Shown here: positions 1 to 64,000 of the stretch, one piece after another
How the letters are laid out: the number at the start of each line of letters is the position of its first letter
Numbering within the stretch: position 1 is the first letter of the stretch
NCBI GenBank assembly: GCA_020252645.1
Contig: JADCCN010000003.1
Span: forward strand, 186,001-250,000
DNA from: Methylobacterium sp.
GTDB lineage: Bacteria > Pseudomonadota > Alphaproteobacteria > Rhizobiales > Beijerinckiaceae
Direction of reading: 5' to 3'
Length of the DNA stretch: 64,000 nt
Notes under the pieces: model-generated
What the model saw: only the letters and a program-made list of their open reading frames with translations
The model's database searches: none
What the model was told of the DNA's origin: nothing
Made by a program: the position numbers and the translations under genes

Positions 1-717
1 CGAGGCGAGCCAGCCGAAGCGTGCGCGCTCGAGTTCGCTTGCGAGAAGACCGGTCGAATCGACTGCAAGCACCAACCCCCGGTGCTCGCGGAACGGCTCC
101 TTGCCGAAGGGAATGCCGCGCGGCGCCGGTTCCAGCGCGTCGAGCAGCGGCGATTGGGTGGGGGCCAGCGCCAGCATGGTCAATGTGGGAACGGCCATGC
201 CGATCAGCATCAGCACCGTCGGTCCATGCCCGGAGGCGAGAATCAACCCGGCGGCCGCGGCACCGAGGCCAGCCGCGAAGAGGATGAGCGCGATCCGGTT
301 ACGCCCCTGGAAGAGCAAGCACAGGCCAAAGAATTCCGCCGTCGCCAGCAAGATGGCGCAAACCAGCGCGGCTCCGGGAGAACCGAGCCCGGCCAAGAGC
401 AGAATCTGCACCGCGGAAATCGGGCCGAACAGCAGCAAGGCCGGGCGGGGCCCCTGCCGCATCAGCGCGAAGGCCACCACCTGAAAGACAAGCAGGCCGG
501 ACAGCGCGATGAGATGATCGACGCGCAACCCCAGTTCAGGGCGCAGCGGCGCCAACACGAGCACGAGGGCAAGGAACACCACCGCGCCGAGAAGGCCCGC
601 CATGCGTCCGGCCAGGGCGGTCGACCAGGCGCGCGCTTCCGCGTTCTCGCTCCGCAGGGCGGCAGCTGCGTTCCGGTCATCCTGACCGAGCAGCGTCTGT
701 GTCCAGTCGATTCGCAT
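1..717 (-). CDS. N-terminal part of a multi-pass membrane protein, possibly a sensor histidine kinase (cut by window edge)
   Basis: The first 239 residues are visible; the rest lies left of the window. A charged head of about 35 residues (MRIDWTQTLLGQDD) is followed by five or six hydrophobic segments (roughly residues 38-58, 65-85, 90-108, 112-135, 138-160, 164-185) and then a soluble stretch ending LVLAVDSTGLLASELE. Long membrane arrays of this kind followed by a soluble part are common as sensor regions of PAS/histidine kinases, and I recall such kinases beside DUF5330 and SufE in Rhizobiales. No kinase motif is inside the window, so that role is only inferred. The ATG at 717 is the first start in an open frame reaching back to a stop at 817-819. 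It could equally be another polytopic protein. Confidence 0.5.
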   Translation of the reverse strand, partial: MRIDWTQTLLGQDDRNAAAALRSENAEARAWSTALAGRMAGLLGAVVFLALVLVLAPLRPELGLRVDHLIALSGLLVFQVVAFALMRQGPRPALLLFGPISAVQILLLAGLGSPGAALVCAILLATAEFFGLCLLFQGRNRIALILFAAGLGAAAAGLILASGHGPTVLMLIGMAVPTLTMLALAPTQSPLLDALEPAPRGIPFGKEPFREHRGLVLAVDSTGLLASELERARFGWLAS

Positions 718-1040
718 GGCGTCTTCGGCGAACCTTTCAATGCGGGCCGGCCAATCCGGCAGGGGAAACCGGAGACGTCGGAGCGCCCCGCTGGACGGAC
801 CCTCGCGCGGCGCTTCTTAAACGCGCGTGAAGCCGGAAGCCCCGGCCGGCCCGAATCCGGCTCCCGCTCGGCGGCCGGCTCGGCTTTCCATTCCTATGGT
901 GAACAACAACCTTCCGAATTCGCTCGGCGTTTCCGATTGCAATGCTGCTTTGCCGCCCCAAGCGAAAGATCGATCGAATTTGAATCAATTTGCAAACGCT
1001 TCTCTCAAGCCCTTCCGCTATTCCGGAAACCGACAGGAGC
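718..1040. other. Divergent intergenic region with no gene seen
   Basis: This 323-base stretch separates the minus-strand membrane protein from the plus-strand DUF5330 gene and must hold both promoters. It is more AT-rich at its right end (about 895-1030) than the flanking genes. I see no convincing open frame and no clear hairpin with a T run. Confidence 0.5.
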
Positions 1041-1433
1041 ATGATGATGATGATCACTCGCCTCATGGTCGCCCTTCTGGCGCTCTATCTCGTCTCGGAC
1101 GGGGGCAAGAACTGGAATGGCCTCTCGAGCCCATCCAGCCCGGCGGTGGCGCGCGATTCGCTTCCGGACCAGGCCTTGCTCGCAAAGCAGGCGCTCGATT
1201 TCTGCCTCACCCATCGCGAGATTTGCGCAGAGGCCGCCGGGAGGCTGGTGAAATCGACCGGCAGCCTGCCCTCGGCCGCTCCGGCCATGCCTGCTCCGGC
1301 CATGCCTGCTCCGGCCATGCCTGCTACAGCCATGCCTGCTCCGCCGGCCGGCCTTCAGGCGGCTGCGCCGGGCGAGCCTGCCCCGCATCTGCCGCTGCCG
1401 CCGCGCCGCCGCACCACGCCCGCCGGGGCTTGA
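1041..1433 (+). CDS. DUF5330-like small secreted or membrane-anchored protein
   Basis: The product is 130 residues. It has a hydrophobic N-terminus (MMMMITRLMVALLALYLV) that could be a signal or anchor, then a short conserved-looking part (residues about 50-70, ALDFCLTHREICAEAAG) with two cysteines seven residues apart, then a proline/alanine tail. The cysteine-bearing LDFC..H.EIC block and the position just before sufE match the DUF5330 family of Rhizobiales, whose function is unknown. The start is the first of four ATGs, preceded by AGGAG at 1034-1038; any of the four could serve. The tail carries a tandem repeat, listed separately. The gene is 67 bases upstream of sufE on the same strand and may be co-transcribed. 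Confidence 0.7.
   Translation: MMMMITRLMVALLALYLVSDGGKNWNGLSSPSSPAVARDSLPDQALLAKQALDFCLTHREICAEAAGRLVKSTGSLPSAAPAMPAPAMPAPAMPATAMPAPPAGLQAAAPGEPAPHLPLPPRRRTTPAGA
1278..1337 (+). repeat. Four tandem 15-base units coding for AMPAP
   Basis: Units of 15 bases (GCTCCGGCCATGCCT) start at 1278, 1293, 1308 and 1323. The first three are identical and the fourth differs by two bases (ACA for CCG). They lie in frame inside the DUF5330 gene and encode repeated Ala-Met-Pro-Ala-Pro/Thr. Units in multiples of three can expand or contract without breaking the frame. Confidence 0.9.
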
Positions 1434-1500
1434 CCCGACGCATCCGCTCGCGCCATCTGCCGGGCCAGATGAAACGGGCCCGGAGAGAAGCGCCACAGCC

Positions 1501-1929
1501 ATGACCTTCACCCTCGCCCCCGGCAACGCGCGCCTCAGAAGCATTGTGACCGATCTCGATTTTCTCGACGATTGGGATGAGCGCTATCGCTACCTCATCG
1601 ATCTCGGCCGCCGGCTCGATCCCCTTCCGCACGAGGCCTATTCCGAGGCCAATCGCGTTCCCGGCTGCGCAAGCCAGGTCTGGCTGCTTATGAGCCGGAA
1701 CGCGGATGGCTCACTCTCGATCAAGGGCGACAGCGACGCGCTGATCGTGAAGGGCCTCGTCGCCCTGGTGCTTGCGATGTTCGATGGACGCCCGCTGGCG
1801 GAAGTCGCAGGGTTCGATGCAGCGGGCTTCTTCGCCACCATCGGCCTCAAGGATCATCTCACCTCCCAGCGTGCGAATGGCCTCGCCTCGATGGTCGCGC
1901 GCATCAAGGCGGAAGCCGCGAAAGGCTGA
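1501..1929 (+). CDS. sufE: SufE family cysteine desulfurase sulfur acceptor
   Basis: SufE takes persulfide sulfur from the desulfurase SufS and passes it to the SufBCD scaffold for Fe-S cluster assembly in the cytoplasm. The 142-residue product has the usual family length. The sulfur-accepting cysteine is C56 in NRVPGCASQVWL, the family signature, with the downstream helix GLVALVLAMFDGR also typical. No sufS, sufB, sufC or sufD lies nearby, so this is a stand-alone copy, as often seen next to DUF5330 in this order. The stop abuts the stop of the convergent DUF6456 gene with no spacer. Confidence 0.93.
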   Translation: MTFTLAPGNARLRSIVTDLDFLDDWDERYRYLIDLGRRLDPLPHEAYSEANRVPGCASQVWLLMSRNADGSLSIKGDSDALIVKGLVALVLAMFDGRPLAEVAGFDAAGFFATIGLKDHLTSQRANGLASMVARIKAEAAKG

Positions 1930-2763
1930 TCACGCCGTTTTCGGGAAGGCCGGTCGCGAATCGGCCGCTCCCCAGTGACGGATCGGCTGGCGGGCCGTGC
2001 CCTGTGCCATGCTCGACAGGCCATAATGGCGGGCCAACGCCCGCAGACCGAGCGAAAGCACGACCTTGCCCGAGCGCACCGGCAAGCCAAGCCCCTGCTC
2101 GATCTCGCCGACCGAGCGCCCGAACCCGCAAAGATCCATCAGCGGCCCGGAAAAATCCGGCCCGACCGCGAGCATCGCATTCTGCACGCGCTTCCTGGCC
2201 TGCGCCTGGGCCTCCGTCATCGTGAGGCCGGCACCGGGGCCGGCGCCATCGACCACGAGGCGATCCCAGTTGATCGTCACCTTTGGCGGCAGGCAGGCCA
2301 TCTCGATGTCACGCCGCAGGCGCTCGCCGGCCTCGCGGCTCGCTTCATCCACCGCGAAGCCTGCACCCTCCTGCCGGGCAAGAAGAGCCAGCGGGTCTTC
2401 GCGGAGGTTGCGCTTCACGGGCGCGCCGTCCGGGCCTGCCCCTTTTTCCAGCAGGCGATGCTGATCGCCGAAGGCATCCTCGCCCGATTGGCGGCGAAAG
2501 GCGGCGGCGCGCCCTTCGGCCGTGAGCTGGTAGCGAGGCAATCCCGCCACCTGGTCGCAGCGCACGGCGCCGGATGAGAGCAGCGGCGCGAGCACTGCCA
2601 TGGGAAAGCGCCCGCGCACCAGCGGGACACCCTTCCGCGCCACGACCACCTGCACGATGCCCTCATCGCGCCGCGCATGGGCACCCGGTTCCGCGAGCAG
2701 GGCCAGCAGGCGATCCTCGTCCCGTGCCTTCGCGACCGGTTTTGCTTGCGAAGCCGGGCTCAT
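1930..2763 (-). CDS. DUF6456 domain protein
   Basis: The product has 277 residues. The C-terminal half has the DUF6456 pattern: an N-L-R-E-x-P-L-A-x-L-A-R-Q entry (about residues 120-135), a G-E-R-L-R-x-D segment, then a helical block with VGPDFSGPLMDLCGFG and a closing RSGKVVLSLGLRALARHYG. The N-terminal 100 residues look like a winged-helix fold (short helices, RYQLTAEGRAA), so DNA binding is plausible but not shown. Its ATG overlaps the TGA of the upstream DnaA-domain-IV-like gene by four bases, implying translational coupling and joint action. The family function is not known to me. The last 20 residues past the domain look disordered. Confidence 0.85.
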   Translation of the reverse strand: MSPASQAKPVAKARDEDRLLALLAEPGAHARRDEGIVQVVVARKGVPLVRGRFPMAVLAPLLSSGAVRCDQVAGLPRYQLTAEGRAAAFRRQSGEDAFGDQHRLLEKGAGPDGAPVKRNLREDPLALLARQEGAGFAVDEASREAGERLRRDIEMACLPPKVTINWDRLVVDGAGPGAGLTMTEAQAQARKRVQNAMLAVGPDFSGPLMDLCGFGRSVGEIEQGLGLPVRSGKVVLSLGLRALARHYGLSSMAQGTARQPIRHWGAADSRPAFPKTA

Positions 2764-3215
2764 GGCTCGTCTCCCGTCAGCGCTCGGGCAAAATCCTCGG
2801 CCCAGCGGGCGAGCGCGGCCTCGAGCATCAGAAGCGCCTCGTCGAGCAACGGGCGTTCGCGCTGGTCCTCGATCAGCTGGCAGGCATGCCGCACCGTGGT
2901 GCGATCCCGCCCGAATACCGCTCCGGTCCGGGTCATCGACAGATGAAACAGCGTGTGGGCGAGATACATCCCCACCTGGCGCGCTTCGGCCACGCGTGCC
3001 GCAGAACGGGTTCCGGCGCGCAATTCCCGCAGCGAGCAGCCCTGCCAGTTGGCGGCCACCGCTTCGGCGAGCCGCGGGCCAAGCCGGGCCTGCAGCTCGA
3101 TCGCGGAAAACCGGCGCGGGGGCGGCAATTTTCGAGGTCTGCCGCGCGCACGCCGCGCAAGCCTGGTTGTGACCGGCTCTGTCACCGGAACGTGCTGCTT
3201 CTGCTGCCGAACCAT
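2760..3215 (-). CDS. AT-hook plus DnaA domain IV-like DNA-binding protein
   Basis: This 151-residue protein lacks the DnaA AAA+ ATPase. Residues 78-120 match the DnaA C-terminal DNA-binding domain: ARQVGMYLAHTL, then FGRDRTTVRHACQLIE, where DnaA has a F-G-G-R-D-H-T-T-V-x-H-A signature. One glycine is missing and the DNA-contacting histidine is arginine here. Residues 23-29 (ARGRPRK) form an AT-hook-like minor-groove motif. The start is supported by AGGAGAAGG nine bases upstream. It is the first gene of a two-gene unit with the DUF6456 gene. Binding to DnaA-box-like DNA is inference; a role in replication control or as a transcription factor are both possible. Confidence 0.8.
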   Translation of the reverse strand: MVRQQKQHVPVTEPVTTRLARRARGRPRKLPPPRRFSAIELQARLGPRLAEAVAANWQGCSLRELRAGTRSAARVAEARQVGMYLAHTLFHLSMTRTGAVFGRDRTTVRHACQLIEDQRERPLLDEALLMLEAALARWAEDFARALTGDEP

Positions 3216-3420
3216 CCCGCCTTCTCCTGAACCGGGCCTCAGATGCTCGGGAGTGCCATGGCCCGCTGGATCCCATGGCGAAAGCTAGGAAGAAGCTAAC
3301 GATCGGTAAACTGGAACATCGCAAATTTATAAGAAAATTTTCCGAAAATCCCCGGTTTTTGACCATTCAATGTGATTAAATTCTTATGTTTTTGCATCGC
3401 CTTTGACGAGTCCAGGGTCA

Positions 3421-3576
3421 AGAGCCTTTTCTTCGATCAACCGGTATCCACTTGATCGCAAAAATGCTCTAGAGCGGTTGCCGATCTGACTCGATCAGAT
3501 CGACCGCTCTAAGCTCTTGATTTACCGCATTTTCTTTCGAAGAACCGGTATCCACTTCTTCGAAAAAATGCTCCAG
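3421..3576. repeat. Composite palindromic intergenic repeat, two core copies
   Basis: Two copies of a core (AACCGGTATCCACTT at 3439-3453 and 3543-3557) are each framed by inverted arms: GATCAA/TTGATC around the first and TCGAAGAA/TTCTTCGA around the second. Each ends in AAAATGCTC. Between them 3471-3510 forms its own palindrome (AGAGCGGT ... GATCTGA / GATCAGATC ... ACCGCTCT). The same composite recurs at 56249-56355 and single forms recur elsewhere in the window. Repeats of this look are common in Hyphomicrobiales genomes. The arms differ in sequence but keep pairing, which suggests selection for the hairpin. Confidence 0.85.
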
Positions 3577-3634
3577 GCGTTTCGTGCGCGGCGGCTCCGG
3601 GCAGCGGAGTTTCCGGGCAGCGGAGGTTGCACAT

Positions 3635-3660
3635 AAAAAAGACGCCACGAGGGCGCCTTT
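3635..3660 (-). terminator. Rho-independent terminator of mucR
   Basis: On the minus strand GGCGCC, loop CTCGT, GGCGTC (one G-U pair) is followed by six T residues. It lies about 20 bases after the mucR stop codon. Confidence 0.75.
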
Positions 3661-3681
3661 TCATGGAAGGGGGCAAGCCGA

Positions 3682-4089
3682 TCAGCGCCCCCGCTTGCGC
3701 TTTTGCCCCAGGCCCATTTCCTTCGCCAGACGCGAACGGGCCGCAGCATAGTTCGGCGCGACCATCGGATAATCGGCCGCGAGGCCCCACTTCTCGCGAT
3801 ATTGCTCCGGCGACATATTGTACTGCGTGCGCAAATGCCGCTTGAGCGACTTGAACTTCTTTCCGTCTTCCAGGCAGATGATATAATCGGGAAACACGGA
3901 CTTCTTAGGCGAAACCGCCGGCTTTGCGGGCTCGACCACGACTTCTACCGGAACGGTGCCGACCTTCGTCAGCGCGTTATAGACTTCATTGATGAGCGCG
4001 GGCAGATCCGCGGCCGGGACCGAATTGTTGCTGACATAGGCGGAAACGACTTCGGCCGTCAGCTCGATCAATTCGTTGTTGTCCAACAT
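3682..4089 (-). CDS. mucR: MucR/Ros family zinc-finger transcriptional regulator
   Basis: MucR proteins are global silencers of AT-rich promoters in Rhizobiales (exopolysaccharide, motility, cell cycle, virulence). The 135-residue product has the family length. The N-terminal oligomerisation half ([19 protein letters not shown]) is followed by the zinc-finger/DNA-binding part [33 protein letters not shown] and the basic tail [16 protein letters not shown] at 4089 is chosen; a GTG one codon upstream is also possible. A GGAAGGAAAC purine run precedes it. MucR proteins commonly repress their own AT-rich promoter; the AT-rich block upstream fits that. Confidence 0.95.
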
Positions 4090-4478
4090 CACTCTGTTTC
4101 CTTCCTCGGTTTTTGTGGGCAGTTTTCACCGCCTGCGCATGCTGCAACAGCCTTTCGGGTGTTCTTCTTGCATTGCCGCAGAACAACCCGGTGCCACATC
4201 AAGCAATTAGGGGGTGAGCATCACGAAAATCGATCCAACGCCGTGAATCACATCCCATGGATATCGGCAGATACGTGAGAAAATGCTGTCATGCAACAAA
4301 AACAAGTGTTGATTTTGCGAATTCCAGTGGATTTACGTGATGAAATCCAAAATTCTGATCGAATTTCCTGCCCTTCGGCACGCGCTGGGCGTTTTCGCAT
4401 CGTCAGCCACTTGCTCGCTTGCTGCATTGCCACCATTTTCAGCCCAACGTCAAAGCGAACCAAGACGAGGTGTTACTG
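4090..4478. other. Intergenic region between mucR and msrB, AT-rich, no gene seen
   Basis: The segment holds the divergent promoters of mucR and msrB. About 4270-4375 is much richer in A+T than the flanks, with runs such as CAAAAACAAG and GATGAAATCCAAAATTC. This is the kind of DNA MucR/H-NS-like proteins bind. A frame of 62 codons starting at 4291 has no family resemblance and poor codon bias, so I did not call it. Confidence 0.5.
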
Positions 4479-4880
4479 ATGAAGCTCCACCGATCCAATG
4501 CCGAATGGCGCAACCGGCTCACGCCCGAACAATACTACATCTTGCGCGAGCACGGCACGGAGCGTCCCGGCACGGGTCCTCATCTTCATGAGGAGCGTCC
4601 GGGACTTTACCGCTGTGCAGCATGCGAGAATCCGCTCTTCATCGCGGATGCGAAATTCGATGCCGGATGCGGCTGGCCGAGTTTCTTCCGGACCATCGGG
4701 CCGGATGCCGTGCGCGAGCTCGAGGATCGCTCCTTCGGGATGCGCCGAACGGAAATCCGCTGCGCCTCCTGCGACGGGCATCTCGGGCATGTTTTTCCGG
4801 ATGGCCCTCGACCGACCGGCCTGAGATATTGCATGAACGGCCACGCGCTTCACTTCGAGCCGGTGGAAGACGTGGGCTGA
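4479..4880 (+). CDS. msrB: Peptide-methionine (R)-S-oxide reductase MsrB
   Basis: MsrB reduces methionine-R-sulfoxide in proteins, a repair step after oxidative damage. The 133-residue product carries both zinc CxxC pairs (CAAC at about residue 46 and CASC at about 95), the CGWPSFF substrate loop, and the catalytic block [15 protein letters not shown], where the Cys after RY is the nucleophile. ATG 4479 is used because ACGAGG lies nine bases upstream; the frame is open further left but that extension (MLHCHH...) is not MsrB-like. Its neighbours include a superoxide dismutase about 3 kb away, but no shared operon is evident. Confidence 0.95.
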
Positions 4881-4930
4881 AAGGCTCATCCGGCATCGGA
4901 CAACATGCGTGACGCCTGCGCCCGAACGGA

Positions 4931-7129
4931 ATGAACAGCCCGATGCCCCCCTTTGCCGCCCTCGCCCACCATCGCGCGCCGCGCGCTGCCCGCAAGCCCA
5001 CGCGTCGCGTGGTGCATGGCGTCATGCTCGATGATGAATATGCGTGGTTGCGTGCACGGAACTGGCAGGAGGTGATCGAGGAGCCGGAGAAGGTTCCCGC
5101 AGACATCGCGCGTTACCTGCGATCCGAGAACCGTTATGCGGCGGCGGGCTTCCGCCCGATGAAAGCGCTGCAGAAGCAGCTCATCGCGGAAATGCGCGGC
5201 CGGATGGTGGAGGATGAAAGTGCCCCGCCCTGGCGCGATGGTCCATTCCTCTATTTCGAACGCTACCGCAAGGGTGCGCAATACTCGCTCTGCTGCCGCA
5301 AGCCCGTGGAAGGCGGGCGGGAACAGATCATGCTCGATGGCCCGAAGGAGGCGCGCGGGCTGGATTACTTCGATATCGGCGGCATCGCCGTCTCGCCGGA
5401 TCACAGGCTGATGGCCTGGGCGGCGGACCTCACGGGTTCGGAAAGCTATGTCATCCGCGTGCGGGAACTTGGCGCGGGCGGCGACCACGACCGGCTCGAG
5501 CGCACCTCCGGCGATATCGTCTGGGGGCGCGACGGGCACTTTTTCTACTACATTGAACTCGACCCGTCGCAGCGCCCCTATCGCGTGATGCGCCACCGGC
5601 TCGGCGAGCCGCAGGAGGCGGATGTCGAGATCTATCGCGAGGCGGATTCCGGCTGGTTCGTCAGCCTCGATCGCACGCAGGATGACCGATACGCCTTCAT
5701 CGATATCCACGACCACGAAACCACCGAGGTGCTGCTGCTCGATCTGGATGATCCGCGCGAGGTGCCGGAGCCGGTCTTCCCGCGCGAGGCGGGCATCGAA
5801 TACGAGATCGACCACCATGAAGGCCGGATGATCATCCGCACCAACCATGCGGATAGGGGCGGCCGGAAGCCCGAGGATTATCGCATCCTGGCTTTGCCGT
5901 TGGGTGAAACCGACACCGGCAAGGCCGAGGTTCTGGTGGATGAGGTGCCGGGCCGCGCGATCCAATCGGTGAATGTGCTGAAGAATTGGCTCATCTGGTC
6001 CAGCCTCGGCGAGGACGGTCCGGCGATCCATGCGCGGAACTGGCGCAACGGCACCGAGAAGCTGTTCCGCCCGCGCGCCGTCGTCGGCGACATTTCCGGC
6101 GCCATCGGCCCGGAATATGACAGCGCCACGTTGCGCCTCACCTTCTCCTCGCCGACCGAGCCGGAAGTGACGCTCGACCACAATCTCGATACGGGCGAAG
6201 AGGTGATCCTCAAGCGGCAGGAAGTGCCATCGGGGCATGATGCCGCGCGCTACACCGTGGAGCGCGCCTATGCGCCGACCCCGGATGGCGAAACCGTGCC
6301 GATCACCATCCTGCGTCTGGCTTCAACGCCGCTCGACGGCACCGCGCCCTGCCTGCTCTACGGCTATGGCGCCTATGGCTATGCGATGGATGCCGATTTC
6401 GAAACCGACCGGCTGAGCCTTGTCGATCGCGGCTTCCTCTATGCCATCGCGCATATCCGCGGCGGCATGGAGAAGGGTTTCCGCTGGTATCGCGAGGGCA
6501 AGCGCGAAAAGAAGATCAACTCCTTCCGCGATTTCATCACGGCGGCGGATTTCCTTCTGCAAAAGAGATATGTCGCGCCAAGGCGCCTCGTCGCGCATGG
6601 CGTCTCCGCCGGCGGCATGCTGATGGGCGGCATCGCAAACATGGCGGGCGAGAGGTTTGCCGGCATCATCGCCGAGGTGCCCTTCGTGGATAGCCTCAAC
6701 ACGATCCTCGACCCCACCCTGCCCCTCACCCCGCCCGAATGGGTGGAATGGGGCAACCCGATCGAGGATGTGAAGGCCTTCGAGGCCATGCGCGCCTATT
6801 CGCCCTATGACAACATCGCCGCGAAGGAATATCCGCCGATGTTCATCGTCGGCGGCCTCACCGATCCGCGCGTCACCTACTGGGAACCGGCGAAATTCGT
6901 CGCGAAGCTTCGCGCGACCATGGCCGGCGGCGGGCCCGTCCTCTTCCGCACCAATATGGGCGCGGGGCATGATGGCGCCTCGGGCCGCTTTCGCCAGCTC
7001 GACGATGTGGCGCGCGTCTATGCCTTCGCATTGGAAGTGACGGGGATGCTTCCGGCGCGGGAAAGCGAGAGCCAGGAATTGGCCAGTGGGAGCCAGCACC
7101 GGGCTTTCGAGAACCGGAGCGGACCTTGA
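4931..7129 (+). CDS. ptrB: Oligopeptidase B-type S9 serine peptidase
   Basis: Oligopeptidase B cleaves short peptides after Arg or Lys in the cytoplasm. The 732-residue product has the family layout: an N-terminal beta-propeller (about 75-430) that gates access, then the alpha/beta-hydrolase domain. The nucleophile is S559 in HGVSAGGMLMG, the aspartate is in GGLTDPRVTYWEPAKF, and the histidine is in MGAGHDGASGRF near the C-terminus. The YGYGAYGYAMDADF oxyanion strand and HIRGGMEKGFRWY are also classic. The last 25 residues after the His run past the usual end and look unstructured. It starts 50 bases after msrB and might share its transcript. Confidence 0.94.
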   Translation: MNSPMPPFAALAHHRAPRAARKPTRRVVHGVMLDDEYAWLRARNWQEVIEEPEKVPADIARYLRSENRYAAAGFRPMKALQKQLIAEMRGRMVEDESAPPWRDGPFLYFERYRKGAQYSLCCRKPVEGGREQIMLDGPKEARGLDYFDIGGIAVSPDHRLMAWAADLTGSESYVIRVRELGAGGDHDRLERTSGDIVWGRDGHFFYYIELDPSQRPYRVMRHRLGEPQEADVEIYREADSGWFVSLDRTQDDRYAFIDIHDHETTEVLLLDLDDPREVPEPVFPREAGIEYEIDHHEGRMIIRTNHADRGGRKPEDYRILALPLGETDTGKAEVLVDEVPGRAIQSVNVLKNWLIWSSLGEDGPAIHARNWRNGTEKLFRPRAVVGDISGAIGPEYDSATLRLTFSSPTEPEVTLDHNLDTGEEVILKRQEVPSGHDAARYTVERAYAPTPDGETVPITILRLASTPLDGTAPCLLYGYGAYGYAMDADFETDRLSLVDRGFLYAIAHIRGGMEKGFRWYREGKREKKINSFRDFITAADFLLQKRYVAPRRLVAHGVSAGGMLMGGIANMAGERFAGIIAEVPFVDSLNTILDPTLPLTPPEWVEWGNPIEDVKAFEAMRAYSPYDNIAAKEYPPMFIVGGLTDPRVTYWEPAKFVAKLRATMAGGGPVLFRTNMGAGHDGASGRFRQLDDVARVYAFALEVTGMLPARESESQELASGSQHRAFENRSGP

Positions 7130-7185
7130 CGGTCCCGTGAGCACCGGGCGCGCGGGGGGCCGCGTCACGCAGCCCGCGATCGCCC

Positions 7186-7998
7186 TCAGACCCTCATCCC
7201 GCCATCGATGAAGGCGCGCAGATCATCGAGGCTCGGGAAGCGGCGATCCACACCCTCGCCTTTGGCGGTCACCGAGCCATCGGAATACATGGTGAAACGC
7301 GTGCCGCCACTGTCATAGGCACCGACAACATCGAGCCTCTCCAGCGGAGCGAGTTCGGCTCTGGCTTCCGAAAGTCGCGCGAGATCCTCGTCATGGATGA
7401 GGCCCGGCATGGGAGGCGCGCGTTCGAAATCGGGCAACTTCGGAAGGGGCGGAAGGATGGGATCATCCTTCCTGCCGGCATCGGCCTTGCTCCCCCGCGT
7501 GGCCCGGGAGAGGGCGGCATCCCTGGAATCGTCCCCGGTCGCGGAAGCCTGTCCTGGCTCGTCCGGCAGCGGCGAGATCTTGAGCGGAGGTGATTTCAGT
7601 TCGGCGAAGAGGTCGCGCTCGAGATTATCGAGGATCCTTGCTTCGGGTATCGCGGACCGGTCGGCGTGCATGGCGCCACCCGGCGCCGCGCCGGCTGCAG
7701 CCCCGGCGAAAACGGGGGCAGCCGGGCGTGCGACGGCCGGCTCAACAACCGGCGATGCGGCATGTGGCTCCGGCGCCGCTGGCGGCAGCATCACGGCAAG
7801 CCGCAACGCATGGATTTCATGTGCGATCGCGCGGCCGACCGAAGCTAAAGCAAACAGGACGAGCGCGCTCGCGAAGAGAATGCTCGCGGCCACCATGTAG
7901 CTGTTTCCCAGATCGGTGGGGATGAGCTGCAAAGCCAGCCAGAACGCGGTAGCCGCCAGAAGAACCAGCAATCCGGCCCCGGCATGAATGAGCTTCAT
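7186..7998 (-). CDS. Unknown membrane-anchored protein with Pro/Ala-rich linker
   Basis: I do not recognise a family. The 270 residues open with two hydrophobic segments (about 7-25 and 35-57), which would anchor the protein in the inner membrane. A Pro/Ala-rich region (70-115) and a charged, probably disordered stretch follow. A small C-terminal domain (about 215-270) reads RLDVVGAYDSGGTRFTMYSDGSVTAKGEGVDRRFPSLDDLRAFIDGG, a two- or three-strand beta unit plus helix. The TMYSDGSVTA pattern recalls small cytoplasmic beta-hairpin domains in hypothetical alphaproteobacterial proteins. It converges on ptrB and is divergent from sodB. Confidence 0.75.
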   Translation of the reverse strand: MKLIHAGAGLLVLLAATAFWLALQLIPTDLGNSYMVAASILFASALVLFALASVGRAIAHEIHALRLAVMLPPAAPEPHAASPVVEPAVARPAAPVFAGAAAGAAPGGAMHADRSAIPEARILDNLERDLFAELKSPPLKISPLPDEPGQASATGDDSRDAALSRATRGSKADAGRKDDPILPPLPKLPDFERAPPMPGLIHDEDLARLSEARAELAPLERLDVVGAYDSGGTRFTMYSDGSVTAKGEGVDRRFPSLDDLRAFIDGGMRV

Positions 7999-8217
7999 GA
8001 TGCCTGCTCTCCCCGAACCCGAACGACGTATCCTTGAAAAATCAGACTAATTTCGGACATCAGGGTAAATTATTTCTTGCGATCGTCAAAATGGCGGCAC
8101 GAAACCCCGCTCGCGCGCATTGCCTTGGGGCCGGCGCGGGCCTATCTCTCGCCGTCTGGCGCTTCCGCCGGTGCATCCGCCGCCCCTCGCGGCCCGTCAT
8201 TCCTGAGGTTTCACACC

Positions 8218-8817
8218 ATGTCCTTCACGCTGCCGGATCTTCCCTATGCGCATGACGCGCTCCAGCCCTTCATGTCGAAGGAGACGCTCGAATATCATCA
8301 TGACAAGCATCACCTGGCTTATGTGAACAACGGCAACAACCTGCTGAAGGGCTCCGAATTTGAGGGCAAGACCCTCGAAGAGATCGTGATCGGCTCCCAT
8401 GGCAAGAATGCCGGCCTCTTCAACAATGCCGGCCAGCATTACAACCACATCCATTTCTGGAAGTGGATGAAGCCGAATGGCGGCGGCACGATCCCCGGCA
8501 AGCTCGAGAAGAAGATCATCGAGGATCTGGGTTCCGTCGAGAAGATGAAGGAGGACTTCATCCAGGCCGGCGTCACGCAGTTCGGCTCGGGCTGGAACTG
8601 GCTCGCGGTGAAGGACGGCCGAATCGTCGTGATGAAATCCCCCAACGGCGAGAGCCCGCTGGTGCATGGCGCCAAGCCGATCCTCGGCTGCGACGTGTGG
8701 GAGCATTCCTACTACATCGATTACCGCAACCGCCGGCCCGATTACCTCAAGGCCTTCGTTGATCATCTGGTGAACTGGGAATACGTGGCCGAGATGTACG
8801 AAGCGGCAGTGAAGTAA
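8218..8817 (+). CDS. sodB: Iron-type superoxide dismutase
   Basis: The enzyme dismutes superoxide to oxygen and hydrogen peroxide in the cytoplasm. The 199-residue product has all four metal ligands: H27 (EYHHDKHH), H77 (GQHYNHIHFW), D159 and H163 (CDVWEHSYYIDYR). The glutamine before the second ligand (Q73 in NNAGQHYNH) and the YIDYRNRRPDYL tail point to the Fe rather than the Mn form, though cambialism cannot be excluded. The longer open frame upstream has no SOD features; ATG 8218 with TGAGGT upstream gives the normal N-terminus SFTLPDLPYAHDAL. A strong terminator follows, so it is probably monocistronic. Confidence 0.96.
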   Translation: MSFTLPDLPYAHDALQPFMSKETLEYHHDKHHLAYVNNGNNLLKGSEFEGKTLEEIVIGSHGKNAGLFNNAGQHYNHIHFWKWMKPNGGGTIPGKLEKKIIEDLGSVEKMKEDFIQAGVTQFGSGWNWLAVKDGRIVVMKSPNGESPLVHGAKPILGCDVWEHSYYIDYRNRRPDYLKAFVDHLVNWEYVAEMYEAAVK

Positions 8818-8842
8818 GCCGCAACCAGGGCCAACGCGTTAG

Positions 8843-8872
8843 AAAACGCCGGGGGATCCCGGCGTTTTTTTT
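8843..8872 (+). terminator. Rho-independent terminator after sodB
   Basis: AAAACGCCGGG, loop GGAT, CCCGGCGTTTT make an 11-base-pair stem running into eight T residues, 26 bases after the sodB stop. It is one of the clearest terminators in the window. Confidence 0.93.
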
Positions 8873-8926
8873 GGTCTGGAGGACTGCGACGGGCGGCTCT
8901 GCGCGCCCCGCCCCCCGAGCCTTGCC

Positions 8927-9148
8927 TCAATGCCCGTGGGCATCCTCGTTGATGGTCACGGTCGGCATGTTGGAGAAATCCACCACGACCGGGGTCTTCG
9001 CCTTGATCAGCTGCGACTGATAGGTGCGGATCACGTGCTCGAGGCGGCGGAAGGCTTCCTCGTAGGCGGGCGTGCCCTTCTGGTCCTCGAAGGGCTTGAG
9101 GCAGAAGGTGATGATTTCGCGCGGGCGCTCGAAGCTCGAATTGGACAT
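8927..9148 (-). CDS. Small hypothetical protein, 73 residues
   Basis: I do not recognise the family. The product begins MSNSSFERPREIITFCLKPFED and has a central amphipathic helix (PAYEEAFRRLEHVIRTYQSQL) followed by a short beta-like end (TPVVVDFSNMPTVTINED). It has no membrane segment or signal peptide. The start is supported by AAGGGAACGGGGAAGG just upstream, although the frame stays open further left. Codon use matches its neighbours and the spacing to both flanking genes is normal, so I take it as real. It lies downstream of the DUF486 gene on the same strand and could be the last gene of that unit. Confidence 0.7.
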   Translation of the reverse strand: MSNSSFERPREIITFCLKPFEDQKGTPAYEEAFRRLEHVIRTYQSQLIKAKTPVVVDFSNMPTVTINEDAHGH

Positions 9149-9231
9149 AGCGGCCTTCCCCGTTCCCTTGAGATCTGTGTTCGTTGTGCAACCTGACCCG
9201 CCCCGCGTCAATCCGCCCTCCGTCGGGGAGG

Positions 9232-9579
9232 CTAGCCGCGGAACACGAACCACGCGCCGGTGCAGATGAAGGCAAAGCCGACGAGATGGTTCAGCGTGAT
9301 CTTCTCGCCGAGATAGAGCACGGAAAAACCGGCGAAAACCAGGAGCGTGATCACCTCTTGGATCGTCTTGAGTTCCGCCGCCGAATAGACCTGATGCCCC
9401 ATGCGGTTCGCCGGCACGGCGAGGCAATATTCGACAAAGGCGATGCCCCAGCTCACGAGGATCACCACCGGCAAGGCGGTTTCCTTGAATTTCAGGTGGC
9501 CATACCAGGCAAGCGTCATGAAGACATTCGACGCCATGAGCAGGACAATCGGCATCCAGTGGGCAGAAGTCAGCGACAT
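9232..9579 (-). CDS. DUF486 small DMT-superfamily membrane protein
   Basis: The 115-residue product is almost entirely four membrane segments (about 9-27, 35-53, 72-90, 95-113), the size and shape of small multidrug-resistance/EmrE-like or ArnE/ArnF-like transporters. The ILVSWGIAFVEYCLAVPANRMG and YSAAELKTIQEVITL blocks fit the DUF486 family. Substrate is unknown. It follows the YdjC-type deacetylase gene by ten bases, so the two are one transcript; that context makes a role in moving a lipid-linked sugar thinkable, which is inference only. Confidence 0.85.
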   Translation of the reverse strand: MSLTSAHWMPIVLLMASNVFMTLAWYGHLKFKETALPVVILVSWGIAFVEYCLAVPANRMGHQVYSAAELKTIQEVITLLVFAGFSVLYLGEKITLNHLVGFAFICTGAWFVFRG

Positions 9580-9589
9580 GGGAGAACCT

Positions 9590-10444
9590 TCAGGACGAAA
9601 GCTCCGAAAAGCGCGAGGGGCGCATGCCCGCCGCCGCGCAGATCTCGGTGAAGCGGGAGGAGAGGAAGAAGGTCATCTCGACCTCGCGGCTTTCGGTGGC
9701 CGGGTCGAGGCCGAGCAACTCGTCATCGACGAATCCGGGATGGCACATGATGAGCAGTCGCGCCCCCGGGGCCACAAGGTAGCTTGCGAAATCGCCTGCA
9801 TAATCGGCCTTCGCATCAAAACGCGAATAGCCGGAAAATCCGTCGTTCAGGGCGAAGCCCAGCGCCTGCATCCGGGGGGCGAATGGCCGGGCAAGGCTTG
9901 CGAGCAAGGCGGCCTTGGCCTCGTGGCGCCCGCGCGCGCGGATCGAAGCAAACCGGTCCGCCGGATCTCGCAAATAGGGCTTGGCTTGCGCAAATCGGCG
10001 CGGCAAGACCTCCGCGAGCACGCTGCGCACACCGGGCAGCGCATGGACATGCTGGTGCCCATCGATGAAATCCGGGGGGCGACCCATCGCCTGTTCGAAC
10101 GCGTCGATCTGCGCCTCAAGCTCGGCGGCGATTTCTGCCGATGGCAGGAGGCCCGCGACACCGCCGCGCAACAGGGCCGGAAGCTTCGGCAATTCGCCGG
10201 CCGGCGCGAGGCGCTTCATGCGCGTCAGGGGAATCCCGCAGGTGAGGTTGAAATGCAGGCCCAGATCGGCCGCACCCGAAAACTGGCCGAAAACCGCCGC
10301 ACCACTCCGCCAATGGGGCCGGTTCGTCATCGCCCCCGCCGCAGCGATCCGCCCTGCCTCCAGAAGATCGAGGATACCGGCGCTGACCCCCGGAGTCAGC
10401 GCGTAATCATCGGCGGTCAGCACGAAGCGGGCGAGGTTCGGCAT
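9590..10444 (-). CDS. YdjC/ChbG/HpnK-family carbohydrate deacetylase
   Basis: This family removes acetyl groups from N-acetylated sugars (chitooligosaccharides) or acts in hopanoid-sugar synthesis, using a metal in a polysaccharide-deacetylase-like fold. The 284 residues show the metal/catalytic motifs in order: LTADDYALTPGV at the N-terminus, DLGLHFNLT, DGHQHVHALPGV with the H-x-x-x-H pair, and LLIMCHPGFVDDEL near the end. ATG 10444 (MPNLARF) is preferred since TGGAAG sits six bases upstream; 10459 is the alternative. No signal peptide is seen. It is divergent from a membrane glycosyltransferase 130 bases away, suggesting both act on the same glycan. Confidence 0.88.
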   Translation of the reverse strand: MPNLARFVLTADDYALTPGVSAGILDLLEAGRIAAAGAMTNRPHWRSGAAVFGQFSGAADLGLHFNLTCGIPLTRMKRLAPAGELPKLPALLRGGVAGLLPSAEIAAELEAQIDAFEQAMGRPPDFIDGHQHVHALPGVRSVLAEVLPRRFAQAKPYLRDPADRFASIRARGRHEAKAALLASLARPFAPRMQALGFALNDGFSGYSRFDAKADYAGDFASYLVAPGARLLIMCHPGFVDDELLGLDPATESREVEMTFFLSSRFTEICAAAGMRPSRFSELSS

Positions 10445-10573
10445 TGGGCTTCCATTCATGCGCCGGGCGCTATCAACCGGCGCGTCGCTGCAAGGGCTTC
10501 ACGTTATGGCGCAGATCGTTCAGAAACGGAACGGGGAGCGGCGTGGAAACGCGCAGCGAGGGAGGAGGACAGC

Positions 10574-11605
10574 ATGAGCCCTGCCACGGGTCCCGGAGCT
10601 TCATTGCGGCCGCTGAGGCCGGAACTGAGCGTGATCGTGCCGGCTTTCAACGAAGGCGAGAACATCGATGCGCTCATCGGCAAGCTGGTGCCGGTGCTGG
10701 AGGAATGCGTCGCCTCTTTCGAAATCCTCTTCGTGGATGACGGCTCCTGCGACGATACGCTCTCTCGCATCACGCGTTTTTCCAAGGCGGATGGCCGCAT
10801 CCGTGCCCTGCGTTTCAGCCGCAATTTCGGCAAGGAAATCGCGCTGGCCGCCGGGCTCGACCATGCCCAAGGCGAGGCCGTGGCGCTGATTGATGCCGAT
10901 CTCCAGCATCCGCCGGAAATCCTGAAAACCTTCGTCGCGCGCTGGCGCGAGGGCTACGAGATGATCTACGGACAGCGCATCGACCGCTCGACCGATGGCT
11001 CGGTCCGCCGCTGGCTGACGGAGCGCTTCTACCGCCTCTTCCGCAGGTTCGGCGAAATCCCTTTGCCCGAGGGGGCGGGCGATTTCCGCCTCATGGATCG
11101 CAAGGTGGTGGAGGCCCTGCGCCGGCTGGGCGAGCGCGCGCGCTTCTCGAAAGGCCTCTATGCCTGGGTGGGCTTCCGCTCCGTCGGCGTGCCCTTCGAG
11201 GTGCAGGAGCGCCTGCACGGCACGTCCAAATGGGGCCTGCAGAAGCTGACGCGCTTCGCCTTTGACGGGCTTTCCTCGTTCTCCACCCTGCCCTTGAAGC
11301 TCGCGACCTATCTCGGCATCGGCATCTCGATCTTTGCGATGACCTATGCCGTGAGCATCGCCCTGCGCACGCTGATCTGGGGCTCGGATGTGCCGGGCTT
11401 CCCGACGCTCGTGGTGTCGGTGATGTTCTTCTCGGGCATCCAGCTCGTGTTCCTCGGCATCATCGGCGAGTATATCGGCCGCATCTTCGCGGAGGTGAAG
11501 CGCCGGCCGCTCTACATCGTGGCGGAGGAAATCGGCGGCGAACCTGCGGAAAAGCCCGAGGCCGTACCCTTGCGCGCCAAACCGAGAGCCCGCGCCCATC
11601 CATGA
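10574..11605 (+). CDS. Polyprenyl-phosphate glycosyltransferase, GT2, ArnC/GtrB/DPM1-like
   Basis: Enzymes of this group transfer a sugar from a nucleotide donor to a polyprenyl phosphate at the inner membrane face. The 343 residues open with the GT2 strand LSVIVPAFNEGENIDALI and FVDDGSCDDTL, then ALIDADLQHPPEIL (the DxD metal site) and the GDFRLMDRKVVEAL and GTSKWGLQKL segments characteristic of this subgroup. Two membrane helices (about 235-262 and 270-300) end the catalytic part, as in GtrB and ArnC. ATG 10574 is preceded by GGAGGAGGA. Its stop overlaps the murJ start by four bases. Confidence 0.92.
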   Translation: MSPATGPGASLRPLRPELSVIVPAFNEGENIDALIGKLVPVLEECVASFEILFVDDGSCDDTLSRITRFSKADGRIRALRFSRNFGKEIALAAGLDHAQGEAVALIDADLQHPPEILKTFVARWREGYEMIYGQRIDRSTDGSVRRWLTERFYRLFRRFGEIPLPEGAGDFRLMDRKVVEALRRLGERARFSKGLYAWVGFRSVGVPFEVQERLHGTSKWGLQKLTRFAFDGLSSFSTLPLKLATYLGIGISIFAMTYAVSIALRTLIWGSDVPGFPTLVVSVMFFSGIQLVFLGIIGEYIGRIFAEVKRRPLYIVAEEIGGEPAEKPEAVPLRAKPRARAHP

Positions 11606-13110
11606 TCCGGGCTTTCGTTTCCGTCAGCCTCTGGACCCTGATCTCCCGTGTCACCGGATTTCTGAGGGACATCCTGCTCGCCCGGCTGCTGGGCGCGGGC
11701 ATGATGATGGATGCCTTCGCCGTCGCGTTCCGCCTGCCAAACCATTTTCGCGCCATTTTCGGCGAAGGCGCCTTTTCCTCGGCCTTCGTGCCCGCCTATA
11801 CCCGCATCCGCACGCAAGCGGGCGATCTTGCCAGCCGGCGCTTTCAGGGCGAGGTTCTGGCCCTGATGCTGCTGGCGCAGGGCCTGCTTTTGGCCCTCGT
11901 TCTGGCCTTCACGCCCGGCTTCATCCGCCTGCTCGCGCCGGGCTTCGCGGCGGCCGGCGCGGCAATGGGGCTGGCGGTGGAACTTACGCGCATCACCTTC
12001 CCCTATCTCGCCTTGGTCTCGCTCGTGGTCCTGTGGACAGGCGTTCTGAATGCCGAGAAGCGCTTCGCGGCCGGCGCCGCAGCGCCCGTGCTCCTCAATC
12101 TGGCGATGATCTCCACATTGCTCCTCGCAAGCTTCTTTGCGAGCGGCGCGCATGCCGCCGCCTGGGGCGTGCTGATCGCGGGCGTGCTGGAAGCGGGCCT
12201 GCTGATGATCGCCGCCTTCCGCGCCGGCCTTCTCGCGCCGCCCGTCTGGCCGAGATGGAATGGCGAGCTGGCGCGCTTCTTCCGCGCCTTCGGGCCTGCG
12301 GTGATCGGCTCGGCGGGAGTGCAGATCGCGATGCTCGCCGACACAATCCTTGTCACGTTCCTGCCGCCGGGCGGAGCTTCCTCGCTTTACTATGCCGATC
12401 GCCTCTACCAATTGCCCATCGGGGTCATCGCGGTGGCCGCCGGCACGGTGCTGCTGCCGGAAATGTCGAAGCGCCTCGCGGCCGGTGACGAACCCGGCGC
12501 GCACAAGGCGCAGAACCAGAGCCTGGCGATCTCGCTGATGCTGGCCCTTCCCTTCACGGCCGCCTTCCTGTTCATCCCCGAGGCGATCATAGCCGGGTTC
12601 TTCGGCTATGGTGCGTTCGGCGAGGAGGCCGTGCGAAGTTCTGCCGCCGTTCTCGCGGCCTATGCCTGGGGCCTGCCCGCCGTGGTGGCGATCCGCTCGC
12701 TCGTCGGCAGCTTCCATGCGCGCGGCGATACGCGCACCCCGCTTTTTGCCTCGCTCCTCGCGATCGCGCTGAACCTCGTCCTGAAACTGCTGCTCTGGCG
12801 CGATTACGGCGCGGCCGGCCTCGCTTTCGCCACCGCGATGGGCGCGATCGCCAATGCGCTGATCCTTGCCGCACTGGCCATCCGCCAGAAGAAGGCCGGG
12901 CCGGATGGCGAACTCGCCTTGCAGCTCTCGGTCGCGCTGATCGGCACGATCTGGCTGGTTGCGGCGCTGCTTCTGGTGCGGGAGTTTCTTGGCGCGACGC
13001 TGCCTGCCTATCAGAAGCTTGGGGCTTACGTGGTTGCGGGTGCCTTGACCTATGGTGCGATCGTGCTGTTCTGCGCGCGGATCGCGCAGCTATCCTTGCG
13101 TTTCCGCTAG
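11602..13110 (+). CDS. murJ: Lipid II flippase MurJ (MviN)
   Basis: MurJ moves lipid II across the inner membrane for peptidoglycan synthesis. The 502 residues form about 14 membrane helices. The N-terminal signature SLWTLISRVTGFLRDILLARLLGAGMMMDAFAVAFRLPNHFRAIFGEGAFSSAFVPAY, here given in part, is the MviN hallmark, with the essential-type arginines in SRVTGFLRD and FRLPN. Translation is coupled to the upstream glycosyltransferase (ATGA overlap). The TAG stop lies at the very edge of a CTAGAGCAT repeat. Confidence 0.96.
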   Translation: MIRAFVSVSLWTLISRVTGFLRDILLARLLGAGMMMDAFAVAFRLPNHFRAIFGEGAFSSAFVPAYTRIRTQAGDLASRRFQGEVLALMLLAQGLLLALVLAFTPGFIRLLAPGFAAAGAAMGLAVELTRITFPYLALVSLVVLWTGVLNAEKRFAAGAAAPVLLNLAMISTLLLASFFASGAHAAAWGVLIAGVLEAGLLMIAAFRAGLLAPPVWPRWNGELARFFRAFGPAVIGSAGVQIAMLADTILVTFLPPGGASSLYYADRLYQLPIGVIAVAAGTVLLPEMSKRLAAGDEPGAHKAQNQSLAISLMLALPFTAAFLFIPEAIIAGFFGYGAFGEEAVRSSAAVLAAYAWGLPAVVAIRSLVGSFHARGDTRTPLFASLLAIALNLVLKLLLWRDYGAAGLAFATAMGAIANALILAALAIRQKKAGPDGELALQLSVALIGTIWLVAALLLVREFLGATLPAYQKLGAYVVAGALTYGAIVLFCARIAQLSLRFR

Positions 13111-13226
13111 AGCATTTTCAAGCGAAGCATGCCCCCGCGAAGGCGGGGGTGGATTCCGGTTCGCGCTCAGAAAATGCGATCAAGAAAAAGAGATAATGCT
13201 TCCGATCTCGATGTCTGTTTGATCGA
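13108..13226. repeat. Palindromic intergenic repeat starting at the murJ stop codon
   Basis: CTAGAGCATTTTC begins at 13107 and includes the murJ TAG stop. It is followed by a CCCCCGC/GCGGGGG hairpin (about 13126-13148), a GGATTCCGGTT core at 13151-13161 and GAAAATGC. It is a diverged or interrupted member of the repeat family seen at 3421, 45665, 56249 and 60109. It probably also works as the murJ transcript end. Confidence 0.7.
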
Positions 13227-13244
13227 AAAAAACGCTCGGGCCGC

Positions 13245-13559
13245 TCAGCGCGTGAAGCCCACGCGGATGGGCGTGCAACGCGCAAAACCCGGCCGCAGCG
13301 GATAGGCGGAAGCCTGGCGGCCCAACCATTGCTCGCAGCTCGCGACATCATGGAAACAGGCCTGGAAGGACTTCCAGTCCACCACGCCATCGCGAACTGG
13401 GCGTCCCCCGAGGTAATTCCCGGCGATCACCAGCGTATCGGCCTTGAAATGGCGCGCGGAATGGCAGGGAATGCCAACGGGCGGCGGGGTCCAGGCAAAA
13501 GCCGGCGAAGCCAAGAAAACCACGCCGAGAAAACCACCGGCCAAAGCAGGATTGCGCAT
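13245..13559 (-). CDS. Small secreted cysteine-containing hypothetical protein
   Basis: The 104-residue product has a clear Sec signal peptide (MRNPALAGGFLGVVFLASPAFA, cleavage after AFA at about residue 22). The mature part has four cysteines (IPCHSARHF, FQACFHD, ASCEQWL, FARCTPI), enough for two disulfides in the periplasm. The WKSFQACFHDVASCEQWLG stretch is probably helical. No family is recognised. The open frame extends 32 codons further upstream but that part lacks signal-peptide character, so ATG 13559 is used. Confidence 0.75.
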   Translation of the reverse strand: MRNPALAGGFLGVVFLASPAFAWTPPPVGIPCHSARHFKADTLVIAGNYLGGRPVRDGVVDWKSFQACFHDVASCEQWLGRQASAYPLRPGFARCTPIRVGFTR

Positions 13560-13652
13560 GCACCGCCTCCACGAAGCAGGATGATCAGGCACGACCCGAG
13601 TGATTCGAGCCTTCCCGGAGAGGATGTTGTCGGATAGCCTAAGGCTTGCTTG

Positions 13653-13682
13653 CAAACAAATTCATGCGATCATATATGTTTG
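13653..13682. promoter_or_regulatory. Candidate operator: CAAACA-N18-TGTTTG inverted repeat
   Basis: CAAACA at 13653-13658 and TGTTTG at 13677-13682 are perfect inverted arms around an AT-rich centre that itself contains CATATATG. The element lies 30 bases before the DUF2892 start, where a promoter or operator would be expected. The binding protein is unknown. Confidence 0.35.
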
Positions 13683-13712
13683 TCATTCCATAGAACTGGA
13701 TGGAGGGTCATC

Positions 13713-13922
13713 ATGGTTCGCAATATTGGATCGATCGACCGGGCCTTGCGCGTGATGGTCGGCCTCGTGCTGATCGCCTATGCCATTCCGCTGGGCTTTT
13801 CGCAGACCGGCTGGAACTGGGTGGGATGGATTGGCGTGGTGCCGGTGCTCACGGCGTTTCTCGGCACCTGCCCGGCCTATTCCATTCTCGGCGTCTCGAC
13901 CTGCGAGCGGAAGAGCGGGTGA
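13713..13922 (+). CDS. DUF2892 (YgaP-like) small membrane protein
   Basis: The 69-residue product starts [25 protein letters not shown] and ends [19 protein letters not shown], the exact layout of DUF2892: a short R-x-x-D-R-x-x-R head, two membrane helices and a G-x-C-P-x-Y-x-x-x-G-x-x-T-C end. Such domains are found alone or fused to rhodanese domains in sulfur-handling membrane proteins. The two cysteines (C-P-x-Y and T-C) are conserved in the family. GGAGGG at 13702-13707 supports the start. It is followed by a DUF305 gene on the same strand. Confidence 0.92.
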
Positions 13923-14026
13923 TCGCGCCTCGCCGGGCTTCACGACCGGAAATGCCGGTGAATCACGGCTCAAACAGTGCCAACCGATCTCCCGTCCCAT
14001 TTCATCACGACGGAAGGACATCAGCA

Positions 14027-14410
14027 ATGAAGCGGATCATTCTGGCCGGAGCGGTTCTTGCAGCTTGCACGGTTTCGGCCCAGGCGCAGCATTCCGGGCA
14101 TCATGGCGGGCATGGGGCGCATGGTTCCCAGGGCGCCGCCGCCGCGAAGGCGGAATCAGCCGCAACGAAGGCCTATCGTGCCGCGAATGACAGGATGCAC
14201 AAGGATATGGACATCCCTTTCACCGGCGATGCCGATATCGATTTCTTCAAGGGCATGATCCCGCATCATCAGGGCGCCATCGACATGGCGCGCGTGGTGC
14301 TCCAGCACGGCAAGGACCCGGAAGCGAGGAAGCTTGCCGAGGAGGTCATCGCCGCGCAGGAGAAGGAGATCGCCTTCATGCGCGCATGGCTGAAGAAGAA
14401 GGGCCAGTGA
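14027..14410 (+). CDS. DUF305 family exported protein (metal-binding type)
   Basis: The product is 127 residues with a signal peptide ([20 protein letters not shown], cut near residue 21). A His/Gly-rich segment ([14 protein letters not shown]) follows and looks like a metal-binding or storage tail. The DUF305 helical core contains the signature [24 protein letters not shown]305 proteins have a ferritin-like helical fold and several are linked to copper tolerance; that role here is inferred from the histidines. The gene lies 104 bases after DUF2892 and may share the promoter at 13653-13682. Confidence 0.9.
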
Positions 14411-14425
14411 TCGGCCGCACCAACG

Positions 14426-14451
14426 AAAAGGCCGCGGTTTCTGCCGCGGCC
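14426..14451 (-). terminator. Hairpin with T run on the minus strand
   Basis: GGCCGCGG and CCGCGGCC (14430-14437 and 14444-14451) form an eight-base-pair stem with a six-base loop. On the minus strand it is followed by TTTT, so it best fits the end of a leftward transcript; on the plus strand, behind the DUF305 gene, it lacks a T run. Confidence 0.6.
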
Positions 14452-14600
14452 GATTGAGGAAGGGGTCTCGAACCTTCTTGAGGACACCACGCCTGACATC
14501 TGGGGGCTCACAGACGTGAAATCCGTTCTATCTGCAGAGCATGCCGACCCTTTATGGAGCCGTAAGGCCGGGATTGTGGCAAAATCCCGAATTGGGACAC
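14452..14600 (-). ncRNA. Candidate structured small RNA, identity unknown
   Basis: Between the aminotransferase stop and the leftward terminator lie about 150 bases without a reading frame but with several pairings. Reading leftward: CGGGATT/AATCCCG around a seven-base loop; then AAGGGTC (14552-14546) that can pair with GACCCCTT (14467-14460) at a distance of about 80 bases; with CAGAT/GTCTG inside. A rod-like RNA ending in a terminator would fit a 6S-type or another sRNA, but I cannot match it to a family. It may simply be a 3' untranslated region. Confidence 0.25.
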
Positions 14601-14610
14601 GAGCCTGTGA

Positions 14611-15465
14611 TCAGCCGGCATGGGCGAATTCCCAGTAGAGTTCGCGGGCCTTGCGATAGGCTGGACCGGCCTGATATTCCCGCCCGTCAAGACGCGTGAC
14701 CGGCATCACCTTCGAATAATTGCCCGAGATGAAAACCTCGTCCGCGCGGGCGAAATCCTCATAGCTCAGCGCCTGTTCCACCACCTCAACACCGGAATCG
14801 CGCATCAGCTTGATGACGCGCTGCCGGGTGATGCCGTTGAGGAAGGCGCCATTCGGCGCGGGCGTGAAGACCACGCCGTCCTTCGCCATGAAGATGTTGG
14901 CCGTCGCGGTCTCGGCGATGTTGCCGAGCAGATCCCGCACGAGGCAATTGTCGAAGCCGCGCGATTTCGCTTCCGAGAGGCAGCGTGCATTGTTGGGGTA
15001 GAGGCATCCCGCCTTCGCATCCGTCGGCATGCATTCGAGCGAAGGGCGGCGGAACGGCGACAGGGTCAGGCTCATGCCACGCGGCTCGGGCATCGGCGCC
15101 ACGAACAGGCAGAGCGCGAAGCGGCAATCATCCGGGTTCGGCAGGATGGTGGAAACACCCTCTCCTTCCGCCCACACCATGGGCTTCACGTAGAGCGGTG
15201 CATCGGCTGCGAATTTCTTCGTGCCTTCCTTCGTCAGCGCCACGATCTCTTCCGGGGTGACCCCGGCCTTGAGGCCGAGATTGCCCGCCGAGCGCACGAG
15301 GCGATCCGCGTGGCGATCGAGATCCGGACAGACCCCTTCGAAGATGCGCGCGCCATCGAACACGGTGGAGGCGAGCCAGAAGGCATGGCTGCGCGGCCCC
15401 ATCAGCGGCGGGTTCCCCTCCAGCCAGCGCCCCTCGAAGAAAGTCCAGGTTTCAGACCATGCCAT
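14611..15465 (-). CDS. Class IV PLP aminotransferase, branched-chain aminotransferase-like
   Basis: Class IV aminotransferases act on branched-chain or D-amino acids, or on aminodeoxychorismate. The 284 residues show the fold: FFEGRWLEGN at the start, STVFDGARIFEG, the arginine/lysine region DAKAGCLYPNNARCLSEAK with the likely PLP lysine, and the phosphate-binding LLGNIAETATANIF. The TDAKAGCLYPN block resembles the group annotated as branched-chain aminotransferase in Rhizobiales, but substrate cannot be decided. ATG 15465 follows GGAGGG by four bases; a GTG one codon earlier is possible. It is divergent from the dehalogenase gene. Confidence 0.85.
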   Translation of the reverse strand: MAWSETWTFFEGRWLEGNPPLMGPRSHAFWLASTVFDGARIFEGVCPDLDRHADRLVRSAGNLGLKAGVTPEEIVALTKEGTKKFAADAPLYVKPMVWAEGEGVSTILPNPDDCRFALCLFVAPMPEPRGMSLTLSPFRRPSLECMPTDAKAGCLYPNNARCLSEAKSRGFDNCLVRDLLGNIAETATANIFMAKDGVVFTPAPNGAFLNGITRQRVIKLMRDSGVEVVEQALSYEDFARADEVFISGNYSKVMPVTRLDGREYQAGPAYRKARELYWEFAHAG

Positions 15466-15613
15466 CACGCCCTCCGAAAAAAACTTTCACCATACGAACG
15501 GCAGGCCGTCCGAAGGTCAATCTCTCCGGGCTTTACAGGCCGTGCTATTCGAACAAATCATCAACCGATCAAAAGCGATGATCAGCCTCAGGCTGGTATC
15601 TCCAGGAGGGACG

Positions 15614-16273
15614 ATGGCTCGCATCTTCATGTTTGACGCCTATGGCACCCTCTTCGATGTTCACTCCGCAGTGATTCGCGCCGGCGGGCCACTGGGCGAA
15701 AAGGCGCAGGAACTCTCCGCCCTGTGGCGGCAGAAGCAGCTCGAATACAGCTGGGTACTGACCGCGATGGGGCGCGGCGGCAGCGCCGATTTCTGGACGC
15801 TGACCGAGCGCGCGCTGGATTTCGCGATGGCGCGCTTCGGGCTTGGCGATCCGGCCCTGCGCAACGCCCTGCTGGATGCCTATCGCGTGCTCGATGCCTT
15901 TCCGGATGTGGCGAAGGTTCTCGGGCGGCTGAAATCCGCGCGTCACCGCACGGTGGTCTTCACCAATGGCACGCATGCCATGGTGAAGAATGCGATCGCC
16001 GCGAGCCGCCTGGGGGGATACATCGATCAGGTGATCTCGGTCGAGCAGACCGGCCATTTCAAGCCGGCCATGCCGGTCTATGCGGTCGCGAGCCGACTTG
16101 CGCTGGCGGATCACCCTTCGGATATCACCTTCGTCTCCTCGAACCGCTGGGATATTGCCGGCGCCTTCGCGGCCGGCTTCATGCCCATCTGGGTCAATCG
16201 CGCCGGCCTGCCGGATGAATATCCCGGCCTGCCGCCCCTGAAGATCATTCCCGACCTTCACGGGGTGGATTGA
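15614..16273 (+). CDS. Haloacid dehalogenase, type II ((S)-2-haloacid dehalogenase-like)
   Basis: This HAD subfamily hydrolyses 2-haloalkanoic acids by an aspartyl-ester mechanism. The 219-residue product has the nucleophile D8 in MFDAYGTLFDV, the substrate arginine in LWRQKQLEYSW, the VVFTNGTHAMV loop (where many enzymes have S-N-G), the lysine in GHFKPAMPVY, and FVSSNRWDIAGAFAAGF with the Ser-Ser-Asn-x-W-D signature of this group. AGGAGG at 15603-15608 fixes the start. Natural substrates in most bacteria are unproven, and a metabolite-repair role is possible. Confidence 0.9.
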   Translation: MARIFMFDAYGTLFDVHSAVIRAGGPLGEKAQELSALWRQKQLEYSWVLTAMGRGGSADFWTLTERALDFAMARFGLGDPALRNALLDAYRVLDAFPDVAKVLGRLKSARHRTVVFTNGTHAMVKNAIAASRLGGYIDQVISVEQTGHFKPAMPVYAVASRLALADHPSDITFVSSNRWDIAGAFAAGFMPIWVNRAGLPDEYPGLPPLKIIPDLHGVD

Positions 16274-16276
16274 GCC

Positions 16277-17659
16277 TCAGCGTTTCGCCAGCGCGATGAG
16301 GATGCGCGCCCAGCTCCTCTGTCCGCGATAGAAGCTAACGAGATCATATTTCTCGTTCGGCGAATGGATGCGGTCGTCGTCGAGCGCCCAGCCGATCAGC
16401 AGGGCATCGAGCCCCAGCAGGCGCTTGAAATCCCCCACGATGGGGATCGAGCCGCCATGGCCGAGCACCACGGGTTCCGTGCCCCATTCGTCGCGCAGGG
16501 CGCCGATCGCAAGGCGCAGATCGGGGCTGTCCTCGCTCACCTGCACCGCGCGGCTCGCTTTGTAGCCGATGAACTCCACCGAACAATCCGGCGGGATCAT
16601 GCCCGAGACATATTCGCGGAAATTCTTCCGGATGGCCTTGGGATCCTGGTCATGCACGAGGCGGAAGGAGATCTTCGCACGCGCCTCCGCCGCGATCACG
16701 GTCTTGGTGCCGGCACCGGTATAGCCGCCCCAGATGCCGTTGCAATCGCAGGTCGGGCGCGCCTGGATCTTCTCGATCAGGGTGCGCCCCTCCTCGCCGC
16801 CGGCATATTTCAGGCCGACCGTGCCGAGGAAATCCGCATCCGTGAGGCCCAGGGATTCCCAGGAGGCCTTGCGGTTGTCACCCGTCTCGTGAACACCGTC
16901 ATAGAAATGCGGAACGGCCACCCGCCCCTCGGCATCATGCATGGCGGCGATGATGCGCGCCAGGATGTGGATGGGGTTCTGCGCCGTGCCACCGAAATGG
17001 CCGGAATGCAGGTCGCGATTGGCAGCCCGCACGATGATTTCCTCGTAGAGAAGCCCCCGCAGCGACGAGGTGATCTGCGGCCGGCCGCGATCCCACATGC
17101 CGGTATCGCAGACAAGGCAGATATCCGCCTTGAACTCCGCTGCGTTCTTCTCGAGGAATTCCGGCAGGTTGATGGAACCGTTCTCCTCCTCGCCCTCGAT
17201 CATCACCGAGAGCGATATCGGCAGGTCGCCCGTCTCGGCGATGATGGCGCGGCAAGCCTCCAGGAAGGTCATGATCTGGCCTTTGTCATCCGAAGCGCCG
17301 CGCGCGCAAATTGCCGGCCCGCCGGGCGAAATCTCCTTCACCACCGGCTCGAAGGGGGGCTGTTCCCACAATTCAAGCGGGTCGACCGGCTGCACGTCGT
17401 AATGGCCGTAGAAAAGGATGTGCGGCCTGCCGGGCCGGCGGCGATGACCCACCACCACCGGATGGCCTGGCGTTTCCCGCAAGGAAGCCTCGAAGCCGAG
17501 GCCCTTCAGCTCCTCGACGAGATGCCCGCCGGCACGCCGCACCTCGGCCTTGTAGGCCGGATCGGTGGAAATGGAGGGGATGGCCAGCCAGGCTTTCAGG
17601 CGGGCGAGGGTGTTCTCGCGGCCGGCATCCAGACGCGAGAGAACGGCAGGGAGGGACAT
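16277..17659 (-). CDS. M20 family metallopeptidase (dipeptidase-like)
   Basis: M20 enzymes are di-zinc hydrolases cutting dipeptides or acyl-amino acids. The 460-residue product shows the metal motifs in order: ILFYGHYDVQPVDP (His and Asp), GASDDKGQIMTF (bridging Asp), the catalytic glutamates in MIEGEEENGSINL, DTGMWDRGRPQI, and GHGGSIPIV near the C-terminus. The size and the GHYDVQPV form match the M20/M25/M40 dipeptidase group. ATG 17659 (MSLPAVLSRLD) is used; upstream codons do not look coding. Its stop is three bases from the convergent dehalogenase stop. Confidence 0.92.
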   Translation of the reverse strand: MSLPAVLSRLDAGRENTLARLKAWLAIPSISTDPAYKAEVRRAGGHLVEELKGLGFEASLRETPGHPVVVGHRRRPGRPHILFYGHYDVQPVDPLELWEQPPFEPVVKEISPGGPAICARGASDDKGQIMTFLEACRAIIAETGDLPISLSVMIEGEEENGSINLPEFLEKNAAEFKADICLVCDTGMWDRGRPQITSSLRGLLYEEIIVRAANRDLHSGHFGGTAQNPIHILARIIAAMHDAEGRVAVPHFYDGVHETGDNRKASWESLGLTDADFLGTVGLKYAGGEEGRTLIEKIQARPTCDCNGIWGGYTGAGTKTVIAAEARAKISFRLVHDQDPKAIRKNFREYVSGMIPPDCSVEFIGYKASRAVQVSEDSPDLRLAIGALRDEWGTEPVVLGHGGSIPIVGDFKRLLGLDALLIGWALDDDRIHSPNEKYDLVSFYRGQRSWARILIALAKR

Positions 17660-17685
17660 GATTCGACCTTCGCGGGAGGGGCAGG

Positions 17686-18300
17686 TTAGACCCGCATCAT
17701 CCACAGCCCGAGCTTCAGCGCAATCATCCCCATGATGCATGCGATCATCGCATCCAGGATGCGCCAGGCCATGGGCTTGGCAAATAATGGGGTGAGCACC
17801 CGCGCGCCATAGCCCAGCCCGAAAAACCAGAGGAAGGACGCGCTCGCGGCGCCGAAGCCATAGGCCCAGCGCTCCTGCCCCGCATAGCCCGCCGCAAGGC
17901 TGCCCACGAGGATGACCGTATCGAGCCAGACATGCGGGTTGAGGAAGGTGAAGGCCGCGCAGGCCGAGAGCGCGGCCTTGAGCGTGAGGGGTGCGCCCTG
18001 CCCCACGGCCATGGCACCGGGAGCCAGCGCGCGGCGCGCTGCCATGACGCCATAAGCCAGCAGGAACACGATACCGAAAATCGTCACCGCCGTGATCAGC
18101 CCCGGCACCTTCTGGATCAGGAAGCCGAGCCCCGCGACACCCAGCGCGATCAGCGTCGCATCCGAGAGCGCGCAGAACAGCGAGACCGCGAAGACATGCT
18201 CGCGCTTGATGCCCTGGCGCAGAACGAAGGCGTTCTGCGCGCCGATCGCCACGATGAGCGAGCCGCCAATGGCGAAGCCGGTGACGAAGGGGATCAGCAC
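17686..18300 (-). CDS. LysE/ArgO family amino-acid exporter
   Basis: The family exports basic amino acids (Lys, Arg) across the inner membrane. The 204-residue product has six hydrophobic segments and the signature GGSLIVAIGAQNAFVLRQGIKREH at the N-terminus plus FLNPHVWLDTVILVGS in the middle, which match ArgO/YggA. A GTG at 18300 gives the normal family N-terminus; a GTG at 18321 would overlap the upstream ATPase gene by 17 bases. The gene follows the HerA-like ATPase gene closely and may be co-transcribed. Confidence 0.9.
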   Translation of the reverse strand: MLIPFVTGFAIGGSLIVAIGAQNAFVLRQGIKREHVFAVSLFCALSDATLIALGVAGLGFLIQKVPGLITAVTIFGIVFLLAYGVMAARRALAPGAMAVGQGAPLTLKAALSACAAFTFLNPHVWLDTVILVGSLAAGYAGQERWAYGFGAASASFLWFFGLGYGARVLTPLFAKPMAWRILDAMIACIMGMIALKLGLWMMRV

Positions 18301-18304
18301 GGCC

Positions 18305-19843
18305 TCAACGCCGCCCCCCACCCATCAGGCTGCCGAGCACCCCGCGCACGATGGCCGTGCCGATCTGCCGGCCGACCGTGTTTGCCACGGAGCGCACGGC
18401 GGAGGTCGCGATCTTCTCGGCCATGCTGGGTTGCGGGCGGGGCGCGGCGCGACCTCGTCCCGCGGGCGCGGGCGCCGGCGCGCTGCCGCCAAGAAGGCCG
18501 CCGAGCACATTGTCGAAAAGGCCGCCGCCGCCCTGCGCGGCCCTGGCGGCTGCCTCGGCCTTCGCCGCGAGCATCTCGAAGGCGCTCTCCCGGTCGACCG
18601 TTTCGGTATACTTGTTGCGGAAAGGGCTGTCGCGCATCAGGGCCGCGCGCTCCTGCGGCGTGATCGGCCCCACGCGCCCGCCCGGAGGGGCTACAAGCGT
18701 GCGCTCCACCATCGAGGGGGCGCCCTTGCCCTCGAGCACCGAGACCAGCGCCTCCCCCACGCCGAGATTGGTGATGACCTCGGAAGTCCTGAATTTCGGG
18801 TTCGGGCGGAAGGTTTCGGCCGCGGCCTTCACGGCCTTCTGCTCGCGCGGGGTGAAGGCGCGCAGGGCATGCTGCACCCGGTTGCCCAATTGCGCGCCGA
18901 CCTTGTCCGGCACGTCGAGCGGGTTCTGTGTCACGAAATACACGCCCACGCCCTTCGAGCGGATGAGGCGCACGACCTGCTCGATCGCATCGATCAGCGC
19001 GGCCGGCGCATTGTCGAAGAGCAGATGCGCTTCATCGAAGAAGAAGACGAGCCTGGGCTTTTCGAGGTCGCCCACTTCCGGCAATTGCTCGAAGAGTTCC
19101 GAGAGCATCCAGAGCAGGAAGGTCGCGTAGAGCCGCGGCGATTTCATCAGCTTGTCGGCCGCGAGGATGTTGATATGGCCCCTGCCATCCTCATCCACGC
19201 GCATGAAATCCGCGAGTTCGAGCGCGGGTTCACCGAAGAAATTCGCGCCACCCTGGTTCTCAAGCACGAGAAGCTGACGCTGGATCGCCCCCACCGAGGC
19301 CGAGGATACATTGCCGTAAGTCGCCTGCAAATCGGCCTGCAAATCCTTGTTGTTGCCAAGTTCAGCGAGCAGCGCGCGGAGATCCTTGAGATCGAGCAGC
19401 AGCAGGCCGTTGGAATCGGCATAGCGGAACAGGATGTTCAGCACCCCTTCCTGCGTCTCGTTGAGTTCCATGAGCCGGGAGAGCAGCAGCGGGCCCATTT
19501 CCGCCACCGTGGCGCGGATGGGGTGGCCCTGCTCGCCGAAGAGATCCCAGAACACCGCCGGATATTGCTCGGCCCTGTATTCGACGCCGATCTCCTTGGC
19601 GCGATTGACGAAAGGCGGCAGCGCATTGCCCATGGCCGCGACGCCCGAGAGGTCGCCCTTGATATCCGCCGTGAAGACCGGCACGCCATTGGCGGACAAG
19701 CCCTCGGCCAGTTTCTGCAACGTGACGGTCTTGCCCGTGCCGGTCGCGCCGGTCACGAGGCCATGGCGATTGGCGAGCCTGAGGGTCAATTCCTCGAACC
19801 TGGTCTCGCTCTTGCCGATCAGGATGGTCTTCGCGTCTGCCAA
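18305..19843 (-). CDS. HerA-like ATPase of the DUF853 family
   Basis: The 512-residue protein is an additional-strand P-loop ATPase related to HerA/FtsK. Walker A is GATGTGKT (residues 32-39) and Walker B is in [14 protein letters not shown], with [32 protein letters not shown] as the conserved C-terminal core. The Gly/Ala/Pro-rich end ([13 protein letters not shown]... with RG repeats) is probably disordered. The start is taken as TTG 19843, because the family N-terminus ([12 protein letters not shown]) begins there and GGAGAAAG lies just upstream; an ATG at 19939 would add 32 atypical residues. Cellular role of DUF853 proteins is not established. Confidence 0.9.
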
Positions 19844-20091
19844 GGTCTTTCTCCAGCCGTTTTCGAGGAGGCTACCAGCGCATATATCCGCTTCGCCCTG
19901 ATTTCGGAAAGATCGCATTCGAGCGAAATTCGTGCGCAATTCTCATTCGGTCGAAAGCTTCGGGCGTGACCATCGGCGAGACGTGAGGGGATCGGCGCAG
20001 CCGAATTTGTTCATATCTAAACATTCCACGCTTGCCCCTGCCGGTTGGATCGCGTAACTGCCGTGAAGAGAGCAGCCGGGAGTTTGGGAAC

Positions 20092-20484
20092 ATGATGCAG
20101 GAACTCATCAACCGCGTGGTGCAGAATGTCGGGCTCGATCCCGCTCTGGCCGAGAAGGCCGTGGGGATGATCCTCGCCTTTCTGCAGAAGGAAGCGCCGG
20201 AAGCGGCGGCGGAAGCCTTCGCCGCCATGCCTGGCGCGGCCGAGCTTGCGGCGGCCAATGCGGCTTCGGAAGGCGGCGGCGGTCTTCTGGGCGGATTGAT
20301 GGGCATGATGGGCGGCGGTGGCGGCGTGATGGCGCTGGGCCAGCAACTCATGGGTGCGGGCCTTGGCATGGGCCAGATCCAGGGCCTCTCGAAGGAAGTC
20401 TTCGCCTATGGCCGCGAGACGGCGGGTGAGGATGCGATGGGGGCGCTGGTGGGCGCCATTCCCGGCCTCGGCCAGTTCGTCTGA
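20092..20484 (+). CDS. Unknown small helical protein with Gly/Met-rich middle
   Basis: The 130-residue product begins MMQELINRVVQNVGLDPALAEKAVGMILAFLQKEAPEAAAEAFAAMPGA. This is two helices resembling a DUF2267/DUF2780-type repeat: a short N-terminal helix, a x-x-L-A-x-x-A-V-x-x-I-L-x-F-L-Q-K core, then a Gly-rich link (GGGGLLGGLMGMMGGGGG). The C-terminal part ends with GALVGAIPGLGQFV. No signal or membrane segment is certain. The start follows GGGA at 20086-20089. It is divergent from the HerA-like ATPase gene and ends in its own terminator. The family match is tentative. Confidence 0.75.
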   Translation: MMQELINRVVQNVGLDPALAEKAVGMILAFLQKEAPEAAAEAFAAMPGAAELAAANAASEGGGGLLGGLMGMMGGGGGVMALGQQLMGAGLGMGQIQGLSKEVFAYGRETAGEDAMGALVGAIPGLGQFV

Positions 20485-20507
20485 AACCGCCAGCCCCAGC
20501 GAATTCG

Positions 20508-20534
20508 GAAGCCCCGCGTCCGGCGCGGGGCTTC
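20508..20534 (+). terminator. Terminator hairpin after the 20092-20484 gene
   Basis: GAAGCCCCGCG, loop TCCGG, CGCGGGGCTTC form an 11-base-pair stem 23 bases after the stop. The T run is short (TTCGTCG after the stem), so termination may be partial. Confidence 0.7.
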
Positions 20535-20614
20535 TTCGTCGTTCTGCGACGGTGGTTAGCCCCCTTCCAAAGTCCATTTCAACTTGGGCGAAGCTCGCGT
20601 TATAGAAGCCTTCC

Positions 20615-22522
20615 ATGGCTGACCATGATCTCACCCCGCCGAAACTTGCCTCTGAATTCCCGGCCGTGACCGAAAGCGACTGGCGTCGCCTCGTCGATGG
20701 CGTTCTGAAGGGCGCGCCCTACGAGAAGAAGCTCGTGACCCTCACCGCGGATGGGATCGCGCTTCAGCCGATCTATCCGCGTGACGCGCAGGCCGAACCG
20801 ATCGCCGGTGCGCGCGGCGCAAACCCCTGGGGCATTGCGGCAACGATCGATCACCCCGATCCCGCCGAGGCGAACCGCCTCGCGCTGGCCGATCTCGAGG
20901 GCGGCGCAGATCAGCTCACCATCGCCTTTGCCGGCTCTCTCTCCGCGCGCGGTTTCGGCCTGCCGCCCGAAGCGGGGGCGCTGGCAACCGCGCTGGCGGG
21001 CGTGCATTGCGATCTCGTGCGCCTGCGGATCGACCCGCCGCCTTTCTCGGGCGCGGAAACGGCAGACCTCTTCCGGTTTTATGCGAAATCCCGCAACCTG
21101 CCGGGCGCAACCCTGAAAGTGGAGTTCGGCATCCGCCCGCTTTCGGATTGGGCGCGCATCGGCGCCATTCCGAAAGCGTGGGTTGCGATCTGCACGCGCA
21201 TCCGCGAGGCGGTTGCGGCACTGCTTGAAACCGGGTTCACCGGCCCGTTCCTGATGGCGGATTCCCGCCCCTTCCATGAGGCGGGTGCCAGCGAGGCGCA
21301 GGAAATCGCGAGCCTCATTGCGCAGGGCATCACCTATCTCCGCCTGCTCGGCAAAGGCGGCATCGGACCCGAAAAGGCGCAAGTGCTCATCGCCTTCACG
21401 GTTGCGGCGGATCAGGATCAGTTCCTCACGCTGTCGAAAATCCGCGCCTTCCGCCGCCTCTGGGCCGGCGTGCTGGAATACTGCGGGGTGAAAAAGCCCG
21501 CCCCCGCGCTCATCCATGCCGAAAGCGCCTTCCGCATGATGACGCGGCGCGACCCCAACGTGAACATGCTGCGCGTGTCGATCGCCGGCCTCGCGGCGGC
21601 TCTGGGCGGGGCGGATTCCCTCACGCTGCTGCCGCACAATGCCGCTCTTGGCCTTCCCGATGAGAAGGCCCGGCGGCTCGCGCGCAACACCAGCCTGATC
21701 CTTTTGCGGGAATCGAACCTCCATCGCATGATCGACCCGGCCTCCGGCTCGGGCGCGATCGAGGAGATCACCGAGACGCTGGAGGAGAAGGCCTGGGCCA
21801 TCGTCCAGCATCTCGAGGCCGAGCGCGCGGGCAGCCTCGGCGGCATGGCGGCAGCGCTTGAAACCGGCGCCTTCGCCCGGAAGATCGCGGCCACGCGTGA
21901 AAACCGCCTGCGCGCGGTTGCCAGCCGCATGGTTCCGGTGACCGGCGTGAGCGAGTTCCCGAACATCACCGAAGCGGAAACCTCGGTGCTGATGCCTGCG
22001 CCCGCCGCTTCCGCGAGGCGGACCCGATTCCCAAGCATGCGCCTCGCCGCACCCTTCGAAGCCCTGCGCGACCGCGCCGATGCGCTCGCCGCGCGGGGCG
22101 CAAAACCGCGCGTCTTCCTGGCGCCCCTGGGCCGGCTCGCGGATTTCACCCCGCGCGCGACCTTCACGAAGAACGCCTTCGAGACCGGCGGCATCGAGGC
22201 GCTTCTCTGCGATGGCTTCCCGCTTTCGGCTGGCGGCACGGATATCGATGAACTCGTCCGCGCCTTCAAGGCCTCCGGCACCGCCCTTGCGTGCCTCGTC
22301 GGGGCGGATGCGGATTATCAGTCGGAAGCCGTCCCAATCGCGCAGGCGCTTCGCGCGGCCGGGGCCGCCCCCCTGCTGATGGCCGGCAAGCCCGGCGATC
22401 TCGAAGTGCCGCTCGCGGAAAGTGGCGTGAGCGGTTATGTCGCCTTCGGCATGGATCTGGTCGCGTTCCTGGATCATCTGCTGACCGGGCTCGAAAATTC
22501 TTGCCTCGAGCGGAATGCGTGA
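20615..22522 (+). CDS. mutA: Methylmalonyl-CoA mutase small (beta) subunit
   Basis: This 635-residue protein pairs with the large subunit to interconvert (R)-methylmalonyl-CoA and succinyl-CoA in propionate metabolism. It has the mutase TIM-barrel layout: [33 protein letters not shown], the [38 protein letters not shown] segment (shown in part) and [19 protein letters not shown]. The C-terminal B12-fold remnant lacks the D-x-H-x-x-G cobalamin-ligand motif, as expected for the non-catalytic subunit. It ends 14 bases before the large subunit gene. Confidence 0.93.
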
Positions 22523-22536
22523 GCGGGAGAATGCCC

Positions 22537-24726
22537 ATGGTCCCGGATTTCTCGACCCTTCCCAAGCCTTCGAGCCGCGCGCCGTCACAGGCTGCGCGCG
22601 AGCATGCCGCCCGCGCTTCTGCCTGGGAGACCCCCGAAGGCATCGCCATCGCCCCGCTGACGGATGAGGCAGAACTCGCCGGCCTCGATTTCCTCTCGAC
22701 ATGGCCCGGTGCCGCGCCTTTCCTGCGTGGCCCCTACCCCACCATGTATGTGACGAACCCGTGGACCATCCGCCAATATGCGGGTTTCTCCACGGCGGAG
22801 GATTCCAACGCCTTTTATCGCCGCAACCTGGCGGCGGGGCAGAAGGGCCTCTCCGTCGCCTTCGATCTTGCGACGCATCGCGGCTACGATTCCGACCACC
22901 CCCGCGTGGCCGGCGATGTCGGCATGGCGGGTGTCGCGATCGATTCCATCCTCGACATGCGCACGCTGTTCGATGGCATCCCGCTCGACCGCATGAGCGT
23001 GTCGATGACGATGAATGGCGCGGTGCTGCCCATCCTCGCGCTCTTCATCGTGGCAGGCGAGGAGCAGGGCGTGCCGGCGGCGAAGCTCTCCGGCACCATC
23101 CAGAACGACATCCTGAAGGAGTTCATGGTCCGCAACACCTATATCTACCCGCCTGCGGGTTCGATGCGGATCATCTCGGACATCTTCGCCTACACGGCCG
23201 GGAACATGCCGAAATTCAATTCGATCTCGATCTCCGGCTATCACATGCAGGAGGCGGGCGCGACGCAGGATCTCGAACTCGCCTATACCCTTGCCGACGG
23301 CCTCGAATATCTGCGCGCGGGCACGGCCGCCGGGCTCGATATCGATGCCTTCGCGCCGCGCCTCTCCTTCTTCTGGGCGATCGGCATGAATTTCTTCATG
23401 GAAATCGCCAAGATGCGCGCCGCGCGCCTGATCTGGGCCAGGATCGTGAAGGATTTCAACCCGAAGAGCGAGAAATCGCTCGCGCTGCGCACGCATTGCC
23501 AGACCTCCGGCTGGTCTCTTGCGGCACAGGATGTGTTCAACAATGTGCCGCGCACGCTTGTCGAGGCGCTCGCCGCCACGCAAGGGGGCACGCAATCGCT
23601 GCATACCAACGCGCTGGATGAAGCCCTCGCGCTGCCCAGCGACTTCTCCGCCCGCATCGCGCGCAACACGCAGATCCTCATCCAGCAGGAGAGTGGCACC
23701 TGCCGCCTCATCGATCCCTGGGGCGGCTCGCGCATGGTCGAGAAGCTCACGGGCGATCTCGCGGGGCGGGCTCTCGCGCATATCGAGGAGGTCGAGCGCC
23801 TTGGCGGCATGGCGAAGGCCATCGAGGCGGGCATTCCGAAGCTGCGCATCGAGGAAGCCGCGGCCCGCACGCAGGCCCGCATCGATTCTGGCGAGCAGGC
23901 GATCATCGGCGTCAACCAGATGAAGCCGCTGGATGAAAAGCCGCTCGACATCCTGCAGGTCGATAACGCCGCCGTGCGCACGCGGCAGATCGAGAAGCTG
24001 AGGCAGCTGCGCGCCTCGCGTCACCCTTCCGCTGTGAATGCAGCACTTGCTGCGCTCGAAAACGCGGCGCGTTCCGGCAAAGGCAACCTGCTGGCGCTTG
24101 CCGTGGATGCCGCCCGCGCCCGCGCCTCCGTAGGCGAGATCAGCCTCGCGCTGGAAAAGGCGTGGAACCGCCATCAGGCGGAGATCCGGGTGGTCTCGGG
24201 CATCTATCGCGATGCCGTGGGCAAGGACAACCCGGCCGTTTCCCGCGCAACCGGCATGGTGCAGGCCTTTGCCGAGAACGAGGGGCGCAAGCCCAGGATC
24301 CTCGTCGCCAAGATCGGGCAGGACGGACACGATCGCGGCCAGAAGGTGGTGGCCTCGGCTTTCGGCGATCTCGGCTTCGATGTGGAGATCGGCGCGCTTT
24401 TCGCCACGCCCGAGGAGGTCGCGAAACAGGCCGTGGCGGGCCATGCGCATGTCGTGGGCGTGTCGAGCCTCGCGGCGGGCCATCTCACGCTCGTGCCCGC
24501 GCTGAAGGCGGCGCTGATCGCCGAGGGCGGGGCGGATATCATGATCGTCGTGGGCGGCGTGATCCCGCCGCAGGATTTTGCCGCCCTGATGGAGGCGGGC
24601 GCAACGGCGATCTTCCCGCCCGGCACGAACATCGCCGAGGCCGCCGCAAGCCTACTCGATGGGCTCAACCGGAAGCTTGGCTATTCACAGCCGCCGGTCG
24701 CCGCGCAGGGGGCCGATGCGACCTGA
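22537..24726 (+). CDS. mutB: Methylmalonyl-CoA mutase large (alpha, catalytic) subunit
   Basis: The 729-residue catalytic subunit has a mutase barrel ([44 protein letters not shown] with key His/Tyr/Arg substrate contacts, [11 protein letters not shown]) and a C-terminal cobalamin domain with [13 protein letters not shown], the D-x-H-x-x-G base-off B12 ligand. It requires adenosylcobalamin. ATG 22537 is preferred because GGGAG lies seven bases before it; ATG 22531 is too close. No epimerase or MeaB chaperone gene is in the window. The C-terminal 11 bases overlap the next gene. Confidence 0.96.
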
Positions 24727-25327
24727 CCTGCTCATCACCGGCTTCGGCCCGTTTCCGGGCGTGCCGGTCAACCCGTCCGCCCGCCTCGTGGAGGCGCTGG
24801 CGCGCGTGCCCGGCTGGCTGTGGCTGGGCTGGAAGGTGCGTCACGCCATCCTGCCTGTGAGCTATGGCCCGACGGAAGCGGCCCTCGCGCCCCTGCTGGA
24901 GAAGCGGCCGCGCGCGATCCTGATGTTCGGGGTGGCCGCCAGGCGGAAGGCGGTGACGGTGGAGATCGTGGCAAGGAACAGCGCAAGCCGCACCGCGCGG
25001 GATGCCTCGGGGCGCCTGCCGAAGCTCGCGCGCCTCGATTCCGGCCCGGCGATCCTGAAGGGCCGCGCCCCGATGCTCCGCCTGCGGAACATTCTGCGCG
25101 AGGCGGGTAACCCGGTGCGCCTGTCGCGGAATGCCGGGCCGTATCTCTGCAACGCAGCTTATCGCTTCGCGCTTCGCGGCACGAAAGCGAAGGTGCCGGT
25201 GGTGTTTGTGCATGTTCCGCGCGTCAGGAATCGCAGCGATCCACGCGGTATCGCCTTCGGGCCCTTGCTCGCGGGCAGCGCGGCGATCGCGCGGCGGCTG
25301 GTTCTGGCTTCGAGATTATCCGCGTAG
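24716..25327 (+). CDS. Pyroglutamyl-peptidase I (C15) family protein
   Basis: C15 peptidases remove N-terminal pyroglutamate. The 203-residue product has the family opening [24 protein letters not shown], the Glu of [11 protein letters not shown], the catalytic Cys in [15 protein letters not shown], and the His in [10 protein letters not shown]. All three triad positions are therefore present. The sequence is diverged and shorter in the middle than Pcp of Gram-positive bacteria, so substrate range is open. It overlaps the mutase large subunit by 11 bases, suggesting coupled translation without an obvious metabolic link. It also overlaps the convergent asparaginase stop by 12 bases. Confidence 0.85.
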
Positions 25328-26356
25328 CGCCGCGATGGACCGCATGCGGCCGACCTCGAGGCCGTTCCAGTTCTTCATCTGGTGATCGAGCCGCTCGGTG
25401 ACGACCTTCGCTTCCTTGCCGAGTTCGAGCAAGCGCGTGAGGAGCGCTGCCATCACGGTCTCGGAGGCGCGGGTAGCGCCATCGTCGATCTTCAACGCGA
25501 TGCCATAGCCCAATTCGGGGAGTGCGCCGCAATAGACCCCTTCCGCGCCGGTCTTGATGAAGGCGCGCTCGCGCAAGTCTTCCATCACCACCGTATCGAA
25601 GCGGCCCGTTCCCGCGACATGGAAGGGCGAGGCGGCAACCGCCTGCCGCAGGCGCCGGGCCGCCTGCGCGCGACCTGGCGACAGCCCCGCTCCGCTCGCG
25701 AATTTCGCAAAACCCGCCGCGAGAGACCGCAAGGGAATGGCGTAAGTCGGGATCGAGCAGCCATCGATGCCCATGGCGGCTTTCGAAAGATCATGGCCGG
25801 TCATGGCGGAAAGCGCGGCGGTGATCTCGCGCATCGTGGGGTGCCCGGGCTGGATATAGCCCTTGGGGTCGTGCCCCGTCGCAATCGCCAGGCAGACAAA
25901 GCCCGCATGTTTGCCGGAGCAATTATTGTGCAAGGCCGTGGGCCTGAGGCCCGAGGCGACAAGGGCTTGAAGCGCGCGGTCGCCATCGGGGCCTTTCGCA
26001 TCACGGGCGCGCTGGTTCAGCATCGGCCAATGCGCGCCGCATTCGAGGCAGGTTTCATCCCGCCCCGCCTTGGCGAGCATGGCGGCTGCCGTTTTCGTGT
26101 GCTCCTCCTCGCCGGAATGGCTCGCGCAGGCGAGCGCCAGTTCGGCATCGGTGAGATGAAGACGGTCCGCCGCGCCGCTTTCGATCAGCGGGAGGGCCTG
26201 GAAACCCTTCACCGCCGAGCGCGGGAAGATGGGCCGCGCGATATCGCCCATGGAAAGCACCAGGCTTCCATCCGCATCCACCACGGCGAAGGCGCCCGTG
26301 TGACCGCTCTCCACGATGCCGCCGCGGGTGATCTCGACCAGCAGAGGATTGGACAT
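25316..26356 (-). CDS. L-asparaginase of the Rhizobium etli (ReAV-like) type
   Basis: This class of asparaginase, unrelated to the E. coli enzymes, hydrolyses Asn to Asp and ammonia. The 346-residue product has the S-x-x-K pair S47 and K50 in PRSAVKGFQALPL. The metal-site residues are C146 and K149 in HNNCSGKHAGF and C200 in MGIDGCSIPTY. They line up with the Ser/Lys and Cys/Lys/Cys sets described for R. etli asparaginase at a nearly constant offset. ATG 26356 (MSNPLLVEITRGG) is the family start. It is 37 bases downstream of efp on the same strand. Confidence 0.92.
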   Translation of the reverse strand: MSNPLLVEITRGGIVESGHTGAFAVVDADGSLVLSMGDIARPIFPRSAVKGFQALPLIESGAADRLHLTDAELALACASHSGEEEHTKTAAAMLAKAGRDETCLECGAHWPMLNQRARDAKGPDGDRALQALVASGLRPTALHNNCSGKHAGFVCLAIATGHDPKGYIQPGHPTMREITAALSAMTGHDLSKAAMGIDGCSIPTYAIPLRSLAAGFAKFASGAGLSPGRAQAARRLRQAVAASPFHVAGTGRFDTVVMEDLRERAFIKTGAEGVYCGALPELGYGIALKIDDGATRASETVMAALLTRLLELGKEAKVVTERLDHQMKNWNGLEVGRMRSIAALRG

Positions 26357-26393
26357 GATGCCTCGTCTCCGTCGCCAGCCCCGCGGGAGGCGA

Positions 26394-26963
26394 TCAATCC
26401 TTCGCGCGTTCCACGTAGGAGCCGTCTTCCGTATTGATGACGACGCGCGTGCCGGCGGTGACATGCGGCGGGATGGCCGTGCGCACGCCGTTCGACAGGA
26501 TCGCCGGTTTATAGGAGGAGGAGGCCGTCTGGCCCTTCGTCACCGGCTCGGTCTCGTTGATCTCGAGGATGACGCGCTGCGGCAGGGTGATCGTCACGGC
26601 GGCGCCGTTGAACACGCCGAGTTTCACGATCATGCCTTCCTGGAGGTAAGGCACGCCGTCGCCGATCGTGTCGCCGGGCACGGTCACCTGCTCGAAATTC
26701 TCCTGATCCATGAAGATGTAGCCGTTATCATCGGGGTAGAGATAGGAGAAATCCTTCTCCTCCACGAAGGCCTTCTCCACCTGCTCCGTCGTGCGGTAGC
26801 GGAAGGTGGATTTCACGCCATCCGAAAGGCGGCGGCCATCGATCTGCGTGGTCGGCGTGCCCTTGCCGGGAAAGAAGCTTTCCGCGGAAATCACGGAATA
26901 GAGCCGGTCATCCACCTCGATGACATTGCCCTTGCGGATGGAGGAAGCGATGACCTTGACCAC
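26394..26963 (-). CDS. efp: Elongation factor P
   Basis: EF-P binds ribosomes stalled on polyproline and speeds peptide-bond formation. The 189-residue product has the three-domain layout: KOW-like domain I ([18 protein letters not shown]), then two OB domains. The modified loop is [10 protein letters not shown] with K34, the same residue number lysylated in E. coli by EpmA. That modification fits the EpmA and EpmB genes lying divergently next door. The start is GTG 26963, giving the family N-terminus; an ATG further upstream adds residues unlike EF-P. The C-terminal [34 protein letters not shown] end is typical. Confidence 0.95.
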
Positions 26964-27069
26964 GGATATCCCCGTCTGATGGAAGCGCGATTGCTTTTCG
27001 GAAAGTCCGGCTCCATAGCCGCTTCCTGGAGAAACGCCAACCCTTTCGCAGGAGGAATCCGGAGCTTCC

Positions 27070-28107
27070 ATGCCCGCCACGCCCTTCTGGCACCGCGAAA
27101 CCCATGCGCGCCGCAGGCCGGCCTTGCGGTTGCGCGCGCGCCTCAAGGCCGCCATCCGCGCGCATTTCGAGGGCCGGGGTTTCTGGGAGGTCGAGACGGG
27201 CCTCGTGCAGGTCTCGCCCGGCAACGAGACGCATCTCCACGCCTTCGAGGCGCATTGGGTCGATGCCGCGGGCGAGATCGCGCGCGGCTATCTTCATACT
27301 TCGCCCGAATTCGCGATGAAGAAGCTGCTCGCGGCCGGCGAGGATCGCCTCTTCCAGTTCGCGCCGGTATTCCGGGCGCGGGAGGCCTCGCGCCTCCATG
27401 CGCCGGAATTCGTGATGCTCGAATGGTATCGGGCGGGGGAGGATTACACTGCCCTGATGACCGATTGCGCCGCGCTTCTCCGGCTTGCGGCCGAGATTGG
27501 CGGGCGGCGGGAGGCGCGTTTCCGCAGCCGTGCCTGCAACCTCCTCGCCGAGCCGGAGCGGTTGAGCCTCGTGGATGCCTTCACCCGGCATGCCGGCATC
27601 GCGCTGGAGCCCTGCCTGGCAGATCGCGATGCCTTTGCGGCGGAAGCCACGCGCATTGGCGTGCGCATCGCCGAGGATGACACCTGGGGGGACATCTTCT
27701 CGCGCATTCTCACCGAACGGATCGAGCCGCATCTCGGGCAGGGCCGCGCGACGATCCTCGACCGCTATCCCGTTTCCGAGGCCGCCTTGGCCCGCGCCTG
27801 CCGGGATGATCCGCGCTTCGCCGAACGCTTCGAACTCTATGTCTGCAGCATCGAACTCGCCAATGCCTTCGGCGAACTCAACGATGCAGCCGAGCAGCGC
27901 CGCCGTTTCGAGGCCGACATGGCGCAGAAGCAGCGCCTCTATGGCGAAAGCTACCCGATCGACGAGGATTTCCTCGCAGCCCTGGCCCATATGCCGCCGG
28001 CCTCGGGCGCAGCCCTCGGTTTCGATCGGCTCGCGATGCTCGCGGCGGGGGTCGAGAGCGTGCACGAGGTGATCTTCACGCCATTTGCCTTGGGCGAGGG
28101 CGCATGA
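27070..28107 (+). CDS. epmA: EF-P lysine aminoacylase EpmA (GenX/PoxA)
   Basis: EpmA is a truncated class II lysyl-tRNA synthetase paralog that attaches beta-lysine to EF-P. The 345-residue product lacks the anticodon-binding domain. It shows motif 1 ([27 protein letters not shown]), motif 2 ([27 protein letters not shown]) and motif 3 ([15 protein letters not shown]). The gene is divergent from efp with 106 bases between starts, and its stop overlaps epmB by four bases. Together the three genes form a full EF-P modification set. Confidence 0.94.
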
Positions 28108-29132
28108 AGACCCTGCGCAGCATCGGCGATCTGGAAGCAGCCGCGCTGCTGGATGACGGCGCGACGCCGGAACTCGAGGCTGTTGCCGCGCGTTACGCCG
28201 TCGCGATCACCCCGGCGATTTCCGCGCTCATCCGACAGGGGGCACCCGGCATCGCCGCACAATTCCTGCCCGATGCGCGCGAACTCGCGACCATGCCGGC
28301 GGAAAGCCCCGACCCGATCGGCGATCATTCGCATTCCCCCATCAAGGGCCTCGTACATCGCTACCCGGATCGCGTGCTCGTCAAGGCGCTCCATGCCTGC
28401 CCTGTCTATTGCCGCTTCTGCTTCCGCCGCGAGATGGTGGGGCCGAACGGCGACGGCACGCTTGATGACGCCGAGTTGGCTGCGGTTTTCGATTACATCG
28501 CGGCGCATCCCGGCATCTTCGAGGTGATTTTCACCGGCGGCGATCCGCTGATGCTCTCGGCCCGGCGCATCGGCGCCATGGGCGAGCAGCTCGCGCGTGT
28601 TCCGCATGTGCGGCTCCTGCGCTGGCACAGCCGCGTGCCGGTGGTGGCGCCGGAGCGGGTAACCGCAGGGATGGTCCGCGCACTCGCCATTCCCGGCAGG
28701 GCCGTGAGCATCGCAATCCACGCGAACCACCCGAGCGAATTCACGCCCGCCGCCGAAGCCGCCATCGCCCGCCTTGCCGATGCCGGCCTCGTGCTGCTGG
28801 GCCAGACCGTGCTGCTGAAGGGCGTGAATGCCGAGACCGAGACGCTCGCGGCGCTCTTCCGCGCCATGGCCGCGAACCGCATCCGGCCGCTCTACCTGCA
28901 CCACCCTGATCTCGCACCGGGCACGAGCCATTTCCGTCTTGGCATCGCCGAGGGCCAGGCGATCTATGGTGCCTTGCGCGGGCAGCTTTCCGGCCCGGCG
29001 ATCCCGGCTTATGTGCTCGATCTGCCGGGAGGGCATGGCAAGGTGTCCATTGGGCCGGAGCCTCTGCGCCAGGGGCCGGAGGGCCTCGAAATCCGGGACC
29101 CTTCCGGCATCTGGCGCGCCTATCCCGGCTGA
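28104..29132 (+). CDS. epmB: EF-P beta-lysylation protein EpmB, lysine 2,3-aminomutase-like radical SAM enzyme
   Basis: EpmB converts (S)-alpha-lysine to (R)-beta-lysine, the donor used by EpmA. The 342 residues carry the radical SAM cluster C99, C103 and C106 in HACPVYCRFCFRRE. The FTGGDPLMLS segment contacts SAM, and the C-terminal LPGGHGKVSIGPEPL has the lysine expected to bind PLP in the aminomutase family. The length is that of EpmB rather than the longer clostridial KamA. Translation is coupled to epmA through an ATGA overlap. Confidence 0.93.
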   Translation: MKTLRSIGDLEAAALLDDGATPELEAVAARYAVAITPAISALIRQGAPGIAAQFLPDARELATMPAESPDPIGDHSHSPIKGLVHRYPDRVLVKALHACPVYCRFCFRREMVGPNGDGTLDDAELAAVFDYIAAHPGIFEVIFTGGDPLMLSARRIGAMGEQLARVPHVRLLRWHSRVPVVAPERVTAGMVRALAIPGRAVSIAIHANHPSEFTPAAEAAIARLADAGLVLLGQTVLLKGVNAETETLAALFRAMAANRIRPLYLHHPDLAPGTSHFRLGIAEGQAIYGALRGQLSGPAIPAYVLDLPGGHGKVSIGPEPLRQGPEGLEIRDPSGIWRAYPG

Positions 29133-29341
29133 TCCATCCGCGCGGGATCTCCGCGCGCAGCAGGGAACACGGCTCCGTCGGCCTGCACCACCGAAAGGGA
29201 CATCACCCTTCGAGAACAGGCAGGCTTTCTTTCCGAATTCACGATTCCGCCACATGGCCGGTTGACAGATGGCGGAGCGATGGAGGACTTCTCGTTTTCG
29301 TTACAAGAACAAGACGAACGGTTCAGACAGGGAGGAACCAG

Positions 29342-30319
29342 ATGACGACCAGGCGTGAAATTCTGAAGGCGGGTGCAACGGGCGCCACCTTGGCGGGCCT
29401 TGGCCTGCCGCTGGCCATTCCGGCTCGGGCGCAGGCCATCACCAGCCTCGACATGCTCATTCCGGCGGCACCGGGCGGCGGCTGGGATGCCACGGGCCGC
29501 GCGATGGAAGCGGCGATGCGCGCTGACAGCATCCTGAGCGAGTTCAGGATCGAGAATGTCGGCGGTGCCGGGGGCATGGTCGGCCTGCCGCGCTTCGTAG
29601 GCCAGAAGAAGGGCCAGGGCAACGCGATCATGATCGGCGGCCTCGTGATGGTCGGCGCAGGAATTGCCAACAAGAGCCCGATGACCATCCTCGACGTGAC
29701 CCCGATCGCGCGCCTCACCGGCGAGGCGCAGGTGGTGGTGGTTCCGGCGGCCTCGCCGTTCAAGACGATGGCGGACCTCGTCGCGCAGCTCAAGAAGGAC
29801 CCGAAATCGGTCTCCTGGGCCGGCGGTTCGGCGGGCGGCACCGACCACATTCTCGTGGGCCAGATCGCCAAGGCGAATGGCATCGATCCGCGCCAGACGA
29901 GCTACGTCGCCTTCGCGGGCGGCGGCCCGGCCCAGGCGGCCCTGCTCGGCAACCAGGTCTCGGCCGGCGTATCGGGCTTTGGCGAATTCGAGGAGCAGGT
30001 GAAGGCCGGCAAGCTGCGCGCGCTGGCGGTTTCCTCGGAAGCCGCGATGAACAATGTGCCCTCGCTCAAGGAGCAGGGCATCAATATCGTGCTCTGGAAC
30101 TGGCGCGGCGTGTTCGGCGCGCCGGGCATCAGCACCGCGCAGCGCGATGCGCTGGTGGCGCTGATGGACAGGATGGTCAACGGCCCGGCCTGGAAGAAGA
30201 CGCTCGAGACGCGCGGCTGGGAAGGCATCTATCTCACCGGCGACAAGTTCGGCGAATACGTGAAGCAGAACGTCGCCGACACCACGACGATCCTGAAGGA
30301 TCTCGGCCTCGCCAGCTGA
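29342..30319 (+). CDS. tctC: Tripartite tricarboxylate transporter substrate-binding protein TctC
   Basis: TctC proteins capture carboxylates such as citrate in the periplasm and deliver them to TctAB. The 325-residue product begins with a twin-arginine-type signal (TRREILKAGATGATLAGLG, cleavage near ARA-QA at about residue 32). The mature part has the family pattern IPAAPGGGWDATGRAMEAAM, ENVGGAGGMVGLPRF and VAQLKKDPKSVSWAGGSAGGTDHI. The start follows CAGGGAGG. It is the first gene of tctCBA. No TctDE two-component system is present, and substrate is not defined. Confidence 0.94.
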   Translation: MTTRREILKAGATGATLAGLGLPLAIPARAQAITSLDMLIPAAPGGGWDATGRAMEAAMRADSILSEFRIENVGGAGGMVGLPRFVGQKKGQGNAIMIGGLVMVGAGIANKSPMTILDVTPIARLTGEAQVVVVPAASPFKTMADLVAQLKKDPKSVSWAGGSAGGTDHILVGQIAKANGIDPRQTSYVAFAGGGPAQAALLGNQVSAGVSGFGEFEEQVKAGKLRALAVSSEAAMNNVPSLKEQGINIVLWNWRGVFGAPGISTAQRDALVALMDRMVNGPAWKKTLETRGWEGIYLTGDKFGEYVKQNVADTTTILKDLGLAS

Positions 30320-30339
30320 GGCACAGGGCGAAGCCTGCC

Positions 30340-30374
30340 GGACGAGGCGATGACGGATCGCCTCGTCCTTTCTT
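30340..30374 (+). terminator. Hairpin between tctC and tctB (partial terminator or RNA stabiliser)
   Basis: GGACGAGGCGAT, loop GACGG, ATCGCCTCGTCC form a perfect 12-base-pair stem followed by TTTCTT, 20 bases after tctC. In transporter operons such an element commonly makes the binding-protein message more abundant than the downstream permease message. Confidence 0.8.
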
Positions 30375-30480
30375 GAGCGCCGCTTTCCGAAGCACTTCGA
30401 TCAAGGCATTGAAATTCGCAGCGAACCGCGCTTCGCTGCGTTCTGCCTTTTGCGCATCCAGAGGGGGAACCGGAGCAGCC

Positions 30481-30966
30481 ATGTCCGATTCATCATCCGA
30501 ACATATCGAATCGACCCTGCCGCACAAGCTCGCGGCCTTCGGCGTCATCGCGCTCGGCCTTGCGGCCACATGGCAGACGACGCTCATTCCGCAGGTGCTC
30601 TACACCACCGTCGGCCCATCGGTTTTTCCCTGGTTCGTGGCGGTTTTCCTGCTGGTTCTCGGGGTGATGCTGCTCGTCGCGGCGTTTCGCGGCGGCTGGG
30701 CAGCCGACCAGGAGGGCTCGCTCTCCGAATGGGGCTCGCTGGGCTGGGTGACCCTCGGGCTTGTGCTCAACGTCGTCCTCATCGAGTGGATCGGCTTCAT
30801 CCTGTCCTCGACGCTGCTCTTTGCCTGCGTGGCGCGCGGCTTCGGCAGCCGGAAACTCCTGCGCGACGGCGCGATCGGCTTTGGGCTGGCGCTGATTTCC
30901 TATGTCGGGTTCGACCGCATTCTCGGCTACAAGATCGGCACGGGCCTGATCGAGAAGCTGTTCTGA
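30481..30966 (+). CDS. tctB: Tripartite tricarboxylate transporter small membrane subunit TctB
   Basis: The 161-residue product has four membrane helices (about 16-34, 43-66, 83-117, 127-143), the TctB size and topology. The [23 protein letters not shown] stretch is the family hallmark. TctB partners with TctA in the inner membrane. ATG 30481 follows GGGGGAACC. It lies between tctC and tctA. Confidence 0.92.
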
Positions 30967-31013
30967 GGCAGGGACGGGGCGGGAACCTCGCCCCGCAGCG
31001 AAGCGACGTTCCC

Positions 31014-31023
31014 GGGGGGGGGG
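31014..31023 (+). repeat. Run of ten G residues in the tctA ribosome-binding region
   Basis: An uninterrupted G10 tract occupies 31014-31023 and ends four bases before the tctA ATG. It replaces or contains the Shine-Dalgarno sequence. Homopolymers this long slip easily in replication, and also in sequencing. Confidence 0.9.
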
Positions 31024-31027
31024 CACC

Positions 31028-32518
31028 ATGGATACACTCGCACTTCTGATGCAGGGCTTCGCCAGCGCGCTGACACCCATGAACCTGCTCTGGGCTCTGG
31101 CGGGCGTGACGGTCGGCACCGCCATCGGCGTGCTGCCGGGCCTTGGCCCGGGGCTGACCATCGCACTGCTTTTGCCGATAACCTACAAGGTGGACCCCAC
31201 CTCGGCCTTCATCCTGTTCGCGGGCATCTATTACGGCGCGATGTATGGCGGTTCGACCACCTCCATCCTGATCAACACACCGGGCGAGAGCGCCACGATC
31301 ATCACCGCGATGGAAGGCCACAAGATGGCGAAGAAGGGCCGCGCGGGCGCGGCACTCGCCACGGCGGCCGTGGGCTCCTTCGTGGCCGGCACCTTCGGCA
31401 CTTTGGGCATCACCTTCCTTGCCCAGCCCGTCGTGGAACTCGCGCTGAAATTCGGGCCGGCCGAGTATTTCTCGCTGATGATCCTGTGCTTCGTCACGGT
31501 ATCGGCCGTGCTGGGGTCATCCGCGCTCAGGGGTCTCACGGCGCTGGCGATCGGCCTGTTCTTCGGCATGATCGGCATCGATCTGCAATCGGGCCAGCCG
31601 CGCTTCACCTTCGGGATCGTGGAATTGCTGGATGGCATCAACGTGCTGATCGTGGCCGTCGGCCTCTTCGCGGTGGGCGAGACCCTGCATCTCGCGGCGC
31701 AGAGGAAAACGCAGGAAGAGGTGATCGACATCAAGGGCCCGGTGGGCATGACGAAGGAGGACTGGAAGCGCTCCTGGAAACCCTGGCTGCGCGGAACGCT
31801 CTTCGGCTTCCCGATTGGCGCAATGCCGGCGGGTGGTGCGGAAATTCCGACCTTCCTCTCCTATTACACCGAAAAGAAGCTTGCAAAAAACCCCGAGGAG
31901 TTCGGCCACGGCGCCATCGAGGGCGTGGCCGGGCCGGAAGCCGCGAACAACGCTTCCGCCGCCGGCGTGCTCGTGCCGATGCTCACTTTAGGCCTGCCGA
32001 CCTCGGCCACCGCCGCCATCATGCTCTCGGCCTTCCAGAGCTACGGCATCAATCCGGGCCCGCAATTGCTTTCGACGCAAGGGCAGCTCGTCTGGACGCT
32101 GATCGCCTCGCTCTTCATCGGCAATGTGATGCTGCTGGTGCTCAATCTGCCGCTGGTGGGCCTTTGGGTGAAGATCCTGAAAATCCCGCAGCCGCTGCTC
32201 TATGGTGGCATCCTCGTCTTTGCGACCATCGGCACCTATGGCATCAGCCGCTCGGTGGTGGATCTCATCCTGCTTTATATCGTGGGCTTCATGGGCTTCA
32301 TGATGCGCCGGTTCGATTTCCCGACATCGCCGGTCATCATCGGCATGATCCTCGGCCCGATGGCGGAACAGGAATTCCGCCGTGCGATGACCATCTCGAA
32401 CGGCGATGCGATGATCTTCCTGCACAAACCACTCTCGCTCGCGCTGCTGGTGCTGGCGGCGATTGCAGTCCTGTCTCCGATCATCTGGCGGCTGACGCGC
32501 CGCAAGGCAGCGGCCTGA
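31028..32518 (+). CDS. tctA: Tripartite tricarboxylate transporter large membrane subunit TctA
   Basis: The 496-residue product has about twelve membrane segments and the TctA signatures [32 protein letters not shown] (in part), [22 protein letters not shown] and [15 protein letters not shown], plus [24 protein letters not shown] in the second repeat. It forms the proton- or sodium-coupled channel with TctB. The start is directly behind the G10 tract, so translation efficiency could depend on tract length. Confidence 0.95.
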
Positions 32519-32543
32519 AACCAACCCTTCCGCGCAGGAATTG

Positions 32544-32590
32544 CGCCCCGGCTTGCCCCTGAAGGCGGCAGGCCGGGGCGTTGTGCTTTG
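32544..32590 (+). terminator. Hairpin after tctA
   Basis: CGCCCCGGC (32544-32552) pairs with GCCGGGGCG (32572-32580), with a further TTGCC/GGCAG pairing inside. It is followed by TTGTGCTTT, a weak T-rich tail, 26 bases after the tctA stop. Confidence 0.6.
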
Positions 32591-32655
32591 AGGGAAGGCA
32601 TTTCTTTAGGAATTGCCTGTGTAGAAATATTCCAGCCATAGAACATGGTATCTGC

Positions 32656-33801
32656 ATGCGATCACGCCAATTCGATTGGAAACCCGGCACCGGCCTGTCC
32701 TGGCACGGCGAAGCGGGCTTCGAAGCTGAATTCGTCCTGTATTTCGGGGCGGGCGCGCTGCTGTCCGATCCCGCCTGCTACAAGGCGCTGCGCAAGGCCT
32801 TTCCCCACACCGCCCTTGTCGGCTGCTCCGCCGGGGAGCTTTTCGATCCGGCACAGATCTGCGATGATCGGGTGCTGGCCGTTGCGGTGGGCTTCCACGA
32901 AACCCGCACGCGGCTCGCCTCGGTGGAGGTCGCGAAAGCAAGCCACTCGGCCGATGCCGGTGCCGCCATCGGGCGGCGATTGGCAGCGCCCGACCTGCGC
33001 GCCATGCTGGTCTTCTCGGATGGCCTGAACGTCGATGGCACCGCCCTCGTCGCCGGGCTGCAGGAAACCGTGAGCCCCATGGTGACGATCGGCGGCCTTC
33101 CGGCCGGTGATGGCGTGGCCTTCGGGCCGACCCTTGTCGGGGCCAATGCACCGCCGGCGAGCGGCTGCGTCGCGGCGATCGGCCTTTATGGCGAACACCT
33201 CTCGATCGAGGCCGGCATTGCCGGCGGCTGCCCCCCCTTCGGCCCGCGCCGCATGATCACCCGGTCGCAGGGCAACGGGCTGCAGGAACCTGATGGCCGT
33301 CCGGCTTTCAAACCCCGTCGTCGCAATCTCGAGGGGGAAGACCTGCGCACCATCCCCGGTGCGGCGCTGTTGTTTCCCTTGCGCGCAGAGCCTCGGCACC
33401 AGCCCGGCCAGGATCGGGCGCGGATGATGCGCTCGATCGATCAGGCCAGCGGCGAGATGATTTTCGCCGGGCGCAAGCCGCAGGGCTGGAATGCGCAATG
33501 GATGCGCAGCCCCGCCCTCATGGCCGACAGCGCCGCCGAGGCCCTGCACCAGGCCGAGCCGAGCGCCTGCGAAGCGGAAGGGCTGGCGCTCCTGGTGTCC
33601 TGCATCGGGCGGCAGCTCGAGAGGGGCCGGCGCGCGGTTGAAAAGATCGAGGCTGCGGCCGAAGCCATGGCCGCGCGGCATGCGCTGACCGGCTTCGATT
33701 TCCGTGGCCAGGTTTCACCGCATCCCCGACCCGGCTTCTCGCAACGGCATGGCCGGACCATGACCGTGGCAACGGCCTCGGAAACGAGCGACGAGGCTTG
33801 A
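32656..33801 (+). CDS. FIST-domain sensor protein (FIST_N plus FIST_C), NosP-like
   Basis: FIST proteins are cytoplasmic sensory modules; the NosP subgroup binds haem and nitric oxide and works with c-di-GMP enzymes or histidine kinases. The 381 residues show FIST_N (LVGCSAGELFDPAQICDDRVLAVAVGF, LVFSDGLNVDGTALVAGLQ, TIGGLPAGDGVAFGPTLVG) and FIST_C (GGCPPFGPRRMITRSQGNGLQEPDG, GLALLVSCIGRQLERG, closing ALTGFDFRGQVSPHPRPGFSQRHGRTMTV). The end normally reads F-Y-x-Y-G-E-I ... L-H-N-Q-T-M-T; here the His is kept but neighbours differ. The start is uncertain; no strong Shine-Dalgarno is seen. It overlaps the next gene by one base, so the two are coupled. Confidence 0.87.
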   Translation: MRSRQFDWKPGTGLSWHGEAGFEAEFVLYFGAGALLSDPACYKALRKAFPHTALVGCSAGELFDPAQICDDRVLAVAVGFHETRTRLASVEVAKASHSADAGAAIGRRLAAPDLRAMLVFSDGLNVDGTALVAGLQETVSPMVTIGGLPAGDGVAFGPTLVGANAPPASGCVAAIGLYGEHLSIEAGIAGGCPPFGPRRMITRSQGNGLQEPDGRPAFKPRRRNLEGEDLRTIPGAALLFPLRAEPRHQPGQDRARMMRSIDQASGEMIFAGRKPQGWNAQWMRSPALMADSAAEALHQAEPSACEAEGLALLVSCIGRQLERGRRAVEKIEAAAEAMAARHALTGFDFRGQVSPHPRPGFSQRHGRTMTVATASETSDEA

Positions 33802-36455
33802 TGTCCAGCCGGCTCTTCGAAACGCAGCTCGCGCAGGCAACCCGCGCCGACCAGAGCGTGGATATCGATCGGCTGGGCGAGCTTGTCGCGGCGGCCTATG
33901 CCGAGGCCGAGCGCGAGCAGCGACGCAACGAGCATTTGATCGCCGTGATGATCAAGGAGGTCACCCGGCTCGAAAGCAATGTGCAGGCCTTTGTAGCGGC
34001 ACGCAAGGCGGAACTCGCCGTGGCGGCCGATACCCTCAACATGACCCTGGAAAATGTGGACCAGGGCATCGTGATGATCGACTGCGAGGGCCGGATCAGC
34101 AGCTACAACAGTCGCTTCCTCGACTTCACAGGACTGACGCAGGAGGAATGCTGCGGTCGCCCGCTCTTCCGTGCGATCCTGGACCGCATGATGGCAAGGG
34201 GCGAGTTCGACGGCATGGAATCCCGGTTCCGCCATTGGATGCATACCCCCGCCCATGAACCGGACAACCGCATCTTCGAACATACCCGGCCGGACGGCAC
34301 GGTGCTGCGCGTGCAGACGCGCCGGCTGTCGCAAGGCGGTGAAGTTCGCGTCCTCTCGGATATCACAGACATCGTCGCCCGCCAGCGCGAGATCGAGCAG
34401 GCTCGCCGCCTTCTCGAGGAAACCCTCGAGCATGTGACGCAGGGCGTGATGAAGATCAGCGCCGATCGGCGGATCGAATTCTGCAACAGGCGCGTTCTGG
34501 AGATCCTGGATCTGCCCGAGGGCCTCATCCAGCTCGGCATGCCCTTCCAAGAACTGGTGGAATACCAGATCCGCAACGGGGAATGCCCAAACCAGAGCGA
34601 GGAATTGATCCATCTCCTGCGCAATGGCGGGGTTCTGGACCGGTTCCATGCCTATGAGCGGAAACGGCCGAACGGACGCGTGCTCGATGTCCGAACGATA
34701 CCGCTGGCGGATGGCAGCGCGGTGCGCACCTTCACCGATGTGACCGCTTCACGCCAGCGCGAGGATCGCCTCGAACAGGCCGAGGCGGAATTCCGCTCAC
34801 TGTTCGAAAATTCCATCGTGGGGATCTACCGGTCGACGATCGACGGGCGGCAGCTGCGGGCAAACCCGGCGCTCGCCCGGCTCAAAGGCTTCTCCTGCGA
34901 GGAGGAAATGCTGCAATCGGGCGATGATCTCGCCCGCGACTGGTATGTGGACCCCAAGCGCCGCGATGCATTCGCGGCCATCATGCAGAAGGAAGGCCGC
35001 GTTTCGGATCTTGTCTCCGAGGTATACCGGGCGGGGACGCGCGAGCGGTTCTGGGTGTCGGAATCGGCCTGGATCGTGCGCGATGCCGAAGGCACCCCCC
35101 TCTATTGCGAGGGGATGGTGATCGACGCGACCGATCGGAAAAAGGCCGAAAGCGAGATCCAGCACCTGGCCCTTCATGATGTGCTGACGAACCTGCCCAA
35201 CCGGACGCTCTTCCTCGAGAAGCTGGGCAATGCCATTGCCACCAACCGTCGCGGGCAGGAGCTTGCCATCCTCTGCCTCGACCTCGATCACTTCAAGGAC
35301 GTGAACGACACGATGGGGCATGATTCGGGCGATGTGCTGCTGAAGCTCGCGGCGCGACGCATCGCGCGCGTGGTGGCGCAAACCGGGATGGCCGCGCGCT
35401 TCGGCGGCGACGAGTTCGCGGTGATCCTGCCGGAAGTGCACGACCGGGATGCGGTGGTGCAGCTGTGCAAGAGCATCGTCCGCAAGCTGTCCATGCCCTA
35501 TCGGGTGCGCGGCAGCCGCGTCTTCGTGGGCGCCAGCGTCGGCGTGGCCCTTTCCCCGACCGATGGCACGGACGCGCATGAATTGCTCAAGAAGGCGGAT
35601 ATCGCGCTTTACCGTGCGAAACGCGACGGGCGCGGCACCTATGCCTTCTTCGATGAGGGGATGACCGCGGCAATCCGTGCACGGCGGGAGGTGGAGCAGG
35701 ATCTGCGCCGTGCCATCCAGAACAACGAGTTCGTGCTCTATTACCAGCCGATCGTCGATCTCGAGCACAACAGGCCGATTGCCTACGAGGCGCTGATCCG
35801 CTGGAACCATCCGCACAAGGGCTTGCTGTCGCCGGCCTATTTCGTGGAAATCGCGGAGGAGAGCGGCCTCATCCTGCAGATCGGCGAAAACGCGCTCCGG
35901 CAGGCCTGCCACACCTTCGCGAAGCTTCCGGCAGAATTATCCGTTTCCGTGAACCTGTCATCGGTCCAGTTCCGCAACCACCAGCTCGCGGTGTCGGTCA
36001 TCAATGCGCTGGCCATGGCCGGCCTTGCCCCGCATCGGTTGATCCTTGAGATTACGGAATCCGTGCTGCTGACCGACGATAACCGCACCCTCGATATCCT
36101 GCGCCAGCTTCGCCTGCTGGGCGTGCGGATCGCGCTTGACGATTTCGGCATCGGCCATTCCTCGCTGAGCTACATCCAGAAATTCCCCTTCGACAAGATC
36201 AAGATCGACCGCTCTTTCGTCCAGGATACCGACGACGGCACCATGAACATGGCGATCCGCCGCGCGATCCTCGGCCTTGGGCAAGATCTCGGCGTCGATG
36301 TCGTGGTCGAGGGCGTGGAGACCACCTACCAGCGCGACATGCTGATCTTCGAAGGCGCGCGCTACGCTCAGGGGTTCCTGTTCGGTCGCCCGCTTTCGGC
36401 CGAGGCCCAATTCGGGCCTGAATTCGCGGCGGGCGCCGATCGCAAGGTGGCCTGA
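33801..36455 (+). CDS. PAS-PAS-PAS-GGDEF-EAL c-di-GMP cyclase/phosphodiesterase
   Basis: The 884-residue cytoplasmic protein starts with a helical coiled-coil (about 20-75), then three PAS-type domains (about 75-195, 205-315, 330-450), a GGDEF domain and an EAL domain. The cyclase motif RFGGDEF is intact near residue 534. No R-x-x-D inhibitory site precedes it. The EAL motifs are intact: YEALIRW near 662, LEITES, LDDFGIGHSS, DKIKID and VVVEGVET. Both activities are therefore possible. No membrane segment is seen. ATG 33801 shares a base with the stop of the FIST gene, which is the likely sensor partner. A terminator follows. Confidence 0.93.
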   Translation: MSSRLFETQLAQATRADQSVDIDRLGELVAAAYAEAEREQRRNEHLIAVMIKEVTRLESNVQAFVAARKAELAVAADTLNMTLENVDQGIVMIDCEGRISSYNSRFLDFTGLTQEECCGRPLFRAILDRMMARGEFDGMESRFRHWMHTPAHEPDNRIFEHTRPDGTVLRVQTRRLSQGGEVRVLSDITDIVARQREIEQARRLLEETLEHVTQGVMKISADRRIEFCNRRVLEILDLPEGLIQLGMPFQELVEYQIRNGECPNQSEELIHLLRNGGVLDRFHAYERKRPNGRVLDVRTIPLADGSAVRTFTDVTASRQREDRLEQAEAEFRSLFENSIVGIYRSTIDGRQLRANPALARLKGFSCEEEMLQSGDDLARDWYVDPKRRDAFAAIMQKEGRVSDLVSEVYRAGTRERFWVSESAWIVRDAEGTPLYCEGMVIDATDRKKAESEIQHLALHDVLTNLPNRTLFLEKLGNAIATNRRGQELAILCLDLDHFKDVNDTMGHDSGDVLLKLAARRIARVVAQTGMAARFGGDEFAVILPEVHDRDAVVQLCKSIVRKLSMPYRVRGSRVFVGASVGVALSPTDGTDAHELLKKADIALYRAKRDGRGTYAFFDEGMTAAIRARREVEQDLRRAIQNNEFVLYYQPIVDLEHNRPIAYEALIRWNHPHKGLLSPAYFVEIAEESGLILQIGENALRQACHTFAKLPAELSVSVNLSSVQFRNHQLAVSVINALAMAGLAPHRLILEITESVLLTDDNRTLDILRQLRLLGVRIALDDFGIGHSSLSYIQKFPFDKIKIDRSFVQDTDDGTMNMAIRRAILGLGQDLGVDVVVEGVETTYQRDMLIFEGARYAQGFLFGRPLSAEAQFGPEFAAGADRKVA

Positions 36456-36484
36456 GCCTCCCCTGCCCGGCCCTGACAACAAGA

Positions 36485-36506
36485 AACCCGGCATCGCTGC
36501 CGGGTT
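36485..36506. terminator. Bidirectional hairpin between convergent genes
   Basis: AACCCGGCA, loop TCGC, TGCCGGGTT form a nine-base-pair stem. The plus strand continues TCTTGTG and the minus strand TTCTTGTTG. It serves the GGDEF-EAL gene and probably also the convergent TadG-like gene. Confidence 0.75.
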
Positions 36507-36551
36507 CTTGTGATGGGGCCCTTGCTCCGGCAAGGCGCATCCTCCGGCGGG

Positions 36552-38018
36552 TCATTTCGTCAGGCGAAGCTCGCTGATGTTCATGCCGATCTTCGAGAAG
36601 GCCGCGAGGAAATCCGCGGAATTCTTCGCATCGAAGAACTGGCCGCCGGTATCGAGAGCGCAGGTCTTCAGGAGTTCCTTGGTCGGCACGTCGTTCACAT
36701 CGAACGCCACCGAATAGATGGTGATGGCGTTGGCCTTATCGTTGGAGATGTTCTTGCAGATCTCCTTGACGAGCTGGTTCGAGAGCGCACCATTCGAGCC
36801 ATTATGCGTGGGATAGTTCGGCGACTTGGTGTTCAGGCCATCCGTCATCAGGATCAGGAACTTGCGCACGGGCTCTGCCGATGTGCGGGTCGCAGCGTTG
36901 CTCAGCGGCGCCTGCGGCGAAAGCATGCGCCAGGCCCAGATCAGGCCCGCCGGGATATAGGTCTCGCCATTCGGCGTGAGCGCCTGGATGCGGGCCTTCG
37001 CCAGGGTTGCATCGGTGGTCAGATCGAGGATCTCCGTGCCGCAGGTGATGTTCATGATGCCCGGGATGCGCGTGCCGTAGCTGCCGTCCTGCGTGTTGAG
37101 CGGGTAATTGCGCGAGCCTGCGCAGCCGTTCCATTTGGCGGTGGTGGTCCAGGTCTTGCAGACTTCCTTGTCCGGCCCGTAGACGGGATGGCACTGGTTC
37201 TGGAAGAACCCGGCCTTGGCGGGAGAGCCTCCGCAGGAAAAGGGAACACCGTCATTAAAGCAGGTGCCCGGCGGCTTCGCCGGCTGCGGGGGCACCCAGA
37301 CCTGCTTGCAGTTCGTCCAGCCGATCACCTGCTTCTCCATCTTGCAGCTGGTGTTCGGGGTCGAGGAATCCGGCGGGACATTCGCCCAGGGCTGGTTGCG
37401 GTTCGAGACGCCGATATTCACATACTGGCCGAAGGGCACGATGCCGAATTTCAGCTTGTCCGGGTCCAGCGCCAACGGCTTCAGATCGTCCATCAGCTTG
37501 GTCGCGGCATCCTTGAGAGTAGCGATCTTCCAGCCGGTCATCGAAAAGGTCGTGTCGAGCGCGAGCACCACTTCGGTAGGCGTGGTGAGCACCCCGATCG
37601 CTTCCGCGAAGGTGGAAACGCTGAGATCCTGGTGGCCGAGAATCCGGCTCATCGTGGTGGGGATGTCGGCCGAGGCCGTGACACGAAAGCCGTAGTTGCG
37701 GCCATCCTTCACGATGTTCTCCGGCTTCATCGCGACCTTCGTCAGATCGTGTTCGCTCTGATTGAGGTTGGCCTCGAAAACCTGCTTCGCCGCTTCCTCG
37801 CGCTCGGCCGCTGTTCCGACGAGGCGGGCTCCGGCAAGGGCGGCTGAATCCGCCGCAAAGAAAAGCGAGGATTTCGCTTGGGAGCCGCGTGCATAATCCA
37901 CGGCAAGGCCGGTGACGCCGATCAATCCCACGGAACTGAGGGCGAAGATCATGGCGACATGACCACGGCGATCTTGCGCGAAACGGCGCGTCAGGGCGGC
38001 GAACTTTTGGCGGACCAT
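36552..38018 (-). CDS. TadE/TadG-like protein with von Willebrand A domain
   Basis: The 488 residues open with a TadE/G-type membrane segment (RDRRGHVAMIFALSSVGLIGVTGLAVDYARG, about 17-45), then a VWA fold. The metal site reads ALDTTFSMTG from D155, where the classic form is D-x-S-x-S. The later RKFLILMTDGLNT carries the second acidic position. A cysteine-rich insertion (about 220-310) with eight or more Cys suggests disulfides in the periplasm. Such proteins are found as TadG-like pilus accessory proteins, but no tad/flp genes are near. ATG 38018 follows GAGGT. Confidence 0.88.
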   Translation of the reverse strand: MVRQKFAALTRRFAQDRRGHVAMIFALSSVGLIGVTGLAVDYARGSQAKSSLFFAADSAALAGARLVGTAAEREEAAKQVFEANLNQSEHDLTKVAMKPENIVKDGRNYGFRVTASADIPTTMSRILGHQDLSVSTFAEAIGVLTTPTEVVLALDTTFSMTGWKIATLKDAATKLMDDLKPLALDPDKLKFGIVPFGQYVNIGVSNRNQPWANVPPDSSTPNTSCKMEKQVIGWTNCKQVWVPPQPAKPPGTCFNDGVPFSCGGSPAKAGFFQNQCHPVYGPDKEVCKTWTTTAKWNGCAGSRNYPLNTQDGSYGTRIPGIMNITCGTEILDLTTDATLAKARIQALTPNGETYIPAGLIWAWRMLSPQAPLSNAATRTSAEPVRKFLILMTDGLNTKSPNYPTHNGSNGALSNQLVKEICKNISNDKANAITIYSVAFDVNDVPTKELLKTCALDTGGQFFDAKNSADFLAAFSKIGMNISELRLTK

Positions 38019-38274
38019 GGTTGACCTCTTGGCAACAAAATTCAGTCCCGGCACGCTCGCGTTGAAACCGGAACAAAGCTTTAAGCCGATCGCAGAGCCG
38101 CGAGAGCGCAGTTTGTGGAAATTTCATTCAAATGCGCGGCAAAAAACGCTTAGAAGCGCGATTTCCGACCCTGAAAGCCCCGGAAGACGGAGACAGCGAC
38201 ACACGCATTGCGTGCATCCAGATTTACAATTATTGGTTGCAAGGTAAAGACGAACTTTCCGCAATCGGTTGAAA
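38019..38274. other. Intergenic region upstream of the TadG-like gene, AT-rich
   Basis: This 256-base region lies between two minus-strand genes and must hold the promoter of the TadG-like gene. It is AT-richer than its surroundings, especially at 38090-38140 and 38215-38260. I see no convincing gene or repeat in it. Confidence 0.5.
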
Positions 38275-39438
38275 TCACACACGTCCCTCGATTGCCCGCC
38301 GGAAAAGGTCGGCGGAGGCCTCTTCCGTCAGCGGCACGGGATTGCCGCCGGCGGTGGGATCGTTGGGGGACATCGTCGCCATCAGCGCGACATCGGGGCT
38401 CTGCACGCCGAGTTCCTTCAGCGTATGCGGCACGCCGAGTTCCGCGCGCAGCTTCATGACGAAATCGAGGAAGGCCGGATAGCTCGGTTGCAGCCCGAGA
38501 TAGGCCGCGACCCGGGCAAGCTTTTCTTCCACGGCGCGGCGGTTGAATTCCAGCACATAGGGCATGAAGACGGCGTTCGTCATGCCGTGATGCGTGTTGT
38601 AGAGCGAGCCGACGGGATGCGAGAGTGCATGGATCGCGCCAAGTGCCTTCTGGAAGGCGGTTGCGCCCATCGCGGCAGCACTCATCATGTGGGAGCGGGC
38701 CTCGAGATCCGCGCCGTCCTTCGCCGCGCGCGGCAGATATTCCTTCACGAGGCGCATGCCCTCGAGCGCGATGCCATCGGCCAGAGGGTGGTAGAACGGC
38801 CCGCAATAGGCTTCGAGGCAATGCGCGAAGGCATCCATCCCCGTGCCGACCGTGATCACCCGGGGCATGCCGATGGTGAGTTCAGGATCGCAGATCGTGA
38901 TCCTGGGCATCATCAGCGGGTGGAAGATCACCTTCTTCGTGTGCGTCGTCTCATCGGTGATGACGCCGGCGCGCCCCACTTCCGAGCCCGTTCCGGCGGT
39001 GGTGGGCACCGCGACGATGGGGAAGATGCCGGCCGGGTCCGCGCGCGTCCACCAATCGCCGATATCCTCGAAATCCCACATCGGACGCGTCTGCCCGGCC
39101 ATGAAGGCGATGACCTTGCCGGCATCGAGCGCAGAGCCGCCGCCGAACGCCACCACGCCATCATGCCGCCCGGCGCGCAGAACCGCGATCCCCGCTTCCA
39201 CATTCGCAGCGACCGGGTTCGGCTTCACATCGGAGAAGATGGCGCAAGGCAAACCTGCCGCATCCAGCTGCGCCTTGGCGGCCGCGACCATCGGCATCTT
39301 CGCGAGCACGGGGTCGGTCACCAGCAGGGGCCGCGAGAAGCCCGCCTTCCTCACCGCATCGGCGAGTTCCAAGATGCGCCCCGCGCCGAAACGCACGGAG
39401 GTGGGGTAGTTCCAGTTGCCGCGAAGGATCATGACCAT
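38275..39438 (-). CDS. Iron-containing (type III) alcohol dehydrogenase
   Basis: The 387-residue product has the group III ADH layout: an N-terminal Rossmann part (SVRFGAGRILELADAVRKAG) with the GGGSALDAGKVIAFM cofactor loop, VPTTAGTGSEVGRAGVI, and the metal-binding region GTGMDAFAHCLEAYCGPFYHPLAD followed by HALSHPVGSLYNTHHGMTNAVFMPYV (in part), which supply the Asp and three His ligands. It oxidises an alcohol to an aldehyde with NAD(P). It sits downstream of an aldehyde dehydrogenase and a glutamine-synthetase-like gene on the same strand, which suggests a shared pathway. Confidence 0.93.
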   Translation of the reverse strand: MVMILRGNWNYPTSVRFGAGRILELADAVRKAGFSRPLLVTDPVLAKMPMVAAAKAQLDAAGLPCAIFSDVKPNPVAANVEAGIAVLRAGRHDGVVAFGGGSALDAGKVIAFMAGQTRPMWDFEDIGDWWTRADPAGIFPIVAVPTTAGTGSEVGRAGVITDETTHTKKVIFHPLMMPRITICDPELTIGMPRVITVGTGMDAFAHCLEAYCGPFYHPLADGIALEGMRLVKEYLPRAAKDGADLEARSHMMSAAAMGATAFQKALGAIHALSHPVGSLYNTHHGMTNAVFMPYVLEFNRRAVEEKLARVAAYLGLQPSYPAFLDFVMKLRAELGVPHTLKELGVQSPDVALMATMSPNDPTAGGNPVPLTEEASADLFRRAIEGRV

Positions 39439-39448
39439 TTCCGTTTAT

Positions 39449-39541
39449 GGGCGTCATTCTCGAGAAGCGAAGCGACGAGGCAATCCAGCCTTTTCTGGAT
39501 TGCCGCGTCGGGCGCTGCGCGCCCTCCTCGCAATGACGGTG
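39449..39541. repeat. Large imperfect inverted repeat between the ADH and ALDH genes
   Basis: The arms GCGTCATTCTCGAGAAGCGA / CCTCCTCGCAATGACG and CAATCCAG / CTGGATTG face each other around CCTTTT, with GCGACGAGG and CGCGTCGGGCG partly pairing between. The whole element is about 90 bases and can fold into one long hairpin. Elements reading GTCATTGCGAGGAGCGAAGC ... AAGCAATCCAG are widespread in alphaproteobacterial intergenic DNA. This class differs from the CTAGAGCAT repeats elsewhere in the window. Confidence 0.85.
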
Positions 39542-39544
39542 GCG

Positions 39545-40930
39545 TTACACATGTTTGAGGTGGAAGCTCTTGGGGCGGGTCAGCGCGTCGTAACCGAGCA
39601 CGGAGAGCGAGGCGCCGCGCCCGGTCTCCTTCACGCCGGTCCAGGCGAGGCCGGGATCAAGATAATCCGCCCGGTTGGCGAAGACCGTGCCGGTTTCGAG
39701 CCGCTCCCCGATGCGGATGGCCGCTTCGATATCCCGCGTGAAAATCGCGGCGGTAAGGCCGTATCTGCTGTCGTTCATGAGGCGGATCGCCTCGGCATCA
39801 TCGCGCACGGGCATGATGCCGAGCACGGGGCCGAAACTTTCCTCATTCATCACCGCCATGTCATGCGTGACATTCGTGAAGATCTGCGGCGCGAGATAGG
39901 GCGTGCCATCGCGGTTCGCAGCCCAATCGACCGGGCAGAGATGCGGTTTCGCGCCGGCCTTCATCGCGGCGTTCGATTGCGCGCGCACCACATCGGCAAG
40001 GCGCAGCTGCGCCATGGGGCCGAGGGTGACAGCCTCGCTCAGCGGATTGCCCATCACATATTGCTTCACCAGCGCCTTCGCATCCGCCACGAATTTCTCG
40101 AAGACATCGGCATGCACATAGGCGCGCTCGATGCCGCAGCAGCACTGGCCGGAATTGAAGAAGGCGGCATCCACCACCGTTTCGACCGCGTTCTGCCAAT
40201 CCGCATCGGGGCGGATATAGGCCGGGTCCTTGCCGCCGAGTTCGAGGCCCACGCCCGTGAAGGTGCCGGCCGCCGCGCGCTCGATGACGCGACCTGCTTC
40301 GACCGAACCCGTGAAGCAGACCTGGTTGACCGAGCCGGAAGCAATGATCTTCAGCGTCTCCTCATGGCCGAGCACCAGCGTGCGGAACAGCCCTTTCGGC
40401 AGGCCGGCTTCATCCGCCGCCATCTGGAAGCGCTCGCCCACAAGAAGCGTCTGCGCCGCGTGCTTCAGGATCACCGCATTGCCCGCGACCAAAGCCGGCA
40501 CGACCGTGTTCACCGCCGTGAGATAGGGGTAGTTCCAGGGCGCGATGGTGAAGACGATCCCCGCCGGCTCACGACGGATGAACCGCGTGAAGCCCTCGCG
40601 CTTCTCCGGCACGATATCGGCCAAGGCTTGCGGCGCGATGGCGATCATGTGCCGCGCACGTTCCTCGAAGCCCTTGAGTTCGCCCGCGGCATAGCGGATG
40701 GGCCGGCCCATCTGGCGCGTGAGTTCGGGGCCGATCTCGTCCTTCATCGCCACCATACAATCGACGAAGCGGCTCACCGCCGCCTGCCTTTCCGCCAGCG
40801 GCACATGCCGCCATTCGGCCTCGGCCGCGCGTGCGGCGGCCAGTGCGGCGGCTATCTCATCCGCGCTGGCGACCGGGCGGCGCGCCACTTCCGCGCCGTC
40901 GATGGGGGAGATGCAGGTGATGACGGTCAT
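39545..40930 (-). CDS. NAD(P)-dependent aldehyde dehydrogenase
   Basis: The 461-residue product is a standard ALDH: TIAPWNYPYLTAVNTVVPALVAGNAVILKHA for cofactor binding, CFTGSVEAGR, catalytic Glu in LELGGKDPAYI, and catalytic Cys in FFNSGQCCCGIERAYV. It is shorter than many ALDHs at the C-terminus but ends with the normal LGYDALTRPKSFHLK. The position between a Fe-ADH gene and a gamma-glutamyl-amine-synthetase-like gene suggests it oxidises a (gamma-glutamylated) amino-aldehyde. Substrate is otherwise not determined by sequence. Confidence 0.93.
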   Translation of the reverse strand: MTVITCISPIDGAEVARRPVASADEIAAALAAARAAEAEWRHVPLAERQAAVSRFVDCMVAMKDEIGPELTRQMGRPIRYAAGELKGFEERARHMIAIAPQALADIVPEKREGFTRFIRREPAGIVFTIAPWNYPYLTAVNTVVPALVAGNAVILKHAAQTLLVGERFQMAADEAGLPKGLFRTLVLGHEETLKIIASGSVNQVCFTGSVEAGRVIERAAAGTFTGVGLELGGKDPAYIRPDADWQNAVETVVDAAFFNSGQCCCGIERAYVHADVFEKFVADAKALVKQYVMGNPLSEAVTLGPMAQLRLADVVRAQSNAAMKAGAKPHLCPVDWAANRDGTPYLAPQIFTNVTHDMAVMNEESFGPVLGIMPVRDDAEAIRLMNDSRYGLTAAIFTRDIEAAIRIGERLETGTVFANRADYLDPGLAWTGVKETGRGASLSVLGYDALTRPKSFHLKHV

Positions 40931-40954
40931 GATCTGTCCTCGGCTGGAGCCGGT

Positions 40955-42322
40955 TTAATACCGTTCGAAGCCACGGAACAATTCCCAATCCGTGATGCGG
41001 CGGTCATATTCCGCCTGCTCCCAGCGCGCCGTATGGACGTAATGATCCACCACATCATCGCCGAGTGCCTTGCGCAGGAGCCTGGATTTGTCGAGCGCCT
41101 CGGCGGCCTCGCGCAGGGTTTTCGGGATTTCGGGGAGCTTGCGCCCGCCATAGGCATCGCCGGAATGGGGTTGGCCAAGTTCGAGCTTCTCGTCAATGCC
41201 GGCGAGCCCCGCCGCGATCAGCGCGGAAAACGCGAGATAGGGGTTCAGATCCGCCCCGCCGACGCGGCATTCGATGCGGATCGCCTTCGATCCCTCGCCG
41301 CAGAGGCGAAACCCCGCCGTGCGGTTGTCCCTGCTCCAGACGGTCTTGGTCGGCGCGAAGGTGCCGGCCATGAAGCGCTTGTAGGAATTGATATAGGGCG
41401 CCAGGAACCAGGTGATGTCGCGGGCATATTTGAGCTGCCCCGCCACGAAGGAGCGCATCAGCGCGCTCATGCCGTGTTCGGCGTCGTGATCGAGGAAGAG
41501 CGGCGTCTTGCCCGCCTTGTCCCAGAGCGACATGTGGATATGCGAGGAGGAGCCGGCGAGATCATAGCGCCATTTCGACATGAAGGTGACGGCCTTGCCC
41601 TTGGACCAGGCGATCTCCTTGATGCCGTTCTTCAGGATGGCGTGATTATCGGCCATGGCCAGCGCATCGGCGTAGCGGACATTGATCTCCTCCTGCCCCG
41701 GCCCCCATTCGCCCTTGGAATTTTCCACCGCAATCCCCGCGCCGGCGAGGCCCAGGCGGATGGCGCGCATCACCTCCTCCTCCTTGGAGGTCTGGAGGAT
41801 GTGGTAATCCTCGATATATTGGCCCGCCGTCTTCGGCTCGTGGTAGCGCTTGGCGCGGATCGACTCGAAACTCTCGTCGAAGAGGTAGAATTCCAGTTCG
41901 GAAGCGAAATAGGCGCGATAGCCGCGTTCTTCGAGCCGCCTGAGCTGCTTTTTCAGCATCTGGCGCGGGGAATGGGCAACCGGGTGATGATGGTGATCCT
42001 CGACATCACACAGCACCAGCGCGGTGCCTGCCAGCCACGGCACATGGCGAAGCGTGGAGAGATCCGGCTTCAGCACGAAATCGCCGTAGCCCCTCTCCCA
42101 GCTCGAGGCCTTGTAGCCCGGCACCGGCTCCATATCGATGTCGTTGGCGAGAAGGTAGTCGCAGGCATGGGTTTCCTCATGGCCGCCTTGCACGAAGAAT
42201 TCCGCATGGAAGCGCTTGCCGATGAGCCGCCCCTGCATATCCGCGAAGCAGACGAGAACCGTATCGATCTCGCCCGTTTTCACGGCCGCCTTCAGCGCCT
42301 CGAAGGTGAGTTGTCCCGCCAT
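40955..42322 (-). CDS. Glutamine synthetase family protein, gamma-glutamylpolyamine/alkanolamine synthetase-like
   Basis: The 455-residue product is a GS-fold ATP-dependent ligase of the PuuA/GlnA-like group, not the GlnA housekeeping form. It shows CFADMQGRLIGKRFHAEFF at the N-terminus, ASELEFYLFD (metal glutamates), NSKGEWGPGQEEINVRYADALAMADNH, the AGSSSHIHMSLWD His loop and the NRTAGFRLCGEG...RIECRVGGADLNPYLAFSA active-site part. Such enzymes join glutamate to the amino group of a polyamine or amino alcohol. It heads a minus-strand set with ALDH and Fe-ADH genes. ATG 42322 (MAGQLTFEALK) is used. Confidence 0.9.
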   Translation of the reverse strand: MAGQLTFEALKAAVKTGEIDTVLVCFADMQGRLIGKRFHAEFFVQGGHEETHACDYLLANDIDMEPVPGYKASSWERGYGDFVLKPDLSTLRHVPWLAGTALVLCDVEDHHHHPVAHSPRQMLKKQLRRLEERGYRAYFASELEFYLFDESFESIRAKRYHEPKTAGQYIEDYHILQTSKEEEVMRAIRLGLAGAGIAVENSKGEWGPGQEEINVRYADALAMADNHAILKNGIKEIAWSKGKAVTFMSKWRYDLAGSSSHIHMSLWDKAGKTPLFLDHDAEHGMSALMRSFVAGQLKYARDITWFLAPYINSYKRFMAGTFAPTKTVWSRDNRTAGFRLCGEGSKAIRIECRVGGADLNPYLAFSALIAAGLAGIDEKLELGQPHSGDAYGGRKLPEIPKTLREAAEALDKSRLLRKALGDDVVDHYVHTARWEQAEYDRRITDWELFRGFERY

Positions 42323-42576
42323 GCCCGCTCCCCGTCGCCTGCTCTCGGCGCATTCCGCCCGCGCCTTTTCCTGTCGCAATCATGACAGCCGGAACGGGCT
42401 TGGCAACCGCCAAAAGCCGGCAAAAGACAGGTTCCGAGGTGCTGATTTGCCGCTTGATATTTTAGCCGGCGAATAACAAGATTGCGATTCTGCGTGAGGC
42501 AAGCCGCGCCCGGAAAGGCGCGTGAAAAAGGTCGAAACATCATGCTCATCGGGTTTGCCTGCCGGGATAGCCGCTG

Positions 42577-44235
42577 ATGGGCGGTGGTTCCGTTCTCCTC
42601 AATCTTCTGGGCGCGATCGCGCTGCTTGTCTGGTCCACGCGGCTCGTCAAAACGGGCGTGACACGCGCTTTCGGCGAGGAATTGCGCGGCTGGCTGATGC
42701 AGGCCACGAAGAACCGCGTGCGTGCTGTCGGGCTCGGCGCCATGGTTGCGCTGGCCATGCAGAGTTCCACGGCGGCCCTGCTGCTGCTCACCTCATTCGC
42801 AGGGCGCGGGCTGATCGCGCTCACGCCGGCGCTGGCGGTGGCGCTTGGCGCGGATATCGGCTCGACTTTCGTGGTCAAGGCCCTGAGCTTCGATCTCAAG
42901 GCCTTCGTGCCCGTGCTGCTGATCGGCGGCGTGGGCGCCTTCATGCTCTCGACGAATGCGACGCTGCGGCAGGTCGGCCGCGTGGTGATCGGCCTTGCGC
43001 TGATGATCCTCTCGCTGGGGATGATCGTGCAGGCTTCCTTGTCGCTGCGCACCGATCCGACCCTCGTGCTCGTGATGTCGCGCCTGGCGAACGAGGCCGT
43101 GCTGGCGATCATCATCGGCGCGGGGCTGACATGGCTCTTGCATTCCTCCGTGGCGATGGTGCTGCTAATCGTGAGCCTCGTCGGTTCGGGGCTGATCCCG
43201 CTCTCGCTGGGTGTGACATTCCTGCTCGGCGCGAACCTCGGCGCGGGCCTCGTTCCGCTGGGATTGGGATGGCGCGAGCCGCGCGTCGCGCGGCGCATAC
43301 TCGTCGGCAATCTCGCCTTCCGCGCCACCGGGGTGCTGCTCTGCCTGCTGGCCCTGCCGCTGGTGCAGGATGGGGTAGCCGCCCTGCCGCTGGCGCCGGA
43401 GCGCGCGATTGCCGCGAGCCACATGATCTTCAACATCGGCCTCGCCATCCTCTTCCTGCCCCTTCTCGATGTCGCGGCGAGGATGCTGTTGCGCCAGTTG
43501 CCCGACCTGCCGGATGAGGGCCTGGCGGCGGCGCGGCCCGTGCATCTTGATGAAACCCTGCTCGAAAGCCCGCATCTTGCCTTGGGTGCCGCATCCCGCG
43601 AGGTCATCCGGCTCGCGGAGCGCGTGGAGACCATGCTGCGCGAGACGATCCTCACCTTCGAGGATACCGACGACACACGCCGCAACGCGATCCACAATCT
43701 CGATGACGAGGTGGATTCGCTTCAGGAGGCGATCAAGCTCTACCTCACCCGCCTGACCCGCGTGGTGAGCGACGAGGCCGACCAGAAGCAGGCGGTGAAC
43801 CTGATCCTGTTTACCACCAACCTCGAGCATGTCGGCGACATCATCTGCAAGAACCTGCTCGAACTCGCGGCGAAGAAGCAGCGATACGGCCTCTCATTCT
43901 CCGATGCCGGCTGGGCGGAGTTGACCGAATTCCACGCGCGCATCGTCAAGCAGATGAAGCTCGCGATGACGCTCTTCATGACCCGCGACATCACGATGGC
44001 GCGCGATCTCGTGGCCGAGAAGGACAATATCCGCGCGCTGGAAAAGGTGGCGACCGAGCGGCACCTTGCACGCCTGCGCGACGGTACGCCCGCCTCCATC
44101 GAGACCTCCTCGCTGCATCTCGATATCCTGCGCGACCTCAAGCGCATCAACGCGCATATCACCTCGGTGGCACACCCCATCCTCGAGGCGAGAGGCGAAA
44201 TCCGCCAGTCGCGCTTGCGGCAGGCGAAAGCCTGA
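42577..44235 (+). CDS. Na/Pi cotransporter family protein with PhoU-like tail
   Basis: The 552-residue product has two inverted Na/Pi-cotransporter repeats, each with the Q-S-S-T/H-S-S type motif: LAMQSSTAALLLLTSFAGRGLI and TWLLHSSVAMVLLIVSLVGSGLI, with GADIGSTFVVKALS and GANLGAGLVPLGLG as the paired loops. About nine membrane segments end near residue 310. The cytoplasmic C-terminus (350-552) is a PhoU-like helical bundle. These proteins move phosphate or act in its homeostasis. A phosphonate-to-phosphate operon lies nearby, though no direct link is shown. Confidence 0.92.
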   Translation: MGGGSVLLNLLGAIALLVWSTRLVKTGVTRAFGEELRGWLMQATKNRVRAVGLGAMVALAMQSSTAALLLLTSFAGRGLIALTPALAVALGADIGSTFVVKALSFDLKAFVPVLLIGGVGAFMLSTNATLRQVGRVVIGLALMILSLGMIVQASLSLRTDPTLVLVMSRLANEAVLAIIIGAGLTWLLHSSVAMVLLIVSLVGSGLIPLSLGVTFLLGANLGAGLVPLGLGWREPRVARRILVGNLAFRATGVLLCLLALPLVQDGVAALPLAPERAIAASHMIFNIGLAILFLPLLDVAARMLLRQLPDLPDEGLAAARPVHLDETLLESPHLALGAASREVIRLAERVETMLRETILTFEDTDDTRRNAIHNLDDEVDSLQEAIKLYLTRLTRVVSDEADQKQAVNLILFTTNLEHVGDIICKNLLELAAKKQRYGLSFSDAGWAELTEFHARIVKQMKLAMTLFMTRDITMARDLVAEKDNIRALEKVATERHLARLRDGTPASIETSSLHLDILRDLKRINAHITSVAHPILEARGEIRQSRLRQAKA

Positions 44236-44309
44236 CAAAAGAACGGAGATTGCCTTCCATCGCGACCAGCAGGCCGCTTTCCTGAACGTTCCGCCCCTTC
44301 GAGCCCGCC

Positions 44310-45155
44310 TTGTCCCTCACGGTCTTCCTCATCGTTCTCGCTGCCGCTGCCATGCATGCCGGCTGGAACGCCATGCTGAAACTGAAACTCGAGCCCTTCG
44401 TGGCGATGGTGCTGATCCACACCTGCGGCACCATTCTCGCGCTGCCCCTGGTGTTCTGGTTCGGCTTTCCGAAGGCCGAGGCCTGGCCCTGGCTCTTGGC
44501 CTCCACCATCATCCATCTGGGCTATTACATGGCGCTTTCGGCCGCCTATGCCCGGGCGGATATGGGGCAGGTCTACCCCGTTGCGCGAGGTTCGGCGCCG
44601 CTGATGACCGGCCTCGTCGGCGTCTGGGTCTTCAACGAGCCGGTGACGGTCACGGGTGGCATCGGCATCGGGGTCCTGGCCTTCGGCATTTTCGTGATGT
44701 CGCTCCGCAGCGCCCGTGATGCGACCCACATGGACCGCAAGGCGCTGCTCTTTGCCGGGCTCACGGCAATCTCCATCACGCTCTATACCATCAGCGACGG
44801 CATCGGCGCGCGCATCTCGGGCGATCCCCACGGTTACACCGCGGCGCTCTTCCTGCTCGACGGGCTGTGCCTCGGGGCTTTCGCGTTGTGGTGGAAGGGC
44901 CGTGCGGGGCTCAGGCCCATGCTCGCCTTCCTGCCGCAGGGTTTCGCGGGCGGGGCGATGTCCTGCGGCTCCTATGGCATTGCGATCTGGGCCATGACGG
45001 TGGCGCCCATCCCGCTCGTCGCGGCGGTGCGAGAGACGAGCGTGCTGTGGGGTGCGGCCATCGCCGTGCTGTTCCTTGGGGAGCCCCTGCGCTGGAACCG
45101 CATTCTTGCGGCTTGCCTGATCGTCGGCGGTCTGGTGATGATCCGCATGCAATGA
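44310..45155 (+). CDS. EamA/DMT family transporter
   Basis: The 281 residues form ten membrane helices in two EamA repeats, for example AAAAMHAGWNAMLK and GYYMALSAAYARADMGQVYPVARGSAPLMTG in the first and SYGIAIWAMTVAPIPLVAAVRETSVLWGA in the second. The A-x-x-x-H-A-x-W-N start and the PVARG/VRETS pattern match small-molecule exporters in this family; the substrate is unknown. The start is a TTG at 44310, as the next ATG would delete half the first helix. Its stop overlaps rppH by four bases. Confidence 0.88.
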   Translation: MSLTVFLIVLAAAAMHAGWNAMLKLKLEPFVAMVLIHTCGTILALPLVFWFGFPKAEAWPWLLASTIIHLGYYMALSAAYARADMGQVYPVARGSAPLMTGLVGVWVFNEPVTVTGGIGIGVLAFGIFVMSLRSARDATHMDRKALLFAGLTAISITLYTISDGIGARISGDPHGYTAALFLLDGLCLGAFALWWKGRAGLRPMLAFLPQGFAGGAMSCGSYGIAIWAMTVAPIPLVAAVRETSVLWGAAIAVLFLGEPLRWNRILAACLIVGGLVMIRMQ

Positions 45156-45667
45156 TTTTTGAAACCCGGCCCTATCGCTTCAATGTCGGCGTCGCGCTTT
45201 TCAACGCGCGCGGCGAGGTATTTCTCGGCAAGTCCATCCCGGACGGGCCGGAATATGTGCTGCCCGGCTTTGAATGGCAGATGCCTCAGGGCGGCATTGA
45301 CCCCGCCGAGGACATCATCGCTGCGGCGCGCCGCGAACTCGCCGAGGAAACCGGCGTGACAGAGGCCGAATTCCTCGCGGTGACGGATGAGTGGTGGGCC
45401 TATGATTTCCCCCTGCCTTACACGCCCTCGGGCCACCGGCTCGAGGCCTATCGCGGCCAGCAGCAGCGCTGGGCGGCCTTCCGGTTCACGGGCAGGGAGG
45501 ATGGTATCGATCTTACCGCGACCGGCGCGGATTTTTCGCCGGAATTCTCCGAATGGCGTTGGGCCAGGCTGGAAGAAGCCGTGGCCGGCGTGATGCCGTA
45601 CAAGCGGCCGAATTACGTCAAGGTGGCCGAGGTTTTCGGGCGGATTTGCCCGGAGCTGATCAGCTAG
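45152..45667 (+). CDS. rppH: RNA pyrophosphohydrolase RppH, Nudix
   Basis: RppH removes pyrophosphate from the 5' end of mRNA, starting RNase E decay. The 171-residue product opens YRFNVGVALFNARGEVFLGK and has the Nudix box from residue 47: GGIDPAEDIIAAARRELAEETGV (in part), with the R-E-L-x-E-E-T-G core. The YDFPLPYTPSG, YRGQQQRWAAFRF, EFSEWRWARLEE and VPYKR-like VMPYKRPNY segments are RppH-specific, not general Nudix. The start overlaps the transporter stop. The TAG stop is part of a repeat. Confidence 0.94.
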   Translation: MIFETRPYRFNVGVALFNARGEVFLGKSIPDGPEYVLPGFEWQMPQGGIDPAEDIIAAARRELAEETGVTEAEFLAVTDEWWAYDFPLPYTPSGHRLEAYRGQQQRWAAFRFTGREDGIDLTATGADFSPEFSEWRWARLEEAVAGVMPYKRPNYVKVAEVFGRICPELIS

Positions 45668-45768
45668 AGCATGCTGTGAAAAAGTGGAATCCGGTTTTTC
45701 ACAAAAAAGCATGCGATAACAATAAGAGAAGAGCATGATGTGCTTCCGTCTGAACACATCATGCTCTA
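45665..45768. repeat. Two palindromic elements starting at the rppH stop codon
   Basis: CTAGAGCATGCTGTGAAAAA begins at 45664 and includes the rppH TAG. The inverted partner TTTTTCACA...AAGCATGC closes a first hairpin with a GGAATCCGG core. A second palindrome, GAGCATGATGTG/CACATCATGCTC (12-base arms, about 45733-45766), follows and ends in TCTAG. Both belong to the CTAGAGCAT repeat group and may terminate transcription. Confidence 0.8.
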
Positions 45769-45962
45769 GCGCTGCGCGATGGGTCTCAGCGGCTTTTCGA
45801 GCGGGCGAACGAGAAAATACCCGAAATCGGGGACCATCGATGCCTGCCCCAAGAAGCGGGCTTTTTCGGGCGCAATCGCTGGAAATCCTTTTTCTCAATC
45901 TGGAATATCCGCCACAGCATCGGGATGAATTGCTCAATCTCGGCGCGATATTCGACAAAAAT
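45769..45962. other. Short unassigned region after the repeats
   Basis: No gene is visible. It lies between convergent rppH and the pbfA-like gene and contains a CCCCAAGAAGCGGGCTTTTTCGGG stretch (about 45848-45871) that could form a weak terminator hairpin. Confidence 0.4.
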
Positions 45963-47339
45963 TCAGGTGTGCTGCTCGACGCTCAGCGCGGCATCGATGA
46001 TGTCCAGTGCCTCAAGCATCTGGTTTTCCGTGACTGTGAGCGGCGGCGTGAGCGTCAGCACATTGCCCATGGTCGTCTTGAACGAAAGTCCCGCATCCAG
46101 CGCGCGGTAAAGCACGGCTTCCGCGAGATCCCCCGCCGGTTCGCGGCTCTCCCGATCCGTGACGAGTTCCAGGCCGAGGAGCAGCCCGCGCCCGCGCACA
46201 TCGCCGATGCAGGCATGCTTCGCCTTCATCGCAGCCATGCGCTCCAGCGCCATGCGACCGACACGCGCTGCATTCTCGACGAGCCCCTCCTCCTCGATGA
46301 CCGCGATGGTCTCGATCGCGGCGGCGGCGGTCACGGGGTTCTTCTCATGCGTGTAATGCCCGAAGGCCCAGTCCTGCGCGACATCGAGATCCGCACGCGC
46401 GATCACCGCAGCAATGGGCAGGATGCCCCCGCCCAGCGCCTTGCCCACCACGAGGATATCCGGCTCCACGCCATCATGTTCGGCAGCGAACATGCGGCCG
46501 GTCTTGCCAAGGCCGGTGGGGATTTCATCGAAGATCAGCAAAGCGCCGCGTTTGTGGCAAGCCTCGCGCACGATTTTCCAGAAACCGGGCGGCGGAATGT
46601 AGGGCACGGCGCGGGCGGGCTCGGCGACGACGCAGGCCACATCGCCCTCGCGCGAGAGCACGTAATCCACCATCCGCGCGCAGGCCGCATGGCACAGGTC
46701 GAGCGGCGGGTGGCCCTCAGCATCGGTCCGGTAGCCATAGGCGCAACGGTAACATGCGAAGGGCGCGACATGCTCTGCCCCCGCGACCATCGGCGCGGCG
46801 GGGCCGGAGCGGAACAGCATTTCGCCGGAGAGCGCGGAGGCGCCTGTTCCGGCACCATGGAAGGCATCCCAGAAGGACAATGTCTTGAACCGCCCGGTCG
46901 CGGCGCGCGCGAGCCGCACGGCCACCTCCACCGCATCCGACCCGCCGGTGGTGAAGAGGCATTTCGAGAGCCGGCCCGGCGCGATCCGCCCGAGCTTTTC
47001 CGCAAGCTGGATGGAGCGCTCGCAGGTATAGCGGCGCGGCGCGAAGGGCAGTTCATCCATCGCCCGCGTGATCGCCGCCTTCACGCGGGGATGGCCATAG
47101 CCGATATGATGGACGTTGTTGCCATGAAAATCCATGTAACGCCGCCCCTGCCCATCCCAGATATGGATGCCCTCGGCGCGTCCGATGACGTTGAGGCAAG
47201 GGGTGGAGACGGATTGGCGCAGGAAATGGTGCGTATCCTTCGCGAGCATCGCCTGCGTTTCGGCATCCAGCCGCGTGGCCTGCCAGCGCGCCCGGCGCGA
47301 GGTGAGGTTGGTATCGCTCTCGGATTGCCCGACGCTCAT
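45963..47339 (-). CDS. pbfA: PbfA-like PLP enzyme ((R)-1-hydroxy-2-aminoethylphosphonate ammonia-lyase candidate), class III aminotransferase fold
   Basis: The 458-residue product is a class III PLP protein: YMDFHGNNVHHIGYGHPRVK, TTGGSDAVEVAVRLAR, LLIFDEIPTGLGKTGRMF with the PLP aspartate D271, and PLP lysine K300 in VVGKALGGGILP. A CYRCAYG...CHAAC block (C196, C199, C216, C220) is typical of some class III phospho-lyases. Generic annotation would be aminotransferase. The PbfA call rests mainly on being the last gene of the AEP operon, where PbfA acts on hydroxylated AEP to give phosphonoacetaldehyde and ammonia. The start overlaps the permease stop by four bases. A second AEP transaminase is the main alternative. 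Confidence 0.72.
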   Translation of the reverse strand: MSVGQSESDTNLTSRRARWQATRLDAETQAMLAKDTHHFLRQSVSTPCLNVIGRAEGIHIWDGQGRRYMDFHGNNVHHIGYGHPRVKAAITRAMDELPFAPRRYTCERSIQLAEKLGRIAPGRLSKCLFTTGGSDAVEVAVRLARAATGRFKTLSFWDAFHGAGTGASALSGEMLFRSGPAAPMVAGAEHVAPFACYRCAYGYRTDAEGHPPLDLCHAACARMVDYVLSREGDVACVVAEPARAVPYIPPPGFWKIVREACHKRGALLIFDEIPTGLGKTGRMFAAEHDGVEPDILVVGKALGGGILPIAAVIARADLDVAQDWAFGHYTHEKNPVTAAAAIETIAVIEEEGLVENAARVGRMALERMAAMKAKHACIGDVRGRGLLLGLELVTDRESREPAGDLAEAVLYRALDAGLSFKTTMGNVLTLTPPLTVTENQMLEALDIIDAALSVEQHT

Positions 47340-49018
47340 CGCTTCCGCCATGCCTGGTAGCGCGCGAAGACCAGCCGATCGAGCGCGAGATGCAGGAGCT
47401 TCACCGCCATGGCCGTGAAGACGATGCAGGTGGCCATCGCGGCGGCGGCGGCCACGGCACCCATCTCGTCCATATGGACGATGGCGATGGAGGCGAGCTT
47501 GGTCGTCGGGCCATAAAGGAAGATCACGGCCGAGACGGTCGTCATCGCATTCACGAAGAGATAAACAGCGATGTCGAGCACCGCCGGCGTCGAAATGGGC
47601 AAGGTCACGCGGCGGAAGGTCATCCAGAAAGGCACCTTCAGCGAGGCGGAGACGCTCTCGAATTCGGCATCGATCTGCTTCAGCTGGGTCACGGCAGTGA
47701 TATGCGCGACCGTATAGAAATGCGCGACCGTGTTGGCCACCAGCAGCGTCAGCGTGCCGTAGAAGATGTTCAGCGGGTTCCAGGGCGCATTCACGAAGAA
47801 CACATAGCCAAGGCCCAGCACCAGCCCCGGCACGGCCATGGGCAGCATCGCAAGAAAATGCACGAAGCCGCGAAGCGCTGGCGCGGGCTTGGTCTTTTCC
47901 ACCAGATAGGCGCCGATGAACACGATCGCCGTGCCGAAAATCGCGGTGAGGCCCGCCATCTTCAGCGAGGTGAGATAGGCGCCCCAGCCCTGTGGATCGA
48001 AATTGGCGAAGTTGTAGTTGTTCAGCGTGAAGGTGAGATTGTAGGGCCAGTAGCGGATGAAGCTCGCCCAGATCGCCACGCCAAGCATCCCGATCAGCAC
48101 CCCGCCGACCAGGAGGCAGAAGGCCAGCAGCATGAAGTCGCGCCTGGCATTGGCCTTCGGCTCATAGGGCACGGCGCGCGCCGAGAGCAAGGCCACCTGC
48201 TTCTTCTGCACCTGCCGGTCCACGAAGAAGGCGAAGATCGCGGGCAGGAGCAGGATGAGGCCCACCACAGCGCCCATCTCGAAATTCTGCTGGCCGACGA
48301 TCTGCTTGTAGGCGTCTGTCGCCAGCACGTTGAACTGCCCGCCGATCACCTTGGGGATGCCGAAATCGGTGATGACCAGCGTGAACACCACGAAAATCGC
48401 GCTGATCAGGCCATAGCGCGCACCCGGCAGCGTGACCGTGAAGAACACGCGGGATTTCGAGGTGTCCAGGGCCTCCGCGACCTCGTAGAGGCGGCCATCG
48501 GCGAGGCGCAAGGCCGTCACGAGGATCATCAGCGCGTGGGGGAAGCAATAGACCGCCTCCGCCAGCACGATTCCGATGGGGCCGTAGATGCTCGCGCCGA
48601 AGAGCCAGCTCTTCAGGAAGCCCTGATTGCCGAAGATGTAGATGAGCGAGATGGCCGAGAGCAGCGATGGCGCAAATAACGGCGTCATCGCCACGGCCAT
48701 GAACAGCCCGCGCCCGGGCATGCGGCTGCGCGTGAGCGCATAGGCATAGAGGAAGGCCAGCGGCACCACGATGAGCGCGACGAGGCTGGAGACCCAGATG
48801 GAGTTCCACAAGGAGGCCACGAGCGCCGGCGTGGCGATGTAGCGCGCGAAATTGGCAAGCCCCACGAACTGCCCGTTGCTGTTCTGCACGGATTTCGACA
48901 GCAGCGACCAGAGCGGCACCGCAATCAGCAGCACGAGAACGAAGGCCAGACCGGCGAGCAAAGCCGTCGCGACCCAAGCCTCGCGATCCCGCGTGAAGAA
49001 GGCGGAATTCACGCTCAT
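47336..49018 (-). CDS. phnU: 2-aminoethylphosphonate-type ABC transporter permease, two fused permease domains
   Basis: The 560 residues hold two BPD-type permease domains in tandem (about 15-270 and 290-560), twelve or so helices. The ATPase-docking EAA-like loops read EVAEALDTSKSRVFFTVTLPGA in the first half and ESVSASLKVPFWMTFRRVTLPIS in the second. A fused two-domain permease with an iron/putrescine-like fold is the arrangement of the second AEP transporter type (PhnS/T/U2). It overlaps the ATPase gene upstream and the pbfA-like gene downstream by four bases each. Confidence 0.88.
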   Translation of the reverse strand: MSVNSAFFTRDREAWVATALLAGLAFVLVLLIAVPLWSLLSKSVQNSNGQFVGLANFARYIATPALVASLWNSIWVSSLVALIVVPLAFLYAYALTRSRMPGRGLFMAVAMTPLFAPSLLSAISLIYIFGNQGFLKSWLFGASIYGPIGIVLAEAVYCFPHALMILVTALRLADGRLYEVAEALDTSKSRVFFTVTLPGARYGLISAIFVVFTLVITDFGIPKVIGGQFNVLATDAYKQIVGQQNFEMGAVVGLILLLPAIFAFFVDRQVQKKQVALLSARAVPYEPKANARRDFMLLAFCLLVGGVLIGMLGVAIWASFIRYWPYNLTFTLNNYNFANFDPQGWGAYLTSLKMAGLTAIFGTAIVFIGAYLVEKTKPAPALRGFVHFLAMLPMAVPGLVLGLGYVFFVNAPWNPLNIFYGTLTLLVANTVAHFYTVAHITAVTQLKQIDAEFESVSASLKVPFWMTFRRVTLPISTPAVLDIAVYLFVNAMTTVSAVIFLYGPTTKLASIAIVHMDEMGAVAAAAAMATCIVFTAMAVKLLHLALDRLVFARYQAWRKR

Positions 49019-50133
49019 GTCCGGGCGGGAAAGATGCGAAGGGCGCCAGCCGGCAATTCGGCGATCACCGCCTGCCCCGGCGCATAGGCGCGATCCTGCA
49101 TCACGTTGAAAGGCAGATCCGCGAGCAGGGTCAGCGGCGAGGCACCCTCGCCCTGAAGCGTCGCGCGCACGAAGGAACCGAGATATTCAAGCTCGGTGAT
49201 GCGCATCGCCAGCCGGTTTTCGCCAGCCGCGCCCTCCAAGAGGCGCACGGCCTCGGGCCGGAGGCCGATTTCCACCTTCTCTCCTGGAGCGAAGCCCGGC
49301 GCATCGGCGACGCGCAGGGCCTGGTCGCCCACGCGCACGAGGGCCTGCCCCTCCCTCACGCCCGAGAGGAAGGTCATCCGGCCCACGAAATCCGCGACGA
49401 AAGCCGTTTTCGGCCGGGCATAGACCTCCTCGGGGGTGCCGACCTGCTCGATCACGCCATGGTTCATCACCACGATGCGCTCGGCCATGGAGAGCGCTTC
49501 CTCCTGGTCATGCGTGACCATGATGGTGGTGACGCCAAGGCGGCGCTGCAGCGCGCGGATCTCTTCGCGAAGGCGCAGGCGCACGCGGGCATCAAGCGCC
49601 GAGAGCGGTTCATCGAGAAGCAGAAGCCCCGGCGAGGTCGCAAGCGCACGGGCAAGCGCCACGCGCTGCTGCTGGCCGCCCGAGAGTTGCGCGGGATATT
49701 TCATGGCCTGATCGGGCAGGCCGACGAGCGCCAGAAGCTCCGAGACGCGCGCGGCGATCATCTCGCGCGATTTCTTCTGGTTCACGAGGCCATAGCCCAC
49801 GTTATCCGCGACCGTGAGGTTCGGGAACAGGGCGTAGGACTGGAACACGATGCCGAAATCACGCGCCGAGGGCGGCGCGTTCGAGACATCCTTCCCGCGG
49901 AGCATGATATTGCCGCCCGTCTGCCGGTCGAGGCCGGCAATGGCGCGCAGGAGCGTGGTCTTTCCGCAGCCCGAGGGGCCGAGGAAGCAGACGAACTCCC
50001 CCTCGCCGATCTCGAGATCGATGGATTTCAGCGCCTGGAAGGCACCGAAGCTCTTCGTGAGGCTGCGGATGGACAGGAAAGCCCGTTCGGGCGCGCCGGG
50101 CGCCTCGGTTGTCATTGCGGCATGGTTCGGCAT
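49015..50133 (-). CDS. phnT: 2-aminoethylphosphonate-type ABC transporter ATPase
   Basis: The 372-residue product has Walker A GPSGCGKT, Q-loop FQSYALFPNLTV, ABC signature LSGGQQQRVALARAL, Walker B LLLLDEPLSALDA and the H-loop MVTHDQEEAL. A C-terminal TOBE-type domain (about 260-372) follows, as in the spermidine/iron ATPase group. It energises the adjacent permease. ATG 50133 follows a GGGGGG tract; ATG 50115 is an alternative. Open frame further upstream is not ABC-like. Substrate is inferred from the operon. Confidence 0.9.
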   Translation of the reverse strand: MPNHAAMTTEAPGAPERAFLSIRSLTKSFGAFQALKSIDLEIGEGEFVCFLGPSGCGKTTLLRAIAGLDRQTGGNIMLRGKDVSNAPPSARDFGIVFQSYALFPNLTVADNVGYGLVNQKKSREMIAARVSELLALVGLPDQAMKYPAQLSGGQQQRVALARALATSPGLLLLDEPLSALDARVRLRLREEIRALQRRLGVTTIMVTHDQEEALSMAERIVVMNHGVIEQVGTPEEVYARPKTAFVADFVGRMTFLSGVREGQALVRVGDQALRVADAPGFAPGEKVEIGLRPEAVRLLEGAAGENRLAMRITELEYLGSFVRATLQGEGASPLTLLADLPFNVMQDRAYAPGQAVIAELPAGALRIFPART

Positions 50134-50165
50134 GAGCCCCCCCGGAAGCGCGGAAACCGGAAAGT

Positions 50166-50195
50166 CCGGCATGCACATGGCATGCCGGGCCTTTT
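50166..50195 (-). terminator. Intra-operon hairpin between the binding-protein and ATPase genes
   Basis: CCGGCATGC and GCATGCCGG (nine base pairs, loop ACATG/CATGT) lie 17 bases past the binding-protein stop in the direction of transcription. The minus strand continues ACTTTCC, a poor T run, so it likely stabilises the upstream message or terminates only part of transcripts. Confidence 0.65.
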
Positions 50196-50204
50196 CCGTT
50201 TCGC

Positions 50205-51236
50205 TCAGCGCGGCGCGGCCTTGCTGTCGTAGCGCTTGGTCCATTCCGCGAGGATACGCTCGCGGTTCTCGGCCATCCAGGTGAAGTCGTTCTTCGCCAT
50301 CTTGGCCTCGGCATCGGCCGGGTAGTTCGGCGGGGCGCTCTTCACATCGGGATGGGCGACGAGGGCATAATACTTGCCATAGAGCTCGTTGGCCTTCCTT
50401 GTGGCCACCCAATCCGCCACCTTCTTCGCGGCGGCGAGGTTCCTGGTGCCCTTCACGATGGCCGTGGCTTCCATGTCCCAGCCCGCGCCCTCCTTCGGCA
50501 GGATGAGGTCGATCGGCGCGCCCTGCGTCTTCTCGCGCGCGCCGCGCATGTCGAAGCCGATGCCCACCATGCGCTCGCCCTTGGCGGCCTGCACGCAAGG
50601 CGCCGAGCCCGAATGGGTGTAGACGGCGATGTTCTCGTGCAGCTTGTCCATATAGGCCCAGCCGGCCTGCTCACCCATGATCTGCAGCCAGGCCGCCACC
50701 TTGAGATAACCCGTGCCCGAGGAGGCCGGGTGCGGCATCACGATCTTGCCCTTGAATTCCGGCTTCGTAAGATCCATCCACGAGGTGGGCGCTGCGACCT
50801 TTTCTTTCGCGGCTTCCACCGTGTTGAAGCAGACGACCGCGAGGAAGGCATCCATGCCGGTCCAGGTATAGGGGCCGGAGGTGTCGCGATAGGACGCCTT
50901 CAGAGCATCCGCACCCGCGGGCTTGTATTCCTCGAGCAGGTTCATCTTCTCGAAGAGCAGCAGGGAGGTCGCGGCGAGGCCCAGCACGATATCGGCGCGC
51001 GGGTTGTCTTTCTCGGCGAGGAAGCGCGAGGTGATGACGCCTGTCGAGTCACGCACCCAGGAAATTTCGACATCCGGCACATCGGCCTCGATGGCCTGCT
51101 TGAACGGCTGGAGCTGGTCGTTCTCCAATGCCGTATAGACCGTCACACGGGTGCGACCCTGCGCGTCTGCCGCGCTGCTCCACCCCATGGCCAGAACGAG
51201 GCCCATCGCCACGCCGGCCAGCCAACCCTTTTTCAT
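50205..51236 (-). CDS. phnS: 2-aminoethylphosphonate-type ABC transporter periplasmic binding protein
   Basis: The 343-residue product has a signal peptide (MKKGWLAGVAMGLVLAMGWSSAADA, cut after ADA). The mature protein begins TRVTVYTALENDQLQPFKQAI, the fold of iron/thiamine/AEP-type binding proteins, with ISWVRDSTGVITSRFLAEKDNPRADIVLGLA and PHPASSGTGYL as ligand-site blocks. AGGGAGA before ATG 51236 fixes the start. AEP as ligand is inferred from the flanking catabolic genes; ferric-ion binding is unlikely because no iron-ligand tyrosine pair is evident. Confidence 0.88.
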   Translation of the reverse strand: MKKGWLAGVAMGLVLAMGWSSAADAQGRTRVTVYTALENDQLQPFKQAIEADVPDVEISWVRDSTGVITSRFLAEKDNPRADIVLGLAATSLLLFEKMNLLEEYKPAGADALKASYRDTSGPYTWTGMDAFLAVVCFNTVEAAKEKVAAPTSWMDLTKPEFKGKIVMPHPASSGTGYLKVAAWLQIMGEQAGWAYMDKLHENIAVYTHSGSAPCVQAAKGERMVGIGFDMRGAREKTQGAPIDLILPKEGAGWDMEATAIVKGTRNLAAAKKVADWVATRKANELYGKYYALVAHPDVKSAPPNYPADAEAKMAKNDFTWMAENRERILAEWTKRYDSKAAPR

Positions 51237-51356
51237 TGTATTCTCCCTGTCCTCTTGAAGAGCGCTCCCCGCTCCTCGGGCTCCGTCATTCATTGCAGCG
51301 CAAAGACCGTTCCATGACAAGCCGAAACGGTATCTGCGCCTGGTTATTCAGGCTTC

Positions 51357-52808
51357 TCATGCGCTCCAGGGCATCGACCAGGTGCGAACATTGGTGAAGC
51401 TCTTCATCGCTTCCCACACGCCCTCCTTGTAGCCGAGGCCAGAATCCTTGATGCCGCCGAACGGGCTCATCTCGATGCGATAGCCAGGCACCTCCCACAC
51501 ATTGACCGTGCCGACATCGAGTTCCGCGATGAAGCGCTGGATGTAGTCGATGCGGTTCGTACATATTCCGGAAGATAGGCCATAGGCCGTGGAATTCGAG
51601 ATGCGGATGATCTCATCCATGTTGTCCGGCACGCGGATGACCGGGATGACCGGACCAAAGGTTTCCTCATGCACGAGTTCGGCCATGAAGGGCACCTTGT
51701 CCACCACGGTCGGGTGAAAGAGCGCGCCCTCGCGCGGGTGGCCGTAGAGCACCTCGGCGCCCTGGCTTTCCGCATCCTTCACACGCGCTTCGAAAAGCTT
51801 CGCGGCAACCTCATTGATCACCGTGCCGAGATCGACCTCGGTATCGGCGGGGTTGCCGCATTTGAGTTTTCTCGCCTTCTCGACAACGCGCTTGACGAAC
51901 TCATCGGCAACGCTTTGCACACAGAGAATGCGCTTCACGGCCGTGCAACGCTGGCCGGAATTCTTCGTGGCACCCTGCACCGCGAGTTCGGCCGCCTTGT
52001 CGAGGTCGGCATCCTCCATGACGATCAGCGGATCATTGCCGCCAAGTTCGAGCACGATGCGGCGATAGCCCGCCTTCTCGGCAATATACTTGCCGACCCG
52101 CACCGAGCCCGTGAACGTGATGAGGTCCGCCGCCGGATCGGTGATCATCGCGTCACCCATGGTGCGCGGATTGCCGGTGACGACCGAGAGCATTTCCGGG
52201 GGCAGGCCGGCCTCGTAGAGCACATCCGCCAGCGCAAGCGCCGTGAGCGGGGTGAGTTCGGTCGGCTTCAGCACCAGGCGATTATTGGTGGCGATCGCCG
52301 GGGCGAGCTTGTGGCTCACCATGTTCAGCGGGTGGTTGAACGGCGTGATCGCCGAGATCACGCCCAGCAGCGGCACGCGGGTGGTGAAGATCTTCCGCGC
52401 CTTGCCGTTGGGGGAGATGTCGCAGGAGAACTGCTCGCCATCATCCTTGATCGCGAGTTGGCCCGCGAAGGACCAGACATCATAGGCGCGGGTGGATTCG
52501 TAGATCGCATCCTTCCAGCACAGACCCGATTCCGCCGAGATGAGCCGCGCGAATTCCTCCCGCCGGTCGGCCAGCAATTGCGCGGTCTTCTGCAGGATCT
52601 GCTGGCGCTCGTAGCGCGAGAGCTTCGGCTTGAAGTCCCTCGCCTTCCGGAAGGCCTCGCGCACATGCTCGGGCCGCGCCATCGGCACGCTGCCGACGAG
52701 CGAGCCGTCATAGGGGTTCTTTACCTCGATCACGTCATCGGTGGAGACGGGTTTGCCCGCGATGCGCATCGCTTCCTTGCGCGCCGGCAGCTTTGGCAAG
52801 ATCGGCAT
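51357..52808 (-). CDS. phnY: Phosphonoacetaldehyde dehydrogenase PhnY
   Basis: PhnY oxidises phosphonoacetaldehyde to phosphonoacetate with NAD. The 483-residue ALDH has N158 in [10 protein letters not shown]254 in [10 protein letters not shown], and catalytic C288 in [13 protein letters not shown]. The [15 protein letters not shown]-terminus and [16 protein letters not shown]-like region are those of ALDHs next to phnA and phnW. It lies three bases after phnA, so the order phnW-phnA-phnY is a tight unit. Without the neighbours the protein would only be called an aldehyde dehydrogenase. Confidence 0.9.
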
Positions 52809-52811
52809 GGC

Positions 52812-54050
52812 TCAGGCCTCCACGCAATTGAGGGCCACCCAGAAGGCATCGAAGGTCCGCAGGCGATGCCCCGCGGGGATCGCGAGCTTCCGGTTCGAGA
52901 TCATCGGCACGCGCTGCTCGGTGAGGCCCCCATGCGAACGCAACGGCTCCGTGAGGCCCGAAAGATCGTGTTTCTCCGGTGCCGTGCCGAGCGTGACATG
53001 CCGGGTCGAGATCACCACGAGATCGCCGAGGCGATCGGGCGGCAATTCGAACTCGGCGCAAGCCACTTCGCGCGTCATGGCCACCTGCACGCCCGGAATG
53101 AGCTCCAACCGGGCGATCAGCGCCGCGCGATCCGCGCCTTCCGGGAGATAGACCGTCGCGAAAGAGCCGAGCGCGCCGTGATGGACCACGTAAGGATCGG
53201 TGATCGGCAGGATGACACGCGCCTGGCCCCTGCCCAGCCAGCTTTCGAACAGCGGCTCGAGATAGACGACGCTGGGCGTTTTATCCGCGTGGTGCTTGTC
53301 GTTCATGCCGTGATCGGCGGTCGCGAGGATCGTGTATCCCAGAGCGTCGAGACGGCCGAGATAGCGATCGATCATCGCGTAGAAATCATTGGCGATTTTC
53401 GTGCCGGGCGCGGTCTTGTGCTGGATGTAGTCGGTCGTCGAGAGATACATCAGGTCAGGCTTGAACGTTTCCGCAAGCTTGGCGCCCGCCGCAAACACGA
53501 ATTCCGAAAGCCCCGCCGAATAGACATCCGGCACGCCCATGCCAACGAAATCGCAGACCTTCTCGATGCCGTTCTCGCTCCGGTTGGCCTTGTCGGCCTT
53601 TTCCGAGGAGAAGGCGATGGCCGTGCCCTTCGAATAGTCGAGGCCCTTCGAGAGGAGGAGCCGCAGCTTGTCCTTCGCCGTCACCATCGCGACCTTGAAA
53701 CCTGCCTGCTGCACGCCGGCGAGAATGGTCGGCACCCTGAGAAAGGAGGGGTCGTTCATCATCACTTCTTTGCCCGTCGCCGGATCGTAGAAGAAATTGC
53801 CGGCGATTCCATGCACTTCAGGGGGGCGACCCGTGATGATCGAGAGATTGTTGGGGTTCGTGAACGAGGGGATCACGCATTCGGCGATCATGCTCGCGCC
53901 CCCGCGCATCATCCGCGCGAAATTGGGGGCGACGCCGGCCTCGACCGCCTTCTCGATATAGCCCGGCTCGGAGCCATCGATGCAGATGACGACCGTGGGG
54001 GTTTTCGGGGTGGCGTAATCGCGGCCGTTGACGGAAACTGCAGCCATCAT
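52812..54050 (-). CDS. phnA: Phosphonoacetate hydrolase PhnA
   Basis: PhnA splits phosphonoacetate to acetate and phosphate; it is a di-zinc enzyme of the alkaline-phosphatase superfamily. The 412-residue product has D25 in ICIDGSEPGY, the nucleophile T64 in VIPSFTNPNNLSIITG, a YLSTTDYIQHKTAPG block with Asp/His ligands, and ATADHGMNDKH near the second zinc site. These are the family metal motifs. It starts five bases after phnW ends. The length matches known PhnA. Confidence 0.95.
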   Translation of the reverse strand: MMAAVSVNGRDYATPKTPTVVICIDGSEPGYIEKAVEAGVAPNFARMMRGGASMIAECVIPSFTNPNNLSIITGRPPEVHGIAGNFFYDPATGKEVMMNDPSFLRVPTILAGVQQAGFKVAMVTAKDKLRLLLSKGLDYSKGTAIAFSSEKADKANRSENGIEKVCDFVGMGVPDVYSAGLSEFVFAAGAKLAETFKPDLMYLSTTDYIQHKTAPGTKIANDFYAMIDRYLGRLDALGYTILATADHGMNDKHHADKTPSVVYLEPLFESWLGRGQARVILPITDPYVVHHGALGSFATVYLPEGADRAALIARLELIPGVQVAMTREVACAEFELPPDRLGDLVVISTRHVTLGTAPEKHDLSGLTEPLRSHGGLTEQRVPMISNRKLAIPAGHRLRTFDAFWVALNCVEA

Positions 54051-54054
54051 CCCC

Positions 54055-55197
54055 TCACTTCACCGGAACCTGCACGCCCATCTCGGCGAGCACATCGCGC
54101 ACGGCGGAAACCGCGCCTTCCATATCCTTCTCGTAGAGCCGGCCGATGCAGCCGATGCGGAAGGAATCCGCCACCGTCAGCTTCCCCGGATAGATCACGT
54201 AGCCCCGGTCCTTCAGCGCGTCATAGAAGGTCTGGAACACGAATTTCGGGTCTTTGGGCATGTGGAAGGTGATGATGATCGGGGCCTGAAGCGCATCGGG
54301 CAGCAGGGTGCGGAAACCGAGCCTGCGCATGCCGTCGATCAGCACCTTGCCGTTGCGGGCATAGCGTCCGCCGCGTCCCGGCTGGCCGCCTTCCGCGAAG
54401 AATTCCATCAGCGCCTGATGGAAGGAAACGATCACATGGATCGGCGGCGTGAAGCGATATTGGCCGGTCTTCTCGAAATTCGCGGCCTGATCATGAAGGT
54501 CGAGCACGAGGGTTGTGGCATTGCCCCTCGCCCCCGCGAGGGTCGATTTCCGGCAGAGCACGAAGCCGAGGCCCGGCACGCCCTCGATGCACTTGTTGGA
54601 GGAGGCCGCAATCGCATCCGCATGCGCCTTCTCGGCGTCGAGCGGCAAGGCGCCGAACGCGCTCATGGAATCGATGAGGTAGGTCTTGCCATACTTCCTT
54701 GCCAGCGCGCCGATCTCGTGGACCGGGTTCAGGATGCCGCTGGTGGTTTCGCAATGCACCGCGAAGATGTGGGTAATGTTCTTTGAGCGCTTCAGGATGC
54801 CCTCGATCTTCTTCAGGTCCGGCGGGGTATCCTCCGGGGTCTCGTAAACCACCGATTTCCGCTTCGCGATGTCGAGGATGCGCCTGGCGCGGTGGCCATA
54901 GGCGCCGTTGATCAGCACCAGCACCCGGCCCTTGGCGGGCACGAGGCTCGTGAGCATCGCCTCCACGGCGAAGGTGCCCGAGCCCTGCACGGGCACCGTG
55001 ACGAAATTCGCGCCGTTTACGATCTCCGGCAGACGCTCGAGAACCTCGCGGTTGATCTTCAGGAAGGTCGCGTCGCGGCTTCCCCAGTCATGAACCATCA
55101 CCTCCTTCACGCTTTTCGCGGTGGTCAAAGGGCCGGGGGTGAGCAGCAGGGGATCACCGGTTTCGGAGGCGGCGCGGTTCAGGCGGGAAGAGGGCAT
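54055..55197 (-). CDS. phnW: 2-aminoethylphosphonate:pyruvate transaminase PhnW
   Basis: PhnW converts AEP and pyruvate to phosphonoacetaldehyde and alanine. The 380-residue fold-type I PLP enzyme shows LLLTPGPLTTAKSVKEVM, DWGSRDATFLKI, VQGSGTFAVEAM, the PLP aspartate D176 in LIDSMSAFG and the PLP lysine K202 in ASSNKCIEGVPGLGF. These are hallmark blocks of the PhnW/serine-pyruvate transaminase group. ATG 55197 has GGAG six bases upstream; ATG 55227 is too far from any Shine-Dalgarno. It is the first gene of the operon, divergent from a LysR regulator. Confidence 0.95.
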   Translation of the reverse strand: MPSSRLNRAASETGDPLLLTPGPLTTAKSVKEVMVHDWGSRDATFLKINREVLERLPEIVNGANFVTVPVQGSGTFAVEAMLTSLVPAKGRVLVLINGAYGHRARRILDIAKRKSVVYETPEDTPPDLKKIEGILKRSKNITHIFAVHCETTSGILNPVHEIGALARKYGKTYLIDSMSAFGALPLDAEKAHADAIAASSNKCIEGVPGLGFVLCRKSTLAGARGNATTLVLDLHDQAANFEKTGQYRFTPPIHVIVSFHQALMEFFAEGGQPGRGGRYARNGKVLIDGMRRLGFRTLLPDALQAPIIITFHMPKDPKFVFQTFYDALKDRGYVIYPGKLTVADSFRIGCIGRLYEKDMEGAVSAVRDVLAEMGVQVPVK

Positions 55198-55251
55198 GGA
55201 AGGCTCCGGGCAGGCATTTCGATTCATGCTAGCCGAGCGCGCTCCTATTCG

Positions 55252-55269
55252 TCCAATATGTGTTTTGGA
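55252..55269. promoter_or_regulatory. Candidate LysR operator, TCCAA-N8-TTGGA
   Basis: TCCAA (55252-55256) and TTGGA (55265-55269) are perfect inverted arms around TATGTGTT, located between the divergent phnW and lysR starts. This position and symmetry match LysR-type regulator boxes (T-N11-A class). No second site was located with certainty. Confidence 0.5.
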
Positions 55270-55316
55270 TGACGGTCATAGATTTTCTCGATATGCTGTC
55301 GAGCAAAAGGTGGGTC

Positions 55317-56183
55317 ATGTCGATCACCGGGTTCAGGGCCTTTCATGCCGTGGCGCGCGCCGGCAGCTTCACGCGGGCGGCGGAAGCGCTGGCGCTGAGC
55401 CAGCCCACCCTTTCGAGCCAGGTGAGGCTGCTGGAAGAAAGGCATGACGCTGCGCTTTTCGACCGCAAGGGGCGCGGCGTGGCCTTGACGCCTTTGGGCC
55501 AGAAACTGCTCGACATCACCACGCGCCTCTTCGCGGCGGAAGAGGAAGCAAGAGCCCTGCTCGAAGGCGTGCGCACCGTGCGGCAAGGGCATCTGAGGCT
55601 CGCGGCGGACAGCGCGACCCATGCCATGCCGCTGCTGGCGCGGATGCGCGATCGGGCGCCCGGCCTCACCTTCAGCCTGAGGATCGGCAATTCCTCGACC
55701 GTGCTCGATGACCTGCTGGAATACCGTGCCGATATCGCAATCACCGCGCGCCCGAGTTCCGATCCGCGATTCGCCATCCGGCTCTTGCGGCGCGACCGCG
55801 TGGTCGTCTTCGCGCCGGCGGGGCATCGGCTGGCGAACAAGGGAACGGTGCCGCTCCTGGCGCTGGCGGGCGAGGATCTGGTGATCCGCGAGCGCGGCTC
55901 GGTGACGCGCGAGGTATTCGAGACCGCGCTGGCCGAGCGCGGCATCACGCCGGGCATGCTGATCGAGGTCGAGGGCCGCGAGAGCGTGCGCGAGGCCGTG
56001 GCGGCGGGCTTCGGCCTCGGCATCGTGTTTGAAAGCGAAATGCCCCCGGGCGACAGTTTTCGCGCCATCGCGATTGCGGATGCGCCCCTCGATGTCGCGG
56101 AATACGTGGCCTGCCTCGCCGCCCGCGAGCGCGTCGCCATGGTCCGCAGCTTTCTCGATCTTGTTTCGCAGGAGCCGGGCTGA
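55317..56183 (+). CDS. LysR family regulator, likely of the AEP operon
   Basis: The 288-residue product has the N-terminal winged helix-turn-helix (FRAFHAVARAGSFTRAAEALALSQPTLSSQVRLLEE) and a periplasmic-binding-like effector domain (about 90-288, LRLAADSATHAMPLLARMRDRAPGLTFSLRIG). ATG 55317 follows AAAGGTGGG; a longer frame from 55260 would place non-HTH residues in front. Divergent placement from phnW with a shared 119-base region and a palindrome there suggests it activates phnW in response to AEP or a related phosphonate. Its relation to a named regulator such as AepR/PhnR is not settled. Confidence 0.9.
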   Translation: MSITGFRAFHAVARAGSFTRAAEALALSQPTLSSQVRLLEERHDAALFDRKGRGVALTPLGQKLLDITTRLFAAEEEARALLEGVRTVRQGHLRLAADSATHAMPLLARMRDRAPGLTFSLRIGNSSTVLDDLLEYRADIAITARPSSDPRFAIRLLRRDRVVVFAPAGHRLANKGTVPLLALAGEDLVIRERGSVTREVFETALAERGITPGMLIEVEGRESVREAVAAGFGLGIVFESEMPPGDSFRAIAIADAPLDVAEYVACLAARERVAMVRSFLDLVSQEPG

Positions 56184-56248
56184 AAACTTCCATGAAACAG
56201 CCGGCCGCGCTCGCCGGATGCATTCCGCTGCACCGCGGAAATCATGTC

Positions 56249-56355
56249 TAGAGCGAAATTCGATCTGAACTCATCAGATCGACCGCTCCATGTTTTTGTT
56301 ATTTGTCGCATTGTCTTCGATCAACCGGTATCCACTTGATCGGAAAATGCTCTAG
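56249..56355. repeat. Composite palindromic intergenic repeat
   Basis: It repeats the composite arrangement of 3421-3576: a CTAGAGCG...GATCTGA/TCAGATCGACCGCTC palindrome, then ACCGGTATCCACTTGATC with GATCAA/TTGATC arms, ending GAAAATGCTCTAG. It lies between the LysR gene and the transporter operon. Confidence 0.85.
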
Positions 56356-56418
56356 ACAATAAAAAACCGGAATGCTTCATTTTTCGTCAGAATGCGGATC
56401 AGCATCAGGGAGACCGTC

Positions 56419-57360
56419 ATGAACAAGCTTCGCCTTGCCGCCCTCGTCCTCGCCGCCGGGCTCGCGGCTCCGGCTTCGGCCCAGACCAAGGTTTCGATCG
56501 GCATCTCCGGCTGGACCGGGTTCGCGCCGCTCACGCTCGCGAAGGAGGCCGGCATCTTCGCCCGGAACGGCCTCGACGTGACCATCAAGAAGATCCCGCA
56601 GGCCTCACGCCATCTGGCGATCGCCTCAGGCGACATCCAGTGCGCGGCAACCACCGTGGAGACCTGGATTGTCTGGAACGCCAATGGTGTGGCGACGACA
56701 CAATTGTTCCAGCTTGACAAAAGCTATGGCGCGGATGGCATGGCGGTGCGCAACAACATCAATTCGATCAAGGAGATCAAGGGAAAGACGGTCGCGGCCT
56801 CCGCGCCCGGCACCGCGCCCTATTTCACGCTCGCCTGGTTCCTGAAGAAGAACGGGCTTTCGGTGAAGGACGTCACGGTCGTCAACATGGAGCCGGGACC
56901 AGCCGCGCAGGCCTTCATCGCCGGGCAGAATGATGTCGCCATGACCTACGAGCCCTTCCTCTCGGCCGTGCGCAACGCGCCGCAGGCTGGCAAGATCATC
57001 GCAACGACGCTCGATTACCCGATGGTGATGGACACCTTCGGCTGCACGCCGAAATTCATCGCGGAGAACGAGAAGGCCGTGAGAGCCCTCGTGGACAGCT
57101 ATTTCGAGGCCCTCGAGATGATCGCGAAGGAGCAGGAAAAGGCCTTCACCATCATGGGTGCCGATGTGCGCCAGACCGCGCAGCAATTCGCGGATAGCGC
57201 GAAGCATCTGCGCTGGCAGGACAGGGCTGCCAACAAGGCGTTCTTCGCCGGCCCGCATGCGGAATTCTCGAAGGAAGCGGCCGAGCTGCTGCTGGAACTC
57301 GGCATCATCAGGTCGGTCCCGGATATCACGAAGCTCGCGGATACGCGCTTCATCCAGTAA
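56419..57360 (+). CDS. NitT/TauT-family ABC transporter substrate-binding protein
   Basis: The 313-residue product has a signal peptide (MNKLRLAALVLAAGLAAPASA, cut after ASA). The mature part begins TKVSIGISGWTGFAPLTLAKEAGIFARNGLDV, the pattern of nitrate/taurine/sulfonate-type binding proteins, with GDIQCAATTVETWIVWNANG as ligand loop. The ligand is unknown. It is the first gene of an operon with permease and ATPase genes, which converges on the hut operon. It starts 63 bases past a palindromic repeat, and AGGGAGACC supports the start. Confidence 0.92.
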   Translation: MNKLRLAALVLAAGLAAPASAQTKVSIGISGWTGFAPLTLAKEAGIFARNGLDVTIKKIPQASRHLAIASGDIQCAATTVETWIVWNANGVATTQLFQLDKSYGADGMAVRNNINSIKEIKGKTVAASAPGTAPYFTLAWFLKKNGLSVKDVTVVNMEPGPAAQAFIAGQNDVAMTYEPFLSAVRNAPQAGKIIATTLDYPMVMDTFGCTPKFIAENEKAVRALVDSYFEALEMIAKEQEKAFTIMGADVRQTAQQFADSAKHLRWQDRAANKAFFAGPHAEFSKEAAELLLELGIIRSVPDITKLADTRFIQ

Positions 57361-57381
57361 GGTTCGGGAGCGGGGCGCGCT

Positions 57382-57897
57382 ATGGGAGATGTTCTCGAAG
57401 ACCTTCTTGCCGATGGCCTTCGGATCGTCTTCTGCGGCACCCGCCCCGGCATCGCTTCGGCCGCCCGGCAGGCCTATTACGCGAGGCCCGGCAACCGGTT
57501 CTGGCGCACCCTGCACGAGGTGGGGCTCACCCCCCGCCTCTTCGCAGCGGATGAATACCGGCTTCTTCTGCCTCTCGGGATCGGCCTCACCGATCTCGCC
57601 AAATCCTCCGCCGGGCAGGATTCCACGCTTTCGGCGGCGGAACTCCACATCGACCGTTTGCGGGCAAGCCTCGAACGCCATCAACCGCAATATCTCGCCT
57701 TCACCAGCAAGAATGCGGCTGAACTGGCCCTTGGGCGCAGGAACCTGCGCTTCGGCCGGCTGGATGAGCGGTTCTGCGGCATCGAAACCCATGTGCTGCC
57801 CTCGACTTCGGGGCTCGCCACCTCCCACTGGGACATCGCGCCATGGCAGGCCCTTGCCCGGCGCGTGAAGGAAGAGAAGCGCCATGCGGCCGCTTGA
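57382..57897 (+). CDS. mug: Mug-type mismatch-specific uracil/thymine DNA glycosylase
   Basis: Mug removes uracil or thymine opposite G, and etheno-cytosine. The 171-residue product has VFCGTRPGIASAARQAYYARPGNRFW, where motif A is usually G-I-N-P-G, and the motif-B-like LPSTSGLATSHW in place of N-P-S-G-L. Middle helices YLAFTSKNAAELALG also match. It is an intracellular repair enzyme, oddly placed between binding-protein and permease genes of an ABC transporter, overlapping the permease by 14 bases. Codon use looks like its neighbours. The Asn-to-Arg change in motif A is typical of the TDG/Mug branch with altered specificity, so substrate range is open. Confidence 0.87.
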   Translation: MGDVLEDLLADGLRIVFCGTRPGIASAARQAYYARPGNRFWRTLHEVGLTPRLFAADEYRLLLPLGIGLTDLAKSSAGQDSTLSAAELHIDRLRASLERHQPQYLAFTSKNAAELALGRRNLRFGRLDERFCGIETHVLPSTSGLATSHWDIAPWQALARRVKEEKRHAAA

Positions 57898-58657
57898 ACC
57901 CATCTCCGAAGGACGCAAGATCCTGCTCGGTCTCGCCTTCTTCGTGCTGTTCTTCGCGGCCTGGGCCGTTGCCACGCTTGGCGGCTATGTGTCAAAGACG
58001 TTCCTCGCCGACCCCATCACCATGGTGAAGGATGGCTGGCTGCTGCTGACGAAATTCGGTTTTGCGGAAGACATTGCCATCACCATCTGGCGCGTGGTCG
58101 GCGGCTTCGTGCTCGCGGCGATCGTCGCGGTGCCGCTCGGCATCCTGATGGGCGCCTACAAGCCGGTGGAGGCATTCCTCGAACCCTTCGTCTCCTTCGC
58201 GCGCTACCTGCCGGCCTCGGCCTTCGTGCCGCTGCTGATCCTCTGGGCGGGCATCGGGGAGACGCAGAAGCTGCTGGTGATCTTCATTGGCTCGGTGTTC
58301 CAGATCATCCTGATGGTCGCCGTGGTGGTGGGGAATACCCGCCGTGACCTCGTGGAGGCGGCCTATACGCTGGGCGCCAAGGATACCGGCATCGTGGGCC
58401 GGGTGATGATCCCCATGAATGCGCCCGAGATCGCCGAGATCCTGCGCCTCGTGCTCGGCTGGGCCTGGACCTATGTGATCGTGGCGGAACTGATCGGCTC
58501 CTCGAGCGGCATCGGGCACATGATCATCGACAGCCAGGCTCTGCTTGCGACAGGCCAGATGATCTTCGGGATCATCATCATCGGCATCATCGGGCTCATT
58601 TCCGATTTCCTGTTCAAGTTCCTGAACGCGAAGCTGTTTCCCTGGAGATTGGCATGA
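57884..58657 (+). CDS. NitT/TauT-family ABC transporter permease
   Basis: The 257-residue product has six membrane segments. The EAA-type docking loop reads LVEAAYTLGAKDTGIVGRVMIPMNAPEI, and GSSSGIGHMIIDSQ follows. Together with the adjacent binding protein and ATPase it forms one importer. The start ATG 57884 overlaps the mug gene; its stop ATGA gives a start for a short downstream frame (see the repeat at 58651-58733). Confidence 0.92.
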   Translation: MRPLEPISEGRKILLGLAFFVLFFAAWAVATLGGYVSKTFLADPITMVKDGWLLLTKFGFAEDIAITIWRVVGGFVLAAIVAVPLGILMGAYKPVEAFLEPFVSFARYLPASAFVPLLILWAGIGETQKLLVIFIGSVFQIILMVAVVVGNTRRDLVEAAYTLGAKDTGIVGRVMIPMNAPEIAEILRLVLGWAWTYVIVAELIGSSSGIGHMIIDSQALLATGQMIFGIIIIGIIGLISDFLFKFLNAKLFPWRLA

Positions 58658-58733
58658 GCAAGCCAGTGACACGAAAATCGGCTTGCATGAGCAAGCCAGT
58701 GCAGGAAGAGAGGCTTGCGTGAGCAAGCTGGCG
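58651..58733 (+). repeat. Three imperfect tandem copies of the ATPase start region
   Basis: Copies of (GCTTGC)RTGAGCAAGCCAGTG lie at 58651-58668, 58681-58701 and 58713-58733, at intervals of 33 and 32 bases. The first ATG overlaps the permease stop, and copies 1 and 2 share a frame. The frame from 58654 is a 22-codon mini-ORF whose TGA (58720-58722) overlaps the GTG start of the ATPase gene. The third copy, one base out of register, starts the real ATPase. Confidence 0.85.
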
Positions 58734-59501
58734 ATCGAGGGGCTGGGGCGAATCTTCCCGGGCGTGCGCGGCGGCAAGCCGGTGACAGCGCTTCAGCCGA
58801 CCGATCTCGTGATCGGCAACAACGAGTTTGTGACAATCCTCGGCCCCTCGGGCTGCGGAAAATCCACGCTGTTGCGCATGGTCGCGGGGCTCGATCGGCC
58901 GACCTCCGGGCAGATCCTGCTCGATGGCCGCAAGGTCGAGGGGCCGGGCGCCGATCGCGGGATGGTCTTTCAGAGCTACACGCTGTTTCCGTGGCTCACA
59001 GTGTCGCAGAACATCGCCTTCGGCCTCAACGAGAAGGGCATGCCCGAGCGCGAGAGCCGCGCGATCGTCGCGAGCTACATCGAGAAAGTGGGCCTCAGGG
59101 GCTTCGAGAACCATTATCCGAAGCAGCTTTCCGGCGGCATGCAGCAGCGCACGGCGATTGCCCGCGCGCTCGCCAATGATCCCGGCGTGCTGCTGCTCGA
59201 TGAACCTTTCGGCGCGCTCGACAACCAGACCCGCGCGCTGATGCAGGAATTGCTGCTCGGCATCTGGGAGCGCGAGCAGAAAACCGTGATCTTCGTGACG
59301 CATGATATCGAGGAGGCGATCTTCCTTGCAACGCGCTGCCTCGTGATGAGTGCGCGCCCAGGTCGCATCAAGGCCGATCTCCCGATCACCCTGCCGCATC
59401 CGCGCCATTACACGCTGAAAACCGCGCCGGAATTCTCCGCGCTGAAGGCCCGGCTGACCGAGGAAATCCGCAGCGAGGCGGTTCTGGCGGCCGCGCATTA
59501 G
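58719..59501 (+). CDS. NitT/TauT-family ABC transporter ATPase
   Basis: The 260-residue product has Walker A GPSGCGKST, Q-loop VFQSYTLFPWLTV, signature LSGGMQQRTAIARAL, Walker B VLLLDEPFGALDN and H-loop FVTHDIEEAIFL, a standard SsuB/TauB-type ATPase. The start is GTG 58719, in the third copy of a repeated start region. Its TAG stop overlaps the TAA stop of the convergent hutD gene, so the two transcripts have no terminator space between them. Confidence 0.92.
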   Translation: MSKLAIEGLGRIFPGVRGGKPVTALQPTDLVIGNNEFVTILGPSGCGKSTLLRMVAGLDRPTSGQILLDGRKVEGPGADRGMVFQSYTLFPWLTVSQNIAFGLNEKGMPERESRAIVASYIEKVGLRGFENHYPKQLSGGMQQRTAIARALANDPGVLLLDEPFGALDNQTRALMQELLLGIWEREQKTVIFVTHDIEEAIFLATRCLVMSARPGRIKADLPITLPHPRHYTLKTAPEFSALKARLTEEIRSEAVLAAAH

Positions 59502-60106
59502 ACCGTGATCAACTCCACGAGCCAGACCGGCTCATCGCTGCGGAAAAGCGGCGCGGTCAGCACCAGCGCATCATTGTCGTAGATCGTGACATTCATGCCA
59601 TCGGCGAGCGTGATCCGCGCCGCGCCGCTCGGGCAGACGAGCACGGCCTCGCCCTCGGCGGTGGCGTCCCCGCTCACCAGCCGCAGGCGGTGACGATACA
59701 CCCCGCGCCGGGTCATCACGTTGAGATCGCGCACCGGCCCGGAGATCAAAGTGCAATCGGTCTCGACATCGCCGGGATAGGCGAAAGCTGGCGCATCGAG
59801 CCGCAGCTCTTCCACGCGCCCGTCGCCGAAAGCGAGTCGAAACCCCTCCCCCCGGAGGATGGCGGTGGAGCGGTCGATGCCCGGAAAGAGCGAGAACGGG
59901 CCGTCGCTCGCGACCTCGGCAATCGAGATGCGCCAGGCAAAGGTTTCGAGGGAGGATTCTTCCGGAAAGCTCAGGACATCGAAGGTCACCCCGCCCCCGT
60001 TCTTCCAGGGGCGGGCCAGGCGATCCGTGGCCGCGAGCAGGCGGATCGGCCCATATTTCGATTCAACTGACTTGCCGCTTTGTTCTATTTCCTTGTTTTG
60101 TTGCAT
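59498..60106 (-). CDS. hutD: HutD/Ves family protein
   Basis: HutD is a small cupin-like protein found with histidine-utilisation genes; it is thought to tune hut activity rather than catalyse a step. The 202-residue product shows LAATDRLARPWKNGGGVTFDVLSFP, TFAWRISIAEVASDGPFSLFPGIDRSTAILRGEG and DAPAFAYPGDVETDCTLISGPVRDLNVMTRRGVY, all HutD blocks. ATG 60106 follows GGAAAG that itself is part of a palindromic repeat. It is the last gene of hutH-G-U-D and overlaps the convergent ATPase stop. Confidence 0.9.
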   Translation of the reverse strand: MQQNKEIEQSGKSVESKYGPIRLLAATDRLARPWKNGGGVTFDVLSFPEESSLETFAWRISIAEVASDGPFSLFPGIDRSTAILRGEGFRLAFGDGRVEELRLDAPAFAYPGDVETDCTLISGPVRDLNVMTRRGVYRHRLRLVSGDATAEGEAVLVCPSGAARITLADGMNVTIYDNDALVLTAPLFRSDEPVWLVELITV

Positions 60107-60108
60107 GA

Positions 60109-60153
60109 TCTTTCCAAAAACCGGTATCCACTTCTTGGGAAAATGCTCTAGAG
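60109..60153. repeat. Palindromic repeat between hutU and hutD
   Basis: The unit has the ACCGGTATCCACTT core (60119-60132), GAAAATGC and CTCTAGAG at its right end. It fills nearly the whole gap between the two hut genes. On the coding (minus) strand it supplies the hutU stop codon TAG, and its left arm supplies the GGAAAG that precedes hutD. Confidence 0.85.
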
Positions 60154-61827
60154 GATTCCCGGCAGGTTCAATTGATGCTCGCGGGCGCAATCAAGCGCGA
60201 TTGGATAGCCCGCATCGGCATGGCGCATCACGCCGGTCGCCGGGTCGTTCCAGAGCACGCGCGCGATGCGGCGGGCGGCATCCTCGGTGCCGTCGCAGCA
60301 GATCACCATGCCCGAATGCTGCGAGAACCCCATGCCGACGCCGCCGCCATGGTGCAGCGACACCCAGGTGGCGCCGCTCGCGCAGTTCAGCAGCGCATTC
60401 AGCAAAGGCCAATCCGACACCGCATCCGAACCGTCGCGCATGGCTTCCGTCTCGCGATTGGGGGAGGAAACCGAGCCGGAATCGAGATGATCGCGCCCGA
60501 TCACGATCGGTGCCTTGAGTTCGCCCTTCGCAACCATCTCGTTGAAGGCGAGGCCGAGGCGATGCCGATCTCCGAGGCCCACCCAGCAGATGCGCGCGGG
60601 CAAGCCCTGGAACTTGATGCGCTTCTTCGCCATATCGAGCCAATTGTGGAGGTGCTTGTTGTCCGGCAGCAACTCCTTCACCTTCTCGTCCGTGCGGTAG
60701 ATGTCCTCCGGGTCGCCGGAGAGCGCGCACCAGCGGAAGGGGCCAATCCCCTTGCAGAAAAGCGGGCGAATATAGGCCGGCACGAAGCCCGGAAAATCGA
60801 AGGCATCCGCCACGCCCTCTTCGAGCGCCATCTGGCGGATATTGTTGCCATAATCCACTGTTGGAACGCCCATCCTGTGAAAATCGAGCATGGCGCGGAC
60901 ATGCGCGGCCATGCTTTTCTTCGCAGCCGCCGTCACGCCCCTGGGGTCGCTCGCCTGCCTGGCTTCCCAATCCGCGAGCGTCCAGCCCTGCGGCAGGTAG
61001 CCGTGCACGGGATCATGCGCGGAGGTCTGGTCGGTCACGCAATCCGGACGGATGCCGCGCCTGACGAGTTCGGGGAAGAGATCCGCCGCATTGCCGAGGA
61101 GACCAACCGAGATCGCCTTCTTCTCGGCCGAGGCGCGGCGGATGATCTCCAGCGCCTCATCCAGCGTGTCGGCCTTCACGTCGAGATAGCCGGTGCGCAG
61201 GCGGAATTCGATGGAGGACGGACGACATTCCACGGCGAGGCAGGAGGCCCCCGCCATCGTGGCCGCGAGGGGCTGCGCGCCGCCCATGCCGCCGAGGCCC
61301 GCCGTGAGGATCCAGCGGCCCGAGAGGTCGCCGCCATAATGCTGGCGGCCCATTTCCACGAAGGTCTCGTAGGTGCCCTGAACGATGCCCTGCGTGCCGA
61401 TATAGATCCATGAGCCGGCCGTCATCTGGCCATACATCATCAGGCCCTTCTTATCGAGCTCGTTGAAATGCTCCCAGGTCGCCCAGCGCGGCACGAGGTT
61501 CGAATTGGCGATGAGCACGCGCGGCGCGTCCGGCTGGGTGCGGAACACGCCCACCGGCTTGCCCGATTGCACGAGGAGCGTCTCATCCGCCTCGAGCTTC
61601 TTCAGCGCAGCGACGATCCTGTCGAAGCTGTCCCAGTCGCGCGCGGCGCGGCCGATGCCGCCATAGACCACGAGTTCGCCTGGCTTCTCGGCCACATCGG
61701 GGTCGAGGTTGTTCATCAGCATGCGCATGGGCGCTTCGGTGAGCCAGCTCTTGGCCGAGAGATCGAGACCGCGCGGCGCGCGGATCACGCGGGAATTGTC
61801 GAGACGGGAATGGTCGAGGCGATTCAT
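60148..61827 (-). CDS. hutU: Urocanate hydratase HutU
   Basis: HutU adds water to urocanate giving imidazolonepropionate, using tightly bound NAD as electrophile. The 559-residue product has [22 protein letters not shown]-like start (here [17 protein letters not shown]), the NAD loop [41 protein letters not shown], the catalytic [19 protein letters not shown] and the Cys/His-rich [24 protein letters not shown]. Start ATG 61827 gives the family N-terminus. Upstream hutG ends four bases before. The stop is in a repeat. Confidence 0.96.
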
Positions 61828-61831
61828 GGGA

Positions 61832-62662
61832 TCAGGCCCCTTTCGCGAAGGCAAGGCAGGCTTGGAGAACGGATTGAAGCGTCGCGCGGATCGGCGCGGC
61901 ATAGGCGGGATCATAGGCACCGGGCCAGTTGGCCTCGCTCACATCGGGCATGGGCTCGCGCATGTAGCCGCGGCAGGCGAGTTCCATCTGCACGGCATGG
62001 ATGCCGGTTTCGGGCTTGCCGTAATTGCGCGTGATGTAACCACCCTTGAACCGCCCGTTGGTGACGCGGCTCCTGCCGCTTTGATCGCAGAGCTTTTCGA
62101 TCTCGGCCGCAAGGCGCGCATCGCAGGCCGCACCGGAATGCGTGCCGATGTTGAATTGCGGCAATTCGCCCTCGAAAAGCCGGGGAATGACCGAGCGGAT
62201 CGAGTGGCAATCATAGAGCACGACGCGGGTATTCCGGCCGCGCAGGCGCTGCAATTCGCCCGCGAGCGCCGCGTGATAGGGGTCGAAGGCGAGCTTGCGC
62301 CGCAGCGCGATCTCCGCCGCATCCGGCACCTGCCCCGGCTGGTAAAGCGGCTCGCCGTCGAAAGTGGTGGAGGGGCAGAGTTCCGTCGTCGCCTGCCCGG
62401 GATAGAGCGAGACACCGGAGGGGTCGCGATTGACGTCGACAAGCGTGCGCGAAAGGGAAGTATGGATGATCGTGGCGTCGAGCTTCGCCGCGAAGGCGTA
62501 GAGATCATCGATCCACCAGTCGCAATCCTTCCGCGCGAGCCAGGGCGAGACGACGCGGGCCGCGAGTTCCGGCGGGAGATCGTGCCCGGTATGCGGGAGG
62601 CTGATGACAAGCGGCGCGTTTCCCTGTCGCACCGTCAGCCACTTATCCGGCAGCGTGAACAT
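61832..62662 (-). CDS. hutG: N-formylglutamate amidohydrolase HutG
   Basis: HutG (N-formylglutamate deformylase) frees glutamate and formate in the branch of histidine breakdown that uses formiminoglutamate deiminase (HutF). The 276-residue product has the family opening [51 protein letters not shown], and [22 protein letters not shown], with metal-site Asp/His and Glu. No formiminoglutamase motif is seen, so this is the deformylase. hutF and hutI are not in the window. Confidence 0.93.
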
Positions 62663-62665
62663 CGC

Positions 62666-64000
62666 TCAGCCCTCGAGTGCGGGCAGCGGGAGGGAGGCGG
62701 CCTTCACAAGGGCACCCGAGCGCACGAGATCGAGCGCCGCCTCGATATCCGGGTGGAAATGGCGGTCTTCCTGAAGCGCGGGCACGCGCGCACGCAACGC
62801 GCCCTTCGCCGCTTCCAGAGCCGGGCTGGAAGCCAGGGGAGCATGGAAATCGATCGCCTGACAGGCCGCGAGCGCCTCGATCGCCAACACGCCGCGCGCA
62901 TTCTCGACCATCGGCAGCAGGCGCCGCGCGCCATGCGCCGCCATCGAGACGTGATCCTCCTGATTGGCGGAGGTGGGGATGGAATCGACACTCGCCGGAT
63001 AGGCGCGCTGCTTGTTCTCGGAGACGAGCGCCGCGGCCGTGACTTGCGGGATCATGAAGCCGGAATTGAGCCCCGGCTTCGGCGTGAGGAAGGCCGGCAG
63101 GCCCGACAAGGCCGGGTCCACCAGCATCGCCACGCGGCGTTCGGCGAGCGAGCCGATCTCGCAGATCGCCAGCGCGATCATGTCGGCGGCGAAAGCCACG
63201 GGCTCGGCATGGAAATTCCCGCCCGAGAGGGCTTCGTCCGTCTCGGCGAAGATCAGCGGGTTATCCGAAACGCCTTTGGCTTCGGTGGAAAGCGTCGCCG
63301 CGGCCTGCCGCAGAACATCGAGCGCGGCACCCATCACCTGCGGCTGGCAGCGCAGGCAATAGGGGTCCTGCACGCGATCATCGCCCGTGAGATGCGAGGC
63401 GCGGATCGCCGAACCCGCCATCAGACGACGCAGGGCATCGGCTGTGTCGATCTGCCCGCGATGGCCGCGCAGCGCATGGATGCGCGGATCGAAGGGGGTA
63501 TCCGAGCCGCGCGCGGCATCGGTGGAGAGCGCGCCGGTCACCAGAGCGGCATGCAGCAGGGCTTCCGCCTCGAACAGACCCGCAAGCGCATAGGCCGTGG
63601 AGAATTGCGTGCCGTTGAGCAGCGCGAGTCCTTCCTTCGCGCCGAGTTCCAGCGGGGCGAGGCCCGCCTCGGCGAGCGCCTGCATCGCTGGCTTGCGCCC
63701 CTTGGGAGTATCGATCTCGCCCACGCCGATCATCGCGGCGGTCATGTGCGAGAGCGGCGCGAGATCGCCCGAGGCCCCCACGGAGCCCTGCGCCGGCACC
63801 ACGGGGATGAGATCGAGTTCCAGCAGGGTTGCGAGCCGGTCCAGCGTTTCGAGGCGGATGCCGGAGGCACCCTGCGCAAGGCTCGCGAGCTTCAGCGCCA
63901 TCATGAGCCGCGCGACCGGCTTCGGCATCGCTTCGCCCAGCCCCGCCGCATGGCTCAGCACGATATTGCGCTGGAGGGCGGCGAGATCATGGTCGCCAAT
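62666..64000 (-). CDS. hutH: Histidine ammonia-lyase HutH, 3' part (start lies beyond the window)
   Basis: HutH converts histidine to urocanate and ammonia. About 444 residues of roughly 510 are visible. The self-forming MIO cofactor triad is A-S-G in [22 protein letters not shown]...-type regions appear as [18 protein letters not shown] and [31 protein letters not shown] (in part). The N-terminal ~65 residues and promoter are missing. It is the first visible gene of a minus-strand hutH-hutG-hutU-hutD unit, with three- to four-base gaps. Confidence 0.96.

Follow-up and report, generated by a model that had tools for sequence, protein, structure and literature searches.

The last gene of a phosphonate operon in Methylobacterium sp. 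very probably encodes PbfA, an ammonia-lyase acting on (R)-1-hydroxy-2-aminoethylphosphonate (R-HAEP), and its predicted activity would place it within an operon for the catabolism of two phosphonates. The window (the whole analysed stretch of DNA, 64,000 nucleotides) carries, between positions 45963 and 56183, phnW, phnA, phnY, a trio of importer genes, a class III PLP gene and a LysR gene, eight genes in all. These, together with one stem-loop, are as follows:

55317..56183, + strand: divergent LysR-type regulator, 288 aa (307 aa from GTG 55260); TIGR03339 299.6 bits, under the cut-off of 341.1.
54055..55227, - strand: phnW, 2-aminoethylphosphonate--pyruvate transaminase, 390 aa; TIGR02326 442 bits (cut-off 400.8).
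52812..54050, - strand: phnA, phosphonoacetate hydrolase, 412 aa; TIGR02335 526.2 bits (cut-off 407.55).
51357..52808, - strand: phnY, phosphonoacetaldehyde dehydrogenase, 483 aa; TIGR03250 792 bits (cut-off 635.65).
50205..51236, - strand: importer binding protein, PhnS2 type, 343 aa; TIGR03261 474 bits (cut-off 392.75).
50166..50188, - strand: stem-loop in the 71-base gap between the binding-protein and ATPase genes, with a 9-pair stem and a loop of 5.
49015..50133, - strand: importer ATPase, PhnT2 type, 372 aa; TIGR03265 509.2 bits (cut-off 457.7).
47336..49018, - strand: fused ABC importer permease, PhnU2 type, 560 aa; TIGR03262 798.3 bits (cut-off 593.25).
45963..47339, - strand: last operon gene (class III PLP), predicted pbfA; NF049939 640.6 bits (cut-off 525, 462-aa form), PbfA clade and pocket residues.

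Seven of the eight proteins (all but LysR) exceed curated NCBIfam cut-offs, with PhnW, PhnY and PhnA passing at the equivalog level and all three importer parts scoring above theirs; judged by these profiles, the identities assigned to the seven structural genes are far above chance, and the complete 2-aminoethylphosphonate (AEP) uptake and PhnWYA operon described in the earlier note is thereby borne out. PhnY contains both ELGG (at 254) and GQRC (at 285), which we take to be its catalytic motifs, and the phnA product keeps five motifs that are assigned, presumably correctly, to its metal site. The genes are separated by 4 bases (phnW-phnA), 3 bases (phnA-phnY), 120 bases (phnY-binding protein) and 71 bases (binding protein-ATPase); the ATPase and permease genes overlap by 4 bases, and the permease and pbfA genes by 4 (start 47339) or 16 (start 47351). 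The starts at 51236, 50133 and 47339 were picked within longer open reading frames, and with them the spacing reported previously (gaps of 3-5, overlaps of 4, and gaps of 120 and 71 bases) is reproduced; an ATPase form shorter by 11 residues scores 509.4 bits on TIGR03265.

In the proposed pathway, the ABC importer (PhnS2T2U2 of NCBIfam) would take up AEP, PhnW would transaminate AEP with pyruvate to yield phosphonoacetaldehyde, PhnY would oxidize that aldehyde to phosphonoacetate, and PhnA would hydrolyze the latter to acetate and phosphate. PbfA, carrying PLP on Lys300 (in the 458-aa form), would remove water from R-HAEP, after which the resulting enamine would hydrolyze to ammonia and phosphonoacetaldehyde, entering the same route at PhnY. 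The R-HAEP reaction in Methylobacterium sp., its uptake, a single transcript and induction driven by the LysR protein are all presumed. From its name and context the importer is probably of the AepXVW type; AepX of Stappia is described in PMC8316502 as highly specific for AEP, so that entry of R-HAEP into the cell is uncertain, a point that the same paper leaves open.

Elsewhere in the genome PhnJ (C-P lyase) was found, and PhnX gave weak matches only (28.8 bits at most). A whole-genome profile search with TIGR03276 (Phn-HD), a model that we take to cover PhnZ, gave zero matches; Table 1 of PMC8154272 likewise lists 0 phnZ in clusters with pbfA. The best PbfF match in the genome lies on a different contig and is 39% identical to a Shinella pbfF candidate, a reference itself named by its place and family; it was read as another 2-hydroxyacid dehydrogenase. 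Since that match is unlinked and pbfF is not among the operon genes, use of S-HAEP is not predicted.

The assignment of the last gene begins with its profile scores. In a census of the family with NF049939, 22 of 149 genomes pass, at 573-664 bits, followed by two at 428 and 425 and a remainder at or below 286, and none of 14 control genomes rises over the cut-off. The protein also passes an older model, NF004755 (591.3 bits against a cut-off of 467), which is named ‘aspartate aminotransferase family protein’; a Vibrio PbfA scores 908.9 bits on it, which indicates that NF004755 is an earlier label for one and the same family. That older name, the PF00202 fold, and a list of closest solved structures headed by isoleucine 2-epimerase, other racemases and dialkylglycine decarboxylase (with GABA transaminase lower) are the points that speak for an ordinary class III omega-transaminase, acting on AEP or a related amine as a backup to PhnW. 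Such a role is highly improbable: the operon already has PhnW, the residues with which GabT holds its substrate are gone, and AEP transamination is absent in the PbfA of Vibrio splendidus, according to PMC8154272.

The residue comparison rests on four replacements, in which R141, E211, Q242 and R398 of GabT correspond (in 458-aa numbering) to A163, V245, P274 and T429. The GabT literature leads us to regard R141, E211 and R398 as the substrate-holding residues; across 84 PbfA-like rows the GabT residue never appears at any of the three, while K300 and D271 are conserved in all 84. V. alfacsensis PbfA has T and Q at the positions of V245 and T429.

Phylogenetic placement leads in the same direction. 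Thirty-two PbfA rows, including the Methylobacterium protein and the PbfA proteins of Vibrio, Azospirillum lipoferum and Shinella with which it groups, fall on one side of a single branch with support of 100/99, a figure that comes from a tree rebuilt without a Devosia pair and four long rows and that depends on that choice of rows. In the first tree, which included the Devosia pair, 34 rows are held together at 100/100, with the pair inside on a long branch where it forks with A. lipoferum (92/58) and with several very long outgroup branches. Both trees draw on 27 of 80 related loci, hand-picked for spread, and V. splendidus PbfA is represented by a pair of stand-ins, Vibrio proteins encoded at phnW-pbfA-phnX loci, to which the last-gene protein is about 45% identical. 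The protein thus lies within the PbfA clade, a placement on which the earlier note had made its proposal depend, and the generic transaminase identity is rejected on residues, NF049939 score and clade together; PbfA, as that note had suggested in place of a generic aminotransferase, is the identity that stands.

A second alternative accepts the fold and the lyase chemistry, and supposes that enzymes of this clade act on some 1-hydroxy-2-aminophosphonate other than R-HAEP. The modest identity to the Vibrio stand-ins would allow for this, as would the diversification of the family, exemplified by a related cassette with H, N and G at positions 163, 245 and 429. It is nevertheless a distant prospect, because the score is well above the PbfA cut-off and the protein matches A. 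lipoferum PbfA at 24 of 24 compared positions. The A. lipoferum gene, from its neighboring accession numbers, appears to be the PbfA_A.lip of PMC8154272, a paper that gives a kcat/KM of 12,300 per M per s for PbfA on R-HAEP. Activity on R-HAEP remains the favored prediction, for a gene that sits in an AEP-degradation cluster of the phnWAY type.

The divergent LysR gene is likely, judged from its position, to encode the regulator of the operon. In the profile search it reaches about 299 bits on the phosphonate LysR model TIGR03339, missing the cut-off of 341.1, and its next-best family stands at 143.4 bits. Its start is more likely ATG 55317, preceded by AAAGGTGG, than GTG 55260; the profile match opens just inside the former. 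The 71-base gap folds with an energy of -33.9 kcal/mol (z -2.17; 5 of 200 shuffles were equally good), and the arms of its stem-loop also appear, as 50164-50190 on the + strand, in a terminator scan that returned 15 matches against 7.6 expected; a function for the element at 50166-50188 is conjectural. A sigma-70 promoter scan was uninformative (1 match against 1.5 expected).

Among the 80 related loci, 44 lack phnW, phnA, phnY and phnX alike in the available sequence around pbfA at the BLAST thresholds used, and 9 kb on both sides is available in only 41, so that linkage between pbfA and phn genes is either loose or partly unseen. Of 28 genomes in which no phnA was seen in the stretch around pbfA, 17 have PhnA over its cut-off, and PhnX exceeds its own in 9 of the remaining 11; a pathway that consumes phosphonoacetaldehyde is thus present in most relatives checked, with the background rate of PhnA and PhnX in PbfA-less genomes covered for the genus (PhnA alone) and the controls. 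A count of shared non-phn neighbors found the commonest cluster in just 4 of 28 hand-chosen loci (phn genes were not seen together), where the picking of open reading frames missed pbfA itself in 4 of the 28. As a separate observation, the related cassette (of the Devosia type) has no phn degradation genes in its surrounding sequence, and its PbfA-like enzyme, with the H, N and G given above, has an altered pocket.

Within the genus the same AEP operon is found with pbfA intact, broken by deletion, or absent, providing matched genomes in which to ask whether R-HAEP truly serves as a nutrient and by what means it gets into the cell. There is an even chance that pbfA acts as a ‘plug-in’, appended to an AEP operon that is otherwise stable, with close relatives rapidly acquiring and losing the use of R-HAEP; if so, those relatives would constitute a natural test both of the nutritional role of R-HAEP and of a matching change in binding-protein specificity.

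The suggestion that this operon would serve well for testing the reassignment of ‘aminotransferase’ genes is outdated, since that reassignment was made in 2021 (PMC8154272) and PbfA is named in NCBIfam; the enzyme, the pathway and the phnWAY-pbfA arrangement have all been in print since then, and the operon is an ordinary instance of them. Zangelmi et al., who described PbfA in that year, demonstrated the conversion of R-HAEP to ammonia and phosphonoacetaldehyde for the V. splendidus enzyme (PMC8154272). In the V. splendidus phnWX-pbfA cluster PbfA likewise supplies phosphonoacetaldehyde to a hydrolytic route, whereas the Methylobacterium operon has PhnY and PhnA instead of PhnX. With the phnWYA clusters that contain both pbfA and pbfF (Ruffolo et al. 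2025, PMC12366243) it has the phnWYA-pbfA core in common, but is without pbfF. In Stappia stellulata, PbfA is produced alongside AepX and PhnWAY on AEP (PMC8316502, 2021); its aepXVW-phnWAY locus and the present one both have an AEP importer beside PhnWAY (the likeness of the importers is presumed), and C-P lyase is also found in both genomes, by PhnJ in Methylobacterium sp. The same paper ascribes a lone upstream LysR gene to most Alphaproteobacteria, and a single LysR gene is present here as well. The closest parallels are the phnWAY-pbfA clusters of PMC8154272 (pbfA is present in 17 of the 75 phnWAY clusters of its Table 1, and Roseovarius nubinhibens is named for one in its Results), which, compared by content, have the identical enzyme set of PhnW, PhnA, PhnY and PbfA.

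Seven co-directional genes run along the minus strand of the window from 55227 down to 45963, encoding PhnW, PhnA, PhnY, a binding protein, an ATPase, a fused permease and a class III PLP enzyme, with a LysR gene divergent from them. The spacing described in an earlier note, made from the sequence alone, is borne out: phnW and phnA lie 4 bases apart and phnA and phnY 3, gaps of 120 and 71 bases flank the binding-protein gene, and the downstream genes, given a start of the last one at 47339, overlap by 4 bases. From this spacing we infer a single transcript for all seven. NCBIfam cut-offs are passed by seven of the eight proteins encoded in the operon region; the divergent LysR protein scores 299.6 bits vs a cut-off of 341.1 for the phosphonate LysR model, and its start is more likely at 55317 than at 55260.

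Several potential RNA structures accompany the operon. A 9-pair stem-loop within the gap that separates the binding-protein and ATPase genes (gap at 50134-50204, z -2.17) is possibly an mRNA feature that holds the level of binding protein above that of the other products. The 120-base gap ahead of the binding-protein gene (51237-51356) folds at -42.5 kcal/mol (z -2.53), beating 200 of 200 shuffles. A 15-pair stem-loop at 45730-45767, possibly a terminator, separates pbfA from a convergent nudix gene (‘rppH-like’, named by eye).

The last gene (45963..47339), which the earlier note had proposed to encode a PbfA-like lyase, scores 640.6 bits against the PbfA model NF049939 (cut-off 525). That cut-off is passed by 22 of the 149 genomes of the window’s family, at 573-664 bits, and by none of 14 control genomes; the family runners-up below it reach 428 and 425 bits, and then at most 286. 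The protein is also over the cut-off of NF004755, an ‘aspartate aminotransferase family’ model; because the PbfA of Vibrio alfacsensis matches both (908.9 bits on NF004755 and 739.4 on NF049939), the two models describe one family.

Alignment to E. coli GabT (window residues numbered on the 458-residue form) shows the PLP lysine (K300) and aspartate (D271) retained, while R141, E211, Q242 and R398 of GabT are replaced by A163, V245, P274 and T429, respectively. Of these GabT residues, R141, E211 and R398 bind GABA or glutamate. Across 84 PbfA-like rows (four references plus the loci of the best 80 of 518 relatives), K300, D271, R102, A163, P274, H331 and E332 are invariant, while at position 245 there are 78 rows with V, four with T and two with I, and at position 429 there are 82 with T and two with Q. 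At least 98% conservation (over 85 rows) is found at 100 of the 458 window positions, 28 of which are unlike any of the five class III enzymes of E. coli used for comparison, with six of those 28 depending partly on alignment gaps.

In the phylogeny, two proteins of other vibrios stood in for PbfA of V. splendidus: V. alfacsensis (L085), annotated in the order phnW - class III gene - phnX, and Vibrio sp. THAF190c (L086), where tblastn gives the same order. Azospirillum lipoferum 4B (L087) and Shinella zoogloeoides (L088) served as further references; an A. lipoferum PbfA is among those given in PMC8154272, and S. zoogloeoides appears in PMC12366243 as a pbfA carrier. In a 39-row tree a single branch (support 100/99) divides all 32 PbfA rows from the others, so that the placement in the PbfA clade, suggested earlier as a check, holds with the Vibrio stand-ins as reference. 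When two Devosia proteins and more outgroups were included (45 rows), PbfA and Devosia rows were united at 100/100, the latter lying inside the PbfA group on a long branch. The closest relatives of the window protein, at 94% identity, belong to two Methylobacterium-labelled MAGs (L005 and L006); the next, at no more than 76%, include Acetobacteraceae, Hyphomicrobiales and Paraburkholderia.

Within the genus, PhnA is over cut-off in six of 17 genomes and PbfA in three, all of them among those six. Four genus loci were compared (in genomes G117, G183, G094 and G178), G182 (78% complete) being left out. The operon is entire in G117, with pbfA intact. It is also present in G183, where pbfA is split over two frames, lacks about 140 bases and scores 453.5 bits, below the NF049939 cut-off; this is a draft genome, in which such a break is possibly an assembly error. 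In G094 and G178 the remaining six structural genes are present, their proteins being 79-95% identical, as is LysR at 76 and 86%, and pbfA DNA is undetectable 3' of their permease genes. The loci with a broken or absent pbfA, in which the remaining structural genes are intact, are:

L150:10095-11332, broken copy of pbfA
L148, genus locus without pbfA
L149, genus locus without pbfA

An eamA neighbour is common to all four genomes; behind LysR, a second binding-protein neighbour is shared by G117, G183 and G178, but none turned up in G094. This pattern would fit gain as well as loss of pbfA. In two relatives, the space from the operon end to the nudix gene is occupied by a second LysR-like gene, named by eye (L149:10241-11170 and L151:11940-12881); in the window, operon end and nudix gene are only about 295 bases apart.

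Beyond the genus, the neighbourhoods of the best 80 of 518 relatives were surveyed with BLAST thresholds of our own setting, which divergent copies may escape. Nineteen of the 80 loci hold phnW, phnA and phnY, five hold phnW and phnX, and 44 show none of these four genes within the stretch (divergent copies, again, may go unseen). At least 9 kb is available on both flanks in only 41 loci, for which the corresponding counts are 14, four and 15. Frequently, pbfA shows neither phnWAY nor phnX in the stretch around it, as in the genomes of L007, L011 and L016 (Paraburkholderia), L059, L080 (SAR324) and others. In 61 loci the stretch showed no phnA; whole-genome searches for 28 of them gave PhnA over cut-off in 17, and PhnX over cut-off in nine of the remaining 11; therefore, 26 of the 28 genomes encode an enzyme of a route that consumes phosphonoacetaldehyde, linked or unlinked. 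Of the other two, the L024 genome gives a PhnA match of 239 bits that is incomplete and lies where a contig begins, and that of L034 only 25-bit scraps. Neither PhnA nor PhnX is over cut-off in the 14 control genomes, which were not lineage-matched. In four of the nine PhnX genomes (L023, L056, L066 and L068) phnX adjoins pbfA, and a gene of about 372-427 codons recurs beside the pair (for example, L066:8057-9175); the window PhnW finds no match in these loci, and the recurring gene is perhaps a divergent transaminase.

A distinct cassette, comprising LysR, binding protein, ATPase, permease and a PbfA-like enzyme, occurs on two Devosia plasmids (L089 and L090, the importer and LysR genes of the latter annotated in pieces) and in two genomes of the window’s family, G055 and G005:

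L089:2801-9221, Devosia plasmid cassette
L090:2809-9188, Devosia plasmid cassette
L152:7439-13836, cassette in G055
L153:2804-9215, cassette in G005

The cassette enzymes are 42-44% identical to the window protein. The four scored parts of L089 are all under the AEP (2-aminoethylphosphonate) importer and PbfA cut-offs (186.5, 378.6, 297.7 and 418.7 bits), the enzymes of G055 and G005 reach 428 and 425.1 bits vs 525, and the three enzymes scored thus span 419-428 bits. The enzymes of all four loci retain K300, R102, P274, H331 and E332, whereas position 163 is H, 245 is N and 429 is G. The 16-17 kb stretches around the cassettes show no phnW, phnA, phnY or phnX; elsewhere, G005 encodes PhnA and G055 PhnX. 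The cassette may thus combine an importer and a lyase for a related phosphonate.

The window’s own genome (99.74% complete) also encodes PhnJ of C-P lyase. Searches of it returned nothing convincing for PhnX (best match 28.8 bits), no Phn-HD match anywhere and no PbfF linked to the operon (best match 39% identity).

In the published work, V. splendidus PbfA eliminates water from (R)-1-hydroxy-2-aminoethylphosphonate to yield ammonia and phosphonoacetaldehyde, and pbfA is present in 17 of 75 phnWAY clusters (PMC8154272). Stappia produces PbfA together with AepX and PhnWAY, AepX being highly specific for AEP, with some promiscuity suspected by the authors (PMC8316502). The window operon is of the same kind as the phnWAY-pbfA clusters of PMC8154272: the earlier note’s reading of an AEP uptake and PhnWYA operon carrying a PbfA-like lyase is correct but not new, since this kind of operon is already in print.
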